Source of the DNA: Burkholderiales bacterium
GTDB taxonomy: Bacteria > Pseudomonadota > Gammaproteobacteria > Burkholderiales > UBA11063
Assembly: GCA_028693355.1 (NCBI GenBank)
Contig: JAQUVM010000001.1
Coordinates: 1 to 64,000 of the forward strand
DNA: 64,000 nt
Direction: 5' to 3'
Positions 1 through 64,000 of this stretch are shown here, in pieces. The position numbers were made by a program, and so were the translations under genes. The notes under the pieces are model-generated. The model saw only the letters and a program-made list of their open reading frames with translations, did no database searches and was not told the origin of the DNA. Within the stretch, counting starts at the first letter, position 1. Each line of letters starts with the position of its first letter.

Positions 1-2
1 TA

Positions 3-455
3 TCTAATATAGCTAAAAATCTAACAAATCTAACAAGTCTATATTTTAATGGTAATAAAATTAATCATGACAGTTTAGAGGCTGTAGTTCGATACCTGAC
101 AAATCTTACAGACTTAGCATTAGTAAATGCAGAAATTGGAGACAATGGCTTATTCGCAATAATTAAAAACATGAAAAACATTAAGCATTTAGATTTAAGC
201 TCAAATCAAATTACAAATAATGGTGCTCGCCAAATAAGCTATGGCTTAAAAAATCTTACTTACCTAAATCTAAGTAGCAATATAATTAGCGATTCTGGAG
301 CAAATGATATAATTAGAAATCTAAATAAGCTTACTTATTTAGACTTATCTAACAATAAAATTAGTGATAAAGTTAGAAGAGAAATCGAACTACAATATAA
401 GCCAGCTATGAATTATCGAATATCCGAAAAACCAAAGTATAGCAATACATTGTAA
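3..455 (+). CDS. Leucine-rich repeat protein, 5'-truncated by window start
   Basis: The ORF frame stays open to the window edge (SNIAKNLTNLTSLYFNGNKI...), with repeated LxxLxLSxNxI units. Confidence 0.85.
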   Translation, partial: SNIAKNLTNLTSLYFNGNKINHDSLEAVVRYLTNLTDLALVNAEIGDNGLFAIIKNMKNIKHLDLSSNQITNNGARQISYGLKNLTYLNLSSNIISDSGANDIIRNLNKLTYLDLSNNKISDKVRREIELQYKPAMNYRISEKPKYSNTL

Positions 456-588
456 CTAATACTTGCACGTTCATAAGATACCATAGTTATAACTTTAGTA
501 AGTATTAATATTTATTAATGCGAAAATTATAACCATGGTATCTTACTCATATATGTGATGTAGTAAAAAATCTACTAGAAATATATTA

Positions 589-1614
589 TTACTTTAATAA
601 TCGTAAAATCTCCACTGCTGAATAAGTCCAAATAATGTCAGCACCAGCACGCTTAAACGATAGCATTGTTTCCATTAAAGTATTATCATAGTCAAGCCAA
701 CCATTTTGGCTAGCTGCTTTTAGCATAGCATATTCACCACTTACATGATAAACAGCCACAGGCATTTTTGATGCCTCTTTAACACGGTATACAATATCTA
801 AATACGGTAGCCCGGGTTTAACCATCAAAATATCTGCTCCTTCTGCTATATCTAATACAATCTCACGAATTGCTTCATCACCATTAGCTGGATGCATTTG
901 ATAATTAAACTTATCAGCCTTACCTAAGTTACCAGCAGAACCAACAGCATCACGAAATGGTCCATAGTATTTTGATGCATATTTAGCTGCATATGACATA
1001 ATGCCAACATTATGGTAACCATGAGCTTCTAAAGCCTCACGGATCAATCCTATTCTACCGTCCATCATATCAGATGGGCAAACATAATCCGCACCAGCTG
1101 AGGCATGACATAAAGCTTGCTTAACTAATACCTCATTAGTAATATCATTTAAAACATAACCATTTTCATCAATAATACCATCTTGTCCATGAATAGTATA
1201 TGGATCCAATGCAATATCTGTAAATATACCTAAATCTGGAAACTTAGTTTTTATAGCTTTGATAACACGAGGTACCAAACCGTGTGGATTATAGCACTCA
1301 GTTGCTAAATTATCTTTATTATCTTTAATAACAGGGAAGATACCAACACCCTGAAGGCCTAGTTTCACAGCTTCATCAAGAACATCTAATAATAAATCTA
1401 TACTAAGCCTACTTTGCCCTGGCATAGATAAAATATCTTCTTTAGTATTTGTCCCGTCTAAAACAAATACAGGATAAATTAAATCATTTGCAGTAATATG
1501 ATTTTCTTGAACAAGATTACGGATAAATTTTGCTTGACGATTTCTTCGCATTCTTACAATTGGATATGATAAATTTTGCATCTTACTTCTTTTTAATAAT
1601 TTAACTCTAGTCAT
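589..1614 (-). CDS. hemB: Delta-aminolevulinic acid dehydratase (porphobilinogen synthase)
   Basis: Conserved RMRRNRQ, YPVFV, DIALDPYTIHGQDG, SDMMDGR, MVKPGLPYLD, YHVSGEYAM motifs. The true start may be the internal MQNLSYP. Confidence 0.96.
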   Translation of the reverse strand: MTRVKLLKRSKMQNLSYPIVRMRRNRQAKFIRNLVQENHITANDLIYPVFVLDGTNTKEDILSMPGQSRLSIDLLLDVLDEAVKLGLQGVGIFPVIKDNKDNLATECYNPHGLVPRVIKAIKTKFPDLGIFTDIALDPYTIHGQDGIIDENGYVLNDITNEVLVKQALCHASAGADYVCPSDMMDGRIGLIREALEAHGYHNVGIMSYAAKYASKYYGPFRDAVGSAGNLGKADKFNYQMHPANGDEAIREIVLDIAEGADILMVKPGLPYLDIVYRVKEASKMPVAVYHVSGEYAMLKAASQNGWLDYDNTLMETMLSFKRAGADIIWTYSAVEILRLLK

Positions 1615-1639
1615 TATTTTACCATTTTTACAAATAACA

Positions 1640-1664
1640 AAAGTGGTACAAGTTGTACCACTTT
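1640..1664. terminator. Perfect 10-bp-stem hairpin between phbB and hemB (terminator or regulatory palindrome)
   Basis: AAAGTGGTAC-AAGTT-GTACCACTTT, 26 nt upstream of the annotated hemB start. Confidence 0.5.
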
Positions 1665-1753
1665 AATCATTGCCCAAGTATAATTTGAAGAAGAATACCT
1701 TACTCTAATTATTTGAATTATAGACTAAGAACAATGACTCAAAGCTGATGAGC

Positions 1754-1878
1754 TTACTTGAAGTATTTGAGGTGTGAGCAAGGAGTAATGATAAAAAATA
1801 TGCCGAAATGTACAAATAGTACATGAGAAGTATTTTTTGAATTACGACAATGCACACGTCTCAAAGACGATAAGTAAA
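1754..1878 (+). repeat. Intergenic repeat family R1, copy A
   Basis: TTACTTGAAGTATTT...CGAAATGTACAAATAGTACATGAGAAGTATTTTTTGA...TCAAAGACGATAAGTAAA. Similar to 7420-7545, 30991-31115 and 16096-16219. Confidence 0.8.
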
Positions 1879-1879
1879 A

Positions 1880-2617
1880 TTACATCATGTGTTGACCACC
1901 ATTAATAGCTAATTCCGCGCCTGTCATAAACCCAGAAAGATCTGAAGCTAGATAAGCAACTAAACCTGCAATTTCTTCTGGCTTACCTAAACGACCAACT
2001 GGAACACCTGCTATAATTTTATTACGAACTTCTTCAGCAATTGCCATAACCATATCAGTACCGATATAACCAGGAGCAATTGTATTAACAGTAACACCTT
2101 TTTTAGCACCTTCTTGAGCTAGGGCCATAGATAAACCATGGATACCTGCTTTAGCAGCTGAGTAATTTGCTTGACCAAATTGACCTTTTTGACCATTAAT
2201 AGAAGATATATTAACTACTCGCCCAAAACCACGCTCACACATACCATCAAATACTTGTTTAGTCATATTAAAAGCACTATTTAAATTTGTATTAATAACT
2301 GCTAACCATTGATCAACTGTCATTTTTTTAAATACTCCATCACGAGTGATACCTGCATTATTTACTAATACATCCACAGGACCGTATTGTTCTGTAACTT
2401 TAGCAACAGCTGTTACTGCATCATCAAAACTTGTAACATCACATTTTACAGCAAATACTTCAAAACCCTCTGATTTCATTTTTGCTGTCCATGCAGTTGC
2501 TGATTCGTCATCACCAACATAAGTAGTTGCTACTTTATGACCACTATTAATAAGTGCTTTACACATTGCAGTTCCTAAACCACCCATACCACCAGTTACT
2601 AATGCAACTCTAGACAT
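1880..2617 (-). CDS. phbB: Acetoacetyl-CoA reductase (SDR family, PHB synthesis)
   Basis: MSRVALVTGGMGGLGTAMCKAL, NNAGITRDGVFKKM, NISSINGQKGQFGQANYSAAKAG. Start placed at 2617 after a GGGAGAA RBS; the ORF track starts at 2677. Confidence 0.92.
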   Translation of the reverse strand: MSRVALVTGGMGGLGTAMCKALINSGHKVATTYVGDDESATAWTAKMKSEGFEVFAVKCDVTSFDDAVTAVAKVTEQYGPVDVLVNNAGITRDGVFKKMTVDQWLAVINTNLNSAFNMTKQVFDGMCERGFGRVVNISSINGQKGQFGQANYSAAKAGIHGLSMALAQEGAKKGVTVNTIAPGYIGTDMVMAIAEEVRNKIIAGVPVGRLGKPEEIAGLVAYLASDLSGFMTGAELAINGGQHMM

Positions 2618-2676
2618 AAAATTCTCCCAATAAGGTAAAATACCTGTTATATAAATTTTTAATAAAATAAAAGCCA

Positions 2677-3432
2677 ATGACCGTAATATTCATCCATAGA
2701 CTTTTACAAAGTTTTTTACTACCACCACTTAACTCACTAATTATTATATTACTTAGTATGATTTTTTTCAAGAATAAGATAAAAAGAAACTTTGGAGTTG
2801 GTGTTGGTATTGCATTATTATACCTACAATCTACTCCTTACGTTGCATATCATCTAAATACTATGATTGCTCCGCCTCCTATGAAAATTAGTGCACTTTC
2901 AGATGCTAGAGCAATTGTTGTTTTAGGTGGAGGTGTAAATAACAATGCAACAGAGTATGAGATGAATGCAGTTTCAAATGTGGAAACATTTTCAAGAGTC
3001 CGATACACCGCATATTTGGCCCATAAAGCACCACAACTTCCAATATTTGCATCAGGTGGCACAATTGATACAAAAGACTCAGAAGCCAGCCTAATGAGTA
3101 AAGCACTTAAAAATGAGTTTAAAGTAAGTAACAAAATATTTTTAGAGCCAGACTCAAAAACAACCTCTGAAAATGCTAAATACACATCTAAGATACTACT
3201 TGAATACCATATACATAAAATTGCTTTAGTTACATCAGCAAGCCATATGAGAAGAGCCCAGGCACTCTTTGAGCAAAATGGAATTGAAGTAATCGCAGCA
3301 CCAACATCATATTATTATTTAGGGTACTACAACTTAAAAATACTTTGGTTTATTCCAACTTCTATTGCTATGTCTACTACATCCGCCATACTACACGAAT
3401 TAATTGGTTATATTTATGACGTTAATATATAA
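2677..3432 (+). CDS. YdcF/ElyC (DUF218) family protein
   Basis: N-terminal TM segments, then AIVVLGGGVN...RVRYTAYLA...FASGG...EPDSKTTSENAKYT...VTSASHMRRA. Confidence 0.85.
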   Translation: MTVIFIHRLLQSFLLPPLNSLIIILLSMIFFKNKIKRNFGVGVGIALLYLQSTPYVAYHLNTMIAPPPMKISALSDARAIVVLGGGVNNNATEYEMNAVSNVETFSRVRYTAYLAHKAPQLPIFASGGTIDTKDSEASLMSKALKNEFKVSNKIFLEPDSKTTSENAKYTSKILLEYHIHKIALVTSASHMRRAQALFEQNGIEVIAAPTSYYYLGYYNLKILWFIPTSIAMSTTSAILHELIGYIYDVNI

Positions 3433-3468
3433 AAAAATCCCATCACTATATTTGTGATGGGATTTTTT
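3432..3468. terminator. Bidirectional Rho-independent terminator
   Basis: AAAAAATCCCATCAC-tatattt-GTGATGGGATTTTTT between convergent genes. Confidence 0.9.
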
Positions 3469-3482
3469 AGTATTACTACTTA

Positions 3483-4670
3483 TTAGTTGAATAAAACACC
3501 AGAACCAGAGTTTTTATCAGTATTTGCTAATGCTGTAGCTTTAGCAGAAGACATTACAAATAATTGGTATACTTGTTCAGGGCTTAATACACCATTTGTG
3601 CGTTTAGCAATATCATCAAAGTTAACTAGTTTGTTTAAGTAAACATTGTTAGCTTTGTTAGATTTGTATAAAGAGTAACTACATACATCGTAATCTTTAT
3701 TGCTATCTGATAATTTTTTACCTGTTAATGAAACATAAGTAATATTTAATGAATCACCAATGATATTTTTCTTATCTGCACCAAAGATATTTAATGCGTT
3801 ACGTACTTTTGAATCAGGTTGTGACGCTAATACTAAAGCTCTTAAAGATACATTGTTTTGTGATGCTGTATTGAATGAATCTCTGAAATCATCCATTGCT
3901 GCATTACAAGTTTTATTATTAATACTTGCATCAATAGCTTTTGCAACAGTTTGTTTAGTATCTGCTTTTTGTGCAGCTACAAATTCATTTACACGAGCAA
4001 CAAATTTGTCACCAGAATAGTAACTAGCATTTGCTAAAAATACGTTTGCAGTTGCAGCTACAGAACCAACAGTTGCAGCATAAATAGTAGCTTTTTTATC
4101 TAGATCTTTACTAGTGTCAGCTTCATGAGATACGATACAATCAGCAGTTTTCTTAACATCTATAATAGCACGAAGCCATTTTTTACCAGTTTTCTCTATC
4201 GTAGCATTTTGGTAAGAACATAAGAATAAATTAGCTTCACGATTAACTACAAAATAACCACCTTTATTAACACCAGCATCATTGAAAACAGCTGTTCTAG
4301 ATGTTTGGTATTGATTAATTTCAGATTTAGCAAGGTTAATAGCTTGATTAATATCAGCAGCACTTGCACCTACTTTTAAGTTTAATACATATTGATTAGC
4401 TTTTACTAAGTGAGGAAGCGCTTTAGCTTCGTATGCATTCATAAATCCAGCCATACCAATGCTACCATTTGTTTTTGCACGGTAAACTAATTGTTTATTA
4501 AATTCAGCATAAGCGTCATTTTCAGCTGATTGTGCATCATTAACTTTTGCAACATCAGATGTAACATTATTTAAAAAATTTGTATACGCTTGTGTTGGAG
4601 CTACAGTTGCAGCAAAAGAACTTGCAGTTAATGTAGTAATAAGTGTACCTATGATCATTTTCAATTTCAT
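3483..4670 (-). CDS. Secreted hypothetical protein
   Basis: Signal peptide MKLKMIIGTLITTLTASSFAATVA; no recognised domain. Confidence 0.75.
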   Translation of the reverse strand: MKLKMIIGTLITTLTASSFAATVAPTQAYTNFLNNVTSDVAKVNDAQSAENDAYAEFNKQLVYRAKTNGSIGMAGFMNAYEAKALPHLVKANQYVLNLKVGASAADINQAINLAKSEINQYQTSRTAVFNDAGVNKGGYFVVNREANLFLCSYQNATIEKTGKKWLRAIIDVKKTADCIVSHEADTSKDLDKKATIYAATVGSVAATANVFLANASYYSGDKFVARVNEFVAAQKADTKQTVAKAIDASINNKTCNAAMDDFRDSFNTASQNNVSLRALVLASQPDSKVRNALNIFGADKKNIIGDSLNITYVSLTGKKLSDSNKDYDVCSYSLYKSNKANNVYLNKLVNFDDIAKRTNGVLSPEQVYQLFVMSSAKATALANTDKNSGSGVLFN

Positions 4671-4821
4671 TATAATTTCCCTTTAAAAGTTATTTCTCAT
4701 CTCAAGTATGCATTATATACATTTATACAAACTTTGTTTTTTAAATTTTGGAATAAATGTCTGATAAAAAGGAATAAATGTTATAATATAGTACTAATCA
4801 CAAACATATTGGATTTATATA

Positions 4822-5721
4822 ATGTTTGATAATATCGCTTTATTTACAGAATTGGTAGAAAGAAAAAGCTTTACAGATACAGCTAGACATAATAATATTT
4901 CGCAATCAACTCTAAGCAAAAGAATATCTCAACTAGAACAAAATTTTGGCACAACTCTAATTGTTCACAGTACTAGGAACTTTGAAATAACAAAAGATGG
5001 GTATCTAGTATATAATCAATTTAAATCTCTAAGAAAACAATTAAAGCAGAGCATAGACCTTATTAAAAATGAAGAAGATCTGGACAAAACTCTTAGAGCA
5101 AACATATCCACATCATTTGCTTATGAAGTAATATGTCCTTACCTTCATGAATTTACCAAAAGCCATCCAAAAATATCATTAGATGTATTTTTTCAGCATA
5201 GCTACGAGGAAGATCCTCTAGATGGTTTTGATATTGCAATTACAAATTTCCCGATAGATAACGAGGATTATGCTAATTATCTAATTTTTAAAGAACCAGC
5301 CCAATTATTTTGCTCACCACAATATGTAGAAAAATATGGTTTACCAAAAGCAATAAATGAATTAGAAAATCACCGTTTCATTGGTATTATATCTAATACT
5401 CCAGTAATTCACTCACCACCATATATAACTTTTACCCATCGCTACTCTAAAGAAGAAATTATTTTTAATAATCTTTCTAATAGATTAAAAACTAATTTAC
5501 CATCACATATGAAACAAATCGGTATGCATGGCGATTATATCTTTGGTAGTTGGAAGCGTCTATGTGATAAAGAAATTCAGACAGGTAAAATAATTACTGT
5601 ATTACCTGATTATGAAGTATATACCTCTGAATTTTTCATAACAGTTCGCAAAGAACACAGCACCGCAGAAGATAAATTTGTAGATTTTATCTATCGTTGT
5701 GTTAATAGATTCACAGCATAA
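4822..5721 (+). CDS. LysR family transcriptional regulator
   Basis: N-terminal wHTH (FTELVERKSFTDTARHNNISQSTLSKRISQLEQNFGTTLIVHSTR) and a substrate-binding domain. Confidence 0.92.
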   Translation: MFDNIALFTELVERKSFTDTARHNNISQSTLSKRISQLEQNFGTTLIVHSTRNFEITKDGYLVYNQFKSLRKQLKQSIDLIKNEEDLDKTLRANISTSFAYEVICPYLHEFTKSHPKISLDVFFQHSYEEDPLDGFDIAITNFPIDNEDYANYLIFKEPAQLFCSPQYVEKYGLPKAINELENHRFIGIISNTPVIHSPPYITFTHRYSKEEIIFNNLSNRLKTNLPSHMKQIGMHGDYIFGSWKRLCDKEIQTGKIITVLPDYEVYTSEFFITVRKEHSTAEDKFVDFIYRCVNRFTA

Positions 5722-5731
5722 GCTATTTTAT

Positions 5732-6655
5732 ATGAATTCTTTTATCACCGCCATTCTCTCTGTAGCCATTGTTGTAATTATTGGGTTTATCGCAGGTAAA
5801 ACTAAAATTATTGACAAGCATCATGATGGCGGCTTTAATATATATATATTAAAATTTAGCTTACCTATTTTGCTATTTGACGTAACAGCAAACGCTAAAC
5901 TAGATGAAATTTTAGATTTTAAAATGAATATGGCTTTTTTGGCGGCTTTCATTGGTATATATATTATTATATTTATAATCCACAAACTTCTTTTCAAACG
6001 AAATATTCAACAAAGTGCACAAAGTTCATTTCTTTGCACATACCCCAATACAGCATTCTTAGGAATCCCCCTAATGACCTCTATTGTGGGTTCACAAGCA
6101 ATGATACCTATTACTATTAGTAATATAATAGCTGGGGTTATTATTATTCCAATGACATTAATATTAATTGAGATTGGTTTACAAAAAGGTGAAAAAGTTA
6201 ATTTAAAGCACATTGTAATACGCGTAATAAAAACACCTTTAATGTTTATGTCATTTTTGGGAATATTATTTGCTATTTGTGGAATAAAACTCCCAGAAAT
6301 TATCGATCATAGTTTCAAAACTATTGGGAGCACATCCGCTGGTGTATCACTTTTTACTTTAGGTTTAATTATTTCACGTTTTAGAATAGTGATAACTAAG
6401 ATGGTGTTATTTAATGTATGTTGTAAAAATATACTGCATCCATTTATTATGTTATTTTTTGTGAAGTTGTTGCATATTGATGGGCTAATTGCCAAAGAAT
6501 TAATTATATTGTGCGCTATGCCACCGGCTATAGCAACAACTATTTTTAGTGTAACTTTTGATATTGATGCTAAAGAAAATATAAGTAGCAATATTTTGGC
6601 AACCATTTTATCAATATTTAGCATGTTTGGTTTTATGATATGGTTACAACTATAA
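5732..6655 (+). CDS. AEC (auxin efflux carrier) family transporter
   Basis: Multi-TM protein with ILKFSLPILLFD, NTAFLGIPL, CAMPPAIATTIFS. MNSFITAIL is the likely start. Confidence 0.85.
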   Translation: MNSFITAILSVAIVVIIGFIAGKTKIIDKHHDGGFNIYILKFSLPILLFDVTANAKLDEILDFKMNMAFLAAFIGIYIIIFIIHKLLFKRNIQQSAQSSFLCTYPNTAFLGIPLMTSIVGSQAMIPITISNIIAGVIIIPMTLILIEIGLQKGEKVNLKHIVIRVIKTPLMFMSFLGILFAICGIKLPEIIDHSFKTIGSTSAGVSLFTLGLIISRFRIVITKMVLFNVCCKNILHPFIMLFFVKLLHIDGLIAKELIILCAMPPAIATTIFSVTFDIDAKENISSNILATILSIFSMFGFMIWLQL

Positions 6656-6686
6656 CTTACGCTGCATCTTTCAGCTTAAATGTAAA

Positions 6687-7409
6687 CTATTCAGTAGATA
6701 ACCAGTTTATTGGAGTTTGAGAAGTTTTAATTAAGTACTCATTAGTTAATTTGAAATGATCACAACCAAAAAACCCACGGCTAGCAGATAACGGAGAAGG
6801 GTGTACCCCTTCTAGAACTAAATGTTTATTTTTATCAATCAAAGTCTTTTTATTTCTTGCAAAATTACCCCATAATATAAAAACGCAATTTTGGTTATTT
6901 GTACTAATTTGCTTGATAATTTTATCAGTTATTTCTTGCCACCCGATATGGCTTAATGAGTTGGCTTGATCTTTAATAACAGTAAGAGTTGCATTAATTA
7001 GCATAATGCCCTGAGATTCCCATTTATTTAACAAAGTTCCATCGTAATTAGCAAAAACAGGGTTAAATTCATTTACTAACTCTTTAAAAATATTACGTAA
7101 TGACGGTGGAGTTTTTATCCCTGAGTTAACAGCAAAAGCTAAACCATTTGCTTCATTTTCACCATGATATGGGTCTTGCCCAATAATCACAACCTTATAA
7201 AAGTTACAAGGTTTTTCTAAGACACGTAAAGTTTGTTCGCTTGGAGGATAGATAGTTTCTACTTTAGACAACTCAGTTAACTTACCATCTACAAAAGATA
7301 ATTGATCACAGCAGTTATCCTCTAAGAATAACTGCCAGTCTGAAGAAATTTTATTAAATGAATCTGCTAAATAATTTAATTTTCTATTAAGTTTATTTTG
7401 ATACATCAT
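6687..7409 (-). CDS. ung: Uracil-DNA glycosylase
   Basis: VVIIGQDPYHGENEANGLAFAV, LLNATLTV-like (MLINATLTVI), GVHPSPLSASRGFFGCDHF. Confidence 0.97.
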   Translation of the reverse strand: MMYQNKLNRKLNYLADSFNKISSDWQLFLEDNCCDQLSFVDGKLTELSKVETIYPPSEQTLRVLEKPCNFYKVVIIGQDPYHGENEANGLAFAVNSGIKTPPSLRNIFKELVNEFNPVFANYDGTLLNKWESQGIMLINATLTVIKDQANSLSHIGWQEITDKIIKQISTNNQNCVFILWGNFARNKKTLIDKNKHLVLEGVHPSPLSASRGFFGCDHFKLTNEYLIKTSQTPINWLSTE

Positions 7410-7419
7410 TTTACTCGCC

Positions 7420-7545
7420 TTACTCGAAGTATTTAGGTTTTAGACTAGAAACAACTAAAACAAATGACTTCGACATGTACAAATGGTACATGAGAAGCAT
7501 TTTTTGAGGTGTGACAACGTATAAAACTCAAAGACGAAGAGTAAA
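7420..7545 (+). repeat. Intergenic repeat family R1, copy B
   Basis: TTACTCGAAGTATTTAGGTTTTAGACTAG...ATGTACAAATGGTACATGAGAAGCATTTTTTGAGGTGTGACAACGTATAAAACTCAAAGACGAAGAGTAAA. Confidence 0.85.
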
Positions 7546-7563
7546 TATGACATTGCTCACGAT

Positions 7564-8634
7564 TTAAAGATGCAGAGAATATTCGTGGACAGCATCAACA
7601 AGGCATTCTACATTCTCAGGCTTCGCCGTTGGCAATATACCATGCCCAAGGTTAAAAATATGACCATCTAAGCTGCCATTATTAGCATCTTGATATTTAG
7701 TCAAAATACTTTTAACAGTTGCACGAATAGTATTAAAATCAGCTACAGATAAAATAACAGGATCTAAATTACCTTGTAATACCTTATTGGTCTTACCTCT
7801 TGCTGTTGATAAATCACACGTCCAATCAATTCCTAAAGCATCACAAGATAATGTATTTAATTGATCCAACCAAACTCCGCCACCTTTAGTAAAAACTATG
7901 CTTGGGACATTATACTCAGGTAAACTCAATTTTATTCTTTGTAAGATCTTTTCTAAATACTGTAATGAAAACTCTTTGAATGTAGCAGGAGTTAAAACAC
8001 CTCCCCAACTATCAAATAACATAATCGTATCTACACCAGATTTTATCTGGCAAACAAGATAATCAGCAACTGCAATCGATATCTTATCTAGCAATAAATG
8101 CAATAGTTTTGGCTCACTATAAACCCAAGCTTTAATTTTTTCATAATTTTTACTAGCACCACCTTCAAGCATATAGCATGCCAAGGTCCAAGGAGAACCA
8201 CTAAAACCTATTAGCGGGATATTATTTGGTAACTCCTGCTTTAAATTACGAATAGTACTCATAACATACGCCAAATCTATTTCTGGTATAACAGTTTTTA
8301 GCATATCTATATCAAGACTATTTTTTATTGGATTTGCAAATTTAGGCCCTTCACCATCAGTAAAATATAGATCAAGACCCATAGCTTCAGGAACTACAAG
8401 AATATCACTAAACATAATTGATGCGTCTAATTGAAAGCGTCTAATCGGCTGTAGCGTTACTTCTGTTGCTAATTCTGGGTTTTTACACAAAGAGAGAAAG
8501 CTTCCTGCTTTCTCTCTTGTGTTTCTATACTCTGGTAAATAACGACCAGCTTGACGCATTAACCATATAGGTGTATACGTCGTATTATTTTTGCTTAATA
8601 CATTTAGAAAATTACTATTTTTCAACTTCTGCAA
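7564..8634 (-). CDS. hemE: Uroporphyrinogen decarboxylase
   Basis: PIWLMRQAGRYLPEYR, IMFSDILVVPEAMG, GFSGSPWTLACYMLEGG, NLGHGILP. Confidence 0.97.
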   Translation of the reverse strand: MQKLKNSNFLNVLSKNNTTYTPIWLMRQAGRYLPEYRNTREKAGSFLSLCKNPELATEVTLQPIRRFQLDASIMFSDILVVPEAMGLDLYFTDGEGPKFANPIKNSLDIDMLKTVIPEIDLAYVMSTIRNLKQELPNNIPLIGFSGSPWTLACYMLEGGASKNYEKIKAWVYSEPKLLHLLLDKISIAVADYLVCQIKSGVDTIMLFDSWGGVLTPATFKEFSLQYLEKILQRIKLSLPEYNVPSIVFTKGGGVWLDQLNTLSCDALGIDWTCDLSTARGKTNKVLQGNLDPVILSVADFNTIRATVKSILTKYQDANNGSLDGHIFNLGHGILPTAKPENVECLVDAVHEYSLHL

Positions 8635-9088
8635 ACTCCGCTAAGAAATCAAGTACTTGGCGATAAACATCTTGTTTAAACTGAACTACATGCTCTATAG
8701 GTTCCCAATAGTTAACCCAGCGCCATGCATCAAACTCCGGCTCATCGAAATGCCTCACATCAATATGGTGTTCTCGTCCAACAAACTTTAATAAATACCA
8801 AATCTGTTTTTGCCCACGATAATTAGAACTACTTTTATTCCATTTACCTGGCACGTCATAATAAATCCAATCTTCTGTTCTAGCTATAATTTCCACATGC
8901 TCAGGATTTAAACCAAGCTCTTCATTAAGCTCTCGGTACATCCCATTATCAAGAGGTTCATCATCAAGCAACCCACCTTGCGGAAATTGCCATGAATATT
9001 CACCCTTACGACGCCCCCAGAAGACCTTCTTATCATGACTAAGAAGTATTATTCCTACGTTTGGACGGTATCCGTTCTCATCCAACAT
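8615..9088 (-). CDS. rppH: RNA pyrophosphohydrolase (Nudix)
   Basis: MLDENGYRPNVGIILL, Nudix box (GGLLDDEPLDNGMYRELNEELGL), GRREHH-like tail. Confidence 0.95.
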   Translation of the reverse strand: MLDENGYRPNVGIILLSHDKKVFWGRRKGEYSWQFPQGGLLDDEPLDNGMYRELNEELGLNPEHVEIIARTEDWIYYDVPGKWNKSSSNYRGQKQIWYLLKFVGREHHIDVRHFDEPEFDAWRWVNYWEPIEHVVQFKQDVYRQVLDFLAEFAEVEK

Positions 9089-9229
9089 AAATTCACCGCT
9101 ACCTAAATTTTTATATAATTGTCGTCATTTTATCATACTAATGTAATGTTAACCCTCACAAATTACCTATACCACTCACTAATAGTGTAAAATTATGAAG
9201 ATAAAATTATATTAGTTTAAAGGCCTGTC

Positions 9230-11275
9230 ATGTCATTAGTAGGAAATAGCTTAGTTATTGAGTTTTTAAGTGAAGAATTACCACCAATTAACTTGTTAGA
9301 AAATATTGGAACTCCATTTACTGAATCAATTAAATCTCAGCTACAAGGATATTTCACAGATTCAAGCAAAGTTACTCCATTTATTACACCTCGTCGCTTT
9401 GGCTGCGTAATAAATAATATAAATCATGAACAAAAAGATCAAGAAGTTACACGTAAAGGTCCCGCAGTTGCTACTGGATTAAAAGATGGAAACCCAACAC
9501 CTGCATTATTGGGGTTTGCAAAATCATGTGGCACAGAATGGCAAAACCTTATACAAAATGATGATGGATATTTTTATTTTACAAGCACAGTAAAAGGCAA
9601 ATCCCTAGAGTCTGTGATTGAAAATACCATAAATACAGCATTGAAAAAAGTACATATTGCAAAATCTATGCGTTGGGGTGATACAGATTACCAATTTGTG
9701 CGTCCATTACATAATCTAATTGTAATGCTAAATGACAAAGTTATTCCATGTAATACACTAGGATTAAACTCACAAGGCTCTACTATCGGACATCGTTTCA
9801 TGAGTCATGGTGAGGTTAAAATAAGTAATGCCCAATCATATCTAGATGAAATTCATAATCTAGGTAAGGTAGTTGTAGAGTTTAATGCCAGAAAAGAAAT
9901 AATTTCTAAAACATTAGATAATAAAGCAGCTGAATTAGGTCTAAAAATTAGCCATATGGATGGGCTATTGGAAGAAGTCGTAGCATTGGTGGAATGGCCT
10001 GAGATATTAGTTGGCAGCTTTGATAGCAAATATCTAAAAGTACCACAAGAGTGCTTAATCTTATCAATGGCAAAAAACCAGAAGTATTTTGCATTAGTTG
10101 ATAATAACAATAAATTAAGCAATAAATTTCTTTTTGTATCTAATCTTATTTCAAAAGATCCTGAAGTAATTATTAATGGTAATCAAAAAGTTTTATCAGC
10201 TCGGTTAGCTGATGCTGAGTTCTTCTATAACTTTGATAAACGTACAAAGCTATCTGATTTTGTACCACGGTTGGCAAATGTAGTTTACCATAATAAATTA
10301 GGTAATCAATTAGAACGTATTGAGCGCCTACAAAAAATTGCTGCAACCATAGCACCATTACTAAATGTAGATAGTGAAGTAGCAAAAAAAGCAGCATACC
10401 TATTAAAAGCTGATTTAGTAACCGAAATGGTTGGGGAGTTTCCAGAGCTGCAAGGTATAATGGGTAATTACTATGCGCTTGCTAGTGGAGAAACTAAAGA
10501 AGTTGCTAATGCAATAGAAAAACATTACTACCCACGCTTTAGTGGCGATGAGCTACCCGATTCAGCATTAGCTACTGTTGTATCTTTAGCCGACAAATTA
10601 GAAACATTAACAGGAATTTGGGGTATTGGTCTAATTCCTACAGGTGATAAAGATCCATATGCATTACGACGTAGCGCATTAGGAATAGTTCGTATACTAT
10701 TAGAAAATCATCTAAACCTTAAAACACTATTAGAAAATGCATTTAATTCTTTCGATGGTAAAAATTTATCAGCAAATACAGTGTCTGAGCTAGAACAGTT
10801 TATTGTCCAACGCCTAGCAAACTATCTATCCGCAACTCTTGGCTACTCTAATAAAGTAGTAAGCGCAGTTCTTGCTAATCATAGTTTAGAAATATCTCAA
10901 GCGGAAAGTATTTGTAAAGAATTTAGCGCTTGGGCAAATGATACAGATAATAATGGTTTATTTGAAGCAAACAAACGTATTGAAAATATCTTGAAAAAGA
11001 ATGAAGCTGAAGTTGATATCAATATTACAATAAATCCAGAGTTATTTATTTCATATGAAACAACTTTATTTAATTTAGCTGCATCTATTAACAACGATAG
11101 TAGTTTAGATTTATATTTGCAACAGCTAAGTAAATTATCTGTACCTTTAACTGAGTTTTTTGCTAATGTTATGGTTATGGATGATGATGTAATTATTAGA
11201 AAAAATCGCTTAAAATTATTATCTGATTTATATGCAAAATTTAATATATATGGTAAGCTATCAGAATTAGCTTAA
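9230..11275 (+). CDS. glyS: Glycyl-tRNA synthetase beta subunit
   Basis: LVIEFLSEELPP, MRWGD, PRFSGDELP, GDKDPYALRRSALG. Confidence 0.97.
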   Translation: MSLVGNSLVIEFLSEELPPINLLENIGTPFTESIKSQLQGYFTDSSKVTPFITPRRFGCVINNINHEQKDQEVTRKGPAVATGLKDGNPTPALLGFAKSCGTEWQNLIQNDDGYFYFTSTVKGKSLESVIENTINTALKKVHIAKSMRWGDTDYQFVRPLHNLIVMLNDKVIPCNTLGLNSQGSTIGHRFMSHGEVKISNAQSYLDEIHNLGKVVVEFNARKEIISKTLDNKAAELGLKISHMDGLLEEVVALVEWPEILVGSFDSKYLKVPQECLILSMAKNQKYFALVDNNNKLSNKFLFVSNLISKDPEVIINGNQKVLSARLADAEFFYNFDKRTKLSDFVPRLANVVYHNKLGNQLERIERLQKIAATIAPLLNVDSEVAKKAAYLLKADLVTEMVGEFPELQGIMGNYYALASGETKEVANAIEKHYYPRFSGDELPDSALATVVSLADKLETLTGIWGIGLIPTGDKDPYALRRSALGIVRILLENHLNLKTLLENAFNSFDGKNLSANTVSELEQFIVQRLANYLSATLGYSNKVVSAVLANHSLEISQAESICKEFSAWANDTDNNGLFEANKRIENILKKNEAEVDINITINPELFISYETTLFNLAASINNDSSLDLYLQQLSKLSVPLTEFFANVMVMDDDVIIRKNRLKLLSDLYAKFNIYGKLSELA

Positions 11276-11370
11276 TTACAATAATAAAAATATAACAATA
11301 CTCAATGTGTATGTATTGTGATTGTTTTTGAAGTATGACAACTATAGTAATTGAAAGATAAGTAAATATA

Positions 11371-11940
11371 ATGAAGATAATTATTTTAGATCGAGACGGT
11401 GTTATCAACCAAGATAGTGATAAGTATGTTAAAAGTACTGATGAGTTTCATATAATACCAGGTAGTGTTGATGCTATCGCAAACTTAAGCCAAGCAGGTT
11501 TCAAAGTTATTGTTTGTACAAATCAGTCTGGACTTGGGCGTGGTTTATTTAGCATGGAAGAACTAAATGAAATGCATGAAAAAATGCACCAATCCGTAGA
11601 GCAAGCTGGCGGAGCAATTGATGCTATTATTTTTTGTCCACATACCCCAGATGATAAATGTGAATGTCGTAAACCAAAACCAGGCATGATTTTAGATATT
11701 TGTGAACGGTTTCACGTAGAAAAAGTGTCAAAAGTAGCAATGATTGGTGATAGTTTACGTGATTTAGAAGCAATATATGCAGCAGGTGGTATACCTATAT
11801 TAGTAAAAACTGGTAATGGTAAAAAAACATTAGCTAAAGAAACACTTCCAGAAGGTACAATGATATTTGATGATTTACTTGCCGCTAGTGAATATGTAAT
11901 TGAAGAAGATAGACAAGAAAGATTATACAATGCAGAATAA
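11371..11940 (+). CDS. gmhB: D-glycero-beta-D-manno-heptose 1,7-bisphosphate 7-phosphatase
   Basis: HAD-IIIA: ILDRDGVINQDS, VCTNQSGLGRG, CPHTPDDKCECRKPKPGMI. Confidence 0.95.
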   Translation: MKIIILDRDGVINQDSDKYVKSTDEFHIIPGSVDAIANLSQAGFKVIVCTNQSGLGRGLFSMEELNEMHEKMHQSVEQAGGAIDAIIFCPHTPDDKCECRKPKPGMILDICERFHVEKVSKVAMIGDSLRDLEAIYAAGGIPILVKTGNGKKTLAKETLPEGTMIFDDLLAASEYVIEEDRQERLYNAE

Positions 11941-12658
11941 ATTAACATTTTTAACAATATTTCGCTCAATTCTATTTTGGTTTTCAGCCATTTTATTTTT
12001 ACCTCTTTGTCCATTACTTGCAATAATTATAACCCCATTACCAAGAGTGCCACGTTTTAAAGCAATTGCTCTTTGTGCTCATGTATTTACTTTTTTATTA
12101 AAACATGTTGGTGGCGTAAAATATCGTGTTAAAGGCCTAGAAAACATTCCAAAAGGCTCAAATATTTATGCGGGCAATCATCAATCAGCATGGGAAACAA
12201 TGGCTCTACCATGTATACTACCTGCTTTTGTTTGGGTTATGAAAAAAGAAGTTCTTAATGTGCCTTTATTTGGCTGGGCTGTAAGAGCAGCTTCTGCAAT
12301 ACCGATTGACAGAAGTAAGGGTAAAGATTCTATGACACAAATTATAGAAAAAGGTAAAGAGCGCACAAATATTGGATTTGGTATTACCATCTTTCCTGAG
12401 GGAACTCGTTCAAGACCTAAACAACGTAAAGAATTTAAAGTCGGTGCAGCTAGGCTTGCACTTAGTTTAGAAAAACCTATAGTTCCATTTGCGCACAATT
12501 CTGGTTACTATCTTAGAAAAGGTGGATTCTGGATTTTCCCAGGAATGGTAGATGTAGTTATTGGAAAACCAATATACCCAGATGACGAAGATCCGATCAA
12601 ATTCACAAAAAAACTAGAGGACTGGGTATATGCTGAATTAGAAAAAATGGGATCATAA
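11930..12658 (+). CDS. plsC: 1-acyl-sn-glycerol-3-phosphate acyltransferase
   Basis: NHQSAWE (NHxxxxD-like) and FPEGTRSRP motifs; overlaps gmhB end. Confidence 0.93.
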   Translation: MQNKLTFLTIFRSILFWFSAILFLPLCPLLAIIITPLPRVPRFKAIALCAHVFTFLLKHVGGVKYRVKGLENIPKGSNIYAGNHQSAWETMALPCILPAFVWVMKKEVLNVPLFGWAVRAASAIPIDRSKGKDSMTQIIEKGKERTNIGFGITIFPEGTRSRPKQRKEFKVGAARLALSLEKPIVPFAHNSGYYLRKGGFWIFPGMVDVVIGKPIYPDDEDPIKFTKKLEDWVYAELEKMGS

Positions 12659-13378
12659 GTGGCAAGATTTTTTGTTGAATTAGATTTAGAAGTAAATCAA
12701 GAACTAGAACTACCCATAGAGGTAGTTCGCCACATTAATGTCCTTAGAATACGCCTTACAGACACTATTACATTATTTAATAATGATGGTTGTGATTATA
12801 CTGCACAATTATTAGTTCTAGAAAAACGCCAAATTATTTGTAAAATCATTAATAAAATACCTATAGATATTCAAGGTTCGCAGGTAAAAATTCATTTACT
12901 CATGGCTATGATTGCTAATGACAAATTTGACCTAGTATTACAAAAATCTGTAGAATTGGGCGTGGATGAGTTTACACCTTTAATTACTCAAAATACACAA
13001 AGAATTAATAAAGAAAAATTTTCCAGTAAACAAGAGCATTGGCATAGAATTATAATATCAGCCAGTGAGCAGTGTGGTCGTGCAAAATTAATGAAGCTAA
13101 ATACTCCTCAAGAATTTAAACATATAATTAAAGAAAATATTTCTGGCACAAAGTTTATTTTATCACCACATCATTCAGGAAAACTTAATCAATATAAAGA
13201 TATAACGTCAAATACAACGCTAATAATTGGCCCAGAAGGCGGGTTAACAACTGAAGAAGTAGAATTAGCGAATAAAAATGATTATCATTCTATATTACTT
13301 GGTAACCGTATATTAAGAGCAGAAACAGCAGCAATTGCAACAATTAGTATATTGCAATATCAGATAGGGGATTTTTAA
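12659..13378 (+). CDS. rsmE: 16S rRNA (uracil(1498)-N(3))-methyltransferase
   Basis: LQKSVELGVDEFTPL, ERS-like SASEQCGRA, IGPEGGLTTEEVELA, LGNRILRAETAAI; GTG start. Confidence 0.95.
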   Translation: MARFFVELDLEVNQELELPIEVVRHINVLRIRLTDTITLFNNDGCDYTAQLLVLEKRQIICKIINKIPIDIQGSQVKIHLLMAMIANDKFDLVLQKSVELGVDEFTPLITQNTQRINKEKFSSKQEHWHRIIISASEQCGRAKLMKLNTPQEFKHIIKENISGTKFILSPHHSGKLNQYKDITSNTTLIIGPEGGLTTEEVELANKNDYHSILLGNRILRAETAAIATISILQYQIGDF

Positions 13379-13381
13379 CTA

Positions 13382-15073
13382 ATGGATATTCAAAAAAGAA
13401 CACTGATACAATCATTTAAAGATTGTTGGAATTTAGCAAAACCATATTGGGCATCCAATGAAAAATGGCGGGCTATTGCTTTAGTTTCAGTAGTAATCAT
13501 CTTAAATTTACTTACAGTTTATATGAGCGTCCTTCTAAACAAATGGAATAATTCATTTTATGACTCAATACAGCAATATGATAAAGAAAGATTCTTTAGT
13601 TTATTACTTACATTTACATACTATGCTTTCACTTCAATGTTTTTTCAGGTTTGCTCATACTTATGTCAAAAAGTTCTATATATTAGATGGCGTAAATGGT
13701 TAAATACCTATTATCTGGATAAATGGTTTTATAAAGAAGCTTATTATAAATCAAGGTTCATCGGTAATATAGATAATCCAGACCAACGTATTAGCCAAGA
13801 TATTGGTGGGTTCATTAATACGGTATTAAGCCTTACCTTGGGCTTTATAAGTAATGTAGTGACTTTATTTTCATTTGTCTTTATTTTATATAATCTATCT
13901 GGTGCATTATCATTTACCCTATTTAATCATCACATTGTAATCGATGGATATATGGTTTGGGTAGCTATTATCTATGCTTTTGTTGGTACATATATTACTT
14001 TTAAAATTGGTAGACCAATTATAAGATTAAATTTCATTCAAGAAGCAGTTGAGGCAACCTTTCGTTTTGGTTTGATGCGTGTTCGTGAGTATAGTGAAAA
14101 TATTGCTTTCTACCATGGGGAAAAACAAGAGAAACAAAATTTACAAAATAAATTTGGCAATGTTATTGAAAACTTTATGGCTATTATGTATCGCCAAATT
14201 AAGCTTGATATATTTAGCTCAGTCTATGGGCAAATAGCTATTATATTTCCAATATTAGTTGCATCACCTCGCTACTTTGCTAAAATAATAAAGCTTGGTG
14301 ATCTTATGCAAATATCATCAGCATTCGGTAGAGTTCAAGGCGCATTATCATTTTTTATGGATGCATATGGATCTTTAGCTGGGCTTCGTGCAACTATGGA
14401 TCGTTTACAAGGGTTTACATCTATCACTGAAAAAGCAGCAGAACTTCCTCAATTAGAAAAACAAGAAATTAAGCAAAATTATTTATCAGTCGAAAATTTA
14501 AGTATTCATCTACCAAATAATGGACGTCAATTAATAAATAATCTAAGTTTTGCGGCTAATTCTGGTGACAGATTATTTATAAAAGGACGATCAGGTTCAG
14601 GTAAAACCACAATATTTCGCGCATTATCTGGATTATGGCCATATAGTACAGGGCAAATTTATAAAGCATCTGATAAGACAGAGTTATTTGTTGGTCAACA
14701 AACCTATATTCCAAATGTAACTTTACGTGAGGCTATCTCATATCCATTAACTGTCATCCCTGATGATGTTACTATAAACAATATAATGGAAAAATGTTCG
14801 ATATCTCATCTACAAGAATATTTAGATCAAGAATTAGAGTGGCATAAAATTTTATCGTTAGGTGAACAACAAAGGGTTTCTTTTGCCAGAGTATTGCTAA
14901 ATAAACCAGATATTATTTATCTAGATGAAGCTACTAGTGCTATGGATGAGGAAATGGAAGAACAGTTATATTCATTGCTGGTTGAAGAATTGCCAAACAG
15001 CGCTATATTATCGATTGGACATCGTAGTACCTTAGCTAAATTCCATACTCAAGAAATTAACCTTAATTACTAG
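13382..15073 (+). CDS. ABC transporter ATP-binding/permease, SbmA/BacA-YddA-like
   Basis: TM domain with LNKWNNSFYDSIQQYD, Walker A GRSGSGKTT, LSLGEQQRVSFARVLL, DEATSAMD. Confidence 0.9.
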   Translation: MDIQKRTLIQSFKDCWNLAKPYWASNEKWRAIALVSVVIILNLLTVYMSVLLNKWNNSFYDSIQQYDKERFFSLLLTFTYYAFTSMFFQVCSYLCQKVLYIRWRKWLNTYYLDKWFYKEAYYKSRFIGNIDNPDQRISQDIGGFINTVLSLTLGFISNVVTLFSFVFILYNLSGALSFTLFNHHIVIDGYMVWVAIIYAFVGTYITFKIGRPIIRLNFIQEAVEATFRFGLMRVREYSENIAFYHGEKQEKQNLQNKFGNVIENFMAIMYRQIKLDIFSSVYGQIAIIFPILVASPRYFAKIIKLGDLMQISSAFGRVQGALSFFMDAYGSLAGLRATMDRLQGFTSITEKAAELPQLEKQEIKQNYLSVENLSIHLPNNGRQLINNLSFAANSGDRLFIKGRSGSGKTTIFRALSGLWPYSTGQIYKASDKTELFVGQQTYIPNVTLREAISYPLTVIPDDVTINNIMEKCSISHLQEYLDQELEWHKILSLGEQQRVSFARVLLNKPDIIYLDEATSAMDEEMEEQLYSLLVEELPNSAILSIGHRSTLAKFHTQEINLNY

Positions 15074-16047
15074 TGAAAAGACACATGAAAGATATAAATC
15101 AAATAATAAAAGAAGAAATGGCAGCTCTTGATAAAGTGATTAGACAAGACTTAGACTCAAGGATTCCATTAATTAATACCGTTGGGGAATATATTATTTC
15201 TGCGGGTGGCAAACGAATACGTCCATTATTAACTATTTTATACGGTAAGCTCTTAAATAATAATACTGAAGTATTATATAAAATGGCAGCAATGGTTGAA
15301 TATATTCATACAGCCACGCTACTACATGATGATGTAGTAGATGAGTCTGGGCTTCGTAGAGGTCGTGCTACTGCAAATGCCGTTTTTGGTAATGCCGCAA
15401 GTGTTTTGGTGGGTGACTTCATTTATACTCGTGCATTTCAAATGATGGTACAAAGTAATGCATTACGCGTATTACAAATCATGGCAGATAGCACTAATAT
15501 TATTTCAGAAGGCGAAGTACTTCAATTATTAAATATCGGACGCAGTGATTTAAGCGAAAAAGAGTATTTTCAGGTAATTGAAAGTAAAACAGCTAAACTA
15601 TTTGAGGCTGGTGCAAGAGTAAGTAGTATTGTCAGTAATAGTACCGAAAAACAAGAAAATGCGTTAGCAAATTATGCAATATATCTAGGTACTGCATTTC
15701 AAATAGTTGATGATATTTTGGACTATAATAGTGATGCTGATACTATGGGTAAAAATGTTGGCGATGATTTACTTGAAGGTAAGGTTACACTACCTTTGAT
15801 TTATTTATTGACTAATGCAAATGAAGAAATTAAACAAAAAATAGTAAATGCTATTGATAACCCTAAAGATGCTAATATTGCAGAAGTTGTAGCAACCGTA
15901 AAAAATAGCAAAGCCTTGGATTATTGTAAAAAAATGGCAGAGTCTTATGTAAAAAAAGCCGAGTTTGAATTAGATATATTTGAAAATAATGAATACAAAG
16001 AAATATTAGTTCATATTGCTAATGAAAGTCTAAAAAGGATTAACTAA
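15073..16047 (+). CDS. ispB: Octaprenyl (polyprenyl) diphosphate synthase
   Basis: GGKRIRPLL, LLHDDVVDES, GEVLQL, FQIVDDILDY. Likely internal start MKDINQI. Confidence 0.92.
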   Translation: MKRHMKDINQIIKEEMAALDKVIRQDLDSRIPLINTVGEYIISAGGKRIRPLLTILYGKLLNNNTEVLYKMAAMVEYIHTATLLHDDVVDESGLRRGRATANAVFGNAASVLVGDFIYTRAFQMMVQSNALRVLQIMADSTNIISEGEVLQLLNIGRSDLSEKEYFQVIESKTAKLFEAGARVSSIVSNSTEKQENALANYAIYLGTAFQIVDDILDYNSDADTMGKNVGDDLLEGKVTLPLIYLLTNANEEIKQKIVNAIDNPKDANIAEVVATVKNSKALDYCKKMAESYVKKAEFELDIFENNEYKEILVHIANESLKRIN

Positions 16048-16095
16048 TATTTATTTTATGAGATATGATACAGCACACGATTGAAAGATAAAGAA

Positions 16096-16219
16096 TAACA
16101 TTCGAAGTATTTCAATCTTAGATGAGACGCATGAACAAAAAATGTGACGCCGTGTAGATATTCTACATAAGGAATATTTTTTGGAACACAACAAAATATA
16201 AGTTTGAAAGACAAAGAAT
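16096..16219 (+). repeat. Intergenic repeat family R1, diverged copy D
   Basis: ATTCGAAGTATTTCAATCTTAGATGAG...TGTAGATATTCTACATAAGGAATATTTTTTGGAACACAACAAAATATAAGTTTGAAAGACAAAGAATGA. Confidence 0.65.
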
Positions 16220-17378
16220 GAACTTTGATGAAATAGTAGAGCGTAAAATAGCCCATAGCCGCAAATGGTGTAAATATCCAAATAAAGATATCATTCCTTT
16301 ATGGATTGCGGATATGGATTTCAAAGCAGCACCTGAGATTGTGAATGATTTACAGAGTATACTTGATCATCAAATTTATGGTTATAATGATTTTAATAAA
16401 GTTGTCGTACAAAATCTTGTTAAATATGTAGACCGAAAACTTAGTTGGATAACAAGCCACGCAGACTATATGTTTCTACCTGGCATGGTAGCTGGTATTA
16501 ACGTAGCATGTAGGGCATTAACCAATGAAGGGGATGCAATTTTAACAGCTACGCCTATTTACCCGCCTTTTATGAGTTCCGTAAAATTAGCTAGTCGTAA
16601 ATTGGTTAAATTACCACTTGAGATAGTCGATGGACATTACTCATGGAATTTTACTAAACTTGAAGAACTCTTATCTGATACAGCGCTTAAGATAAAACTT
16701 ATTTTATTATGTAATCCACATAATCCTGTAGGGCGTGTTTGGAATAAAGATGAATTAGAAAATATTGCAGCACTAGCCAAAAAATATAATGTATATATCT
16801 GCTCGGATGAAATACACTATGGATTAGTATTAGATAAAAATAAAAAACATATTCCAATTGCTAGTTTAAATGATGACAGTAAAATGCGCACATTAACTTT
16901 GATGGCACAATCAAAAACATTTAATTTAGCTGGACTAGATTGTGCATATATGATTGCGGCAAATCCAGAAATTCGTGCAAAATTAGCTAAAATTACAACT
17001 GGATTATTCTTTAGCCCAAATATCTTTGGTTTAAGTGCTACAAATACAGCAATAACAAAATGTGATGATTGGCATGACGAATTAATAGCATATTTAAATA
17101 ATAATTTAACTGAAATAATTAAATATGTTAGCCAATGGCAAGATATTGAGATGATTCGTCAAGAAGCTACTTATTTAGCATGGCTTGATTGCCGTAAGTT
17201 TGCCAGTAAACACAATATCAACAATATACATAAGTGGTTTGAAGAAAATGGCGTTGGGCTTGGCGATGGCTCTGATTTTGATGCCGATGGTTTTGTTCGA
17301 ATAAATTTTGCCACACAGCGTGCCGTATTAATCGAGGCTTTACAACGTATGAAAGATGCAATCAATCAAGTACAATAA
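16218..17378 (+). CDS. patB: PLP-dependent C-S lyase, PatB/MalY family
   Basis: KWCKYPNKDIIPLWIADMDFKAAPEI, LCNPHNPVGRVW, ICSDEIHYGLVL, SKTFNLAGL. Confidence 0.93.
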   Translation: MNFDEIVERKIAHSRKWCKYPNKDIIPLWIADMDFKAAPEIVNDLQSILDHQIYGYNDFNKVVVQNLVKYVDRKLSWITSHADYMFLPGMVAGINVACRALTNEGDAILTATPIYPPFMSSVKLASRKLVKLPLEIVDGHYSWNFTKLEELLSDTALKIKLILLCNPHNPVGRVWNKDELENIAALAKKYNVYICSDEIHYGLVLDKNKKHIPIASLNDDSKMRTLTLMAQSKTFNLAGLDCAYMIAANPEIRAKLAKITTGLFFSPNIFGLSATNTAITKCDDWHDELIAYLNNNLTEIIKYVSQWQDIEMIRQEATYLAWLDCRKFASKHNINNIHKWFEENGVGLGDGSDFDADGFVRINFATQRAVLIEALQRMKDAINQVQ

Positions 17379-17409
17379 AAAATCTGGATTATATCAATCC
17401 AGATTTTTC
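17377..17409. terminator. Rho-independent terminator
   Basis: AAAAAATCTGGATT-atatc-AATCCAGATTTTT. Confidence 0.88.
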
Positions 17410-17432
17410 GCATATGAAATTACATTATTAGA

Positions 17433-18077
17433 TTAGGATACAAAATGTGGTATCAATAAAGGTATCACATCTTTAATACCAGCTATCATCATTTCAAAAG
17501 CAATCGCAGTTAGTAATAAACCAATGCTTTTTGTAATAATTGTAAGCCCAACCTCTCCAATAACGGCTGAAACTTTATCAGATAATACAAAAGTTACAGA
17601 AATAATCACAGCCAAAATAGCAATGATAGCCAAAATAGCTAGCTTATCTATAAATCCTGTTGCATCCTGACCATAAATCATCACTAACACCATACTTGCA
17701 GGCCCAATAACCATTGGTAATGCTAAAGGACTAACCCCCATTACCCTAATTTTATCAGTATTAATTTCGGCATTATTTGGAGTAGCCCTATCACTTGATT
17801 TACTATCTCCTAAAATTATCTTTATACCTAATATTAAAACAATAATCCCGCCACCTAAACGTAATGAGTATGGATGGATACCTAAACCCATCATAAGATA
17901 CTGTCCAACAAAGAGCAATACGCCTAAAATACCAATTACTGCAAGTCCGCAAACTACAGAAATATCTATCTTAGCTTCCTTACTCATTCCTTTAGTCATA
18001 TCAATAAATTGGCCAATCGCCAAAATAGGATTTAACAAGCTTAGTAAGGTAATAAAAATTTGAAAATAATTAGACAT
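17433..18077 (-). CDS. MarC family membrane protein
   Basis: LNPILAIGQFIDMT, PLALPMVIGPASMVLVM, multi-TM. Confidence 0.88.
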   Translation of the reverse strand: MSNYFQIFITLLSLLNPILAIGQFIDMTKGMSKEAKIDISVVCGLAVIGILGVLLFVGQYLMMGLGIHPYSLRLGGGIIVLILGIKIILGDSKSSDRATPNNAEINTDKIRVMGVSPLALPMVIGPASMVLVMIYGQDATGFIDKLAILAIIAILAVIISVTFVLSDKVSAVIGEVGLTIITKSIGLLLTAIAFEMMIAGIKDVIPLLIPHFVS

Positions 18078-18177
18078 AATATATCAATAAAACAATCAGT
18101 TAATAAATTTGGATTCAGACTATATCATAAATTAAATTTGAGGTTCATTGTATTATTTTATGATACCATGCAACATA

Positions 18178-18213
18178 AAAAAATAGGTAGTCAAATATTA
18201 CTACCTATTTTAG
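18178..18213. terminator. Hairpin terminator downstream of the peptide-binding protein gene
   Basis: AAAAATAGGTAG...CTACCTATTTTAG hairpin (AATAGGTAG/CTACCTATT). Confidence 0.75.
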
Positions 18214-18225
18214 TTAATAATAAAA

Positions 18226-19842
18226 TTACTTACTTAATGTAAACCATTTACTTTGTACATTATCTAAATAATTAGTATCAATATCATAACCTTGTACACG
18301 TGGTGCAACTAAACGCTGATGCGTTGGCTCATATAATGGAATAATTGGCATATCATTCATCACTATATTTAGCGCTTCCTTATACAATGCTGTTTGTTGA
18401 GCAAAATCAGATGTAGCTTCAGCTTTTGCAACTAAGGCATCATATTTTGGATTACAATAATGTGAACGATTATTACCATTATTACAAATAAACATTGGAA
18501 TATATGTTGTCACTGAATTATAATCAGCACCCCAAGTTCCTTGAGATATATCATAATTAGCATTTTTCCAATCTTGACTCAACATTTTACGTTCTTCATT
18601 TACTAATGTTACTTTTATGCCTAGATTACTTTGCCACATAGAGGTAATAGCAATCATTACTTTTTTATAAAGATCATTTGTTTGATATTTTAGAGTAATT
18701 TCTAACGGTTTATCAGTGCTAAAGCCTGCTTCTTTATATAATTCTTTTGCCTTTGCATTTTTTTGCTCTTGTGATAAATCAGCCCAACTATAACGAATAT
18801 CTTTATAATTACCATTTTCTATGGTCGGAGTTACAACACCATATAATGGAGTCTGACCAGCACCCAATACAACACTTGATAATGTATCACGATCAATAGA
18901 CATTGCTAATGCTTGACGCAATTTGGCATTATTTGCATATTTAGGTAATTTCATATTTAGATTTAAGAACTCAACTCGTTCCCAAGGAAAAGTGTGCAGC
19001 TCGTTAGGATACTGTTTTTTTAAGGTCTGGTATTGATCAATTGGTACATTTTGCCAAGTAGTATCTAGTGCACCAGTTTTATAATTTGAGATTGAAGCAT
19101 TTGCATCTATAAATGGAAAATATTTCACCTGTGGAATACTAACAATACTCTCTTGATAATACAAAGGATTTTTCTCAACTAAAATATAACCATTTACCAC
19201 GTGTTCTTTTAATACATACGCACCTGATGTTACAATATTTTGTGGTTTAGTCCAATCACTACCATATTTTTTGACTGCTGACTCCGACACTACAAAAGCA
19301 TCTGGAGTAGTAATATAATTTAGAAAGGCATTAGTTGGATGAGATAATTTAACTATAAATGTTTTGTCATCTGGAGCTGATATACCTAAAGTATCAATTG
19401 ATGCTTTACCATCAATAATGGCATCAGCTCCTGCTACATCTTTAAGCAAAAATGCATATGAAGAACCTGTTTTAGGATTTACTAAACGCTTCCATGAAAA
19501 TACAAAATCACTTGCTTTAATTTGACTACCATCAGAAAATTTCAAACCATCACGTAAATGAAAAGTATATATTAATCCATCTGAACTAATATCCCAACTA
19601 CTAGCCATACCAGCAATTGGCCTATTTGCTTGATCAAAATCGACCAACCCTGCAAATAAATCATTGATTACTCGATATGTATAGCCATCTTCTGCCAAGA
19701 CTGGATCAAAGGTTGGTATTTCTGTGCCAACATCTACTCGTAATGTACTCTTATCTTCTGCTTTGTCTTTATTTGAACAAGCAATAATACTAGTTCCTAA
19801 TAAAATCATGCTTAATTGCAAAATAATTTTTTTTATTCTCAT
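18226..19842 (-). CDS. oppA: Oligopeptide ABC transporter substrate-binding lipoprotein (OppA/MppA-like)
   Basis: Lipobox LGTSIIACSN; IPTFDPVLAEDGYTYRVINDLFAGL, ASDFVFSWKRLVNPKTGSSYAFLL, SBP_bac_5 signature. Confidence 0.9.
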   Translation of the reverse strand: MRIKKIILQLSMILLGTSIIACSNKDKAEDKSTLRVDVGTEIPTFDPVLAEDGYTYRVINDLFAGLVDFDQANRPIAGMASSWDISSDGLIYTFHLRDGLKFSDGSQIKASDFVFSWKRLVNPKTGSSYAFLLKDVAGADAIIDGKASIDTLGISAPDDKTFIVKLSHPTNAFLNYITTPDAFVVSESAVKKYGSDWTKPQNIVTSGAYVLKEHVVNGYILVEKNPLYYQESIVSIPQVKYFPFIDANASISNYKTGALDTTWQNVPIDQYQTLKKQYPNELHTFPWERVEFLNLNMKLPKYANNAKLRQALAMSIDRDTLSSVVLGAGQTPLYGVVTPTIENGNYKDIRYSWADLSQEQKNAKAKELYKEAGFSTDKPLEITLKYQTNDLYKKVMIAITSMWQSNLGIKVTLVNEERKMLSQDWKNANYDISQGTWGADYNSVTTYIPMFICNNGNNRSHYCNPKYDALVAKAEATSDFAQQTALYKEALNIVMNDMPIIPLYEPTHQRLVAPRVQGYDIDTNYLDNVQSKWFTLSK

Positions 19843-20142
19843 ATTTTTTCCAAAACTAATTTATTAGCCTCATATTAAATAACCATATATTATATCAGCA
19901 TGATATAAGCATATAAGATGAATATTTAACCTAAAGCCTATTACGTTTAAATTAGCTTATTAGAAAAGTCTAAAATACCTAATGAAAATTGAATAATTAG
20001 GATTTCATTTTTCATACTTCGCAATTGTTTAGTTAGTGTTACTTGTAATAGGACAAAGGATTCTTTCTAACTCTTCAAATCGCACAGTCCTCTTGCTAAA
20101 TAGCGTAATATTAAAAATAACCACTTTCCATTTAATAATTTA

Positions 20143-20248
20143 TATAGTCAACTTAATTTAAAATGATTCATATTTATTCCATATAAATTATTGAGCTATG
20201 CACATATAAAAGTTATTCTATATTCCATTTGATAATAGGTTAACTATA
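20143..20248. mobile_element. Possible diverged MITE, ~106 bp
   Basis: Ends TATAGTCAACTTAATTTAAAATG...CATTTGATAATAGGTTAACTATA are imperfect inverted repeats; length matches the MITE family at 38268, 53559 and 53710. Confidence 0.4.
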
Positions 20249-20503
20249 TTACATAACACTATTTTTAAAAGTGCTTTAGTAGTAAAAACGCACTACCAAA
20301 AATTTGAGGGGGTAACCATATCGTCGCTATTAAATCCTTGCCATATAACATATTGTAGTGCATTGTAATAAACGATGGACTTATAAAGAATTATTGTTTT
20401 CTACTAATATTCTTTCGTTATTTAACTCAAAGGTACTCTGACAAAACACATGGGATAATTGGCACTGGTATAACATGACAAATATTATTTTATGGGGCAA
20501 ATA

Positions 20504-21883
20504 ATGAAAAATGTTTTTAATTTAAAATTGGTATTAATATGTCTTTTTATTGGTGGTGCAGTAGTTGCTTGTTCCGCAGGAAGCGGCGAACCATCGCCAA
20601 GTCCAAGCAGATATCTTGTAGGACATTTACCAAACGGTTCTTCGATATATGCTAATCAGCAAATATTTAATGTTAGTAACACTGAAAGTATCAATGCACA
20701 AATTTGGATAAGCGGAGGTAATGCTGGTGAGTCCTATTTCGTAGGTGTATCCAATACTAGTCCATCTGGTCCTAGTGTTCAAATGAATCCTAGTAAATGT
20801 AAGCTTATAGCAGGTGAGGCTTCAAGTTGTCAAGTTATCTTTAATCCCAATGATAGCTTACTTGGCACCTATGCAGTTACACTTAGTTATATAGATGCTA
20901 GTTTAAGAAGTGCAAAAAACCAGATCCGCTCTGTTAATGCAGTAGGAACCAATTTACCAGGATTGCTGGATTTTATAATTAAGGGGAAAAGCCCTCAATT
21001 TGTATATATTAATAATAGTGCTGAAAGTGGATATTCTCAGTGTATTGTTCGTAGTACAACAGGTGCAATTAAAGATGGTTCTTGCAAGAATATAGTAAAT
21101 CATTCTTTATTTAATGGACCATCTGGAATCGCGCTATATAATAATTTTGCTTATATTTTAAACAGAGACAGTAATAGTTATACTTTATGTAAAATGAATG
21201 AATCAGTTGGCATAGAGTCTGACACGTGTATTAATCCATCTATGTCTTCATCACTTGGTCAACCATGGGGAATTACTTTTCATGGCGGCTCGGCTTACGT
21301 TACAAATGTAAGTACAAATGAAGTGCTTCAATGCAGTATTAATTCTTCCAGTGGATTACTTGACTCGTGTACTTCTTTGTCAATTGATTTGGGCTCTCCT
21401 GCTGGAATTGCTTCCGATAATAAATATTTATATATTACTTCTATATTAAGAAATTCTTATGTCCAATGCCCTATTAGCTTGTCAGGAAATGTTGATACTA
21501 GTAGCTGTAATGAGATTATCCCTACAGGAGCTGGTATGCTACATAATCCAGCTGGAATTAGCGTTGGTGGTGGGCATGTATATTTTATTAATTCTAATTT
21601 AACAGGTGGCTCAACAAACAATAGTGGATATACTCAATGCGAAGTAGGCGAAACAGGCATAAAACCAGAAACTTGTTATACGATAACTGGATTTGGAGCT
21701 AATCCGATAGGCTCAGCTATAAATAATGGCTATATATATATGACTAGTGCCGGAAATAATACATATGCTATGTGTCAATTGGGAGATAATGGTATTAATT
21801 CTGCTTCATGTCTTCCAGACCAAACTACTTATGAGGGATTAAATGCTCCTTCAGGGATAGCCTTTGGCCAAAAAAATTATTAA
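20504..21883 (+). CDS. Lipoprotein with shared N-terminal stalk domain and Cys-rich beta-propeller-like repeats
   Basis: Lipobox GGAVVACS; VGHLPNGSSIY domain; repeats of PxGIxxxxxxxYxxNxxxNxYxxCxxxxxGxxxxxC. MKNVFNLK is the likely start (ORF track from 20492). Confidence 0.8.
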   Translation: MKNVFNLKLVLICLFIGGAVVACSAGSGEPSPSPSRYLVGHLPNGSSIYANQQIFNVSNTESINAQIWISGGNAGESYFVGVSNTSPSGPSVQMNPSKCKLIAGEASSCQVIFNPNDSLLGTYAVTLSYIDASLRSAKNQIRSVNAVGTNLPGLLDFIIKGKSPQFVYINNSAESGYSQCIVRSTTGAIKDGSCKNIVNHSLFNGPSGIALYNNFAYILNRDSNSYTLCKMNESVGIESDTCINPSMSSSLGQPWGITFHGGSAYVTNVSTNEVLQCSINSSSGLLDSCTSLSIDLGSPAGIASDNKYLYITSILRNSYVQCPISLSGNVDTSSCNEIIPTGAGMLHNPAGISVGGGHVYFINSNLTGGSTNNSGYTQCEVGETGIKPETCYTITGFGANPIGSAINNGYIYMTSAGNNTYAMCQLGDNGINSASCLPDQTTYEGLNAPSGIAFGQKNY

Positions 21884-21953
21884 GAGATTATAATTAACTA
21901 AACATAGGTTTCTTGTGAAGCCTACGTATTTTATTTAATAAAGAGATCAAAAC

Positions 21954-24047
21954 ATGAAAAAGTTTTTCATTTATACTTTAAGTATTTTTTTGTTATCATG
22001 TAGTAACGCAGGTGGTTCTAATCAAAATAATTCACCTGTAACAGTTGGAACATTACCTAATGGTTCAGTTGTTTATGTCAGCCAAGGGACCTTTAGCGCC
22101 GCAAATGGCTCATCAACATCTGGTTCAATATACATTAATGGTGGAACTCCTGGTTATACTTTTGAAATAAGTACAGCTGTGTCGCCTTCAGGTCCAGAGA
22201 TAACGACTACACCAACGTCATGCCTACTAACTTCTGGAGGAGATGGTGTCTCAAGTTGCCAGATCAACTTTAACCCCAATAATAGCCCACAAGCTTCTTA
22301 CAACGTTACTTTATTTTATCAACAACAGAGCCTTTTATCATTAAGGGCAAATGAAGTGAAAGGGACAGGAACACAATTACCAGGAATTTTACAGTTTTTA
22401 GTAACTTCTACACCAAGTCCTGTCGCGGGGAATTTAGCAATATCTTTGGCGAAATCAAATATATTAATAGGTGAAAGTACTGATGCTACTATTACATTAA
22501 GCGGTAGCTCTGATATTACTACTCCTGTAAATATTGCTATTACAAGTGAGAATCCCTCTGTGGCAGAAATCAAAGATAGCACTTGTAATTTAACTACAGC
22601 GAATAATTTATGCACGATTAAGGTTGTTGGTATATCAGTTGGTAATACAAATATTAAAGCATTAGCTAATGGATATACTTCAGTACAAAATCCTATTAAA
22701 GTAAACAATGATACGGGTAATTTTATCTGGATGTCTGGATCTAAATTACCCAATAGTAATGGAAATTATGGTGTAAAAGGCATTGAAAGTATTGATAATC
22801 TTCCACCTCCGCGTAATCGTGCTAATAGCTGGGTAGATAAAGATGGGAATTTTTGGCTATTTGGTGGCGAAGTAACGGTTGACAATCAATATAATGACCT
22901 ATGGAAATATGATAAAGATAGCCATTTATGGGCTTGGATGTCAGGAGAAAGTATATTAAATCAAAAAGGAATTTATGGAACCAAAGGAGTAGCGGCATCT
23001 GGAAATCAACCAGGAAGTCGAATAGCCGCAGTTACTTGGAGTGATGAAAGTGGTAATTTATGGCTATTTGGCGGCGATGGATACTCGGAGAATGAGCCAT
23101 ATAATGGATATTTAAATGATTTATGGAAATATAACATAAATACCAATCAATGGACATGGGTTGCTGGAGCTAAAATTAAAGATCAAGCTGGAGTTCCTGG
23201 CTTGAAAGGGGCTGTAAGTGCAAACAATTACCCTAGTGCTCGGAGAATGGCAGTTAGCATACAAACGGAGAGTAAAGTATGGATGTTTGGTGGCACAGGT
23301 AGACCAGGGGATGCAAACAACAGTGGTCAACTAAATGATTTATGGAACTATAATATTAATACAGGGGAATGGGTTTGGATAGCTGGAACTGTTTCGCGTA
23401 ATACTCCTGGTGTATATGGAACTAAACGCTCTTCAAATCCTGCAAATCAACCAGGTGCTAGAAATGGCGCTGTTGCTTGGTATGAGCAAAATGGAAATAT
23501 TTGGCTGTTTGGAGGGCAAGGGCTTGGCGAAAATAATGATAATGGGTTTTTAAATGATTTATGGCAATATAATTTAGAGAATAATCAATGGACATGGGTT
23601 TCTGGTGAAAGTACCACTAGTTATAATGCTCCGCCAACAGGAAACTATGGCTCAAAAGGTATTTCAAGTACTTCAAATCAACCAGGTGCAAGGTATGTAG
23701 CTGTGAGTTGGGTTGATAAAAATAACAACCTCTTGATGCTTGGCGGTTATGGTATGGCTATAGAGTCAGGGGCACGGTCTGGTGGATTTTTAAATGATAT
23801 CTGGCAGTTTGATCTAAATTCTTATGAGTGGGTTTGGATGGATGGTGATGATGTTACCAATCAACCAGGTGTATATGGTGTTAAAGGTAAAGCATCATCG
23901 AGTAATATTATTGGAGCTAGATCAGGAAGCGTTATTTTTAAAGGTGCAGGTGGCGGTGATTCTTGGATATTTGGTGGAAATGGATATGCAGAGAGTACTA
24001 CTCCTGGAGTACTAAATGATTTGTGGCAGATAGTAACTCCGGAATAG
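21954..24047 (+). CDS. Kelch-repeat (galactose-oxidase-like) lipoprotein
   Basis: Lipobox FLLSCSN; VGTLPNGSVVY stalk; about six FGGxGxxxxxxxGxLNDLWxYNxxxxxWxW repeats. Confidence 0.88.
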   Translation: MKKFFIYTLSIFLLSCSNAGGSNQNNSPVTVGTLPNGSVVYVSQGTFSAANGSSTSGSIYINGGTPGYTFEISTAVSPSGPEITTTPTSCLLTSGGDGVSSCQINFNPNNSPQASYNVTLFYQQQSLLSLRANEVKGTGTQLPGILQFLVTSTPSPVAGNLAISLAKSNILIGESTDATITLSGSSDITTPVNIAITSENPSVAEIKDSTCNLTTANNLCTIKVVGISVGNTNIKALANGYTSVQNPIKVNNDTGNFIWMSGSKLPNSNGNYGVKGIESIDNLPPPRNRANSWVDKDGNFWLFGGEVTVDNQYNDLWKYDKDSHLWAWMSGESILNQKGIYGTKGVAASGNQPGSRIAAVTWSDESGNLWLFGGDGYSENEPYNGYLNDLWKYNINTNQWTWVAGAKIKDQAGVPGLKGAVSANNYPSARRMAVSIQTESKVWMFGGTGRPGDANNSGQLNDLWNYNINTGEWVWIAGTVSRNTPGVYGTKRSSNPANQPGARNGAVAWYEQNGNIWLFGGQGLGENNDNGFLNDLWQYNLENNQWTWVSGESTTSYNAPPTGNYGSKGISSTSNQPGARYVAVSWVDKNNNLLMLGGYGMAIESGARSGGFLNDIWQFDLNSYEWVWMDGDDVTNQPGVYGVKGKASSSNIIGARSGSVIFKGAGGGDSWIFGGNGYAESTTPGVLNDLWQIVTPE

Positions 24048-24068
24048 TTCTTATATTCAGATTTAGAG

Positions 24069-24099
24069 ATAGTTGCCTAGACTTGCCCATGGCAACTAT
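24069..24099. terminator. Hairpin terminator after Kelch lipoprotein gene
   Basis: ATAGTTGCC...GGCAACTATTTCT. Confidence 0.7.
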
Positions 24100-24254
24100 T
24101 TCTACATAAAACGCTAATGTTAATTTTATTTCACAAATATAGGGGAATGGTTTGTGTTTATTTTATAAGAAAATTGTTCTTGAGAATTTTAGCAAAGATT
24201 ACTTTATGAAAGTTAATATTCGCGTTTTAGGACATAAGCACATTTATAATAATA

Positions 24255-24362
24255 GTTAAAGATTATATTGATTATTATAATAAGGATAGAATTCAGATTG
24301 GATTAAATAAAATAACGCCAATTGAGTATCGGAGGCCTTATGAAAAAATGGCTTTTTTATAA
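24255..24362 (+). pseudogene. IS3-family transposase OrfB C-terminal remnant
   Basis: Frame reads VKDYIDYYNKDRIQIGLNKITPIEYRRPYEKMAFL*, the typical IS3/IS150 transposase C-terminus; no upstream coding remains. Confidence 0.75.
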
Positions 24363-24436
24363 CCTGTCTACCAAAAGTTGGGAAGATTATATTTGTTGCT
24401 ATATTGTTTTTTAGACCTGAGAAGGAGAATGTTAGC

Positions 24437-25921
24437 TTGATAAATTTTGACGATTATATAAAAAGCTTTGACTTTATTACAAATACGCAGAGTTTAATTG
24501 CTTATATTGTAGATAAAAACTCAACTATGTTAAGGGTAAGTAATGGCTTCTTAGCTGAATTTAATGTTGACAATGAGCTACGCTCTATAATAGGAAGGAA
24601 ATATAAACAAATAAATAATAAAAAAGTAGATTTTTTTTCTAAATATGAAAAAAATCTCTTTGAAGGTGACGAGCTTGTTATCAAATCACACTCTCATCAT
24701 GTATTTTTGCAGGTTATTAATGGTGAGATTTATTCTAAACTTTATATTGTTCATAAATATCCAATTCTTATAGATAATAATATTATTATCTATACTTATA
24801 TGAGGCCATATGGATTTCCTCGCATTCCAGATCTTACTTTTCTAAGTTTTGACGTAAATTTATATGCCCAACCATTGTCTTCAGATTATAAACTTACCGC
24901 TAAACAATTATTAATTCTTTTCTTTCTTATTCGTAATCACTCCTATACAGAAATATCCATATGGATGAGCGCTTTTGGCTATCCAATTTCACCAAATCGA
25001 GTAAATGAGCATATATCTAATTTGAAATCAATTTTTAATGTAAATAGTCGGGAAGAGCTTATAACTAAATCCTTAAATAGCGGCTATTATTCAGAGATTC
25101 CGATAGGTTTGTTAAAAGAAGGGTGTTATTTGATTGATGATTATTTATTTAAGTTAAATATAATAACTGATTTTTCTGTATTAAATAATGAGCCGGAGTT
25201 TATTAACATTGCTTCACAAGTAAAAGAAAATATATTACTTCCTGATAAATTAGCAGAACCAGAAAGTAACTTAAATCATTATTTAAACCTTAGTAGAATG
25301 TTTTATTTGCAGATTGATGAAGCTTTTGCTATTTTTGATTCTTCATGGCAGATAGTTTCGACTTCATTTTATTTTAATCAGCTACAAGTAAGTTTACAAG
25401 AGAATAGTTTATTAAATGCGATTTCTCCTATTCTTCATTCAAACTCAAATAGATTTTTATTAGTCATTGAAGCAGGAGAGCAGAAAAAGATTTTTATTAT
25501 TAATAAATCGTCAATTATCAATTTAGGTAAGGTCATTGGATTTATTGTTTCTATTCGCCCTTACATTATGCCTTCAATTCCCAAAATAATGGAGAATATT
25601 TTTAGAGTTGTCAAGTTACCGCAAATATTAATCAATGAGAAGAAATTGCTTACACAAAAGCAGTATTTCATACTTTATTTTTATATAAGAAACTATTGGA
25701 GCCAGAAAATCAGTGAAGTGCTTACATCTTTGGGGTTTAAAGTTACTACAAATACCGTTAACAAGCACCTTGGAAATATAAAAAAAACGTTAAATGTAAA
25801 TAATAAAAGCCAATTAATGGATAAAGCATTAGTAATTTGTTACCATGGAATTCCTGATGTATTATTGAAAACAGGTGTGTTTGATAGTCAAAATACTCTT
25901 GTAGATAAGTGGATTTGTTAG
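24437..25921 (+). CDS. LuxR-type HTH regulator with two tandem PAS-like/HTH halves
   Basis: The two halves are similar to each other (LTAKQLLILFFLIRN...NRVNEHISNLKSIFNVNSREELITKSL vs LTQKQYFILYFYIRN...NTVNKHLGNIKKTLNVNNKSQLMDKAL). TTG start at 24437 follows AAGGAG; the ORF track starts at 24404. Confidence 0.75.
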   Translation: MINFDDYIKSFDFITNTQSLIAYIVDKNSTMLRVSNGFLAEFNVDNELRSIIGRKYKQINNKKVDFFSKYEKNLFEGDELVIKSHSHHVFLQVINGEIYSKLYIVHKYPILIDNNIIIYTYMRPYGFPRIPDLTFLSFDVNLYAQPLSSDYKLTAKQLLILFFLIRNHSYTEISIWMSAFGYPISPNRVNEHISNLKSIFNVNSREELITKSLNSGYYSEIPIGLLKEGCYLIDDYLFKLNIITDFSVLNNEPEFINIASQVKENILLPDKLAEPESNLNHYLNLSRMFYLQIDEAFAIFDSSWQIVSTSFYFNQLQVSLQENSLLNAISPILHSNSNRFLLVIEAGEQKKIFIINKSSIINLGKVIGFIVSIRPYIMPSIPKIMENIFRVVKLPQILINEKKLLTQKQYFILYFYIRNYWSQKISEVLTSLGFKVTTNTVNKHLGNIKKTLNVNNKSQLMDKALVICYHGIPDVLLKTGVFDSQNTLVDKWIC

Positions 25922-26387
25922 ATTTATTTTAGAGGTTTTATGAAAATTGAAATACTTTTTACGAATAATAAAGCTTGTGTTTAAATACTCTCGACTCCCC
26001 TAAAACTAAAATCAAATTAGAAATTTATGTGATTAGTCATGTGAACACATACAACTCAAGTGATTTCAATATTGGAGCTTGTGTTCACATATTTTCCAAT
26101 AAACCTTCTGTGTTCAAACCCGATTTGAAACAATTACATCTAACTCTTTTTTATTTAATTTAGTTTCGCAGCTTATCTTATAATGGGTGTAATCTAGCTA
26201 AATAATCTAGATTTTTAAATGTAACTATTGAAATGTTAACCCATGTTGATCGCAAATATTTAAACCATCAATATCCAGTTTTTGTATTGGTTGCTACTAA
26301 ATAACTTTATCACAATCATAAAATTCTAAAATTAGAAATATTATAAAATAGTATAATTAAAGTATAATTTTCAAATCGAGGTAAAAA

Positions 26388-26723
26388 ATGAAAATGAATT
26401 GGATATACTTATTTATCGCTATTATTGGAGAATTAGTAGGAACTTCTGCATTAAAAGCCGCAGAGGGCTTTACTAAAATAGCTCCAAGTATACTATGCAT
26501 ATGTGGCTATCTTGTGGCATTTTACTTTCTTTCTTTAACTTTAAAGAGCATTCCTCTTGGCATTGCTTATGCGATTTGGTCTGGGTTTGGTATTGTATTA
26601 ATTACTATGATAGGATATTTCTACTATAAACAAGCAGTAGATCTACCTGCCATAATTGGTATTTCTTTCATTGTGTTGGGAGTCGTGATAATTAATGTTT
26701 TTTCTAAAACATCAATGCATTAA
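26388..26723 (+). CDS. Small multidrug resistance (SMR/EmrE-like) efflux protein
   Basis: Four TMs, IIGELVGTSALKAAEGFT with conserved Glu, GIAYAIWSGFGIVLI. Confidence 0.93.
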   Translation: MKMNWIYLFIAIIGELVGTSALKAAEGFTKIAPSILCICGYLVAFYFLSLTLKSIPLGIAYAIWSGFGIVLITMIGYFYYKQAVDLPAIIGISFIVLGVVIINVFSKTSMH

Positions 26724-26826
26724 TCTAAATATAAAATATAAACTTCCATACTTGTACTACTTATAAATTAAATAAATATTAAAAAACTTAGCATGTCTAT
26801 ATATTGTAATAGGGAAAATAACTCAG

Positions 26827-29304
26827 ATGATTAATACCATAAAATTTAGTAAAGAATTTTTAACCTTATTTATACTTATCATTATGACAGGCTGTAGTGG
26901 CTCTTCTAAAAATAGTAATCCGCCTACAGAAACAGGAACTATTAGTGTAGCACAAAGCGGTACATTAATAACAAATACAAAATCTACTTACTATATACCT
27001 ATAACTTTAACATCAGATACAGCAGCTACAATTGAATCTATATATATTACAGACTTAAATGGTAATGATAACTTAATCTTTAGTTCATCAAAATCTTGTG
27101 TTAATACAACATTAACACCTACTAATCCTACATGTTATATTCCTGTAACCGTTGATGGTGCCAAAGTTAAACAAGATAGTAACTTACAAGCCAAATTGAA
27201 TATAGATTTTATTGGTGGGAATCATATATCAACACCTCTTGCAACATTAATTCAACAAGTACAATCTAATAACGGCACAGTAATTATTTCTTCTCCTAGC
27301 AAAATTATAAACAATGACGGAAATGTAAATATTATGATGACTGCATTTAATAGCAGTAGCACAGAATCTTTTAGCATAGACCCTAAAAGTATAATTCAAA
27401 ATGGAGCATCTAATTTATCTTGGAAATTTACAGTAAATTGCGATGGTGATGGTGGTAATAAAATTAACACAGGTACAAGCTGCTCAATTTATGCAACGGC
27501 TACAACTAATTCAATAAAAAAAATATTAAAGGATACTCTTGATAATAATGTAACGTTTGCAATGCAAGTAGTAAATACCACAAACAATAAAACACAAAAT
27601 ATTTCTGTTAACAGTTCAATTGTAGAAGAATTTTCAAATATTCCGTCTACTATTATTACTAGTCCAGTGTCTGGCGTGACATTAATAGGTGATAATCCAG
27701 CTGAATTTTATATAAAAAACTCTGGCAATGCCACTATAAATGAAATAACTATTAGTGGTTTGCCAAACTTAGTTACATATAATGTTACACCTATGCCTGA
27801 CAACGTATATATAATTACATTAAATAACCCAAATAAAGCACAGATACCACCGACTAGTTCTTTTACCGTAACAGGTAAAAGTGGCACATCATTATCGACC
27901 CTTAATATGACATTATCTGGGCAATCTATGTTCGTAAACCCATTAAATATTGATTACGGCAATATAAATATAAATGATTCTACCTCTAATACTATTACGA
28001 TTGAAAATAATGGTAGTAGTCCATTAACAAACCTTCAACAGAATCTTGTTGGAGCAGGATATGCCATTGAATCAGTTGGCTCTAGTTGTGGAGTAAGCCT
28101 AAATCCGTTTACATCTTGTAATATTGTTATAAAATTTGCTCCAACAACTTCGGCACTTTATACAGGTACGCTTACTGTAACAGCAGATAGTCAAATTAAT
28201 GCAATAGTAGATTTAACTGGAGCAGTTACTATGAATGCATGGTCTACTAATATTATGGCTGACGCGGCAAACTATGGATTTACTACTGGTAATCTTAGTG
28301 AGTCTGTATTTGCAGTTTCAGCATTTGCTAATATAGATAATCAACTATATTTTGGTACTGCTAGAATAAGTGCTTTAAGAGACACAGGGCAAACATGGGC
28401 ATATAATCCAGATGCAGTGAGCAATAAATTTATTGAAAAAGCTTATGGTCCAGATATCTTTGCATCTTATTGTGTAAATGGTCAGATTTCTTGCAGTTCT
28501 CCAAGCGCAATCTTTAGTAAATCTGCGACCGAAGCACTCTATATTGGCACATGGGCAGGAAGATTATGGAAATGTACTAATGATATGACAAATAATTGTG
28601 TGAATATTACACCATATGTATCTGACTCTCCACCAAAACCATGGTTTAGTATTACTAGCATAGTAAATATTGGTAATACAATATATGCGTCAGCTACAGA
28701 TTTTGAGGCTATTAATCCAGATGGTTACGTTCTTAAATATAATATAACATCTGATCCAACAACAAAAACAGAGTCATTTTCTGTTGGTGGTCCTGTAGGT
28801 GATATGGTTGTGGCAAACGACACTGTATATACGCCAATAATGAAATCAGGAGCAGGAGCAACATCTACAATTGCTCGCATAAAAGATGATGCTGTAATTT
28901 CACCAATTCAGGCTCAACTTGAAGAGTCTAATGATTTCTTTAGGACATTAGTAGTTGATAACGGTATTATGTATGGCGCAACTAATAGTGGTTATATATA
29001 TTCTTCATCAGTAATTAATATGTCTAATACTAGCTGGAATAAAATAAGCATAACCAAACTTCCTGGTAGCTTAACTGGAGAAATTCCAGATGTAATTACC
29101 GTATACAAGGGCACAATATATATTGGTACTCATTTTGAAGAATCTCCAGAATATGGTAATTTATATATGTTAAACTCAAGCGGTGAATATAAGGTTCCAA
29201 GTGGTTACACAGCCTATAATCACGCTGTAACAGCCTTAATATCAGTTAAAAATAATTTATATGTTGGTCTTAAAAAAGGAGGTATTTGGACAACTCATAA
29301 CTAA
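26827..29304 (+). CDS. Lipoprotein with choice-of-anchor-D/ASPM-SPD2-Hydin-like domain and C-terminal propeller-like region
   Basis: Lipobox IIMTGCSG; NPLNIDYGNININDSTSNTITIENNGSSPLTN...CGVSLNPFTSCNIVIKFAPTTSALYTGTLTV. Confidence 0.8.
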   Translation: MINTIKFSKEFLTLFILIIMTGCSGSSKNSNPPTETGTISVAQSGTLITNTKSTYYIPITLTSDTAATIESIYITDLNGNDNLIFSSSKSCVNTTLTPTNPTCYIPVTVDGAKVKQDSNLQAKLNIDFIGGNHISTPLATLIQQVQSNNGTVIISSPSKIINNDGNVNIMMTAFNSSSTESFSIDPKSIIQNGASNLSWKFTVNCDGDGGNKINTGTSCSIYATATTNSIKKILKDTLDNNVTFAMQVVNTTNNKTQNISVNSSIVEEFSNIPSTIITSPVSGVTLIGDNPAEFYIKNSGNATINEITISGLPNLVTYNVTPMPDNVYIITLNNPNKAQIPPTSSFTVTGKSGTSLSTLNMTLSGQSMFVNPLNIDYGNININDSTSNTITIENNGSSPLTNLQQNLVGAGYAIESVGSSCGVSLNPFTSCNIVIKFAPTTSALYTGTLTVTADSQINAIVDLTGAVTMNAWSTNIMADAANYGFTTGNLSESVFAVSAFANIDNQLYFGTARISALRDTGQTWAYNPDAVSNKFIEKAYGPDIFASYCVNGQISCSSPSAIFSKSATEALYIGTWAGRLWKCTNDMTNNCVNITPYVSDSPPKPWFSITSIVNIGNTIYASATDFEAINPDGYVLKYNITSDPTTKTESFSVGGPVGDMVVANDTVYTPIMKSGAGATSTIARIKDDAVISPIQAQLEESNDFFRTLVVDNGIMYGATNSGYIYSSSVINMSNTSWNKISITKLPGSLTGEIPDVITVYKGTIYIGTHFEESPEYGNLYMLNSSGEYKVPSGYTAYNHAVTALISVKNNLYVGLKKGGIWTTHN

Positions 29305-29341
29305 GAAATACTTTAGAGTTTTTCCAAAGCACATCCATACT

Positions 29342-29405
29342 CTAAATTGACTTAAAGATAATCATGCAATATATACAAAATATTTCTATTTTTAAGTCAA
29401 TTTAG
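29342..29405. terminator. Perfect 15-bp inverted repeat between convergent genes
   Basis: CTAAATTGACTTAAA (29342-29356) / TTTAAGTCAATTTAG (29391-29405), 34 nt spacer. Confidence 0.55.
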
Positions 29406-29430
29406 TGGTTGATATAGATAAACCTAAAAG

Positions 29431-30891
29431 TTATATCTGAGTACAAATGTATTTTTCAACTAAATACTCATTTATACCTGTTTTACCACCTTCACGTCCC
29501 AGACCAGACATTTTAATTCCACCAAAAGGAACATTTTCAGCAGAAATGCTACCAGTATTAACCCCTACCATACCAAACTCTAAATCTTCACTAACTCTAT
29601 AGATGCGTGCATTACTCTGTGTAAAAATATAACTTGCTAAACCATACTCTGTATTATTTGCCATAGCTACAGCCTCTTCATCTGTAGTAAAAGTATATAT
29701 AGGCAAAACTGGAGCAAATATTTCTTCTTTAAATAAACGATTTTTAGTGTTTGGGCAATCAATAATTGTAGGTTCAAAGAATCTTTTACCAATATTAGCT
29801 GCAACCTTACCGCCACAAATTAAATTTGCACCATGATCAATCGCATCGGCTACTAAACTATTTACATGCATCACTGCATCATCATTAATCAATGGGCCTA
29901 AACTCACATGAGAATCACGCCCATCTCCTAGCTGTAACTGACTAACCTTATCTAATAATTTATCTATTAGAATATTCTTTATTTTTTTATGTACCAAAAT
30001 CCGATTAGCGCATACACAAGTCTGTCCACTGTTTCTAAATTTGCTGGCTATGATTCCGTCTATAGCTAGATCTAAATTGGCATCATCAAAAACAATTAAT
30101 GGAGCATTTCCACCCAATTCAAGCGATAATTTTTTCATAGTATTTGCTGAGTTTTGGTATAACCATACACCAACTTCAGTTGAGCCAGTAAAGGTTAATT
30201 TACGAATATCTTGATTATGGCATAAGAACTCACCAATTTTACCGCTATGACCATGAATAATATTGAAGCAAGCAGCAGGTATGCCCGCTTCAAGAGCTAA
30301 AACTCCCAAAGCATTTGCCGATAACGGAGTCATGCTTGCTGGCTTTGCTATCATAGTACAGCCTGCGGCTAATGCTGGTGCTAACTTTCTTCCAAGCATA
30401 GCACTTGGAAAATTCCACGGTGTTATCGCTGCGCATACGCCTATTGCTTGCTTAATTACAGAGGATCTTTGATTTATATTATTAGCAGGAATTACATCAC
30501 CATAGGCACGTCTAGCCTCTTCACTAAACCACTCAAAAAAGGATGCACTGTATAAAACTTCGTTTTTAGCCTCAGATAATGGCTTACCTTGCTCGATAGT
30601 TAAAATTAGGGCTAAATCATCAATATTTTCTATAATTAACTCATATAATTTACGAATCAACCGACTTCTTTCAAGTGCAGATTTTTTAGACCAAATAAGA
30701 AAAGCATCTTTACTGCTTTTAACTGAATTATCTAAATCTTCATTTGTTGCTATTGCTATATTAGCTAATAACTCATCATTTACAGGATTAATTACTCTAA
30801 ATGTATCTGGATTATTTATCCATACCCCATCAATTAATAATCCTGTTTGAATTAAATCTGATCTCTTTAAATATTTGGCCCAATTAAACAT
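29431..30891 (-). CDS. gabD: NAD(P)-dependent succinate-semialdehyde dehydrogenase
   Basis: ALDH motifs TPWNFPSAMLGRK, TFTGSTEVG, LELGGNAP, NSGQTCVCANR, EEIFAPVLP. Confidence 0.93.
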   Translation of the reverse strand: MFNWAKYLKRSDLIQTGLLIDGVWINNPDTFRVINPVNDELLANIAIATNEDLDNSVKSSKDAFLIWSKKSALERSRLIRKLYELIIENIDDLALILTIEQGKPLSEAKNEVLYSASFFEWFSEEARRAYGDVIPANNINQRSSVIKQAIGVCAAITPWNFPSAMLGRKLAPALAAGCTMIAKPASMTPLSANALGVLALEAGIPAACFNIIHGHSGKIGEFLCHNQDIRKLTFTGSTEVGVWLYQNSANTMKKLSLELGGNAPLIVFDDANLDLAIDGIIASKFRNSGQTCVCANRILVHKKIKNILIDKLLDKVSQLQLGDGRDSHVSLGPLINDDAVMHVNSLVADAIDHGANLICGGKVAANIGKRFFEPTIIDCPNTKNRLFKEEIFAPVLPIYTFTTDEEAVAMANNTEYGLASYIFTQSNARIYRVSEDLEFGMVGVNTGSISAENVPFGGIKMSGLGREGGKTGINEYLVEKYICTQI

Positions 30892-30990
30892 AATTTACTC
30901 CAATATTAATACCAACATTATTCTAGTTACAAAACTCTAGACACAATCTTTAATGTTTTTTTAAAAACCATAAACATAATATGCACACAT

Positions 30991-31115
30991 AGCTCGAAGT
31001 ATTTGGGTTTTAGACTAGGAAGAGTTCAAAAAAATATGACGAAATGTACAAATGGTACATGAGGAAATATTTTTTTGAAATTTGACAACGTATAAAGCCT
31101 AAAAACAAAGAGCTA
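30991..31115 (+). repeat. Intergenic repeat family R1, copy C
   Basis: CTCGAAGTATTTGGGTTTTAGACTAGGAA...GACGAAATGTACAAATGGTACATGAGGAAATATTTTTTTGA...GACAACGTATAAAGCCTAAAAACAAAGAGCTAAA. Confidence 0.85.
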
Positions 31116-31460
31116 AAGTATGATTATATTCTTAAGCCACTCAACATTACCCTCATCATCTAGTATTACCGCATCAAAACGACAATTAACATCTCGTCCT
31201 AATTTCATCATAAAAAACTGTGCGGTTTTAACTAATTTCATTTGTTTAGCACGTGTAATACTCTCAAGTCCAGAACCAATTCCTGCTTTACGGTTTTTTA
31301 CTTCGACAAATATATAACTATCACCATCATGCATAATTAAATCAATTTCACCAAACCGTGAATAAAAATTAGACACAATTAATCGTAATCCATTTTTTTG
31401 GAGAAAAAAAGATGCAGCTGACTCACCAGCTGCACCTTTTTGCTTAGTATTAACCATCAT
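31113..31460 (-). CDS. YraN family (UPF0102) nuclease-like protein
   Basis: GAAGESAASFFLQKNGLRLIVSNFYSRFGEIDLIMHDGDSYIFVEVKNR. Confidence 0.95.
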   Translation of the reverse strand: MMVNTKQKGAAGESAASFFLQKNGLRLIVSNFYSRFGEIDLIMHDGDSYIFVEVKNRKAGIGSGLESITRAKQMKLVKTAQFFMMKLGRDVNCRFDAVILDDEGNVEWLKNIIIL

Positions 31461-32003
31461 TTAATTAGTATAATCAAACAAAGTAACTACTTTTTGTACT
31501 CCACCAATTATAGATGTCATATTAGCCGCTGACTCACCTTGAGCTACAGTTACATCACCTAATAAGTACACTACGCTATTTGTAGTTTCAACTTTTATAT
31601 TTCCACTAGGCATATCTTTAGCTGCAAATAATTTTGATTTAACTGCGGTAGTCAACCCAGCATCAGAGCTCTTGATTGAAAAAGAGACCGGAAGTCTTGT
31701 TTCGGTATAGTCATAAATTTTTGTAACTCCAGGATAACCTCTAGCCACATTTAACATATACTTACGTAAATCTTCATTTAATACCTGACCTGTTAGCAAT
31801 ACTCTACCATTATAAACCAAAGCATATATATTAGAATCTGGGAAATTATCGCTATTACCTAATTTAGCTGATAAATTGCTTTGGATATTGAAGTCACTAG
31901 GACTAACATTAGTATCAGCAGGTCTGCTCGGAGTAAAAACTGAACAACCAGCAAATAATAAACTAAGACCAATAACTGGCAAATATTTAACTACACTTCG
32001 CAT
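31461..32003 (-). CDS. BON domain lipoprotein
   Basis: Lipobox LLFAGCS; two BON-like repeats (VYNGRVLLTGQV, VYLLGDVT). Confidence 0.9.
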   Translation of the reverse strand: MRSVVKYLPVIGLSLLFAGCSVFTPSRPADTNVSPSDFNIQSNLSAKLGNSDNFPDSNIYALVYNGRVLLTGQVLNEDLRKYMLNVARGYPGVTKIYDYTETRLPVSFSIKSSDAGLTTAVKSKLFAAKDMPSGNIKVETTNSVVYLLGDVTVAQGESAANMTSIIGGVQKVVTLFDYTN

Positions 32004-32022
32004 CTAACTCTCCAAATTTTTA

Positions 32023-32592
32023 CTATTGAAATAACGGAACTACACGTTTAACATCACTAACTTGGCGAGCCGCTTCTGTCATTTTATTTGCTTGGTATTC
32101 ATCAACCATTCCAAGTAAATATACCACACCATTTGTTGTTACTACTTTTACATCATTACTATCTACATTTTTAGTAAATAATAATTTTGATTTAACTGCA
32201 GAAGTGATATACGCATCTTTACTACTTTGCGTAGCTGATTGATTTTTACCTACTTCTAAATAATTATAAACTGATTTCACACCTGGTACTTGTTTTGCCA
32301 TAGCTTCAGCTTTACTTTTTCCTTCTGCATTAGAAACTTGTCCAGATAACAGAATTCTTGCATTATAACTTGTAACTTCTATATTGCCTGGCACTGTAGC
32401 CGTTACTGCATCAGATACCTTACTACGTAAGCCTTGATCATCAAAAACACCAGATGAGCTACGAGGATCTTCAGCAACTGCAACTCCAGTTGTTGCACCA
32501 GCTGCCACGCCACCAACTACAGCCGCCGCACAACCAAACATACTAGAACTTAGTGCAATAACTGCTGTTAATTTTAATAAATTTTTATTCAT
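32023..32592 (-). CDS. BON domain lipoprotein (DolP/YraP-like)
   Basis: Lipobox SMFGCAA; SYNARILLSGQV, TTNGVVYLLGMV. Start at MNKNLLKL after AAGGA RBS. Confidence 0.9.
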   Translation of the reverse strand: MNKNLLKLTAVIALSSSMFGCAAAVVGGVAAGATTGVAVAEDPRSSSGVFDDQGLRSKVSDAVTATVPGNIEVTSYNARILLSGQVSNAEGKSKAEAMAKQVPGVKSVYNYLEVGKNQSATQSSKDAYITSAVKSKLLFTKNVDSNDVKVVTTNGVVYLLGMVDEYQANKMTEAARQVSDVKRVVPLFQ

Positions 32593-32751
32593 TTCCTTGA
32601 CCCTCATAAAATATTTTCTTATACGCTTGTAATTATGCCATATTTTAGTTAATTTATCTACCATACTTCTTAGAATAAATCCTTAACACTATGCATATAG
32701 CTATATATAATGAATTATGGCATAATCGGGTTAATTATAAAATAGCATAAA

Positions 32752-32801
32752 TATAGCTAACCTCAAATCAAATGAGATCATTTGAAAGTGAGTTAGCTAT
32801 A
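32752..32801. repeat. 50-bp near-palindrome with MITE-family TIR
   Basis: TATAGCTAACCTCAAATCAAATGAGATCATTTGAAAGTGAGTTAGCTATA. The outer 15 nt of the reverse complement (TATAGCTAACTCACT) match the MITE at 53710. Confidence 0.75.
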
Positions 32802-32821
32802 TATAAATCAGGAGATACGTA

Positions 32822-34201
32822 ATGATAAGCCCATTAAATATGTTTTCTATAGGTATAGGACCTTCTAGCTCTCACACCGTTGGTCCAATGAAAGCAGGAT
32901 TAATCTTTGTTAATAGATTAGTAACCAATAATCTATTAACAAATGTTATAAGAATAGAAATAAAGCTATATGGTTCATTAGCATTAACAGGTGAAGGTCA
33001 TGGCACATTTTTGGCTGTATTAAATGGATTATCAGGTGAACATCCTAAAACAATAGACCCTGATACTATTTCATCTCGAGCAGATGAAATAAAAATAAGT
33101 AAAAAAATTAATCTAGCAAAGAAACAGATTATTGATTTTGATTATGACAAAGATTTATTAATTATAAAAGATGAATTTTTACCAGAACACGCAAATGGAA
33201 TGAGATTTACTGCATTTGATAAAGAACAACAAATTATTTATAGCGAAGAATTTTTCTCAGTAGGTGGTGGATTTATCTTAGATAAAGCACAATTTCATAA
33301 TCCATTAAATGAATCTAAAAAAAATGAAGCTATAATTCCGTACCCGTTCCAAACAGCTCATGAATTATTTAATTTATGCAATAAACATAATTTACGTATT
33401 TACGAGTTAGTATTAGCTAATGAATTGGTTGCTCGTGGGAACAACTCTGCATACGATGAAGCATTAGAGATAGCAGAAGTAATGCGCAGTTCAACTGATA
33501 GAGGTCTAAAGCATGATGGGTTTCTTCCTGGTGGATTAAATGTAAAGCGTCGTGCACCAAATTTATATCGTCAGTTAATAAAAGATAATTTAAAAGACGT
33601 TTCTGAACAAGATCAACGCTTATTGGCAATGACCTATGCAATTGCAGTTAACGAAGAAAATGCTTCTTTTAGCCGAGTAGTAACTGCACCAACTAATGGT
33701 TCGGCAGGAACAATCCCAGGCGTATTAGAATATTACTTAAATTTTTACCCTAATGTATCTAAAGACCAAATTGTTGAATTTATAATAACTGCAGGTGCAA
33801 TTGGCGTATTATATAAGTATAATGCTTCAATATCCGCAGCTGAAGTTGGATGCCAAGGAGAAATTGGCGTTGCTTGCTCTATGGCAGCTGGAGCGTTAAC
33901 AGCTGTACTTGGTGGAACTACATTACAAATTGAAAAATCTGCTGAGATTGCAATGGAACATTGTCTAGGTATGACATGTGATCCGATTGGAGGATTAGTA
34001 CAAATACCATGCATAGAAAGAAACGGCGTTGCCGCAAGTAAAGCAATTGATATAGCTAAATTATCACTACTTGAAAACGAAGCTGGTAAAGTTAGTTTGG
34101 ATGATGTAATTACAACCATGATGCAAACAGGTCGCGATATGAGTAACCGCTACAAAGAAACAGCTTTAGCTGGATTAGCTGTAAATGTAATTGCTTGTTA
34201 G
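32822..34201 (+). CDS. sdaA: L-serine ammonia-lyase (L-serine dehydratase)
   Basis: [60 protein letters not shown]. Confidence 0.96.
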
Positions 34202-34839
34202 GTTATAACGTGATTAATATTTCTGGTAAAAATAATAAAATTATAATTATTTCAGAGTCTGGTGAAAAATCTTTGCTAAACTCTGAAATACCAAATCTAA
34301 ATCTAGAAATAAAAGGCAATAATAACTACTTAGTAATAGAATTGCCAATCAACTTCCTTGATGGAACAACTATAAAAATCTTGAATGATAATACTCATGT
34401 AGAAATTGCTTCATCTCCATATATGAAATTAATGCTTCGTTGTTCTTATGGTGATGGACAAATTTGTAAAATTCAGAAAAATACCGTAATGGTTGATGTT
34501 GCAATTTATCTTGAAGGCAAAACAGAGCTCTATATTGGTCAAGATTGTTTATTTTCATATGGCCCTATTTATATTAGACCTTGTGACGGCCATAGCATTA
34601 TAGATTTACATACAAATGATCTTTTAAATAAACCAAACGCGCCAATTACTATCGGAGATCACTGTTGGATTAGTTGCGGATGTCAGATTATTCGAGGTAC
34701 TTCGTTACCTAATAACACTATCGTTGGCGCAGGCGCAATTGTAAATAAAAAATTTACTGAGGAATATACAGTTATTGCGGGAATACCCGCAAAAATAATA
34801 AATCGTAATAGTAAAATGGGATATAAAAAACCCTTATAA
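34195..34839 (+). CDS. Hexapeptide-repeat acyltransferase (WbbJ-like)
   Basis: ITIGDHCWISCGCQIIRGTSLPNNTIVGAGAIVNKKF...VIAGIPAKII. Start codon uncertain (TTG 34195 or GTG 34210). Confidence 0.85.
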   Translation: MLGYNVINISGKNNKIIIISESGEKSLLNSEIPNLNLEIKGNNNYLVIELPINFLDGTTIKILNDNTHVEIASSPYMKLMLRCSYGDGQICKIQKNTVMVDVAIYLEGKTELYIGQDCLFSYGPIYIRPCDGHSIIDLHTNDLLNKPNAPITIGDHCWISCGCQIIRGTSLPNNTIVGAGAIVNKKFTEEYTVIAGIPAKIINRNSKMGYKKPL

Positions 34840-34933
34840 TTATGAAATTTAGCGCTATTTTATAATTTATAAAATATATAAAAATGAAACTGGCATGGGA
34901 AAATTTATACGGTTAGTTTAATATCATTAGTAA

Positions 34934-34949
34934 TGTTTCACATGAAACG
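34934..34949. promoter_or_regulatory. parS-like site
   Basis: TGTTTCACATGAAACG, 14/16 match to TGTTTCACGTGAAACA; intergenic. Confidence 0.7.
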
Positions 34950-35002
34950 TAGTTAATATATAGCAATTTTTTAAATCTCAAATACATATGCTATCTACGT
35001 TA

Positions 35003-36244
35003 TTACAGCAATTTTTGTTTAATTACAGAGAAAACTTTTTCAGAGGAACCCTGATATTTACTAATAAATTCATTACAGTTACTTTTTAATTTATTATACT
35101 CTTCTACATTGCAAGCTAAATCATTAACACATTGCTTTAATTCACTAATTTTTATTTGTCTAGCACACCCTATTTGTGTACTATTTTTAGCTACATCAGC
35201 AAAATTAAACATAGATTGTCCAAATATAACAGGTATATTCATAAAAATTGCTTCAATAGGGTTCTGCCCTCCACAATCAGTAAAACTCCCCCCTATTACA
35301 GTAAGATAGCTAATAGCGTAGTATGCAAGCATTTCACCCATACTGTCCCCAATAACTACTTTAGTGGTATTTTCTATTTGTTGATTGCTTGAGCGTTTTT
35401 GATAAGATATATTTTTAGATTTTAATAAGTTTTCTAAAACAGAAAACCTCTCTGGGTGGCGTGGAATAATTAAATAACAAACATCTAAATCTAAATCTAT
35501 ATTGTTTAAGATTAGCTCTTCTTCACCATCACGAGTCGAAGCAAAAGTAATTACTCGTCTACTCCCAAACAATTTTTTAAATAATTCAACAAGCTGAACT
35601 GTATCATTATTTACAACTAGATCAAATTTGGTATTACCTATAATACTTAAATCACCCAGATAAGATAATTTTTTGAAATTATTAGCAGTATTTTCATCCT
35701 GACACAATATACCAGAGAATTTATTTATAATAGGCATTAAAGCCCATTTAAAGCGATTATATCCTCTATAAGATCTATCAGATAACCTAGCATTAGCAAG
35801 ATATAAAGGAACTCTATAATCAGCAGCAAAATGAATTAGATTAGGCCAAATTTCAGTTTCCATTATAATACCAATTTTAGGCTTAAAAGTTTTATAAAAA
35901 CTCTTTACACAAAAACTAATATCATAAGGTACATAGTGAACAATCGCCTGAGGATAGAGTGATTTGGCTGTATCACGCCCTGTTGGCGTCATATTAGTAA
36001 TCAAAGTTTGATAATTGGGTAAATTCGTTTCAATTAGTTCAACTAGTTTTTGCATAGCTCGAGTTTCACCAACTGATACCGAATGTAACCAAATGATTGG
36101 CTTAGTACTTGGATTATGTAATTTACACCCAAATCTTTCATGCCAATTTTCTAAATATGCTGAGTTTTTCTTGCCGCGTTTTTTTAGATATAACGGTATT
36201 AATGGTGCTATAACATAAGTTAGTAAGGAATAAAATTTACGCAT
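35003..36244 (-). CDS. waaA: 3-deoxy-D-manno-octulosonic acid (Kdo) transferase
   Basis: WLHSVSVGETRAMQ, METEIWPNLI, ARLSDRSYRGYNRFKW, IGGSFTDCGGQNPIEA. Confidence 0.95.
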   Translation of the reverse strand: MRKFYSLLTYVIAPLIPLYLKKRGKKNSAYLENWHERFGCKLHNPSTKPIIWLHSVSVGETRAMQKLVELIETNLPNYQTLITNMTPTGRDTAKSLYPQAIVHYVPYDISFCVKSFYKTFKPKIGIIMETEIWPNLIHFAADYRVPLYLANARLSDRSYRGYNRFKWALMPIINKFSGILCQDENTANNFKKLSYLGDLSIIGNTKFDLVVNNDTVQLVELFKKLFGSRRVITFASTRDGEEELILNNIDLDLDVCYLIIPRHPERFSVLENLLKSKNISYQKRSSNQQIENTTKVVIGDSMGEMLAYYAISYLTVIGGSFTDCGGQNPIEAIFMNIPVIFGQSMFNFADVAKNSTQIGCARQIKISELKQCVNDLACNVEEYNKLKSNCNEFISKYQGSSEKVFSVIKQKLL

Positions 36245-36524
36245 CTTTTTTTGTTTCAGGCTTTTCTATATCATCAGATTTTGTTTTCTGCATAGATTTA
36301 TTAATCATATCTGTAGAGCTGCTCATTACATCCATAAATTTATTCATCATAGTAAATGGATTTACATCTTTTAGCATTTTTGCTGAATTTGCCATTGTCT
36401 TCATAGTTTCTAGCTGAACTTTATATTGTTCTAAATAAACTATCATATTACTAGCAAAACTAATTTGTTTATCACACTCTTCAATACATTTTTCAGGAGA
36501 TGTGAATATTTCATTATTTATCAT
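36237..36524 (-). CDS. Hypothetical helical protein (possibly phasin-like)
   Basis: 95 aa, predicted helical, no cysteine-rich or catalytic motif; position and helical character only. Confidence 0.6.
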   Translation of the reverse strand: MINNEIFTSPEKCIEECDKQISFASNMIVYLEQYKVQLETMKTMANSAKMLKDVNPFTMMNKFMDVMSSSTDMINKSMQKTKSDDIEKPETKKDA

Positions 36525-36553
36525 GATGTGTTCCTAATTATATTTGTACAAAT

Positions 36554-37153
36554 TTAACCAACTATAAAAATCTGACCGGTTTGTAAACCTTCTACGCTTT
36601 TACTATAAGCCATTGCCGCATCAGCAGCTAAAACAGGTTTAAACCCTCTAAAAAATGGCGCATAGCTACCCAAAGCTTCGGTAATAACTGTAGGGCTAAT
36701 TATATTTATTCTTAATTCTTTTGGTAACTCAATTGCCGCATGCTTAACAAATCCATCTAGAGCGCCATTTACCATAGCTGCACTACTACCAAGCTCAATA
36801 GGTTCACGATTTAAAATACCACTTGTAAGCGTAAACGAACCTTTATTATTAAGATATTTTATACCTTCCAAAACTACATTCACTTGCCCCATTAGTTTAT
36901 TTTGTAAACCAGTTTGATATAAATCATCTGTCATTTCTTCTAATCTACCAAAATGAACTTTTCCAGATGATATAATTACAGCATCAATATTACCTACTGT
37001 TTGATACATCTTTTTAATTGATTCTTTATCTGTTATATCAACTTTAACATCACCACTAGTTCTTCCAGCAATGATAATTTCATGACGAGCAGATAACTCA
37101 TTTACAATTGCTTTACCAATAGTACCAGATCCACCTATTAATAGTATTTTCAT
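36554..37153 (-). CDS. Short-chain dehydrogenase/reductase
   Basis: MKILLIGGSGTIGKAIVNELSARHEIIIAGRTSGDVKVDITD, ISSGKVHFG. Confidence 0.88.
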   Translation of the reverse strand: MKILLIGGSGTIGKAIVNELSARHEIIIAGRTSGDVKVDITDKESIKKMYQTVGNIDAVIISSGKVHFGRLEEMTDDLYQTGLQNKLMGQVNVVLEGIKYLNNKGSFTLTSGILNREPIELGSSAAMVNGALDGFVKHAAIELPKELRINIISPTVITEALGSYAPFFRGFKPVLAADAAMAYSKSVEGLQTGQIFIVG

Positions 37154-37330
37154 AGTTTTTATTCCATATAACTAACTTTAAATTAAAAGTAAATTAGCTA
37201 TAAAATTTATAATTTTTAACTTTGTCAATTATAGCATATAGTATTTATAAAAATTTCTCTCGTTAATAATTAATAAACAAGTTTTTTATAAATATCTTTA
37301 TGATAAATAATTAAAACTATACTTTCTGGT

Positions 37331-38469
37331 TTATATATTATTAATAATATTTTTTGCTAATGCATATAATAGAGATATTGATTGATCTGCGAACATAAAT
37401 AATTTTACTTGTATTTTTTTGTTTATTTGCCACCCTCTAAGCCAAGCTCTAAAATGGATACTATAATTATGACCTTTTTTTACTAATTCTTTAGTTTTAA
37501 ATTTGCTTATATAACTTATATATGAGGCTAAACTATATTCTGTTAGTTTATTTTTTGTAAAATTAAACCCTAAAAAATCAAAGCCTGCGATTAGTTTACC
37601 AGTCTTGGTTTTACCACTGTGAGTAACTAATTTTAGTTTATTCAGGATTATATACATTTTGCGAATTAAATCTTTTAACTTTCTTCAGCTATTTGTAAAA
37701 AATACATAATCATCCATAAATCTAATGTAGTTAGTAGTCACCATAAGCTTATCAATTGGCAATAAAAAAACACCAGCTAAAAGTGGTGATAGTGGGCTAC
37801 CAAGAGGAATACCGAGTCGTATAATATTGACATATCCATCTAGGCTTTCTGTTCTACGAATTGTTTGATAAATTAAGCTAAGTAATGCTTTATCGTCTAT
37901 TAAATTAGCTAGCATATTACATAATATATCATGATTGATGCTACTATAAAAACTAGCAATATCTGTTTTAAAAAAGAAGGTATTATTTTGTACAAATTTA
38001 CGAGAAGAAGTGATGGCGGCTTGAATGCCGCCATTACCAGATAAATGCGTACATTGTTTAGATAGTTTTGGCTTTAAATATTCGGTTAACACTAGAGAAA
38101 TAGCTTTTATTACTATCACATCTTCGGCATTCCAAACAGCTCTTGAACCATCATCACAATTAGTACGGTAACGTAACATTGGAGAGAAGCGATAGCTTCC
38201 ATCCAATGTTTCCGAATTAGAGGCTTTATTGAATCCCAGCGCTCACGGAGTAACCAGATATCACTACTATAGCTAACTTCAGATTGAACTGTACAATGCA
38301 ATGAGCGACAACACCTATAAATAATAGGTTAGGAGCGAGTTAAGTAGTACAGTTTAAAAATGAGTTGAGCTATATCGGGGAAGTTTTCTCGTGATGTGCA
38401 ACACCATAAAAAAGCTTTCTCTAATATTTCGTTACTAGCTACTTGAGTTAAGAGCACTGAACTTTTCAA
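37331..38469 (-). pseudogene. Degraded reverse transcriptase (RNA-directed DNA polymerase)
   Basis: Pieces read ILEKAFLWCCTSRENFPD | SSDIWLLRERWDSIKPL | LDGSYRFSPMLRYRTNCDDGSRAVWNAEDVIVIKA...FFKTDIASFYSSINHD...RLGIPLGSPLSPLLAG...YIRFMDDYVFF | IAGFDFLGFNF. Broken by a MITE (38268-38374), a frameshift near 38207-38245 and an in-frame TGA at 37685-37687. Confidence 0.88.
38268..38374 (-). mobile_element. MITE copy 1, TA-flanked, inserted in the RT gene
   Basis: TIRs TATAGCTAACTTCAGATTGAACTGTAC / GTACAGTTTAAAAATGAGTTGAGCTATA. Removing it with one TA restores the reading frame FPDSSDIW. Confidence 0.85.
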
Positions 38470-38670
38470 TTTATATTATGCTCCAATGAATTAGACTAGT
38501 TGAGATTAAACGCATCTAAAATAGTACAAAGTACAAATTTTATTTTGATGCGTCTAACCAGATACGATTCAAATTCTATTGACAAATTAACTCTTGCTAA
38601 CTAATACTATATACTATTAGTTAAGTTGAAATTGCAAATTTTTGGTTTGCTCGTATATTCATCAATTTAA

Positions 38671-40044
38671 TTATTGAGATACGCATACCAATCTTAAGGC
38701 AGTAAGAACAGGGGTGTCCTGACGGTCGCACGTTGATAAGTCAGCCATGATTGCGTTTTGGCCTAACACCACGGCTCCGGCCGCCACGGCAATGCCCACT
38801 GAGGTCATATTAAATGTTCCCGCGTCGCCCCAATTATTGCAATCCCCGAAACTAGCGTTATCCCAATTACCATCTAAACCAGTCCAGTACCCTAGTGTAT
38901 TTCCATACGCACTCCAGTTATATCCGTTTCCATAACCCCAAACATTGCTTAAGGGGAATGCAAAAGTAGCATCTGGTTTAGCGGTGCCTATCGTGAGGTT
39001 ACTAATAATATCAATGTAGGTCGTATCTGGGTCGAAGACCCAATCAATCGGTGAAGGTTTTGCGGAGCGGCTTGTACCGGCTATCATTGCTTTCCATGTT
39101 AGCGATCTTGCTAAATCGTTAGGTACCCACCCTGCGCTTTCAGCATCATGTTGACATATTGCATCTGCCTTAGCTATACCATTAGCGCCAGTAGGTTGCC
39201 AAACGGAATTAGCTACAACCATCGCACCATTTGGTGATGATTGTGACACGAAGACCCATTTATTAGCTGGCGGAGGTGCTGGCTGTGGGTTGACGGTAAT
39301 AGCTTTGTTTGCACTTGTATACCCATTTGCACTTGCTACTAGTGTTGTATTACCAGATTCATTTCCAGCAGTAACAGTAACATTGCATGTATTTGAAGCA
39401 GTGCTAAGATTACATGTTGATGCTGATAATGTTATTTTGCTATTATCTGCTACTACTGTTACAGGTAAACTATTTACCCCTGTACTATTACTAAGGGTAA
39501 TTGTTGCTTGTTCTGTGCTTTCAACAGTTAACTGGTTTTCTACAGATATAGACAATGTACCTGCTCTAACTTCTGGAATACTATTACTTGTTGTAACTTG
39601 CATAGTGCCCGGTAGAGATACTAGTGTACTTCCACTTATGGAGTATGCTACAGAATAAGTATATGAGCTCTCAGGTGCATTAGAACCATTAATAACTACA
39701 GCACATGAAGGAGTAGATGCAGTAATAATACATGGAGTAGGATTAAATGATGCTTGTGGAGCAGGTGGTGCAGGATTAGCAAAAGTTAATGTAATAGGTG
39801 ATTCTGAAGTGCTCATACCTGGAATTGCAATTGAACCCACAGGTGCATCTGATCTTGGATTAACTGAGAAATTTCCAGCGCTTAACTGAACTGCATGACC
39901 GTTAATAGTACCGATAGTGTCAGTAGTATTATTTCCGCCATTACTGCTACCACCGCTACATGCGCTAATTGCTAGAGGAACTACAACTAAAGCGCTGGTA
40001 ATGAGTGCGCCATTAGATATAAGTTTTGAGAATTTTTGATGCAT
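38671..40044 (-). CDS. Lipoprotein: shared stalk plus Big-like domains plus C-terminal DUF1554/C-lectin-like domain
   Basis: Lipobox LAISACSG; TIGTINGHAVQL stalk; C-terminal GANGIAKADAICQHDAESAG...WKAMIAGTSRSA...YWTGLDGNW...CNNWGDAGTFNMTSVG...LRLVCVSQ. Confidence 0.82.
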   Translation of the reverse strand: MHQKFSKLISNGALITSALVVVPLAISACSGGSSNGGNNTTDTIGTINGHAVQLSAGNFSVNPRSDAPVGSIAIPGMSTSESPITLTFANPAPPAPQASFNPTPCIITASTPSCAVVINGSNAPESSYTYSVAYSISGSTLVSLPGTMQVTTSNSIPEVRAGTLSISVENQLTVESTEQATITLSNSTGVNSLPVTVVADNSKITLSASTCNLSTASNTCNVTVTAGNESGNTTLVASANGYTSANKAITVNPQPAPPPANKWVFVSQSSPNGAMVVANSVWQPTGANGIAKADAICQHDAESAGWVPNDLARSLTWKAMIAGTSRSAKPSPIDWVFDPDTTYIDIISNLTIGTAKPDATFAFPLSNVWGYGNGYNWSAYGNTLGYWTGLDGNWDNASFGDCNNWGDAGTFNMTSVGIAVAAGAVVLGQNAIMADLSTCDRQDTPVLTALRLVCVSQ

Positions 40045-40266
40045 AAATACAGTCCTATTTAAAAAATTTACTTATGAAATAATCTAGGCGTAAATGTATC
40101 ATATAAAAAATAAGCACCATGTCTGCTTTTAGCCTACAAAGCGTGTTTAATTCTTATAAATAAAGGATTTTATTTTTAAAAACTAGATATCTGTGTTGTA
40201 TAAATGCTAATTTGGGATATTTTTATTTAATATTTATATAAATATTTTAAAAAATTCTTTAACTAT

Positions 40267-41226
40267 TTAATTGAGAACTATACTTTTTATAGTATTAATA
40301 ACATCACTAACAAGCACTTCCATTCCTTTACCTCCAAGATTTTTAGCTATATCAGATTCTAATATACCTACATACCCTGGATCACTCGCCAAATATATAG
40401 CTATAGTTGGTGTATGTGTTAAATTAGCAAAATGAGTAAATCCTGTATCTACACCTATTACTACATCAGATTTAACTATTAGATCCGCTAGTTTAGTAAA
40501 AGATAACTTTTCAATAAGAGTAATTCGTTCGCTATTTAAATTACTAATTAAACTTATAGCAAATTCATATTCAGCTTGATTACTATAAGTTATAACTATT
40601 TGTTTATTGCTATTATTAATCACCCAATTAGACAATTCAGTCCAATTTTCTAAAGACCATTTTTTATTTTCTTTAGACGTACCATGTAAAAATAATATAT
40701 AACCATTTACAAAATTTATTCCACAATCTTCAGATTTATATTGAAAATCAATTTTACGTAAATCATGCTTTAGATTAAATATTTTGGCTATAAGACCACG
40801 TAATCTTGGTACTGCAATATTATTTTGATTTACATTATAAGTAAAATCATAAAATAAACTAGCTATAGGCTCACGAGCCGACTTTCTATCCAATCCGAAC
40901 ACATAACCATCAAAAAGGTATTTGGATAGCATAGCGGACTTAATAAGACCCTGTGTATCGATTATATAGTCGTATTTGGTATTAGATAATGTCTTTTTAA
41001 AATTAGCTAGTTTATTAAACCAAGTAAATTTATTTTTTTTCCATTTTCTAAGTGGAATAGGAATTACATTATCAATAAGTGGAGATAAATTAGCAACTCC
41101 AGTAAAATTTTCATCAACTAACCAATCAATAGTTACATTGGGATTGGTTTTTTTAATATCAGGTAATACAGTGAATGTGTGAAAAATATCACCAATTGAC
41201 GACAATCTTATTATTAATATACGCAC
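40267..41226 (-). CDS. waaC: LPS heptosyltransferase I
   Basis: MRILIIRLSSIGDIFHTFTVLPDI, DTQGLIKSA, LFLHGTSKENKKW, GVDTGFTHFANL. Confidence 0.94.
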   Translation of the reverse strand: MRILIIRLSSIGDIFHTFTVLPDIKKTNPNVTIDWLVDENFTGVANLSPLIDNVIPIPLRKWKKNKFTWFNKLANFKKTLSNTKYDYIIDTQGLIKSAMLSKYLFDGYVFGLDRKSAREPIASLFYDFTYNVNQNNIAVPRLRGLIAKIFNLKHDLRKIDFQYKSEDCGINFVNGYILFLHGTSKENKKWSLENWTELSNWVINNSNKQIVITYSNQAEYEFAISLISNLNSERITLIEKLSFTKLADLIVKSDVVIGVDTGFTHFANLTHTPTIAIYLASDPGYVGILESDIAKNLGGKGMEVLVSDVINTIKSIVLN

Positions 41227-41235
41227 AAATATTCC

Positions 41236-41807
41236 TTATCCACAGTTTATTGTTAATAACTTCATTTTATCTTGTTATGAATTATAAGTTATCCACAGAT
41301 TTTATATTTTTCATTTTTTTATTTACAATCATTTTTATAAAAATACCTACATTTTATACAAAGTAAATACTTATATAACTATCTATTATATTTATCTAAT
41401 TTAAGTTATCCACATAAAAACTAGTATATAATAACAATAATAAAATATATTTTATATAAATAATTAATATATTGCAAATAAATTAAAAGATAAAACTTAT
41501 TTTTTAAAAATGAGTATTTAAAAATATTTTAGAACATTTTTTTATCTTGTATAAATATATACTATTAATTAGTTAATAAAGTTTAGTTATCCACAGGTTT
41601 ATAAAAAGATTAAAACTTATCCACAAATAGTCAACTGTAAATAGTCTAGAAATATACAAAGTAATTCAATGATTAATACTTTGATTTATATATTTTTTTT
41701 TAGATATAAACAGAAAAAATGTAAGCTAATAATAACAATAAATTATATGATATTATATATATAATAAATAAATGTTAAAATTACGTTCTGCAAAAAGGAG
41801 TTTATAA
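41236..41807. other. Putative chromosomal replication origin (oriC)
   Basis: Perfect DnaA boxes TTATCCACA at 41236, 41289, 41406, 41587 and 41617, all on + strand, in a very AT-rich ~570-bp intergenic region between divergent genes, with parS sites nearby. Confidence 0.78.
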
Positions 41808-42581
41808 ATGGCAAAAGAAGGTAAATATACCGTTGAAAAGATTACATATTTAAAACAATGGACAGATCATTTATTTAGTTTTAAGATTACTAGAGATTCT
41901 GCTTATAAATTTATTCCAGGTCAATTTGCACGTTTAGGTGTAAAAAAAGAAGATGATACTATTGTTTGGAGACCTTACTCTATAGTATCTGCTGATTATG
42001 ATGAAGAATTAGAGTTTTATTCGATAGTAGTTCCAGATGGCGAATTCACACAAAAGCTTAAAGACCTTAAATGTGGTGATGATATATATATAGATAAAAC
42101 AAATTATGGATTATTAACTACCGATAGATTTGAAAATGGTAAAGATTTATGGTTTTTATCAACTGGTACTGGGTTAGCTCCATTTATTTCTATAATGTAT
42201 GATTTCTCTATTTGGGAACAATATGATAAAGTAATATTAGTGCACGGTGTACGTGAAGAGAACGAACTAACTTATCAAGAAGAAATAAATTCTTTCTTTA
42301 CTCATGAATATTATGGTGAACTAGTAAAAGATAAACTACAATATATAAAAGTTGTTTCACGTGAAACAACAGGTGATTTAAATGGAAGAATTACAACTTT
42401 AATAGAAAATGGTGAATTAGAAAAATTTGCTAATACTCCTATTACTATTGAAAGTAGTCGTATAATGATTTGTGGTAATCCACAAATGGTAGATGATACA
42501 CGTAAAATATTAGCTGCACGTGGGTTAACTATATCTAAAAGAGCTAATCCTGGTAATATGGCTGTTGAAAATCTATGGTAA
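41808..42581 (+). CDS. fpr: Ferredoxin--NADP reductase
   Basis: FIPGQFARLGV, WRPYSIVSADYDEELEFYSIVVPDGEFTQKL, LSTGTGLAPFISI, ICGNPQMVDD. Confidence 0.93.
   Translation: MAKEGKYTVEKITYLKQWTDHLFSFKITRDSAYKFIPGQFARLGVKKEDDTIVWRPYSIVSADYDEELEFYSIVVPDGEFTQKLKDLKCGDDIYIDKTNYGLLTTDRFENGKDLWFLSTGTGLAPFISIMYDFSIWEQYDKVILVHGVREENELTYQEEINSFFTHEYYGELVKDKLQYIKVVSRETTGDLNGRITTLIENGELEKFANTPITIESSRIMICGNPQMVDDTRKILAARGLTISKRANPGNMAVENLW
42353..42368. promoter_or_regulatory. Perfect parS site within fpr
   Basis: TGTTTCACGTGAAACA, exact 16-bp palindrome. Confidence 0.88.
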
Positions 42582-42716
42582 TAATATAAATTAAACCTTT
42601 AGGGCTAGTATATTGTAAAATATATCTTTAACATACGTATGAACATAATTAATGTATTTTAAAAATAAATAATTTTATTTACATTAGATTATGTTTTTAT
42701 TTTAAAAGGTTTTTAT

Positions 42717-43388
42717 ATGTCAAATATTAAATTTTCAATTTCAGTATTGTTAGGATTTATTATTTTATCTGGTAGTTTAGTGTATATTAATAAAAATAAA
42801 GATACATTAGTTCAAGCTAAAGGTGTAGCAGAAGTTAAAGTTAAATCAGATTTAGCTACTTGGCAAATATCACTTAATCAATCTGGATATAATTTAGCTT
42901 CAGCATATAATCAAATGGAGAGTGATCAAAGTAATGTAATTGCAATATTAAAAGATCAAGGTATTCAAGAAAGTGATATTCAATCTAATAATATTTCTAT
43001 TTCAAATATGTTGATTGATAATAAAACTCAGTATCAAATATATAATACTATTACTGTTTCTAGTAAAAATGTTGATTCAATATATAAAATTAATCAAAAT
43101 CAAAAGCTTTTTATAGATAAAGGTATTTTTATTTCTGGTAGTTATGTAAATTATTATTTTACTGCAATTAATAATATTAAAGAACCTCTTTTAAAAGATT
43201 CTGTTCTTAATACTAAAATATCAGCTGGTAAAATAGCTGGAAATCTTAACAAAGAAATTGCTGAAGTTAGAAACATTAATCAAGGTGTTATCTCAGTTAA
43301 TTCAGCAGATGGTAGTCAATACAATGATATTAATTCATTATATAAAACAGTTAGAGTTGTAACAACTGCGACTTACTTAATGAAATAA
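42717..43388 (+). CDS. SIMPL domain (DUF541) protein
   Basis: VQAKGVAEVKVKSDLATWQISLNQSG..., N-terminal TM anchor. Confidence 0.85.
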   Translation: MSNIKFSISVLLGFIILSGSLVYINKNKDTLVQAKGVAEVKVKSDLATWQISLNQSGYNLASAYNQMESDQSNVIAILKDQGIQESDIQSNNISISNMLIDNKTQYQIYNTITVSSKNVDSIYKINQNQKLFIDKGIFISGSYVNYYFTAINNIKEPLLKDSVLNTKISAGKIAGNLNKEIAEVRNINQGVISVNSADGSQYNDINSLYKTVRVVTTATYLMK

Positions 43389-43450
43389 AATATAAATAAT
43401 TATTAAAAATTTTAATAATAATACCTCTACAAATTAAGTAGGGGTATTGT

Positions 43451-43466
43451 TGTTTCATGTGGAACA
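43451..43466. promoter_or_regulatory. parS-like site upstream of rsmB
   Basis: TGTTTCATGTGGAACA, 14/16 match to the parS consensus. Confidence 0.68.
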
Positions 43467-43468
43467 TT

Positions 43469-44695
43469 ATGAGCGAATATAAAATAATAAAAAGAATTAT
43501 AGATTTAGTTTATTATGAAAATAAAAATTTAAATGATTTAATTAATCAGTATAAAGAAGATGAAAATATAGTAAAAATAAGATATATTGTTTATGATTTA
43601 CTACGTTATAGTACATCTATTGATTATATATTGAGTAAACTAGTAAGAAATATTGATTATGATGTAATGGGTATTCTTAGAATAGGTATATATGAGCTTT
43701 GGTTAAGTAAAAAACCTGAATATGCAATTATTAATGATTTAGTTAATTTAACTAAAGAATTTGATGAAAAAAAGAAATCATTTGTAAATGCAGTATTGCG
43801 TAGTTTTCAAAGAAGTAAAGAAAAATTTATAAAAGATATAGATAATGAATACTCGTATAAATATAATATTCCATCATGGTTATTAAACTATTTAAAAAAA
43901 GAATATAAAAATAATTATCTAGAAATAATAAAAAGTTTTATGTATAAACCATCTTTTGGTTTAAGAGTTAATAGTAAAAAGAACTCATATAATGAATATT
44001 TGAAATTATTAATAGAAAATAATATTGAATATAAAGAAATTGATAGCAAAATAGTTTTAGATAAAGCTATTAATGTTAGTGGAATACCGGGCTTTTATGA
44101 GGGCTTGGTGAGTGTCCAAGATGTAGCGGCACAGTATATGCTAGATATATTAAAAAAACATAATATTGAAATAAAAAATGCTCTAGATATATGTAGTGCA
44201 CCAGGTGGCAAAACTTGCCAGTTATTAGAAAATTATGATTGTAATTTAACGTCTGTAGATATAGATGAAAATCGTTTAAAAAAAGTAAAGCAAAATTTAG
44301 ACAGATTAGAACTTAATTGCAATACTATACTAGGCGATGCTAATAATAAACGTTGGTGGAATGGTGACAAGTATGATTTTATTATTGCTGATGTACCTTG
44401 TTCAGCTCTTGGAACTATTAAAAGAAATCCAGATATAAAAATAACACGACGTTTAGAGGAAATTAGTAATTTTGTACAAACGCAAAGAAGTATTATTAAT
44501 AATATTTGGGAATTATTAAATTTAAATTGTTACATGATATATATAACTTGTTCTATTATGAAAGAAGAAAATCAATTAAATGTAGAATGGTTATCTAATA
44601 ATTTAAATGGATTTAAGATTATAGATGAGCTACAAATTTACCCATCTGAAAATAACGATGGTTTGTATTATGCTTTAATTAAAAAAGTAGGATGA
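43469..44695 (+). CDS. rsmB: 16S rRNA (cytosine(967)-C(5))-methyltransferase
   Basis: NusB-like N-terminus; PGFYEGLVSVQDVAAQ, DICSAPGGKTCQLLE, DVPCSALGTIKRNPDIK. Start taken at MSEYK (ORF track 43457). Confidence 0.95.
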   Translation: MSEYKIIKRIIDLVYYENKNLNDLINQYKEDENIVKIRYIVYDLLRYSTSIDYILSKLVRNIDYDVMGILRIGIYELWLSKKPEYAIINDLVNLTKEFDEKKKSFVNAVLRSFQRSKEKFIKDIDNEYSYKYNIPSWLLNYLKKEYKNNYLEIIKSFMYKPSFGLRVNSKKNSYNEYLKLLIENNIEYKEIDSKIVLDKAINVSGIPGFYEGLVSVQDVAAQYMLDILKKHNIEIKNALDICSAPGGKTCQLLENYDCNLTSVDIDENRLKKVKQNLDRLELNCNTILGDANNKRWWNGDKYDFIIADVPCSALGTIKRNPDIKITRRLEEISNFVQTQRSIINNIWELLNLNCYMIYITCSIMKEENQLNVEWLSNNLNGFKIIDELQIYPSENNDGLYYALIKKVG

Positions 44696-46824
44696 TTATG
44701 AAAAAAATAAATATAATATTTTTTACAGTAATTTTAACATTAATAATGTTTAGTTATTTTTATGTAACTATATATTCAAAATACGATGTTATGCTTTATT
44801 TGAATGATTATAGAAAAATTATTCAATTAAATAAAGTAATAGAAGCAATTTTATTATTTATTATTTTTGGGTTCGTGTATAGATTATTTTTTAGAAAAAA
44901 TAATGCCTTTGGATCTATTCTTACAAAAAAACTATTTATACTATTATCAATAGTGATACTAATACCATCATTAATAAATATAAAAATAGCTAATTACTTT
45001 ATTGATAATACGGTTAATAGATTATTTAATCCTCAAATAGAACAACTTTTAGATAATAGCTTTAATATAGCAGAAGAAAGTATAAAATATTTCTCTAAAG
45101 AATTACGTAAGAAGTCAGTAATTGCAGGTGAATATTTAAAGCTAACTGATAAAGATGAAAGTAAATCAGAAATAGCCAAAGTTAGAAAAATGCTTGATGT
45201 TGATGGGATTAGTATTTATAACAATAAAGGAAATTTATTAGTTCAAGATAACGATAAGAAATATTTAAACGATGAGTTAGAAGATTTTATTGTAGCCAAA
45301 ATAAAAAAAGTTGGTTATTTTTATGAAATAAATAAAAGCAAAGGTGGAGATTATATATTTAATTATTATCAATATTATAATGATGGAAAAATAGTTGCTT
45401 TAAGTCAAATTGCTCCAGAATTTATAAAAATTGATAATAATAATATATTGCATAATAAAGAACTTTATCAAGGATTATTAAATAATAAAGATAATTTAAA
45501 AGATGTATACACGAGTACTCTGATTATAAGTGTTTTATTATCTATAACTATTGCTGTGTTATTAACGTTATTCTTTGCACAATTTTTGATAAAACGTATT
45601 TCTAGTTTAATTGAAAATATAGAGTCTATAAAAAAAGGTTCTTATAGTAATCAAAATATATTTAAAGGTAATGATGAATTATCTCAATTAATTCACTCTT
45701 TTAATGATATGGGACATAGCTTGGAAGAATCTCAAAAAATAGAGAAAAAGCAAAAATTAGAATTAACGGAATACAAAAATTATCTTGAAAATATTATAAA
45801 TAATCTAAGCCTTAGTGTGATAGTTTATGATGATAAATATGTTATAAAAAATGTTAATTTAATAACACAAGATATTTTAAATATAGAAATAAATGATATA
45901 TTAAATATAAATATTGATAAATGGGATAATTCATATAAACATTTAGAAGGTTTAATTAAACTAATTAAAACAAAACTAGAATATGAATTAAATGAATGGG
46001 AAGAAAATATAGTATTTAGATATAAACATTATATAAAAAATTTATATGTAAAAACTATTCGTTATGAAATAAATGGCAGTATTGAATATATTACATTAAT
46101 AAGTGATGTAACTAATCTAATTATAGCTAGGCAAAATCAAGCTTGGGCTGATATTGCAAAACGATTAGCTCATGAAATAAAAAACCCATTAACGCCAATA
46201 GTTCTATCAGCTGAACGTATTCAAATGAAATTAGTTCCGAAGTTGATAGAAAAAGATCAGGAATTTTTAAATAGATTAGTTAATCAAATTATTTTACAAG
46301 TTGATGATTTAAAAGAGCTTGTTAATAAGTTTAGAGATTTTGCTAACATAAGTAAACCGCATTTAGTTAGACTTAATTTGGTAGAGTTTTTTAATCAATT
46401 TATGATACTTTATGAAAATATGAGCTTTATAAAACTTATCCATAATTTACCAGAAAATAAGAGTTTTGTTTTAGGTGATCAAAGTTTATTAAGACAAGTT
46501 TTTCATAACTTAGTAAAAAATTCTATAGAAAGTGTTGAAAATAATGAAAATAAAGATGTAAAAATTACCTTAACATGTACAGAAAATGTTATGAATATTT
46601 TGGTTAGTGATAATGGGCATGGTTTTAGTGAAAACATTATGAATAACCTGTTTGAGCCTTATCAGACAACGAAAGGAGTTAAAGGAAGTGGCCTAGGCAT
46701 GGCAATAGTTAAGAAAATTATTGATGAGCATCATGGAAAAATTGAAGTATTTAATGACGATGGAGCTAATATTGTAGTAAAATTACCACTAACCGTTTCC
46801 AATGTAGAATTTGATAGGTTATAA
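44692..46824 (+). CDS. ntrY: Nitrogen regulation sensor histidine kinase NtrY
   Basis: TM/HAMP region, PAS, H-box WADIAKRLAHEIKNPLTPIVLSAERIQ, N/G boxes. Confidence 0.93.
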   Translation: MIMKKINIIFFTVILTLIMFSYFYVTIYSKYDVMLYLNDYRKIIQLNKVIEAILLFIIFGFVYRLFFRKNNAFGSILTKKLFILLSIVILIPSLINIKIANYFIDNTVNRLFNPQIEQLLDNSFNIAEESIKYFSKELRKKSVIAGEYLKLTDKDESKSEIAKVRKMLDVDGISIYNNKGNLLVQDNDKKYLNDELEDFIVAKIKKVGYFYEINKSKGGDYIFNYYQYYNDGKIVALSQIAPEFIKIDNNNILHNKELYQGLLNNKDNLKDVYTSTLIISVLLSITIAVLLTLFFAQFLIKRISSLIENIESIKKGSYSNQNIFKGNDELSQLIHSFNDMGHSLEESQKIEKKQKLELTEYKNYLENIINNLSLSVIVYDDKYVIKNVNLITQDILNIEINDILNINIDKWDNSYKHLEGLIKLIKTKLEYELNEWEENIVFRYKHYIKNLYVKTIRYEINGSIEYITLISDVTNLIIARQNQAWADIAKRLAHEIKNPLTPIVLSAERIQMKLVPKLIEKDQEFLNRLVNQIILQVDDLKELVNKFRDFANISKPHLVRLNLVEFFNQFMILYENMSFIKLIHNLPENKSFVLGDQSLLRQVFHNLVKNSIESVENNENKDVKITLTCTENVMNILVSDNGHGFSENIMNNLFEPYQTTKGVKGSGLGMAIVKKIIDEHHGKIEVFNDDGANIVVKLPLTVSNVEFDRL

Positions 46825-46891
46825 TTAATAAATTAATAAAAATTGATAAGGCATTATACTGTCTTATCAACGTATAAATTTGGAGGACAAA

Positions 46892-47473
46892 TTGAGTAAA
46901 ACAATTTTAATAGTTGATGATGAATTAGGAATTCGCGAGCTATTGAGAGAATGTCTGGAAGATGAAGGATATTCTGTTAAGTTAGCGGAAAATGCACTAG
47001 AGGCAGATAAATTAGTAAAAGATAATAGATTTGATTTAATTTTGATGGATGTTTGGTTACCTGATATGGATGGAGTTTCTTTATTTAAGAGATTTTTATC
47101 TAACGGTGTAGTTACACCTGTTATCATGATGTCAGGTCATGCTTCAATTACAAGTGCGTTAGAAGCAATTAGAATTGGTGCAAGAGATTTCTTAGAAAAA
47201 CCACTTTCTTTAAGTAAGTTGCTTCCATTAGTGGATAAGCATATATTAAAGGAAATCGGTGGTAATGATGGATTATTAGAAGATATTTCTGAAATCATTA
47301 CCTTAGATTTAAATAATCCTTTAAAGGGTATTAAAGAAAATCTAGAAAGAAGATATTTCCTATATCATATGAATAAATACCGTGGTAATATTACTAAGAT
47401 AGCAGAAGTATCTGGAGTGGATAGAGCTCATTTATACCGTAAGTTTAAAACGCTTGGTATAAAAATAAAATAA
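46892..47473 (+). CDS. ntrX: Response regulator NtrX, short form lacking AAA+ domain
   Basis: Receiver (ILIVDDELGIRELL...LILMDVWLPDMDG...DFLEKP) joined directly to a Fis-type HTH (GNITKIAEVSGVDRAHLYRKFKTLGI). TTG start after GGAGG; ORF track 46880. Confidence 0.88.
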   Translation: MSKTILIVDDELGIRELLRECLEDEGYSVKLAENALEADKLVKDNRFDLILMDVWLPDMDGVSLFKRFLSNGVVTPVIMMSGHASITSALEAIRIGARDFLEKPLSLSKLLPLVDKHILKEIGGNDGLLEDISEIITLDLNNPLKGIKENLERRYFLYHMNKYRGNITKIAEVSGVDRAHLYRKFKTLGIKIK

Positions 47474-47489
47474 CTAAAAAAGTAATCAA

Positions 47490-47519
47490 AAATTCCGGAG
47501 CAATCTCCGGAATTTATTT
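47490..47519 (+). terminator. Rho-independent terminator after ntrX
   Basis: AAATTCCGGAG-caat-CTCCGGAATTTATTTT. Confidence 0.85.
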
Positions 47520-47536
47520 TATTGTGTGACAAAATA

Positions 47537-48904
47537 ATGCAAATATTTAATACTTTAAACAAAATAAAAGAACCATTAGTAACAATTCAAGCAAATAAAT
47601 TAAAAATGTATGTTTGTGGTCAAACTGTATATGACTATTGTCATCTTGGGCATGCTCGTAAAGCGGTTGTATTTGATATGATACGACGTTGGTTTATAGC
47701 AAGCGGTTATGAAGTTACTTTTGTAGAAAATATTACAGATATTGATGACAAAATTATTACGCGTGCTAGTGAAAATAATGAAACGATTTATCAGTTAACA
47801 GAGCGTTTTACTAAGTATATGCATGAAGATTTTGATAGACTTGGTGTAATGCGTCCAGATATTCAACCTCGTGCAACTGATTATATTCCGCAGATGCTAA
47901 ATATTGTACAAGGTTTAATTGATAAGGGATTTGCTTATCAAGCTTTAAATGGTGATGTATATTACCGTGTACGTAAATTTGATGGGTATGGTAAGTTATC
48001 AGGAAAGCATTTAGATGACCTATGTGCTGGTGAACGTGTAGATGTTGATGAAAATAAAGAAGATCCATTAGATTTTGTATTATGGAAGTCTGCAAAAGCA
48101 GATGAACCACATTGGGATTCACAATTTGGTAAAGGACGTCCAGGTTGGCATATTGAATGTTCAGCTATGTCAGAAGATATATTAGGCAAGCATTTTGATA
48201 TACATGGTGGTGGTCAAGATTTGCAATTTCCACATCATGAAAATGAGATTGCGCAAAGTGAAGCTCATAATGGCTGTACTTTTGCTAAATATTGGATGCA
48301 TAATGGGTTTCTAAATATAAATGATGAAAAAATGTCTAAATCATTAGGTAATTTTTTTACATTACGTGATGTGTTAGATGAGTATCAAGCAGAAGTAGTT
48401 AGATTTTTTATGCTAAGAAGTCATTATCGTAGCCCATTAAATTTTAGTCATGATAATTTAGTTGATGCAAAAAATACGTTAACTAAAATGTATCAAAGTT
48501 TACGTGTTTATAATAATTTACAATTAGATAAAGCAAAGATAGATTGGTCAAATGAATTTGCTTATAAATTTAAATCAGCAATGGATGATGATTTTAATAC
48601 TTCGCTTGCAATTAGTGTTTTATTTGAATTATTATCTGAAATAAATCGTGCTAAAAACGAAGAGTTGGCAAATTTATTATTTAATTTAGCTAATTTAATT
48701 GGTATTTTAACAAGTAATCCAGAAGATTTTTTACAATCTGGATCTAATGTAGATGCTAATTATGTTAATCAAATGATAGAAAAGCGTAAGCAAGCTCGTC
48801 TTGATAAAAATTTTGCTTTATCTGATGAAATTCGCGATAAATTATTATCCGAAGGAATTTTACTTGAAGATAGTAAAGATGGTACGATTTGGCGTAAAAT
48901 TTAG
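47537..48904 (+). CDS. cysS: Cysteinyl-tRNA synthetase
   Basis: YVCGQTVYDYCHLGHARKAVVFD, HHENEIAQSEA, KMSKSLGNF. Confidence 0.97.
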   Translation: MQIFNTLNKIKEPLVTIQANKLKMYVCGQTVYDYCHLGHARKAVVFDMIRRWFIASGYEVTFVENITDIDDKIITRASENNETIYQLTERFTKYMHEDFDRLGVMRPDIQPRATDYIPQMLNIVQGLIDKGFAYQALNGDVYYRVRKFDGYGKLSGKHLDDLCAGERVDVDENKEDPLDFVLWKSAKADEPHWDSQFGKGRPGWHIECSAMSEDILGKHFDIHGGGQDLQFPHHENEIAQSEAHNGCTFAKYWMHNGFLNINDEKMSKSLGNFFTLRDVLDEYQAEVVRFFMLRSHYRSPLNFSHDNLVDAKNTLTKMYQSLRVYNNLQLDKAKIDWSNEFAYKFKSAMDDDFNTSLAISVLFELLSEINRAKNEELANLLFNLANLIGILTSNPEDFLQSGSNVDANYVNQMIEKRKQARLDKNFALSDEIRDKLLSEGILLEDSKDGTIWRKI

Positions 48905-48929
48905 CTGATTGTATTCATAATCATATAAA

Positions 48930-48966
48930 AATCAACCTAGATAATTATTATCTAGGTTGATTTTTT
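48930..48966. terminator. Bidirectional terminator
   Basis: AATCAACCTAGATAATTATTATCTAGGTTGATTTTTTAG. Confidence 0.9.
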
Positions 48967-48971
48967 AGTAA

Positions 48972-51164
48972 TTAATTACTATTTATTTTTGTATTAGTTT
49001 GATTAAAAAATAGTGTCCACATATCAATTTGAGCTTCAGTTGTATTATATGGACCATGACCTTGACCTGCGTATGCTTTTAATAAATATGGATTAGTGCC
49101 ACCAGCAGAATTTTGCATAGTTGCTGCAAATTTATAACTATGTGATGGTACAACTCTACCATCTTCCATACCTGCCATGATTAACATAGATGGGTATGAT
49201 ATATTTCTTACATTTTGCAACGGAGAAATAGTCATTATATTATTAAACTGATCTTGGATTGAGCTATAACCAAAATCAGAATACCAAGTAAATCCATTTG
49301 TAAATAATTGATAACGTAATAGATCATGTACACCAACCATTGGGAATACGACTTTAAACAAATTAGGATTTTGTAATGCTGTAATAGCGGTTGTTATCCC
49401 ACCATTAGATGCACCCCATAATGCTAATTTAGATGGGTTAGTATAGCCATTATTAATTATATAATTGGCAACTGTAGCAACATCGTTATAAGTATTTTGT
49501 TTATTGAATAATCTTCCACTATTATACCAAGAGGTTCCATATTCGCCACCTCCACGAACTTGAGCTACAACAGAAACACCACCACTTTTTAATAAAAGTA
49601 TATTATTTTGATCAAAGAATGGTTTTACTGCAGTATCAAATCCACCGTAAACATAAATTAGAGCTGGGTTACTATTATCAAGTTTTATACCTTTTTTATG
49701 AGCTATAAATATTGAAATTTCTGCTCCATCAGTAGATGGTACAAAAAACTCTTTCATTTCGTAATCATTAGAATTAAATCCAAGGATTGAATCATTACCT
49801 ATTTTGTTGCTAATTTGTGTATTAGGATTATAATTATATGCTCTCCATGGAGTAATCATGTTTGAATATTGATATTGAAATTCTGATGTTGATTCATTAC
49901 AATCAAAAGCTTCATCATTTAGTCCACCTATACCTGGTAATTCAATATTTATAGGAGTAGAGTTATCACTCTCATAGCGATAAAGTTTACTTGCTCCGTT
50001 TACTAATACTTCTGCATAATAATAGTTCCCACAGATAGAAATTGCATTTACAATATCATTGTTATTTGCAGGGAGAATATTGTGCCAATTAGATGACTCT
50101 GTATTATTTGGGTTAACCGAAATAAGACGTTTTTGGGCAGCTCCTTGAGTAGTTTGAATTAATAAATTATTATTAGATTCTATATTAGCAATTGAAAATT
50201 CAGATTTATAATTATCTCCCAAAATCATAGTTGGTGGAACATTCATATTTGTGGGATCTAAGCTATAAATTTGACTATTTGTATCAATGTTAGTTTGGAA
50301 ATAGAATATATCACTACTTAAGTTAGGATATAAATTTATGGATAAAATTTCTCCGCCACTAAATATTAATTTATCTGTAGATTGTGATGTGCCAATTTGG
50401 TGATAATAAAGATCTTGGTGATTATAATTAGAAGTATGAACATCGGTGATATTTTTTGGTTTTACATAGAAGAAACCATCATTATAAATAGTAAAAAAAC
50501 TTGTTGAATATTTAATTTCATCATTTGGCATTAATTCTTTTGTATCATTGTTTATGACTGAGATTATTCCTGCATCAAGATTAGGATCTTGAGTTTTAGT
50601 AATTGTATATGCATTATCTGATGTAACACCAGTTTGAACAACACTTTCATCTTCGTTTATTATACCAAGTTTATTTAAATCAAGAAATAGAGTACCAACG
50701 TTATTAATATTATTCGTAACATATATCTTATTATCCACAGAAACGTGTTCAAAATTACTGCGATGATTTGGTTTAGTATTAAAGTTAATTTTTTTATCTT
50801 TGGTGTAATAATATTTATCATTTACTTTAATAAAATGACGATTTATTATATGATCATTTTTTAATGATTTAAGCGTTGAGTATTGCGTTAAAAGATTTTC
50901 TACTATAGTATATTCTGGTAACTTACTAATGTAACTATTACTAAAATAATTTTGATTATCTACCCATTCTAATGTTTGATCGCTATTAATACTCTCCATC
51001 CATTGATACGGGTCAGCAACTATATTACCAAAATAATTATTTGTAGTATCTGTAGCTAGAGATGCAGGATAGTTTAATTTTTTAGGTCCATTATTTGGGC
51101 TACTTCCACCACTGCAAGATATAATTCCCGAGGCTGATAACAAACAAATTAATATTTTTTTCAC
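48972..51164 (-). CDS. Prolyl oligopeptidase family (S9) lipoprotein
   Basis: Lipobox SGIISCSG; ADPYQWMESINSDQTLEWVDNQN; RGGGEYGTSWYNSG; catalytic GASNGG, MEDGRV, GQGHG. Confidence 0.92.
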   Translation of the reverse strand: MKKILICLLSASGIISCSGGSSPNNGPKKLNYPASLATDTTNNYFGNIVADPYQWMESINSDQTLEWVDNQNYFSNSYISKLPEYTIVENLLTQYSTLKSLKNDHIINRHFIKVNDKYYYTKDKKINFNTKPNHRSNFEHVSVDNKIYVTNNINNVGTLFLDLNKLGIINEDESVVQTGVTSDNAYTITKTQDPNLDAGIISVINNDTKELMPNDEIKYSTSFFTIYNDGFFYVKPKNITDVHTSNYNHQDLYYHQIGTSQSTDKLIFSGGEILSINLYPNLSSDIFYFQTNIDTNSQIYSLDPTNMNVPPTMILGDNYKSEFSIANIESNNNLLIQTTQGAAQKRLISVNPNNTESSNWHNILPANNNDIVNAISICGNYYYAEVLVNGASKLYRYESDNSTPINIELPGIGGLNDEAFDCNESTSEFQYQYSNMITPWRAYNYNPNTQISNKIGNDSILGFNSNDYEMKEFFVPSTDGAEISIFIAHKKGIKLDNSNPALIYVYGGFDTAVKPFFDQNNILLLKSGGVSVVAQVRGGGEYGTSWYNSGRLFNKQNTYNDVATVANYIINNGYTNPSKLALWGASNGGITTAITALQNPNLFKVVFPMVGVHDLLRYQLFTNGFTWYSDFGYSSIQDQFNNIMTISPLQNVRNISYPSMLIMAGMEDGRVVPSHSYKFAATMQNSAGGTNPYLLKAYAGQGHGPYNTTEAQIDMWTLFFNQTNTKINSN

Positions 51165-51344
51165 AATATTTTCTTCTTTTATAGATATATTACAACTTTT
51201 TATGGATAATTATAACATTGGTGTTTTATTAAATCTATCCAAGATTAGGAATTTATAAAATATAGGTTTTATTATTGATTATAGTATATTGTTTTATAAA
51301 TTATGTAATAATAGTCAAGTAAAAGGATTTTTATAGGTGATATT

Positions 51345-53039
51345 ATGAACTATTGTAATGGTAAAAAAATCTATAATACTGTATCTAAAGCAAATAATAC
51401 TGCAGAATATGTAGTGGCTCGTTTAGCTGATTTGGGTATATCTCATGCATTCACAATTCCTGGTGATTTTGCTTTTCCTATTGATCATGCTCTTGTATCA
51501 AATAATAAATTAAAAAATATCATTAATGCTAATGAATTAAACGCTAGCTATGCTGCGGATGGTTATGCTCGTATTAGTGGTGCTGCTATTTTGTGTACTA
51601 CATATGCGGTAGGCGAATTAAGCGCACTTAATGGCGTTATGGGAGCTAAAGCTGAGAACTTAGTAGTCTTTCATCTAGTTGGTACACCAAATGATGCAGC
51701 TATAGCTAAACGTCGTCAAATTCATCATACATTAGGTGATGGTGTATTTGGAAATTTTGCTGATTTATCAGCTGCAGCTACTTGTGTATCTGCGGTAATT
51801 ACACCAGATAATGCTAGATCTGAAATGAACCGTGTTATAAAAGAAGCATTTAAGCATCGTAAACCTGCATATATACAAATTTCTTTTGATGATGGTAATC
51901 GTCCAGTTACTGATACTACTTCTGAGGATGATAATTGTCACGAAATAGTAAGTAATCCACAGCAATTAACACAAGCAGTTAAATTGATTACTGAAGCATT
52001 AAATGATAATAAAAAAATAGTAGCAATACCATCAATTAAATTAGATAGATTTGGCATTACAGAGCAAGCTTTAAAATTAGTTGAGAAGTTAAATATTCCG
52101 TTTGTGATTATGCCACATGATAAAAGTGTATTTTCGGAACATCATCCACAATATGCTGGGTTTTATGCCGGATTATTATCTGATGATGGAGTATCTGAAT
52201 TAGTTGAAAGTGCGGATTTAATCTTAAATATTGGTGATGTTTTTTGGTCTGATTTTAATACATCAGGGTTTACAAATAATTTAGACTTAAGTAAAGTTTT
52301 AAATTTAGCACCACATTATGTAGAAAACCAAAAAGAACGAATTACAAACGTTTATTTATCAGAATTACTTGATATTTTACTTGAGGATGTAGAGAGTATT
52401 AATTATGTGCATATACATAAGCACCCACAATTAAAACAATTACCAATAAATAAAGATAAGTTAACTTTAAAATCTTTTTATAATCAATTATTACATTTTT
52501 TAAAACCAAATGATAATTTAGTTGTTGAAACTGGATCTTCTTCCCTAAACCTACCTAAATTTAAAATCCCAGATGGCACAAAATATTTTAATCAAACCTT
52601 ATGGGGATCAATTGGTTGGGCAACTCCTGCTACGCTTGGAGTATCATTAGCTGATACAAATTCACGAGCAATCTTAGTAACAGGTGAAGGATCACATCAA
52701 TTAACCTTAAATGAGTTAGGAGTAATGGGACGTTATAAAATTAATCCAATAATATTTTGTATTAATAATGATGGCTATATGGTTGAGAGAGCTTTAGAAC
52801 TTAATCCTGATTATAGTTATGATGATGTGGCTAGATTAAATTATACTAAGTTACCAGAGGCATTTGCTTGTAACAATTGGCTAGTATTTAAGGTAAAAAC
52901 TGAAAAAGAGTTATCTGATGCAATTAAAGAAGCAAGAAATCATCCATACGGGGTTTATATTGAAGTAATCACAGGTAAGTATGATTATGGTGATACGCTA
53001 AACTTCTTTAATAGTCATTTAAAAGATATGTATGGCTAA
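51345..53039 (+). CDS. Thiamine-pyrophosphate-dependent 2-oxoacid decarboxylase (pyruvate/indolepyruvate decarboxylase-like)
   Basis: FTIPGDFAFPIDHAL, NELNASYAADGYAR, GEGSHQLTLNELGVMGRYKINPIIFCINNDGYMVE. Confidence 0.9.
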   Translation: MNYCNGKKIYNTVSKANNTAEYVVARLADLGISHAFTIPGDFAFPIDHALVSNNKLKNIINANELNASYAADGYARISGAAILCTTYAVGELSALNGVMGAKAENLVVFHLVGTPNDAAIAKRRQIHHTLGDGVFGNFADLSAAATCVSAVITPDNARSEMNRVIKEAFKHRKPAYIQISFDDGNRPVTDTTSEDDNCHEIVSNPQQLTQAVKLITEALNDNKKIVAIPSIKLDRFGITEQALKLVEKLNIPFVIMPHDKSVFSEHHPQYAGFYAGLLSDDGVSELVESADLILNIGDVFWSDFNTSGFTNNLDLSKVLNLAPHYVENQKERITNVYLSELLDILLEDVESINYVHIHKHPQLKQLPINKDKLTLKSFYNQLLHFLKPNDNLVVETGSSSLNLPKFKIPDGTKYFNQTLWGSIGWATPATLGVSLADTNSRAILVTGEGSHQLTLNELGVMGRYKINPIIFCINNDGYMVERALELNPDYSYDDVARLNYTKLPEAFACNNWLVFKVKTEKELSDAIKEARNHPYGVYIEVITGKYDYGDTLNFFNSHLKDMYG

Positions 53040-53056
53040 TATTTTACAGATTTAAT

Positions 53057-53506
53057 TTATTTAGCTTGTGTAGTAAGCCATTTATTAATAGCATTAGCAA
53101 AATTAGCTTTATCTTGCGTAGAAAATGGTTTGCTATGACTAGTTACCTGTAAATTATCTCTTAGATGCGCTATTAGATCACGTACGGCAAGTTGTTGTTG
53201 GATATTTTGCGCTGTATATAATTTACCAGATGTAGTTAATGTCTCAGCACCTTTAGCAATTACTTGGCTTGCCAGAGGGATATCGTTACTAATTACTAAA
53301 TCACCTGTATCCACAAGTTTGACAATTTCATCATCAGCTACATCAAAGCCACGCGCTACTTGGAGTAAGCGTAAATTTGGCAAAATGGGTAGTGTTAAAA
53401 ATTGATTAGTTACAAAAATTATTTCATGTTTTAAGTTTTTAGCAAGATTAAAAAGAACTTCTTTGACAGGTTTTGGACAGGCATCTGCATCTATATATAT
53501 TTTCAT
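53057..53506 (-). CDS. YaiI/YqxD family (UPF0178) protein
   Basis: MKIYIDADACPKPVKEVL, GFDVADDEIV, GDLVISNDIPLASQVIAKGA. Confidence 0.95.
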   Translation of the reverse strand: MKIYIDADACPKPVKEVLFNLAKNLKHEIIFVTNQFLTLPILPNLRLLQVARGFDVADDEIVKLVDTGDLVISNDIPLASQVIAKGAETLTTSGKLYTAQNIQQQLAVRDLIAHLRDNLQVTSHSKPFSTQDKANFANAINKWLTTQAK

Positions 53507-53558
53507 TAATTTTTCTTGTAATTTATACGTTATAAAGTTGTTTATTATAGTTACGGAT

Positions 53559-53666
53559 TATAGCTCACTTCACATTAAATTACTATATTTGGCAAAGAGC
53601 AGAACTTATAATTAATAAGTAAGGAACTGCATCAGGTGTAGTAATTTAAGAGCTTAATGGGCTATA
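53559..53666. mobile_element. MITE copy 3 (related family member)
   Basis: TIRs TATAGCTCACTTCACATTAAATTAC / GTAATTTAAGAGCTTAATGGGCTATA; 108 bp. Confidence 0.72.
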
Positions 53667-53709
53667 TAATAGCTTTTGAATTTATGATATAATTGGTGTT
53701 TAAAAACGT

Positions 53710-53813
53710 TATAGCTAACTCACTATAAACTGCATTGCTTGATTTGTTCCTAAATATTCATAGGTCCCGTTACTCATCGTGTTGTACATTTTAGTTTGAG
53801 GTTATGCGATATA
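53710..53813 (+). mobile_element. MITE copy 2
   Basis: TATAGCTAACTCACTATAAACTGCATTGCTTG...TTCCTAAATATTCATAGGT...GTTGTACATTTTAGTTTGAGGTTATGCGATATA aligns along its length with the reverse complement of 38268-38374. Confidence 0.8.
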
Positions 53814-53833
53814 TATTAAGGCATTAGAGTATT

Positions 53834-55021
53834 ATGCAATTTCAACTATCAGACCGTGCTGGCACATTAAAAGCATCAGAAATTCGTGAGTTATTAAAGA
53901 TAACCGAACAACCAGATATTATTTCATTTGCAGGTGGATTGCCTGCACCAGAATTTTTCCCCGCTAAAGAATTAGCACAATTAACACAAGAGATTTTAGC
54001 AACAGATGGCAAGGTTGCATTGCAGTATAGCCCCACAGAGGGATACGCTTTATTAAGAGAAATAATTGCTACTAAATCAATGGCAAAAGCTCAGGTAAAT
54101 ACTGTTAAAGATGAAATTTTAATTACTGCTGGTTCTCAGCAAGGTTTAGATTTTTGTGCAAAGTTATTTTTAAATGATGGCGATTATTTAATTTGTGAAG
54201 ATCCAAGTTATCTTGGAGCTATTAATGTTTTTAATGCTTGTCATGCTAAATATTTGACTATACCAATGGATGATAATGGTATGATTGTTGATGAATTAGA
54301 AAAGCTTTTGCAATCAGGAAAAAGAGCTAAATTTATTTATACTATTCCAGATTTTCAAAACCCGACAGGTGTTACGATGTCTGTAGAGCGTCGTAAAAAA
54401 TTAGTTGAATTAGCTAATCAATATCAAATACCTGTTATTGAAGATAACCCATATGGTGATGTGGTTTTTGATGGTGAGCGCTTACCATCTATCAAGAGCT
54501 TTGATAAAAATGGCTGGGTAATTTATCTAGGTTCATTTTCAAAAACATTATGTCCTGGTTTACGTATAGGTTGGGTTTGTGCCTTACCTGAGTTATTGCA
54601 AAAGTTTATTTTATTAAAGCAAATTAGTGATTTACAATGTAATACGTTGACTCAAAGAGAGGTTGCTCATTACATGCGTGATTATGATTTAGATAAACAT
54701 GTAAATCAAGTTATCACGGTTTATCGCAATCGTCGTGATCTAATGATAAATACAATGAAAGAATATTTCCCTACAAATATTAAATATACCTATCCAAATG
54801 GTGGTTTATTTACTTGGGTAACCTTACCTGATCATATTAATGCGGCTGAACTTTTAGAGGAAGCTTTAAAAGATAAAGTAGCCTTTGTACCTGGTGCGCC
54901 ATTTTTTCCAAATGGTGGTCATAAAAACTACTTACGTCTGAATTATTCTAATATGTCTGAAGACAAAATTGTGGAAGGTATAAAAAGACTAGCTAATGTT
55001 CTGATTAGATTTATTTCATAA
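53834..55021 (+). CDS. PLP-dependent aminotransferase (2-aminoadipate transaminase/MocR-like aminotransferase)
   Basis: IISFAGGLPAPEFFP, LQYSPTEGYALLRE, PDFQNPTGVTM, EDNPYGDVVFDG, LGSFSKTLCPGLRIGW. Confidence 0.92.
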   Translation: MQFQLSDRAGTLKASEIRELLKITEQPDIISFAGGLPAPEFFPAKELAQLTQEILATDGKVALQYSPTEGYALLREIIATKSMAKAQVNTVKDEILITAGSQQGLDFCAKLFLNDGDYLICEDPSYLGAINVFNACHAKYLTIPMDDNGMIVDELEKLLQSGKRAKFIYTIPDFQNPTGVTMSVERRKKLVELANQYQIPVIEDNPYGDVVFDGERLPSIKSFDKNGWVIYLGSFSKTLCPGLRIGWVCALPELLQKFILLKQISDLQCNTLTQREVAHYMRDYDLDKHVNQVITVYRNRRDLMINTMKEYFPTNIKYTYPNGGLFTWVTLPDHINAAELLEEALKDKVAFVPGAPFFPNGGHKNYLRLNYSNMSEDKIVEGIKRLANVLIRFIS

Positions 55022-55040
55022 ACTATCATATTCTTGCTGT

Positions 55041-55076
55041 AAAAAAGCTTCTCATTTAATGATGAGAAGCTTTTTT
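55041..55076. terminator. Bidirectional Rho-independent terminator
   Basis: AAAAAAGCTTCTCATttaatGATGAGAAGCTTTTTT. Confidence 0.92.
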
Positions 55077-55108
55077 AATAATGGCAATAAATAATCAGCT
55101 AGTTGAAG

Positions 55109-56311
55109 TTATGTTGATTTTTGTGGTTTATATAAATAAAAATATACAATAGTAATAGCAGACATCAATAAGACATATACCCATATAATTGTAGTTAGAT
55201 TATTTATATGCGTAAGACTAACTATAAATGAAATCGTGGCATTCAATCCACCATTTATCAAATACATTATAGCAGTCGCTGTACCTATAATATGTCCGAA
55301 CATTGCTAATCCAGAACCTAGGGATAGCAGAAAAATAAAACCAGAAGCGATGAACATCATTAGACTTATAATAACCAACAATGTAACACTATTTGGATAA
55401 AAATAGCTAAGAATTAGACCGATAATTGCAGCAGCTAGAAAAAATATTATAGATATGCTTAATATTTGTGAGGCTAAAAAATGACGTAATAATTTTTTAA
55501 CTACTATAGTTGTTATTACATATCCAACACCCAATAATAGTGCTATTTTTCCAAAAAATACAGGAGAATGATGCAGCATTTCTTGGATAAAAAAAGGTGC
55601 CATAGTATGAAAGGATAGTATTAATGAGTATGACATACCCATCATTATTGGTAATGCAATAAAAGTACGAGATTTTAAAACTTCGAGCATGTTTCTCTGT
55701 ATAGTTTTAAATTTTAATGGTTGTCGATTAAAATGAGTTTCTGGAACTATAAAAAATACACTAATAAAATTAAGTAAACTAACTATGCTAAAGAAATAAA
55801 AACAAGACTGCCAACCAAAATTCTCTTGTAAATAACTACCAATAAGTGGTCCAATTACAGGTCCTAAACCCCACATCATACCGATTACAGCTCCAAGATG
55901 AACTAACTTATCCTTTGGCACTATATCAGAAAAAGCAGCTCTAACTACTATTGCAGACATACCCATAGTTATGCCTTGTATAAAACGAGATGCTAAAAGG
56001 ACATTTATTTCTGGAAATAAGACAGGTACAATACTAATCACAGAAAATAAAAATAAACCTATCCGTAGTATATTTCGTCTCCCATAAGCATCAGATATAA
56101 ATCCTGCAAAGAAGTTACCAAAAGCAAATCCAAATAAGAATGTAGTGAATGTTTCTTTTGCTAGGCTATCTGAGATATTTAATTGGCTTGATATTGCTGG
56201 TAATGATGGTGCAATTAAATCAATAGTCATACCTAATAAAGGCATAACCATTAGTAATGTCCAGATAATGGTAGTTGATTGTTTATTGCTTAAATTTAGC
56301 TTGTTTTCCAT
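55109..56311 (-). CDS. MFS transporter, Bcr/CflA drug-resistance family
   Basis: DLIAPSLPAISSQLN, FAFGNFFAGFISDAYGRRNILRIG, RFIQGITMGMSAIVVRAAFSD. Start at MENKLNL (ORF track 56362). Confidence 0.9.
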   Translation of the reverse strand: MENKLNLSNKQSTTIIWTLLMVMPLLGMTIDLIAPSLPAISSQLNISDSLAKETFTTFLFGFAFGNFFAGFISDAYGRRNILRIGLFLFSVISIVPVLFPEINVLLASRFIQGITMGMSAIVVRAAFSDIVPKDKLVHLGAVIGMMWGLGPVIGPLIGSYLQENFGWQSCFYFFSIVSLLNFISVFFIVPETHFNRQPLKFKTIQRNMLEVLKSRTFIALPIMMGMSYSLILSFHTMAPFFIQEMLHHSPVFFGKIALLLGVGYVITTIVVKKLLRHFLASQILSISIIFFLAAAIIGLILSYFYPNSVTLLVIISLMMFIASGFIFLLSLGSGLAMFGHIIGTATAIMYLINGGLNATISFIVSLTHINNLTTIIWVYVLLMSAITIVYFYLYKPQKST

Positions 56312-56374
56312 ATAACCTCTGTAATAGATATTGATTTTATTTTTAGGGAGTAATAATAGCACTTTTGATATAGT

Positions 56375-56799
56375 TTAGAAGTTTTCCATCGCATTATCCC
56401 ATGTCTTTATCATTTCTTTGCCAATCTCTTGAAATTTAGAGTTTTTCTCAATCTCAATTAATAGCTCTTGCTTGACTTTATTATGTGTGTGATGTCTTTG
56501 TAAGTTAATCTATCAATATGGCTTAGTTTTGGATTAGAATTATCACTAGTATCAAGGATCATTACTTTTGCTTGTACTCCTGCTATTCCAGAGTTTGCAC
56601 CATATTTATTTAATAAAGATTCTAATAACTCTTCTGTTCCTTCATAAGTTTTAAACTGTTGTAAATTTAATCCAATAGTATCTATAACGTTATCCTTATT
56701 ATTTTCACTATTAAATGTAATTAAAATAAACTTATTATTATTTTGTTCTGAAGTAAAAAGATTTCCAATATAATTAGCAGAAGTAAAAACATCAATCAT
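56375..56799 (-). pseudogene. HipA-like toxin remnant (internally deleted/frameshifted)
   Basis: N-terminal fragment ends with ...YGANSGIAGVQAKVMI...ITHIIKSSKSY*. A second frame continues HHTHNKVKQELLIEIEKNSKFQEIGKEMIKTWDNAMENF*. Coupled to a HipB-like HTH gene. Confidence 0.6.
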
Positions 56800-57046
56800 G
56801 ATTATTTCTTTCTTTTATTAAATCTTGTAATGTTGGTCTTATATTTTTGGGTTTTGCTATTATTTCCAAACCAAGTAACTCACATAATAATATAATTTTA
56901 TTAATACCAATTTCATTAACAGAAGCATTTTCAATTTGTGATAATGTTACTCGGCTAATGCCTGTATTTTGTGCTAATTCTAATTGTGTAATTTTTAGCT
57001 TTTTTCTGTTTTGAGCAATTATTTGCCCTAATTCGGATAGATTCAT
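56792..57046 (-). CDS. XRE-family HTH regulator (HipB-like antitoxin)
   Basis: LGQIIAQNRKKLKITQLELAQNTGISRVTLSQIENA; overlaps the HipA-like fragment by 8 nt. Confidence 0.85.
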   Translation of the reverse strand: MNLSELGQIIAQNRKKLKITQLELAQNTGISRVTLSQIENASVNEIGINKIILLCELLGLEIIAKPKNIRPTLQDLIKERNNHD

Positions 57047-57216
57047 TTTTGTTTATTTCTTATGTAGATGTAATATATATTTTACAAATTTGTAATAATT
57101 ATAACAAATATAAAGTATATTTTACAAATTGGTGCAATGTAGTTTTGTATTATGCTTTATATGCAATATAGGAAAGAAAGGTTTTTGACAGCTGTAAAAT
57201 GGTAGTAAATGGATTA

Positions 57217-57351
57217 TTACCAAGCTCTGAGGAGGTTACAAGCTAATGTAAATTGGTTAGTTTTTTGATTTAATTTATTGATATGTGATTCAACAGTTGA
57301 TATCTTTAATCCAAGGGCATCTACTGTTTGCTTATTATTAACATAAATTAC
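57217..57351 (-). pseudogene. LuxR-type HTH remnant
   Basis: KQTVDALGLKISTVESHINKLNQKTNQFTLACNLLRAW resembles a LuxR C-terminal HTH; no upstream domain. Confidence 0.45.
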
Positions 57352-57759
57352 AAAGTAAATTAATGAACCTGATGAGAATTGATCACAAAATATATCACAA
57401 GTAATAATAGACAAGATTATGCAAATCGATAAACAAAAATCTAACAAATAATTGGTAGTATAACTAAAAACAAATATCAGATATTGAGGCTATATTATTA
57501 GCTGTATTAGGGAAAATTAAAATGCCACATAAAATAATTAAGTTATCAATAGTATTATTAACAACATTAATTTTATTATACCGTGTAGTGTAAGTACTGA
57601 TTTGTACTTCGCTTTGCCAGATGAGTATAATTATAATTTAGATGCTGCACACTATTAATTACTCTAACAGTAATAAATAAAATATCATACGTTATTATGA
57701 ATTAAAATACTGTTCTAATAAATAATTAGTTCGATGTAAAGTCTGGATATGTGTAAAAA

Positions 57760-59976
57760 ATGAGTTTAATAAATAAAGTAGTATTAGAAGATATTTTAAA
57801 TAAAGTTATATCATCAGAAAATAGCGGTGAGATATGCAATAATGATGCTATAAGAGTAAAACTTACAACAGATACCAAATACTATAATATTATTTTTAAT
57901 AATATTCATTTTACTGATATGGGTTTGAGTGATTTATTATCTGGTATTAGCTATAACATTATAGCTAAATTAGACTTTGTAAATTCATACCGTTCGATTA
58001 TTATTAATGAAATTAATGGTAATAAGTTAGACACTGATAAATCCTTAAAAATTCAGGCTAGTTATTGTCATCATTTACAATTAAATTGCCGTAATTTATC
58101 TTTAGAAGAATTAAACTTTATAATTGAGATAATTGATAATCATTTCAATAAAAATATTCAAGATAAATTGTTAGCAAATGTTTATAATTTATTGGTAAAG
58201 CAATTCTCTGGGGCGGATTTCACTTGGTCACATAATGATGAGTCGCGCTGGAGTATTAACTCCCCAAAAGGCGTTAAAATTACATATTTTGCAAATCCTC
58301 AAAAGGGTATTTGCTATTTAAATTTACAAGGTATTTATATTGCTGAAGACTACAAAGAGTTTAGTAAAGAATTACAAAGTTTAAATATATTTTCATCAGA
58401 AATTATAGAAATAAGTTCCGCATATAATATTCATAATTCAGATATTTCACATATTATTACATTAAAGTTTTTTGTTGAAAACGAGTGGGAAGAAATTAGC
58501 ATTAATTGGAATAACTCGGGTTTTATCAGCTTAATTTTATCCAACTTGGTAGATGATCTTTCAAATAATGTTAAAGCCTTAATTACGTATCTTTTATCAA
58601 AACACATTAAAACACATCAAAAAATAACTAAACCATTACCGCTTAAGTTTGCATTAATTTGTGAACTTGGTTTTCCTAGTACATATTTAGCAAGTATTAT
58701 AGATGATAAATTAGTTAGTTATGGATATGATTCTAACGATATAGTTACCCATAATAATGTTTCATATGAAGCAATTATTGATAAAACAGAGATTTTTTGT
58801 AATTTATCATCGAATGATGATATTTATAAATTACAAAAACTATATGGTGATAAACTTATTTTGATCGGGTGTGGATTAACTCGCGGGCTTAGCTCTATTT
58901 GTAAGACTAGATTAATTCAAGGATTTAATTCTAGGATAAAAAATAGTCAAGATAAGCTTACGCAATCACAATATGAAAAAATTTCGCAAGAGTTAGCTAG
59001 TTTACAAGGTGAAAATGAAAGTAAACTAGGTGAATTTGAAATGTCATTAAATAAATGTTTTCATAAAGCTGATTTTTTTATTAATTATGATAGCGACCAA
59101 GATGTTATGCTTAGCTGCAAAAAAATGCATAATTCAATCGGGAGGTTTATAGATTTATTATTTAATCATAAATTTATAACACCAACTAAAGATGAGTTTG
59201 CCATGTATATGGCATTTACTGCGGCTATGCGTTCTGCAGACTTATCTCGTCAAGTGGGGGCTGTAATCACGGCTTCATCTGGTGATATTATTGCAACAGG
59301 TGCAAATGATATTCCTCGGGCTGGTGGTGGTCTTTATTATTCAGAAGTTGATATAAATAATGCTATTTATGATAAGCCTCTTGGGCGTGATTATATGCGT
59401 GGTTTTGATTCAAATGCAGTTGAGAAATTAAAGATTTTTGATAATATTTATCAAGTATTAAAAGATAAGTTTAAAGACGGAGTTGATGATAGTGATATTA
59501 GGGAGCATTTATTAAAAAGTAAAAATAATGTCCTAAATGATATTACTGAATATGGGCGTGTGGTTCATGCTGAGATGGAAGCTTTGATGGCATGTGCGCG
59601 TAATCAAAGTAGCACTATTGGTGCTAGTTTATACTGTACTACGTATCCATGTCATAACTGTGCAAAACATATTATTGCTGCTGGAATTAAACGAGTATTG
59701 TATATTGAGCCCTATACTAAGAGTAAATCATTACAATTTCACTTTGAAGCAATTAGTAAAGATGCGGTAAACTCAATTGAAAATAAACTTATGTTAGAAT
59801 TTTATGATAGTATAGAAGCATCTGGGAAAGTGATATTTGAGAGATTTATTGGCGTTGGCCCTCGTTTATTCCGTGACTTCTTTTCACGTGATAGTGGTGA
59901 TAAAAAGCTTAAAGATAAATCTGGTTTTGCTTTAAATAATTGGCAACCACAAGTGATTAATTTGTTATGTAAATAG
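57760..59976 (+). CDS. Anti-phage dCTP deaminase-like protein with N-terminal extension
   Basis: C-terminal zinc deaminase: SADLSRQVGAVITASSGDIIATGANDIPRAGGG, VVHAEMEALMACAR, CTTYPCHNCAKHIIAAGIKRVLYIEPYTKS. A P-loop-like fold region starts ~58639 (KFALICELGF). ~290 aa N-terminal extension not recognised. Confidence 0.82.
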   Translation: MSLINKVVLEDILNKVISSENSGEICNNDAIRVKLTTDTKYYNIIFNNIHFTDMGLSDLLSGISYNIIAKLDFVNSYRSIIINEINGNKLDTDKSLKIQASYCHHLQLNCRNLSLEELNFIIEIIDNHFNKNIQDKLLANVYNLLVKQFSGADFTWSHNDESRWSINSPKGVKITYFANPQKGICYLNLQGIYIAEDYKEFSKELQSLNIFSSEIIEISSAYNIHNSDISHIITLKFFVENEWEEISINWNNSGFISLILSNLVDDLSNNVKALITYLLSKHIKTHQKITKPLPLKFALICELGFPSTYLASIIDDKLVSYGYDSNDIVTHNNVSYEAIIDKTEIFCNLSSNDDIYKLQKLYGDKLILIGCGLTRGLSSICKTRLIQGFNSRIKNSQDKLTQSQYEKISQELASLQGENESKLGEFEMSLNKCFHKADFFINYDSDQDVMLSCKKMHNSIGRFIDLLFNHKFITPTKDEFAMYMAFTAAMRSADLSRQVGAVITASSGDIIATGANDIPRAGGGLYYSEVDINNAIYDKPLGRDYMRGFDSNAVEKLKIFDNIYQVLKDKFKDGVDDSDIREHLLKSKNNVLNDITEYGRVVHAEMEALMACARNQSSTIGASLYCTTYPCHNCAKHIIAAGIKRVLYIEPYTKSKSLQFHFEAISKDAVNSIENKLMLEFYDSIEASGKVIFERFIGVGPRLFRDFFSRDSGDKKLKDKSGFALNNWQPQVINLLCK

Positions 59977-60026
59977 TTCTCATAAAGAAATTACTCTTTG
60001 TGAATTATAAAAAATGGAGAAATAAG

Positions 60027-60350
60027 ATGTTAGTTACTACTATGAATGATGTTCCTGGTAAGCAAATTGTTGAAGTTTTGGGTGTAGTGCATGGGATTAT
60101 AGTTCGTACGCCAACTATTACACAGGGCTTTATCGGTAATTTAAAAAATATTTTAGGTGGGCATAACCAAGCATTTACAGATATGTGTGAGCAAACGCGT
60201 AATCATGCCTATGAAAAAATGATTGAACATGCAAACTCATTAGGTGCTAATGCAATTATTGCTATGCGTTATGATTCTGATAGCGTTGGTGGTGATCAGA
60301 CGCGTGCTAATGAGGTATTTTGTTATGGCACTGCTGTAATAATTAAATAG
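60027..60350 (+). CDS. YbjQ family (UPF0145) protein
   Basis: VEVLGVVHGIIVRTP, RNHAYEKMIEHANSLGANAIIAMRYDSDS. Start MLVTTMND (ORF track 60000). Confidence 0.92.
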   Translation: MLVTTMNDVPGKQIVEVLGVVHGIIVRTPTITQGFIGNLKNILGGHNQAFTDMCEQTRNHAYEKMIEHANSLGANAIIAMRYDSDSVGGDQTRANEVFCYGTAVIIK

Positions 60351-60351
60351 C

Positions 60352-60840
60352 ATGAAAAAGATTATATTTGTAGTAAGCATCTGCTTATCTATCTCAGGGA
60401 ATGCTACTGAGCTTGGGAATACGTTTAAGAATTATTCTAAAGAGCCTTTTCCTATTGAGTCATCACAAATTGGTTCAGTAACTTTGGATAAATCTGCTAA
60501 AAATTATATAGTTATTAAAGTGTCTGATAAAGATAACAAGTGTAGTATTTATCAATATGCGCCTAAATTGAAGAAAAAACAAAATTTAGCGAAGATATTT
60601 GCAGTAAAATGGCAATGTAATATGATACCAAATTTACGAAATATGCTTGGTGATAACTTTGCTGTTTTTAAAACAACAAAGCCAGAGATAAATACTTTGA
60701 CATATAAGAAATATGTAAACCCAAATATAGTTGTAGAACTCTCTGGTTATCAGGGTGATAGTCATGGTATTGCATATATTCCAAATCTTATTCCAAAAAA
60801 CATCAATTTACAAGAATTACTAAAAAATGAAAAAAACTAA
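60352..60840 (+). CDS. Secreted hypothetical protein
   Basis: Signal peptide MKKIIFVVSICLSISGNA; no recognised domain; 14-nt overlap with the next gene. Confidence 0.7.
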   Translation: MKKIIFVVSICLSISGNATELGNTFKNYSKEPFPIESSQIGSVTLDKSAKNYIVIKVSDKDNKCSIYQYAPKLKKKQNLAKIFAVKWQCNMIPNLRNMLGDNFAVFKTTKPEINTLTYKKYVNPNIVVELSGYQGDSHGIAYIPNLIPKNINLQELLKNEKN

Positions 60841-62053
60841 ATCTATTATAAAATTATTATCACTTTCAACATTGGGAATGTCTATTTTTACAGCATGTTC
60901 TAGTGGAACTACGACTAGTAATCCACCAGTGCAGATTCCAATTAGTATCGGCGCTGGGTTAAATGGTGATGGAATTAATACTATGTATGTAAGTATTACC
61001 TTATGTACAAATAGTGCTGGTACTAATTGCCAAACTATTGATAATATTATTTTAGATACTGGTTCATTTGGTTTAAAGATTAATAAATCAGCCTTACCTG
61101 AGAGTTTTGTTTTACAAATGCCAAGAGTTACAACTACTGATGATCAGATGGTTTATGCTTGTAATACTTTTGGTAGTGGTTATGTTTTTGCTGAAGAACA
61201 CTATGGGATTTTAAAACTTGCAAATACTATGACAAATAATGTGATCGTGCAAATAATTGAAAATAGTCCAAGCGCTGAGATTCCAGATGATTGTATTGCT
61301 AAAGGTCCATTTGATGATTTTGCAAATTTTGGGGCTAATGGTATTATTGGGGTGAATCCTGCCATAGGTTTGGATAATAGTAGTATTTTATTGTATAAAA
61401 AAGATATTAATGGCAACTATGTGGCATTGTCATCAGGTGAATCAGCTATAGTTCCTATGCTGAATAAAAATCCATTACCTAATCTATCTAGTAATAATAA
61501 TGGTTTTGTAATTTCTATTCCTCCTGTAACACAAAACACTAATACTAATGTATCTGGAACTATGATTTTAGGCGTTAATACTTCGTCTATGAATCAAGTA
61601 ACTAATAAAACTAACTTAGTTGTTGCTTCAGAGTCTGATTTAAGTAGTGTGTGTAATTCGGCTTGTTTTTATAGTAAGATAAATAATCCTGAAAGTACTA
61701 TTCCTGCGGTTTTTGATTCTGGGACAAATAGCTGGGTATTTATGAATGATGAGCTACAGTCATCTGCATGTAGTTATGGATATTGCCCAGAATCTCCATT
61801 TACATGGGTTTCAAGCGTTTATAGTTATGATTTTGCTGCGAATGAATCATATGTAATTACGGGAGTAATTACTAAAGATGAAACTAACCCAAGTGGTGAT
61901 ACAGTTTCATTTAGCGTAATGCCAGGTTGGGGATATTATAATTATAATAATGAGACATTATATGGTTCGCCATTTTTCTTTGGCAAAAATGTATATGTAA
62001 TTTTTCCATCTAATAAAAATAAAAATCCAATTTGGGGTTTTGAAAGTTATTAA
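60827..62053 (+). CDS. DUF3443-like lipoprotein with aspartic-protease-like motifs
   Basis: Lipobox SIFTACSS; NIILDTGSFGLKINKSALP, FGANGIIGVNPAIG, PAVFDSGTNSWVFMND. Confidence 0.82.
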   Translation: MKKTKSIIKLLSLSTLGMSIFTACSSGTTTSNPPVQIPISIGAGLNGDGINTMYVSITLCTNSAGTNCQTIDNIILDTGSFGLKINKSALPESFVLQMPRVTTTDDQMVYACNTFGSGYVFAEEHYGILKLANTMTNNVIVQIIENSPSAEIPDDCIAKGPFDDFANFGANGIIGVNPAIGLDNSSILLYKKDINGNYVALSSGESAIVPMLNKNPLPNLSSNNNGFVISIPPVTQNTNTNVSGTMILGVNTSSMNQVTNKTNLVVASESDLSSVCNSACFYSKINNPESTIPAVFDSGTNSWVFMNDELQSSACSYGYCPESPFTWVSSVYSYDFAANESYVITGVITKDETNPSGDTVSFSVMPGWGYYNYNNETLYGSPFFFGKNVYVIFPSNKNKNPIWGFESY

Positions 62054-62084
62054 TTAAAATAGTGTAACAAAAATATTAGAATGA

Positions 62085-62119
62085 TTTATGCTGGTTTTAG
62101 ATAATAAAATCAGCATAAA
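62085..62119 (+). terminator. Hairpin terminator after DUF3443 lipoprotein
   Basis: TTTATGCTGgTTTTA-gataa-TAAAAtCAGCATAAA. Confidence 0.75.
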
Positions 62120-62295
62120 TGGGATTTGAGTATTAATCCCATATTGAAGGATTTTTTTGTTTCATTAGTATCATTATCTGCTTCTGTCAAAGTTCCAATT
62201 AACGTATTATTCTGAATAACACATAATTAAGATTGATAGAACACCTATCATTAAATATATGCTTAATGTAATAATTAAAATTGAAAGATAAACAA

Positions 62296-62889
62296 ATGTG
62301 GATAAAAGAAGTTGAATTAATTGGTGAACATGTAAAGCTAGTGCCATTAGATTATAGCCGTGTTGATGAGTTAGAAGCTGCACTAGTGGATGGTGATGTT
62401 TATAAAATATGGTACACATCTATGCCACAGCCAAAACAAATCGCCGTAGAAATTGATAAACGCTTACAGTGGAAAGCTGAAGGATTTATGCAGCCATTTA
62501 TGGTAATTAATACAAAAACAAATCAAGCAGTTGGCATGACTGCATTTTGCCGAATAGATGAAGCTAATCGTCGGGTGGAAATTGGTTATACATGGTATGG
62601 TAAAAGTGTCCAAAAAACATCATTAAATACTGAGGCTAAATTATTATTACTTAGTCATGCTTTTGAGAATCTAAATGCGGTAGCTGTAGAATTTAGAACT
62701 AATCAATACAATTTTCAAAGTCGTCAGGCAATAGAACGATTAGGTGCTAAATTAGATGGTGTGCTTCGTAGTGCTAGAGTATACTCAGATGGTACAACAT
62801 GTGATGGTTATGTCTATAGTATATTACATAATGAATGGTCGGGAGTTAAGAAGAATCTACTCTATAAATTAAATGATTGTTATAAATAA
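62296..62889 (+). CDS. GNAT family N-acetyltransferase (RimJ/RimL-type)
   Basis: VELIGEHVKLVPLDYSRVDEL, GMTAFCRIDEANRRVEIGYTWYGKSVQ, FRTNQYNFQSRQAIERLGAKLDG. Confidence 0.92.
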   Translation: MWIKEVELIGEHVKLVPLDYSRVDELEAALVDGDVYKIWYTSMPQPKQIAVEIDKRLQWKAEGFMQPFMVINTKTNQAVGMTAFCRIDEANRRVEIGYTWYGKSVQKTSLNTEAKLLLLSHAFENLNAVAVEFRTNQYNFQSRQAIERLGAKLDGVLRSARVYSDGTTCDGYVYSILHNEWSGVKKNLLYKLNDCYK

Positions 62890-62915
62890 TTAGCTTCAAT
62901 ATAAGGTGGTAGATA

Positions 62916-63422
62916 ATGGGTATAGAGATTGCAAAAATATTGTCTGAAGCAGAAATTACAGAGTGTATAAATCTAACTAAACAAGCTGTGGGTTATATGG
63001 CATCAATTGGTTTTATGCTTGATTCTACTACTCAGGATTATTTAGATTATTGGGTAAATATATCTAATAATCTAAATGATAACAATATTTTATTTTTATA
63101 CAAGATTAATAATAAAATAGTTGGAACAGTTCAATTAATAATCTCTTGTAAATTAAATGGTAAGCATCGTGCCCAAGTGGCAAAATTGATTGTTGATAGA
63201 AGTTATCAAAATCAAGGGATCGCATCTAAATTAATGCTTGAGTTAGAGAAATTTGCTTTTTTAAAAGATATAACTTTATTAGTTCTAGATACTCAAACTG
63301 ATTCATATGCTGAAAAATTTTATTTAAAACATAATTGGATGTTATCAGGACTTATTCCTAATTATGCCAAAATGCCAAATGGCGATTTATCTAGTACCAG
63401 TGTTTTTCATAAAATATTATAA
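62916..63422 (+). CDS. GNAT family N-acetyltransferase
   Basis: KHRAQVAKLIVDRSYQNQGIASKLMLELEKFA, LVLDTQTDSYAEKFYLKHNW. Confidence 0.93.
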   Translation: MGIEIAKILSEAEITECINLTKQAVGYMASIGFMLDSTTQDYLDYWVNISNNLNDNNILFLYKINNKIVGTVQLIISCKLNGKHRAQVAKLIVDRSYQNQGIASKLMLELEKFAFLKDITLLVLDTQTDSYAEKFYLKHNWMLSGLIPNYAKMPNGDLSSTSVFHKIL

Positions 63423-63427
63423 CCTAT

Positions 63428-64000
63428 TTAATGACAGCTACCATTTAATTGAATTTCAAGCCAAGTTTCGTTTAACCATATTCTAATTTTTGGACTATAT
63501 GCCTTAAAGGTGTGCATTTTACTCATATCTTTAGGGTATATCCAATCCATTGCTTTTATTTCTGGGCTAACGCTTTTTAGTGCTTCGGTATTCATGATAC
63601 TAGCACCTGTATCTGTAGTTAGCTCTAGAGCACTTTTTGGTAATAATGCATAGTTAATGAATTTGTAGGCTGCATCAGTATTTTTAACAGAAGCTGGTAT
63701 AACAAGATTATCTAATTCGTATAAGTTACCTTCTTTTTGCATCATTGTGCCAATATTAATCTCTTGCTTACTATCTTTCATATCTTCTAGTGTTTTAAAA
63801 ATATCTACAGAGTAACTCATTGCAACGTAGATACCGCCATTTGCTAAGTTTCTTGTGTATGAATCACTATCAAATCTTTTCCAATATGGAGCTGCTTTTA
63901 AAATCGTATCTCGCGCTTGAATCAAATCTTTCATATCACTAGAGTTCGGATCTTTACCTAGATATAATAGCGCAGCTGCAAACACGTTACGTGGAGAATC
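63428..64000 (-). CDS. potD: Spermidine/putrescine ABC transporter substrate-binding protein, truncated by window end
   Basis: Open to the window edge: DSPRNVFAAALLYLGKDPNSSD...YWKRFDSDSYTRNLANGGIYVAMSYS...NLVIPASVKNTDAAYKFINY. Confidence 0.88.
   Translation of the reverse strand, partial: DSPRNVFAAALLYLGKDPNSSDMKDLIQARDTILKAAPYWKRFDSDSYTRNLANGGIYVAMSYSVDIFKTLEDMKDSKQEINIGTMMQKEGNLYELDNLVIPASVKNTDAAYKFINYALLPKSALELTTDTGASIMNTEALKSVSPEIKAMDWIYPKDMSKMHTFKAYSPKIRIWLNETWLEIQLNGSCH

Follow-up and report, generated by a model that had tools for sequence, protein, structure and literature searches.

Where does replication of the chromosome start in an Aquella-like, water-dwelling betaproteobacterium whose candidate origin has no dnaA beside it? 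The question is raised by a 581-bp gap between the divergent genes waaC and fpr in a 64-kb stretch of DNA, the window, which was analysed as a whole and belongs to a draft genome (G000) of 2.31 Mb in 169 contigs; its nearest relatives with a name are metagenome-assembled genomes of Neisseriaceae/Burkholderiales. An earlier note on this DNA had put forward a chromosomal origin here, with five perfect TTATCCACA boxes in one orientation and an extremely AT-rich composition. All five boxes are present on the + strand, the gap has ~85% A+T, and both neighbours are annotated with the described orientations. The proposal gains support from the skew minimum and parS sites in relatives, from the rarity of box clusters and from a dnaA locus that is mostly free of boxes. 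Judged from sequence, the waaC-fpr gap is almost certainly the chromosomal replication origin (oriC) of this bacterium. Its main features are:

40267-41226, - strand: waaC, LPS heptosyltransferase I, transcribed away from the origin (TIGR02193, 285.9 bits, cut-off 185.3)
41227-41807, + strand: proposed oriC, the waaC/fpr intergenic region (box excess, 84.5% A+T, box-bearing gap in the same synteny elsewhere in the genus)
41236-41244, + strand: DnaA box 1, TTATCCACA, exact match
41289-41297, + strand: DnaA box 2 (module 1), TTATCCACA, exact match, with its counterpart, box 4, 298 bp on
41406-41414, + strand: DnaA box 3, exact match, adjoining the first DnaA-trio run
41587-41595, + strand: DnaA box 4 (module 2), exact match
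41617-41625, + strand: DnaA box 5, exact match
41808-42581, + strand: fpr, ferredoxin-NADP(+) reductase, the flank that stays with the origin across the genus (annotation and synteny)

The boxes form a cluster above chance, as is characteristic of a DnaA-dependent oriC. The five exact boxes of the gap compare with 0.00 expected, a count matched in none of 500 dinucleotide shuffles, while the window as a whole has seven against 0.95 expected (at least seven in 0 of 100 shuffles). The draft genome contains 43 exact boxes, and nowhere else in it is the box density of the gap approached. Outside the gap, three or more exact boxes within 200 bp occur at one place only, upstream of recC on contig C121; the many similar clusters that would have spoken against the earlier note are thus absent from the draft genome.

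The C121 group was considered as a rival origin and rejected. Its boxes are inverted and flanked by recC and a rhodanese-like ORF, and Aquella oligotrophica has a comparable group ahead of recC, so that the C121 group looks regulatory. The inverted pair and further boxes lie just upstream of the recC-like gene in both genomes (L124 2743-2935 on C121; L226 5635-5728 in A. oligotrophica), and a similar inverted pair is found before an xseA-like gene in genome G015 (L223 5791-5813), the names recC-like and xseA-like resting on translations. DnaA might possibly control these recombination genes.

The gap also has an A+T-rich element of low stability beside the boxes, as needed for unwinding in a DnaA-dependent oriC. 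The 300 bp richest in A+T and the two 100-bp stretches lowest in stability, as judged over the whole window, lie inside it, and these two stretches coincide with two runs of DnaA-trios:

41372-41471, unstranded: candidate DNA unwinding element 1, the 100 bp of lowest stability in the window (nearest-neighbour energies)
41429-41443, + strand: DnaA-trio run 1, TAATAACAATAATAA, separated from box 3 by a 14-bp spacer (1 match against 0.013 per shuffle)
41683-41782, unstranded: candidate DNA unwinding element 2, the 100 bp of second lowest stability in the window (nearest-neighbour energies)
41704-41712, + strand: degenerate box ATATAAACA, the second-copy counterpart of box 3 (repeat alignment)
41727-41741, + strand: DnaA-trio run 2, TAATAATAACAATAA, ~300 bp past run 1 (repeat alignment)

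The basal unwinding system (BUS) is defined by DnaA boxes, a spacer and DnaA-trios (PMC8287927), and box 3, the 14-bp spacer and TAATAACAATAATAA follow each other in this order. Under a strict BUS rule (a DnaA box with at most 2 mismatches, a spacer of at most 16 bp and at least 3 trios) module 1 passes while module 2, whose box has 3 mismatches, fails.

Box clusters and the box/spacer/trio module recur in the orthologous gap across the genus. The reference for this comparison was A. oligotrophica (G016), a single complete contig of 2,820,660 bp, taken as strain P08 and of the same genus as G000; its fpr (160478-161251, - strand) and waaC (161587-162528, + strand) are divergent as in the window. 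Strict modules are found in 7 of 11 orthologous gaps, against 0.7-2% of shuffles, all on the same strand and reading toward fpr. Enrichment of the TTATNMACA class is reached in 0-1 of 500 shuffles in every relative. The A. oligotrophica gap has no exact box and that of G015 only one 1-mismatch box; exact-box counts alone show no cluster in A. oligotrophica, where 1-mismatch boxes and parS locate the origin. The gap and its neighbours fpr-rsmB-NtrX-cysS are syntenic across the genus. In G020 (C96 and C142) waaC is on a different contig from the box-bearing gap, which remains next to fpr, so that fpr, not waaC, is the gene linked to the origin.

The earlier note had also described a flip of base composition across the site, from hand counts that are exact (C16/G5 in 40321-40380, G13/C3 in 43441-43500), with a contribution of gene orientation. 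The flip is real and gene orientation is not its sole cause, since genes on the same strand shift too. Third-position G/C skew, read on the + strand, passes from -0.02 to +0.32 in + strand genes and from -0.22 to +0.07 in - strand genes, a change of about +0.3 across the gap. Raw cumulative skew in the window contig has a minimum at 41635 (-343), rivalled by a slightly deeper one at 9179 (-376), and the best strand-corrected breakpoint falls at 37.2-37.7 kb, 4 kb left of the gap and near a G+C-richer atypical gene (38671-40044). This ambiguity gives weight to the skew of the relatives.

In A. oligotrophica, scanned over 190 kb (90-280 kb), the cumulative minimum lies in the 160-162 kb bin, which is the waaC/fpr gap, and reaches -1852 against -1547 and -1451 at secondary dips; the third-position breakpoint corrected for gene strand is at 160.5-161.6 kb. 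Coarse sampling round this chromosome gives an arm of negative and an arm of positive skew, and the opposite switch lies near 1.5-1.7 Mb. The contigs of four draft relatives (G006, G015, G022 and G013) have their minimum 179-330 bp from the centre of the orthologous gap. The chromosomal GC-skew minimum proposed in the earlier note as a check is thus found at the gap in relatives, and in the draft genome locally only, beside the second minimum at 9179.

Sites for ParB are a known marker of the origin region (PMC7022226), and they too are found near the gap. The window contains:

34934-34949, unstranded: parS-like site with 2 mismatches (motif match)
42353-42368, unstranded: exact parS palindrome TGTTTCACGTGAAACA, within the coding part of fpr and 0.55 kb away from the gap (motif match)
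43451-43466, unstranded: parS-like site with 2 mismatches (motif match)

In all seven genus members tested, each exact or 1-mismatch parS site is either beside fpr or at most ~6 kb from the gap; among the 16 order-level relatives that have such sites, 14 have them at most 100 kb from dnaA. As an origin marker independent of boxes and skew, parS supports placing the origin at the waaC/fpr gap. The parB gene of A. oligotrophica (G016 C1:2309588-2310124) is ~670 kb from the origin and parS, outside the usual 20% origin domain. G026, a complete genome of 3.6 Mb from another family of the order, has parS at 1.69-1.76 Mb, more than 400 kb from dnaA (1.28 Mb), which makes it a further candidate for separation of origin and dnaA.

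The usual neighbours of an origin are elsewhere. The earlier note had found no dnaA, dnaN, rpmH or gidA (mnmG) in the window, and all of them are indeed on other contigs of the draft genome: dnaA-dnaN on C83, beside a dicarboxylate-symporter-like gene and glyA (both named from translations), and rpmH on C41. Its parB is likewise on a contig other than that of the window. In A. oligotrophica the origin is at 161 kb, dnaA at 208 kb (47 kb away), mnmG at 299 kb, rpmH at 1.21 Mb and parB at 2.31 Mb; neither genome has dnaA, dnaN or rpmH next to the origin.

The strongest competing explanation would keep the origin at dnaA-dnaN and make the waaC-fpr cluster a site for DnaA titration or regulation, like datA or a DnaA-controlled waaC/fpr promoter. 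The short distance to dnaA in A. oligotrophica and the presence of a box group at another gene, recC, agree with it. The dnaA locus itself does not: exact boxes are absent from the 11-kb contig C83, and the 1.2 kb upstream of dnaA have no exact or 1-mismatch box in six of the seven members of the genus and just one in the remaining member. The trio repeats and the least stable DNA are at the waaC-fpr gap, and boxes, skew minimum and parS point to waaC/fpr, not to dnaA. An origin at dnaA was therefore rejected as very improbable. In other families of the order dnaA is mostly flanked by boxes, so that the separation of the origin from dnaA-dnaN looks like a derived state in the Aquella genus.

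The surroundings of the gap have some features of their own. No tRNA gene was found in the 64-kb window and no Rfam family matched in its 34-50 kb part. GC content falls to 22-24% over core genes beside the origin (42001-47000), with a dip at the same place in A. oligotrophica. The atypical gene at 38671-40044 (- strand, 42.5% GC) codes a predicted lipoprotein-like product of 457 amino acids, rich in serine and threonine, with an N-terminal signal and cysteine; it has no Pfam or NCBIfam match and may have been acquired. A short ORF at 37331-37657 (- strand) has a weak match to the group II intron reverse transcriptase/maturase family and is a probable remnant of such a gene.

Plasmid origins carry box arrays too, and the cluster could serve as origin to a mobile element, such as a plasmid or phage that integrated here, the partial reverse transcriptase ORF being only 4 kb away. 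This is exceedingly unlikely given the synteny of the gap and fpr-rsmB-NtrX-cysS across the genus, the core functions of the annotated flanking genes, among which no replication initiator was found, and the switch of chromosome skew at this locus in A. oligotrophica. It is just as hard to sustain that an ancestral weak origin near dnaA fires in addition to the one at waaC-fpr, an idea favoured by minor skew dips of A. oligotrophica at about 192 and 206 kb but opposed by the single main minimum and the lack of a box cluster at dnaA.

With the waaC-fpr gap as the origin, initiation may be pictured as follows. DnaA produced from the remote dnaA-dnaN locus would bind the row of like-oriented TTATCCACA boxes, and box 3, closest to the trios, would direct it to the neighbouring DnaA-trios, a series of TAA/TAG triplets. 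Toward fpr, the DNA of extreme A+T content would then melt and receive the helicase, two forks would leave in opposite directions, and ParB bound to the nearby parS sites would separate the new origins.

The gap is a tandem duplication of ~300 bp, as seen from boxes 41289 and 41587 (298 bp apart) and from the spacing of the trio runs, and it therefore has two potential unwinding modules, in the same orientation. Alignment of one half of the gap to the other is far above shuffles in G000, G006, G020, G002, G008 and G022 (z 4.7-9.9) and borderline in G013 (z 2.6); it found no duplicated halves in A. oligotrophica, G015, G018 and G004. The strict BUS rule overlooks module 2 of G000 and the modules of G022 and G013, seen only by this alignment. 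An exact box lies beside the trios in both copies of G006, 301 bp apart, while the trio-side box of the second copy in G000 has decayed to ATATAAACA at 41704; the A. oligotrophica gap has a single module. Module 1, with its intact box beside the trios, would probably be the main opener in G000. A bolder reading, possible but less likely than not, is that both like-oriented modules are complete and usable by DnaA, and that they were duplicated in tandem, kept as Aquella-like species diverged and reduced to one in A. oligotrophica. If true, the two-module series offers a natural test of how many unwinding modules an origin needs. With the module intact twice, with one decayed box or single, redundancy versus regulation becomes testable.

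A description of the Aquella origin was not found in open papers, the species paper (PMC6612550) mentioning neither oriC nor dnaA. Neither the waaC-fpr setting nor a tandemly duplicated unwinding module turned up in the open papers covered. The locus provides a betaproteobacterial case in which the origin has parted from dnaA-dnaN and parS has stayed with the origin. Origin finders and growth-rate estimates from ori:ter ratios often lean on dnaA, and here dnaA, rpmH and parB would mislead.

The oriC of Escherichia coli sits in a gidA-mioC context. The neighbours here are waaC and fpr, mnmG being ~138 kb from the origin in A. oligotrophica, and the G000 origin differs further in having exact boxes only, all in one direction, and a duplicated unwinding module. 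Origins usually flank dnaA but many, including that of E. coli, do not (PMC4285127), and the two share a DnaA-box oriC outside the rnpA-rpmH-dnaA-dnaN cluster (PMC4285127). The BUS of Bacillus subtilis, a system predicted in 85% of origins examined (PMC8287927), is matched in G000 by an exact box, a 14-bp spacer and TAA-type trios on the same strand and in the expected order, but G000 has two like-oriented copies ~300 bp apart, and in the second of them the box is degenerate. Multiple clusters of DnaA boxes are also found in the bipartite origins of B. subtilis and Helicobacter pylori (PMC4285127), but the G000 parts are a tandem repeat within one gap, with no gene between them, and each has its own trio and low-stability stretch. 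The oriC of Synechococcus lividus PCC 6715 is far from dnaA and dnaN (DoriC 10, PMC6323995). Like the G000 origin, it is predicted, has clustered boxes and lies apart from both genes, although origins of the lineage usually have one of them as a neighbour. That organism is a cyanobacterium with TTTTCCACA boxes, while the present case is betaproteobacterial, with TTATCCACA boxes and parS support. With E. coli and cyanobacterial origins away from dnaA, the kind of origin proposed for the waaC-fpr gap is therefore already known.

Follow-up and report, generated by a model that had tools for sequence, protein, structure and literature searches.

In most bacteria, parS sites cluster near oriC. The locus treated here raises the question of why a perfect copy of the 16-bp parS consensus should lie within fpr, a metabolic gene, and whether this copy and two imperfect ones nearby are centromeres. 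The DNA is from a Burkholderiales bacterium (assembly GCA_028693355.1), and the window, meaning the whole stretch that was analyzed, comprises the first 64,000 nucleotides of contig JAQUVM010000001.1. It is very probable that a standard ParABS system uses the three sites as its chromosomal parS centromeres at an oriC located at 41227-41807, and that the right-hand site has turned over. Features of the locus are collected in Table 1.

Table 1. Coordinates of origin, centromere and gene features in the window
Feature	Coordinates	Strand	Description
waaA (Kdo transferase)	35003..36244	-	PF04413; adjoins left parS
Left-hand parS	34934..34949	.	TGTTTCACATGAAACG; 2 mismatches; just beyond waaA 3′ end; same position in relatives
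Heptosyltransferase gene	40267..41226	-	PF01075; other flank of oriC
oriC (likely)	41227..41807	.	581-bp intergenic region, 15.5% GC; aligned with five relatives
DnaA box	41236..41244	+	TTATCCACA, exact
DnaA box	41289..41297	+	TTATCCACA, exact
DnaA box	41406..41414	+	TTATCCACA, exact
DnaA box	41587..41595	+	TTATCCACA, exact
DnaA box	41617..41625	+	TTATCCACA, exact
fpr	41808..42581	+	Ferredoxin-NADP reductase-type flavoprotein, PF00175 + PF00970; houses perfect parS
Perfect parS	42353..42368	.	TGTTTCACGTGAAACA; in fpr; core of 20-bp perfect palindrome 42351-42370
Terminator-like hairpin	43417..43451	+	Directly upstream of 43451 parS; -20.4 kcal/mol, z -5.1 (43405-43470)
Right-hand parS (putatively decayed)	43451..43466	.	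TGTTTCATGTGGAACA; 2 mismatches; terminator-like hairpin on one side, rsmB start on other
rsmB	43469..44695	+	PF01189; start set from comparison with relatives

The first-pass annotation had reported an exact consensus match within the fpr ORF and 14/16 matches at the other two positions. A scan of the window recovers all three, with 0, 2 and 2 mismatches, respectively, and the exact match does lie inside fpr. The 34934 site was outside the span first given for the finding, yet it is part of the same set. The 43451 site adjoins rsmB, as had been proposed: it ends 2 bp before the likely ATG, and the first ATG of the ORF (43457) falls within the site itself. Across the perfect site, the fpr codons read (GT)T GTT TCA CGT GAA ACA, including the last base of the preceding codon.

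Chance and base composition are rejected as the source of these sites by shuffling, by a reversed-pattern control and by genome-wide counts. With up to 3 mismatches to the consensus allowed, the window holds five matches versus 0.28 expected, a number reached in none of 100 shuffles. The genome-wide scan that the annotation had called for was carried out on the draft (2,308,498 bp in 169 contigs), and at up to 2 mismatches it returned exactly these three sites and no match to the reversed pattern. Instead of being evenly spread over the chromosome, all three occur on one 94-kb contig, span no more than 8.5 kb, and are at most 7 kb away from the cluster of DnaA boxes. Relaxing the scan to 3 mismatches yields 24 sites versus 8 in the control, the 21 additional ones being scattered (2 on the window's contig and 19 elsewhere). 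Matches poorer than the three are for the most part dispersed background, though somewhat more numerous than in the control. Of the three sites, only the one in fpr is perfect; in Pseudomonas aeruginosa, imperfect parS sites are reported to be bound still, though more weakly (PMC4368675).

The three sites bracket the 581-bp intergenic region, which contains five exact TTATCCACA boxes, all on one strand, versus ~0.01 expected from the 43 such words in the genome. Cumulative GC skew in the window reaches its minimum (-1.02) at the 40-42 kb step; there is a second low of -1.00 near 9 kb, so the window skew by itself does not settle the matter. In a single-contig relative (G001, 2,820,660 bp), skew was measured in 20 stretches of 20 kb and as a 1-kb profile. 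Samples between 295 kb and 1.415 Mb have positive skew, those from 1.555 Mb through 15 kb have negative skew, and in the 1-kb profile the shift from negative to positive comes at ~161 kb. This point coincides with the orthologous intergenic region, and parS sites stand at 160434 and 164228. The gene dnaA is 47 kb away from oriC in G001, and in the window genome it is on a contig other than the window's. Given the boxes, the skew switch in G001 and the conserved pairing of parS sites described below, the origin call holds without an adjacent dnaA, and parS clustering, earlier put forward as independent support for that call, agrees with these other signals. A second origin beside dnaA or parB was considered and rejected, since no parS within 2 mismatches was found on contigs C83 and C89 of the window genome or in the G001 stretches around dnaA and parB. 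Like other origins whose DnaA boxes lie away from dnaA, this one is an AT-rich box cluster at a GC-skew switch; it differs from them in being placed between a heptosyltransferase gene and fpr.

Several further observations concern base composition and boxes. An AT-rich trough that includes coding genes is centered on oriC (40267-46824), with third-position GC of 8-14% in the heptosyltransferase gene, fpr, a SIMPL-family gene, rsmB and ntrY. A similar trough occurs in G001 (L158, 157-164 kb), where mean GC3 is lower in the oriC stretch (0.20) than in any other of the 20 sampled (0.24-0.33). In G005 and G009, the origin region has few or no exact TTATCCACA boxes, and words resembling TTATTAACA stand at the aligned box positions. 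Elsewhere in the window genome, contig C121 carries three DnaA boxes within 200 bp, beside ordinary-looking ORFs.

The arrangement recurs in related genomes. The genus set comprises 23 genomes, with relatives labelled as Neisseriaceae, Burkholderiales or Proteobacteria MAGs, and parS with up to 2 mismatches is present in 18 of them. The usual order is waaA(-), heptosyltransferase(-), oriC, fpr(+), rsmB(+), and parS sites stand at both ends of this block. Sites flank both sides of the oriC/fpr region in 11 genomes, at a spacing of 3.6-4.0 kb in eight (G001, G003, G005, G008, G009, G010, G011 and G015), 5.5 kb in G017, 6.8 kb in G004 and 8.5 kb in the window genome. In the window genome, additional genes separate waaA from the heptosyltransferase gene, and an extra SIMPL-family gene lies between fpr and the 43451 site. 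In the former interval are reverse transcriptase fragments (37331-38206, with the PF00078 match spanning 37685-38206) that may stem from a broken retroelement. In G003, waaA is reversed in orientation, and no match to the window's heptosyltransferase was found. While the central dinucleotide of parS varies across the genus (CG, CA/TG, TA), its arms are mostly kept.

No site within 2 mismatches was detected in five genomes (G002, G006, G007, G020 and G022). All of these except G020 also yielded no fpr locus at E 1e-60, which makes missing contigs likely; in G020, fpr is on a 3.35-kb contig that carries no parS. Of 16 fpr loci in 15 genomes, 13 have a parS inside the gene or within ~170 bp of its end. 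The remaining loci are those of G020, G014, in which a perfect parS is on a different contig, and the second of two different fpr loci in G015 (site 2.4 kb upstream), a genome that may be a mixed bin. G018 and G019 have one parS each. Outside the genus, the stretches around 70 fpr loci (L018-L087) contain no parS-like word within 3 mismatches, and as far as those loci go, the link between fpr and parS is genus-specific. Sites within ORFs are also seen at L185 2290, 3814 and 6382 (G021) and at L187 11438 (G016), in genes that, named by eye, resemble comM, recN, a ferredoxin-reductase-like gene and rpoB; two of these sites also read V-S-R-E-T.

Most relatives have their right-hand parS in the fpr-rsmB interval, where it often adjoins the fpr terminator or itself makes up that terminator, and the 43451 site occupies the matching position. 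A perfect parS within fpr occurs only in the window genome, G003 and G004, and in these the fpr-rsmB site has 2 mismatches, is absent, or has 2 mismatches, respectively. DnaA proteins from 19 genomes group the three carriers as a single clade (support 100/100), in a midpoint-rooted tree that places the window genome (G000) and G003 on long branches. Their in-gene site encodes V-S-R-E-T, where other members of the genus have T-R-(E/D). The Ser is Thr in the other 13 genus loci, and the terminal Thr is found elsewhere in the genus only in G008 and G015a (T-R-D-T). At the 70 loci outside the genus, the motif is VTRE in 65, VTRD, LTRE and VSRE in one each, and unread in two; judged from these sequences, Ser at that position appears to be tolerated elsewhere but rare.

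Ancestrally, the genus would have had two parS sites separated by about 3.6-4 kb, the first near the 3′ end of waaA and the second in the fpr-rsmB interval. The perfect site would then have arisen within fpr, at a conserved motif whose codons were already parS-like (four base changes turn those of G009 (L012) into a perfect site), and the old fpr-rsmB site would have decayed in the lineage of the window genome. On this comparison of sequences, the in-fpr site looks recent and lineage-specific, and seems to have replaced an older neighboring one. A bolder version, conceivable though held with somewhat less than even confidence, is that parS moved from an intergenic terminator into an enzyme motif, that the need for a strong ParB site close to oriC changed residues of Fpr in one clade, and that the old site decayed. 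The changes in that reading, starting from V-T-R-E-N, would be Thr to Ser and, probably, Asn to Thr, with selection for ParB binding as the presumed driver. If true, this would be a case of chromosome-segregation selection rewriting a metabolic protein. No paper describing this genus, or a turnover of parS within fpr, was found in the literature searched.

The alternative that survives best, improbable as it is, holds that the perfect 16-mer is a by-product of a V-T/S-R-E motif written in AT-rich codons and is no ParB site. The motif does encode something close to parS, with 12 of the 16 bases matching in G009; VTRE is widespread, as the outside loci attest, and the V-S-R-E-T stretches of comM (G021) and rpoB (G016) yield parS-like words as well. 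However, when 20,000 back-translations were made per species from its protein, following local codon usage, a perfect match at that place appeared in 0.35% (window genome), 0.85% (L008) and 0.88% (L009), yet it is present in all three carriers. For each of the three pairs of carriers, codons for the same residue elsewhere in fpr agree in 68%. Protein constraint alone is thus an unlikely origin of the site. The motif residues of the carriers also differ from those of the remaining genus, and the site is the only perfect parS of its genome, ~0.5 kb from the oriC intergenic region.

Slightly less probable again is that the intergenic right-hand palindrome has been kept as a transcription terminator for fpr and not as a centromere. 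In G009, a terminator-like hairpin downstream of fpr has the parS palindrome itself as its stem (L012 10775-10830, -21.9 kcal/mol), and such a hairpin abuts parS in L009, L010 and the window. Nevertheless, the 16-bp word stays constant while the surrounding hairpin differs, and a terminator for fpr leaves both the left-hand site at waaA and the in-gene site unexplained.

The window genome has both parA and parB, whose absence would have counted against the annotation's proposal. They are on another contig, of 10.6 kb, with parA (L177 7743-8522) flanked by parB and by an ORF that was named rsmG-like by eye. The ParB (C89) contains ParB_N, HTH_ParB and ParB_C domains and matches PDB chain 6t1f (Chromosome-partitioning protein ParB) at 2.5e-44; another ParB-like match, on C60, is weak (28 bits) and under the cut-off. 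The protein has GKSR followed by GHAR at a spacing of 28 residues, as expected of ParB. This spacing, rather than a direct alignment, was used to assign R173 and G201 in Caulobacter numbering, and R and G are present in 14/14 genus ParBs in which the pattern was readable (14 of 21 read by the script). Noc sites are spread round the chromosome, whereas those of the window are clustered. That the sites serve a Noc-type nucleoid occlusion protein is highly improbable: ParB and Noc are paralogues whose site words differ at two positions only and whose specificity involves R173 and G201, according to PMC7383237, and Noc structures also match the window-genome ParB, but in each of the three sites the bases at both differing positions are those of parS, unlike the Noc word TATTTCCCGGGAAATA, and the residue pattern is that of ParB, so that both word and protein speak against Noc.

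With ParABS preferred, ParB from the rsmG-parA-parB operon would load at the three parS sites and spread across the adjoining origin DNA, and ParA, probably together with SMC, would move newly copied origins apart. In bacteria, parAB and parS are usually found together near the origin. G001 is an exception: its parB lies at 2.31 Mb, and a distance of 672 kb, or 23.8% of the chromosome length, separates it from oriC and parS, which puts it outside the usual ori domain. One genome with parAB far from its centromeres provides a useful exception to the rule.

In comparison with the ParABS systems of Bacillus subtilis, Caulobacter and Pseudomonas aeruginosa, the genus shares the 16-bp consensus, a ParA-ParB operon beside rsmG and a few sites tight around oriC, while having only two or three such sites. 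In P. aeruginosa, 9/10 of the sites parS1-10 are within coding sequences, according to PMC4368675. An in-gene parS is the norm in that species, whereas here an older intergenic and a younger in-gene site can be distinguished by comparison. In-gene parS is already well known, and the interest of the locus is in the traceable replacement and the distant parAB. A likely replication origin and its centromeres are fixed for an uncultured, AT-rich genus, and parS turnover can be followed in living relatives by comparing the old sites with the new ones and weighing the price of the new site to the protein.

Tandem arrays with perfect parS sites in their units were encountered in two genomes from another family of the order. 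In G106 (C61, L250 8564-11286), 13 parS sites recur with a period of ~220 bp, and no invariant run is longer than the parS block (19 of 242 columns; next longest 5), as if the 13-copy array were a centromere satellite under selection. In G062 (C1, L251 8561-9869), three perfect sites and one 1-mismatch copy recur with a period of 389 bp. Both arrays are between ORFs resembling metK and dapF (named by eye) and are ~25 kb from dnaA; in G062, the array, at 397 kb, is close to a switch in skew sign that falls between the samples at 400 kb and 440 kb.
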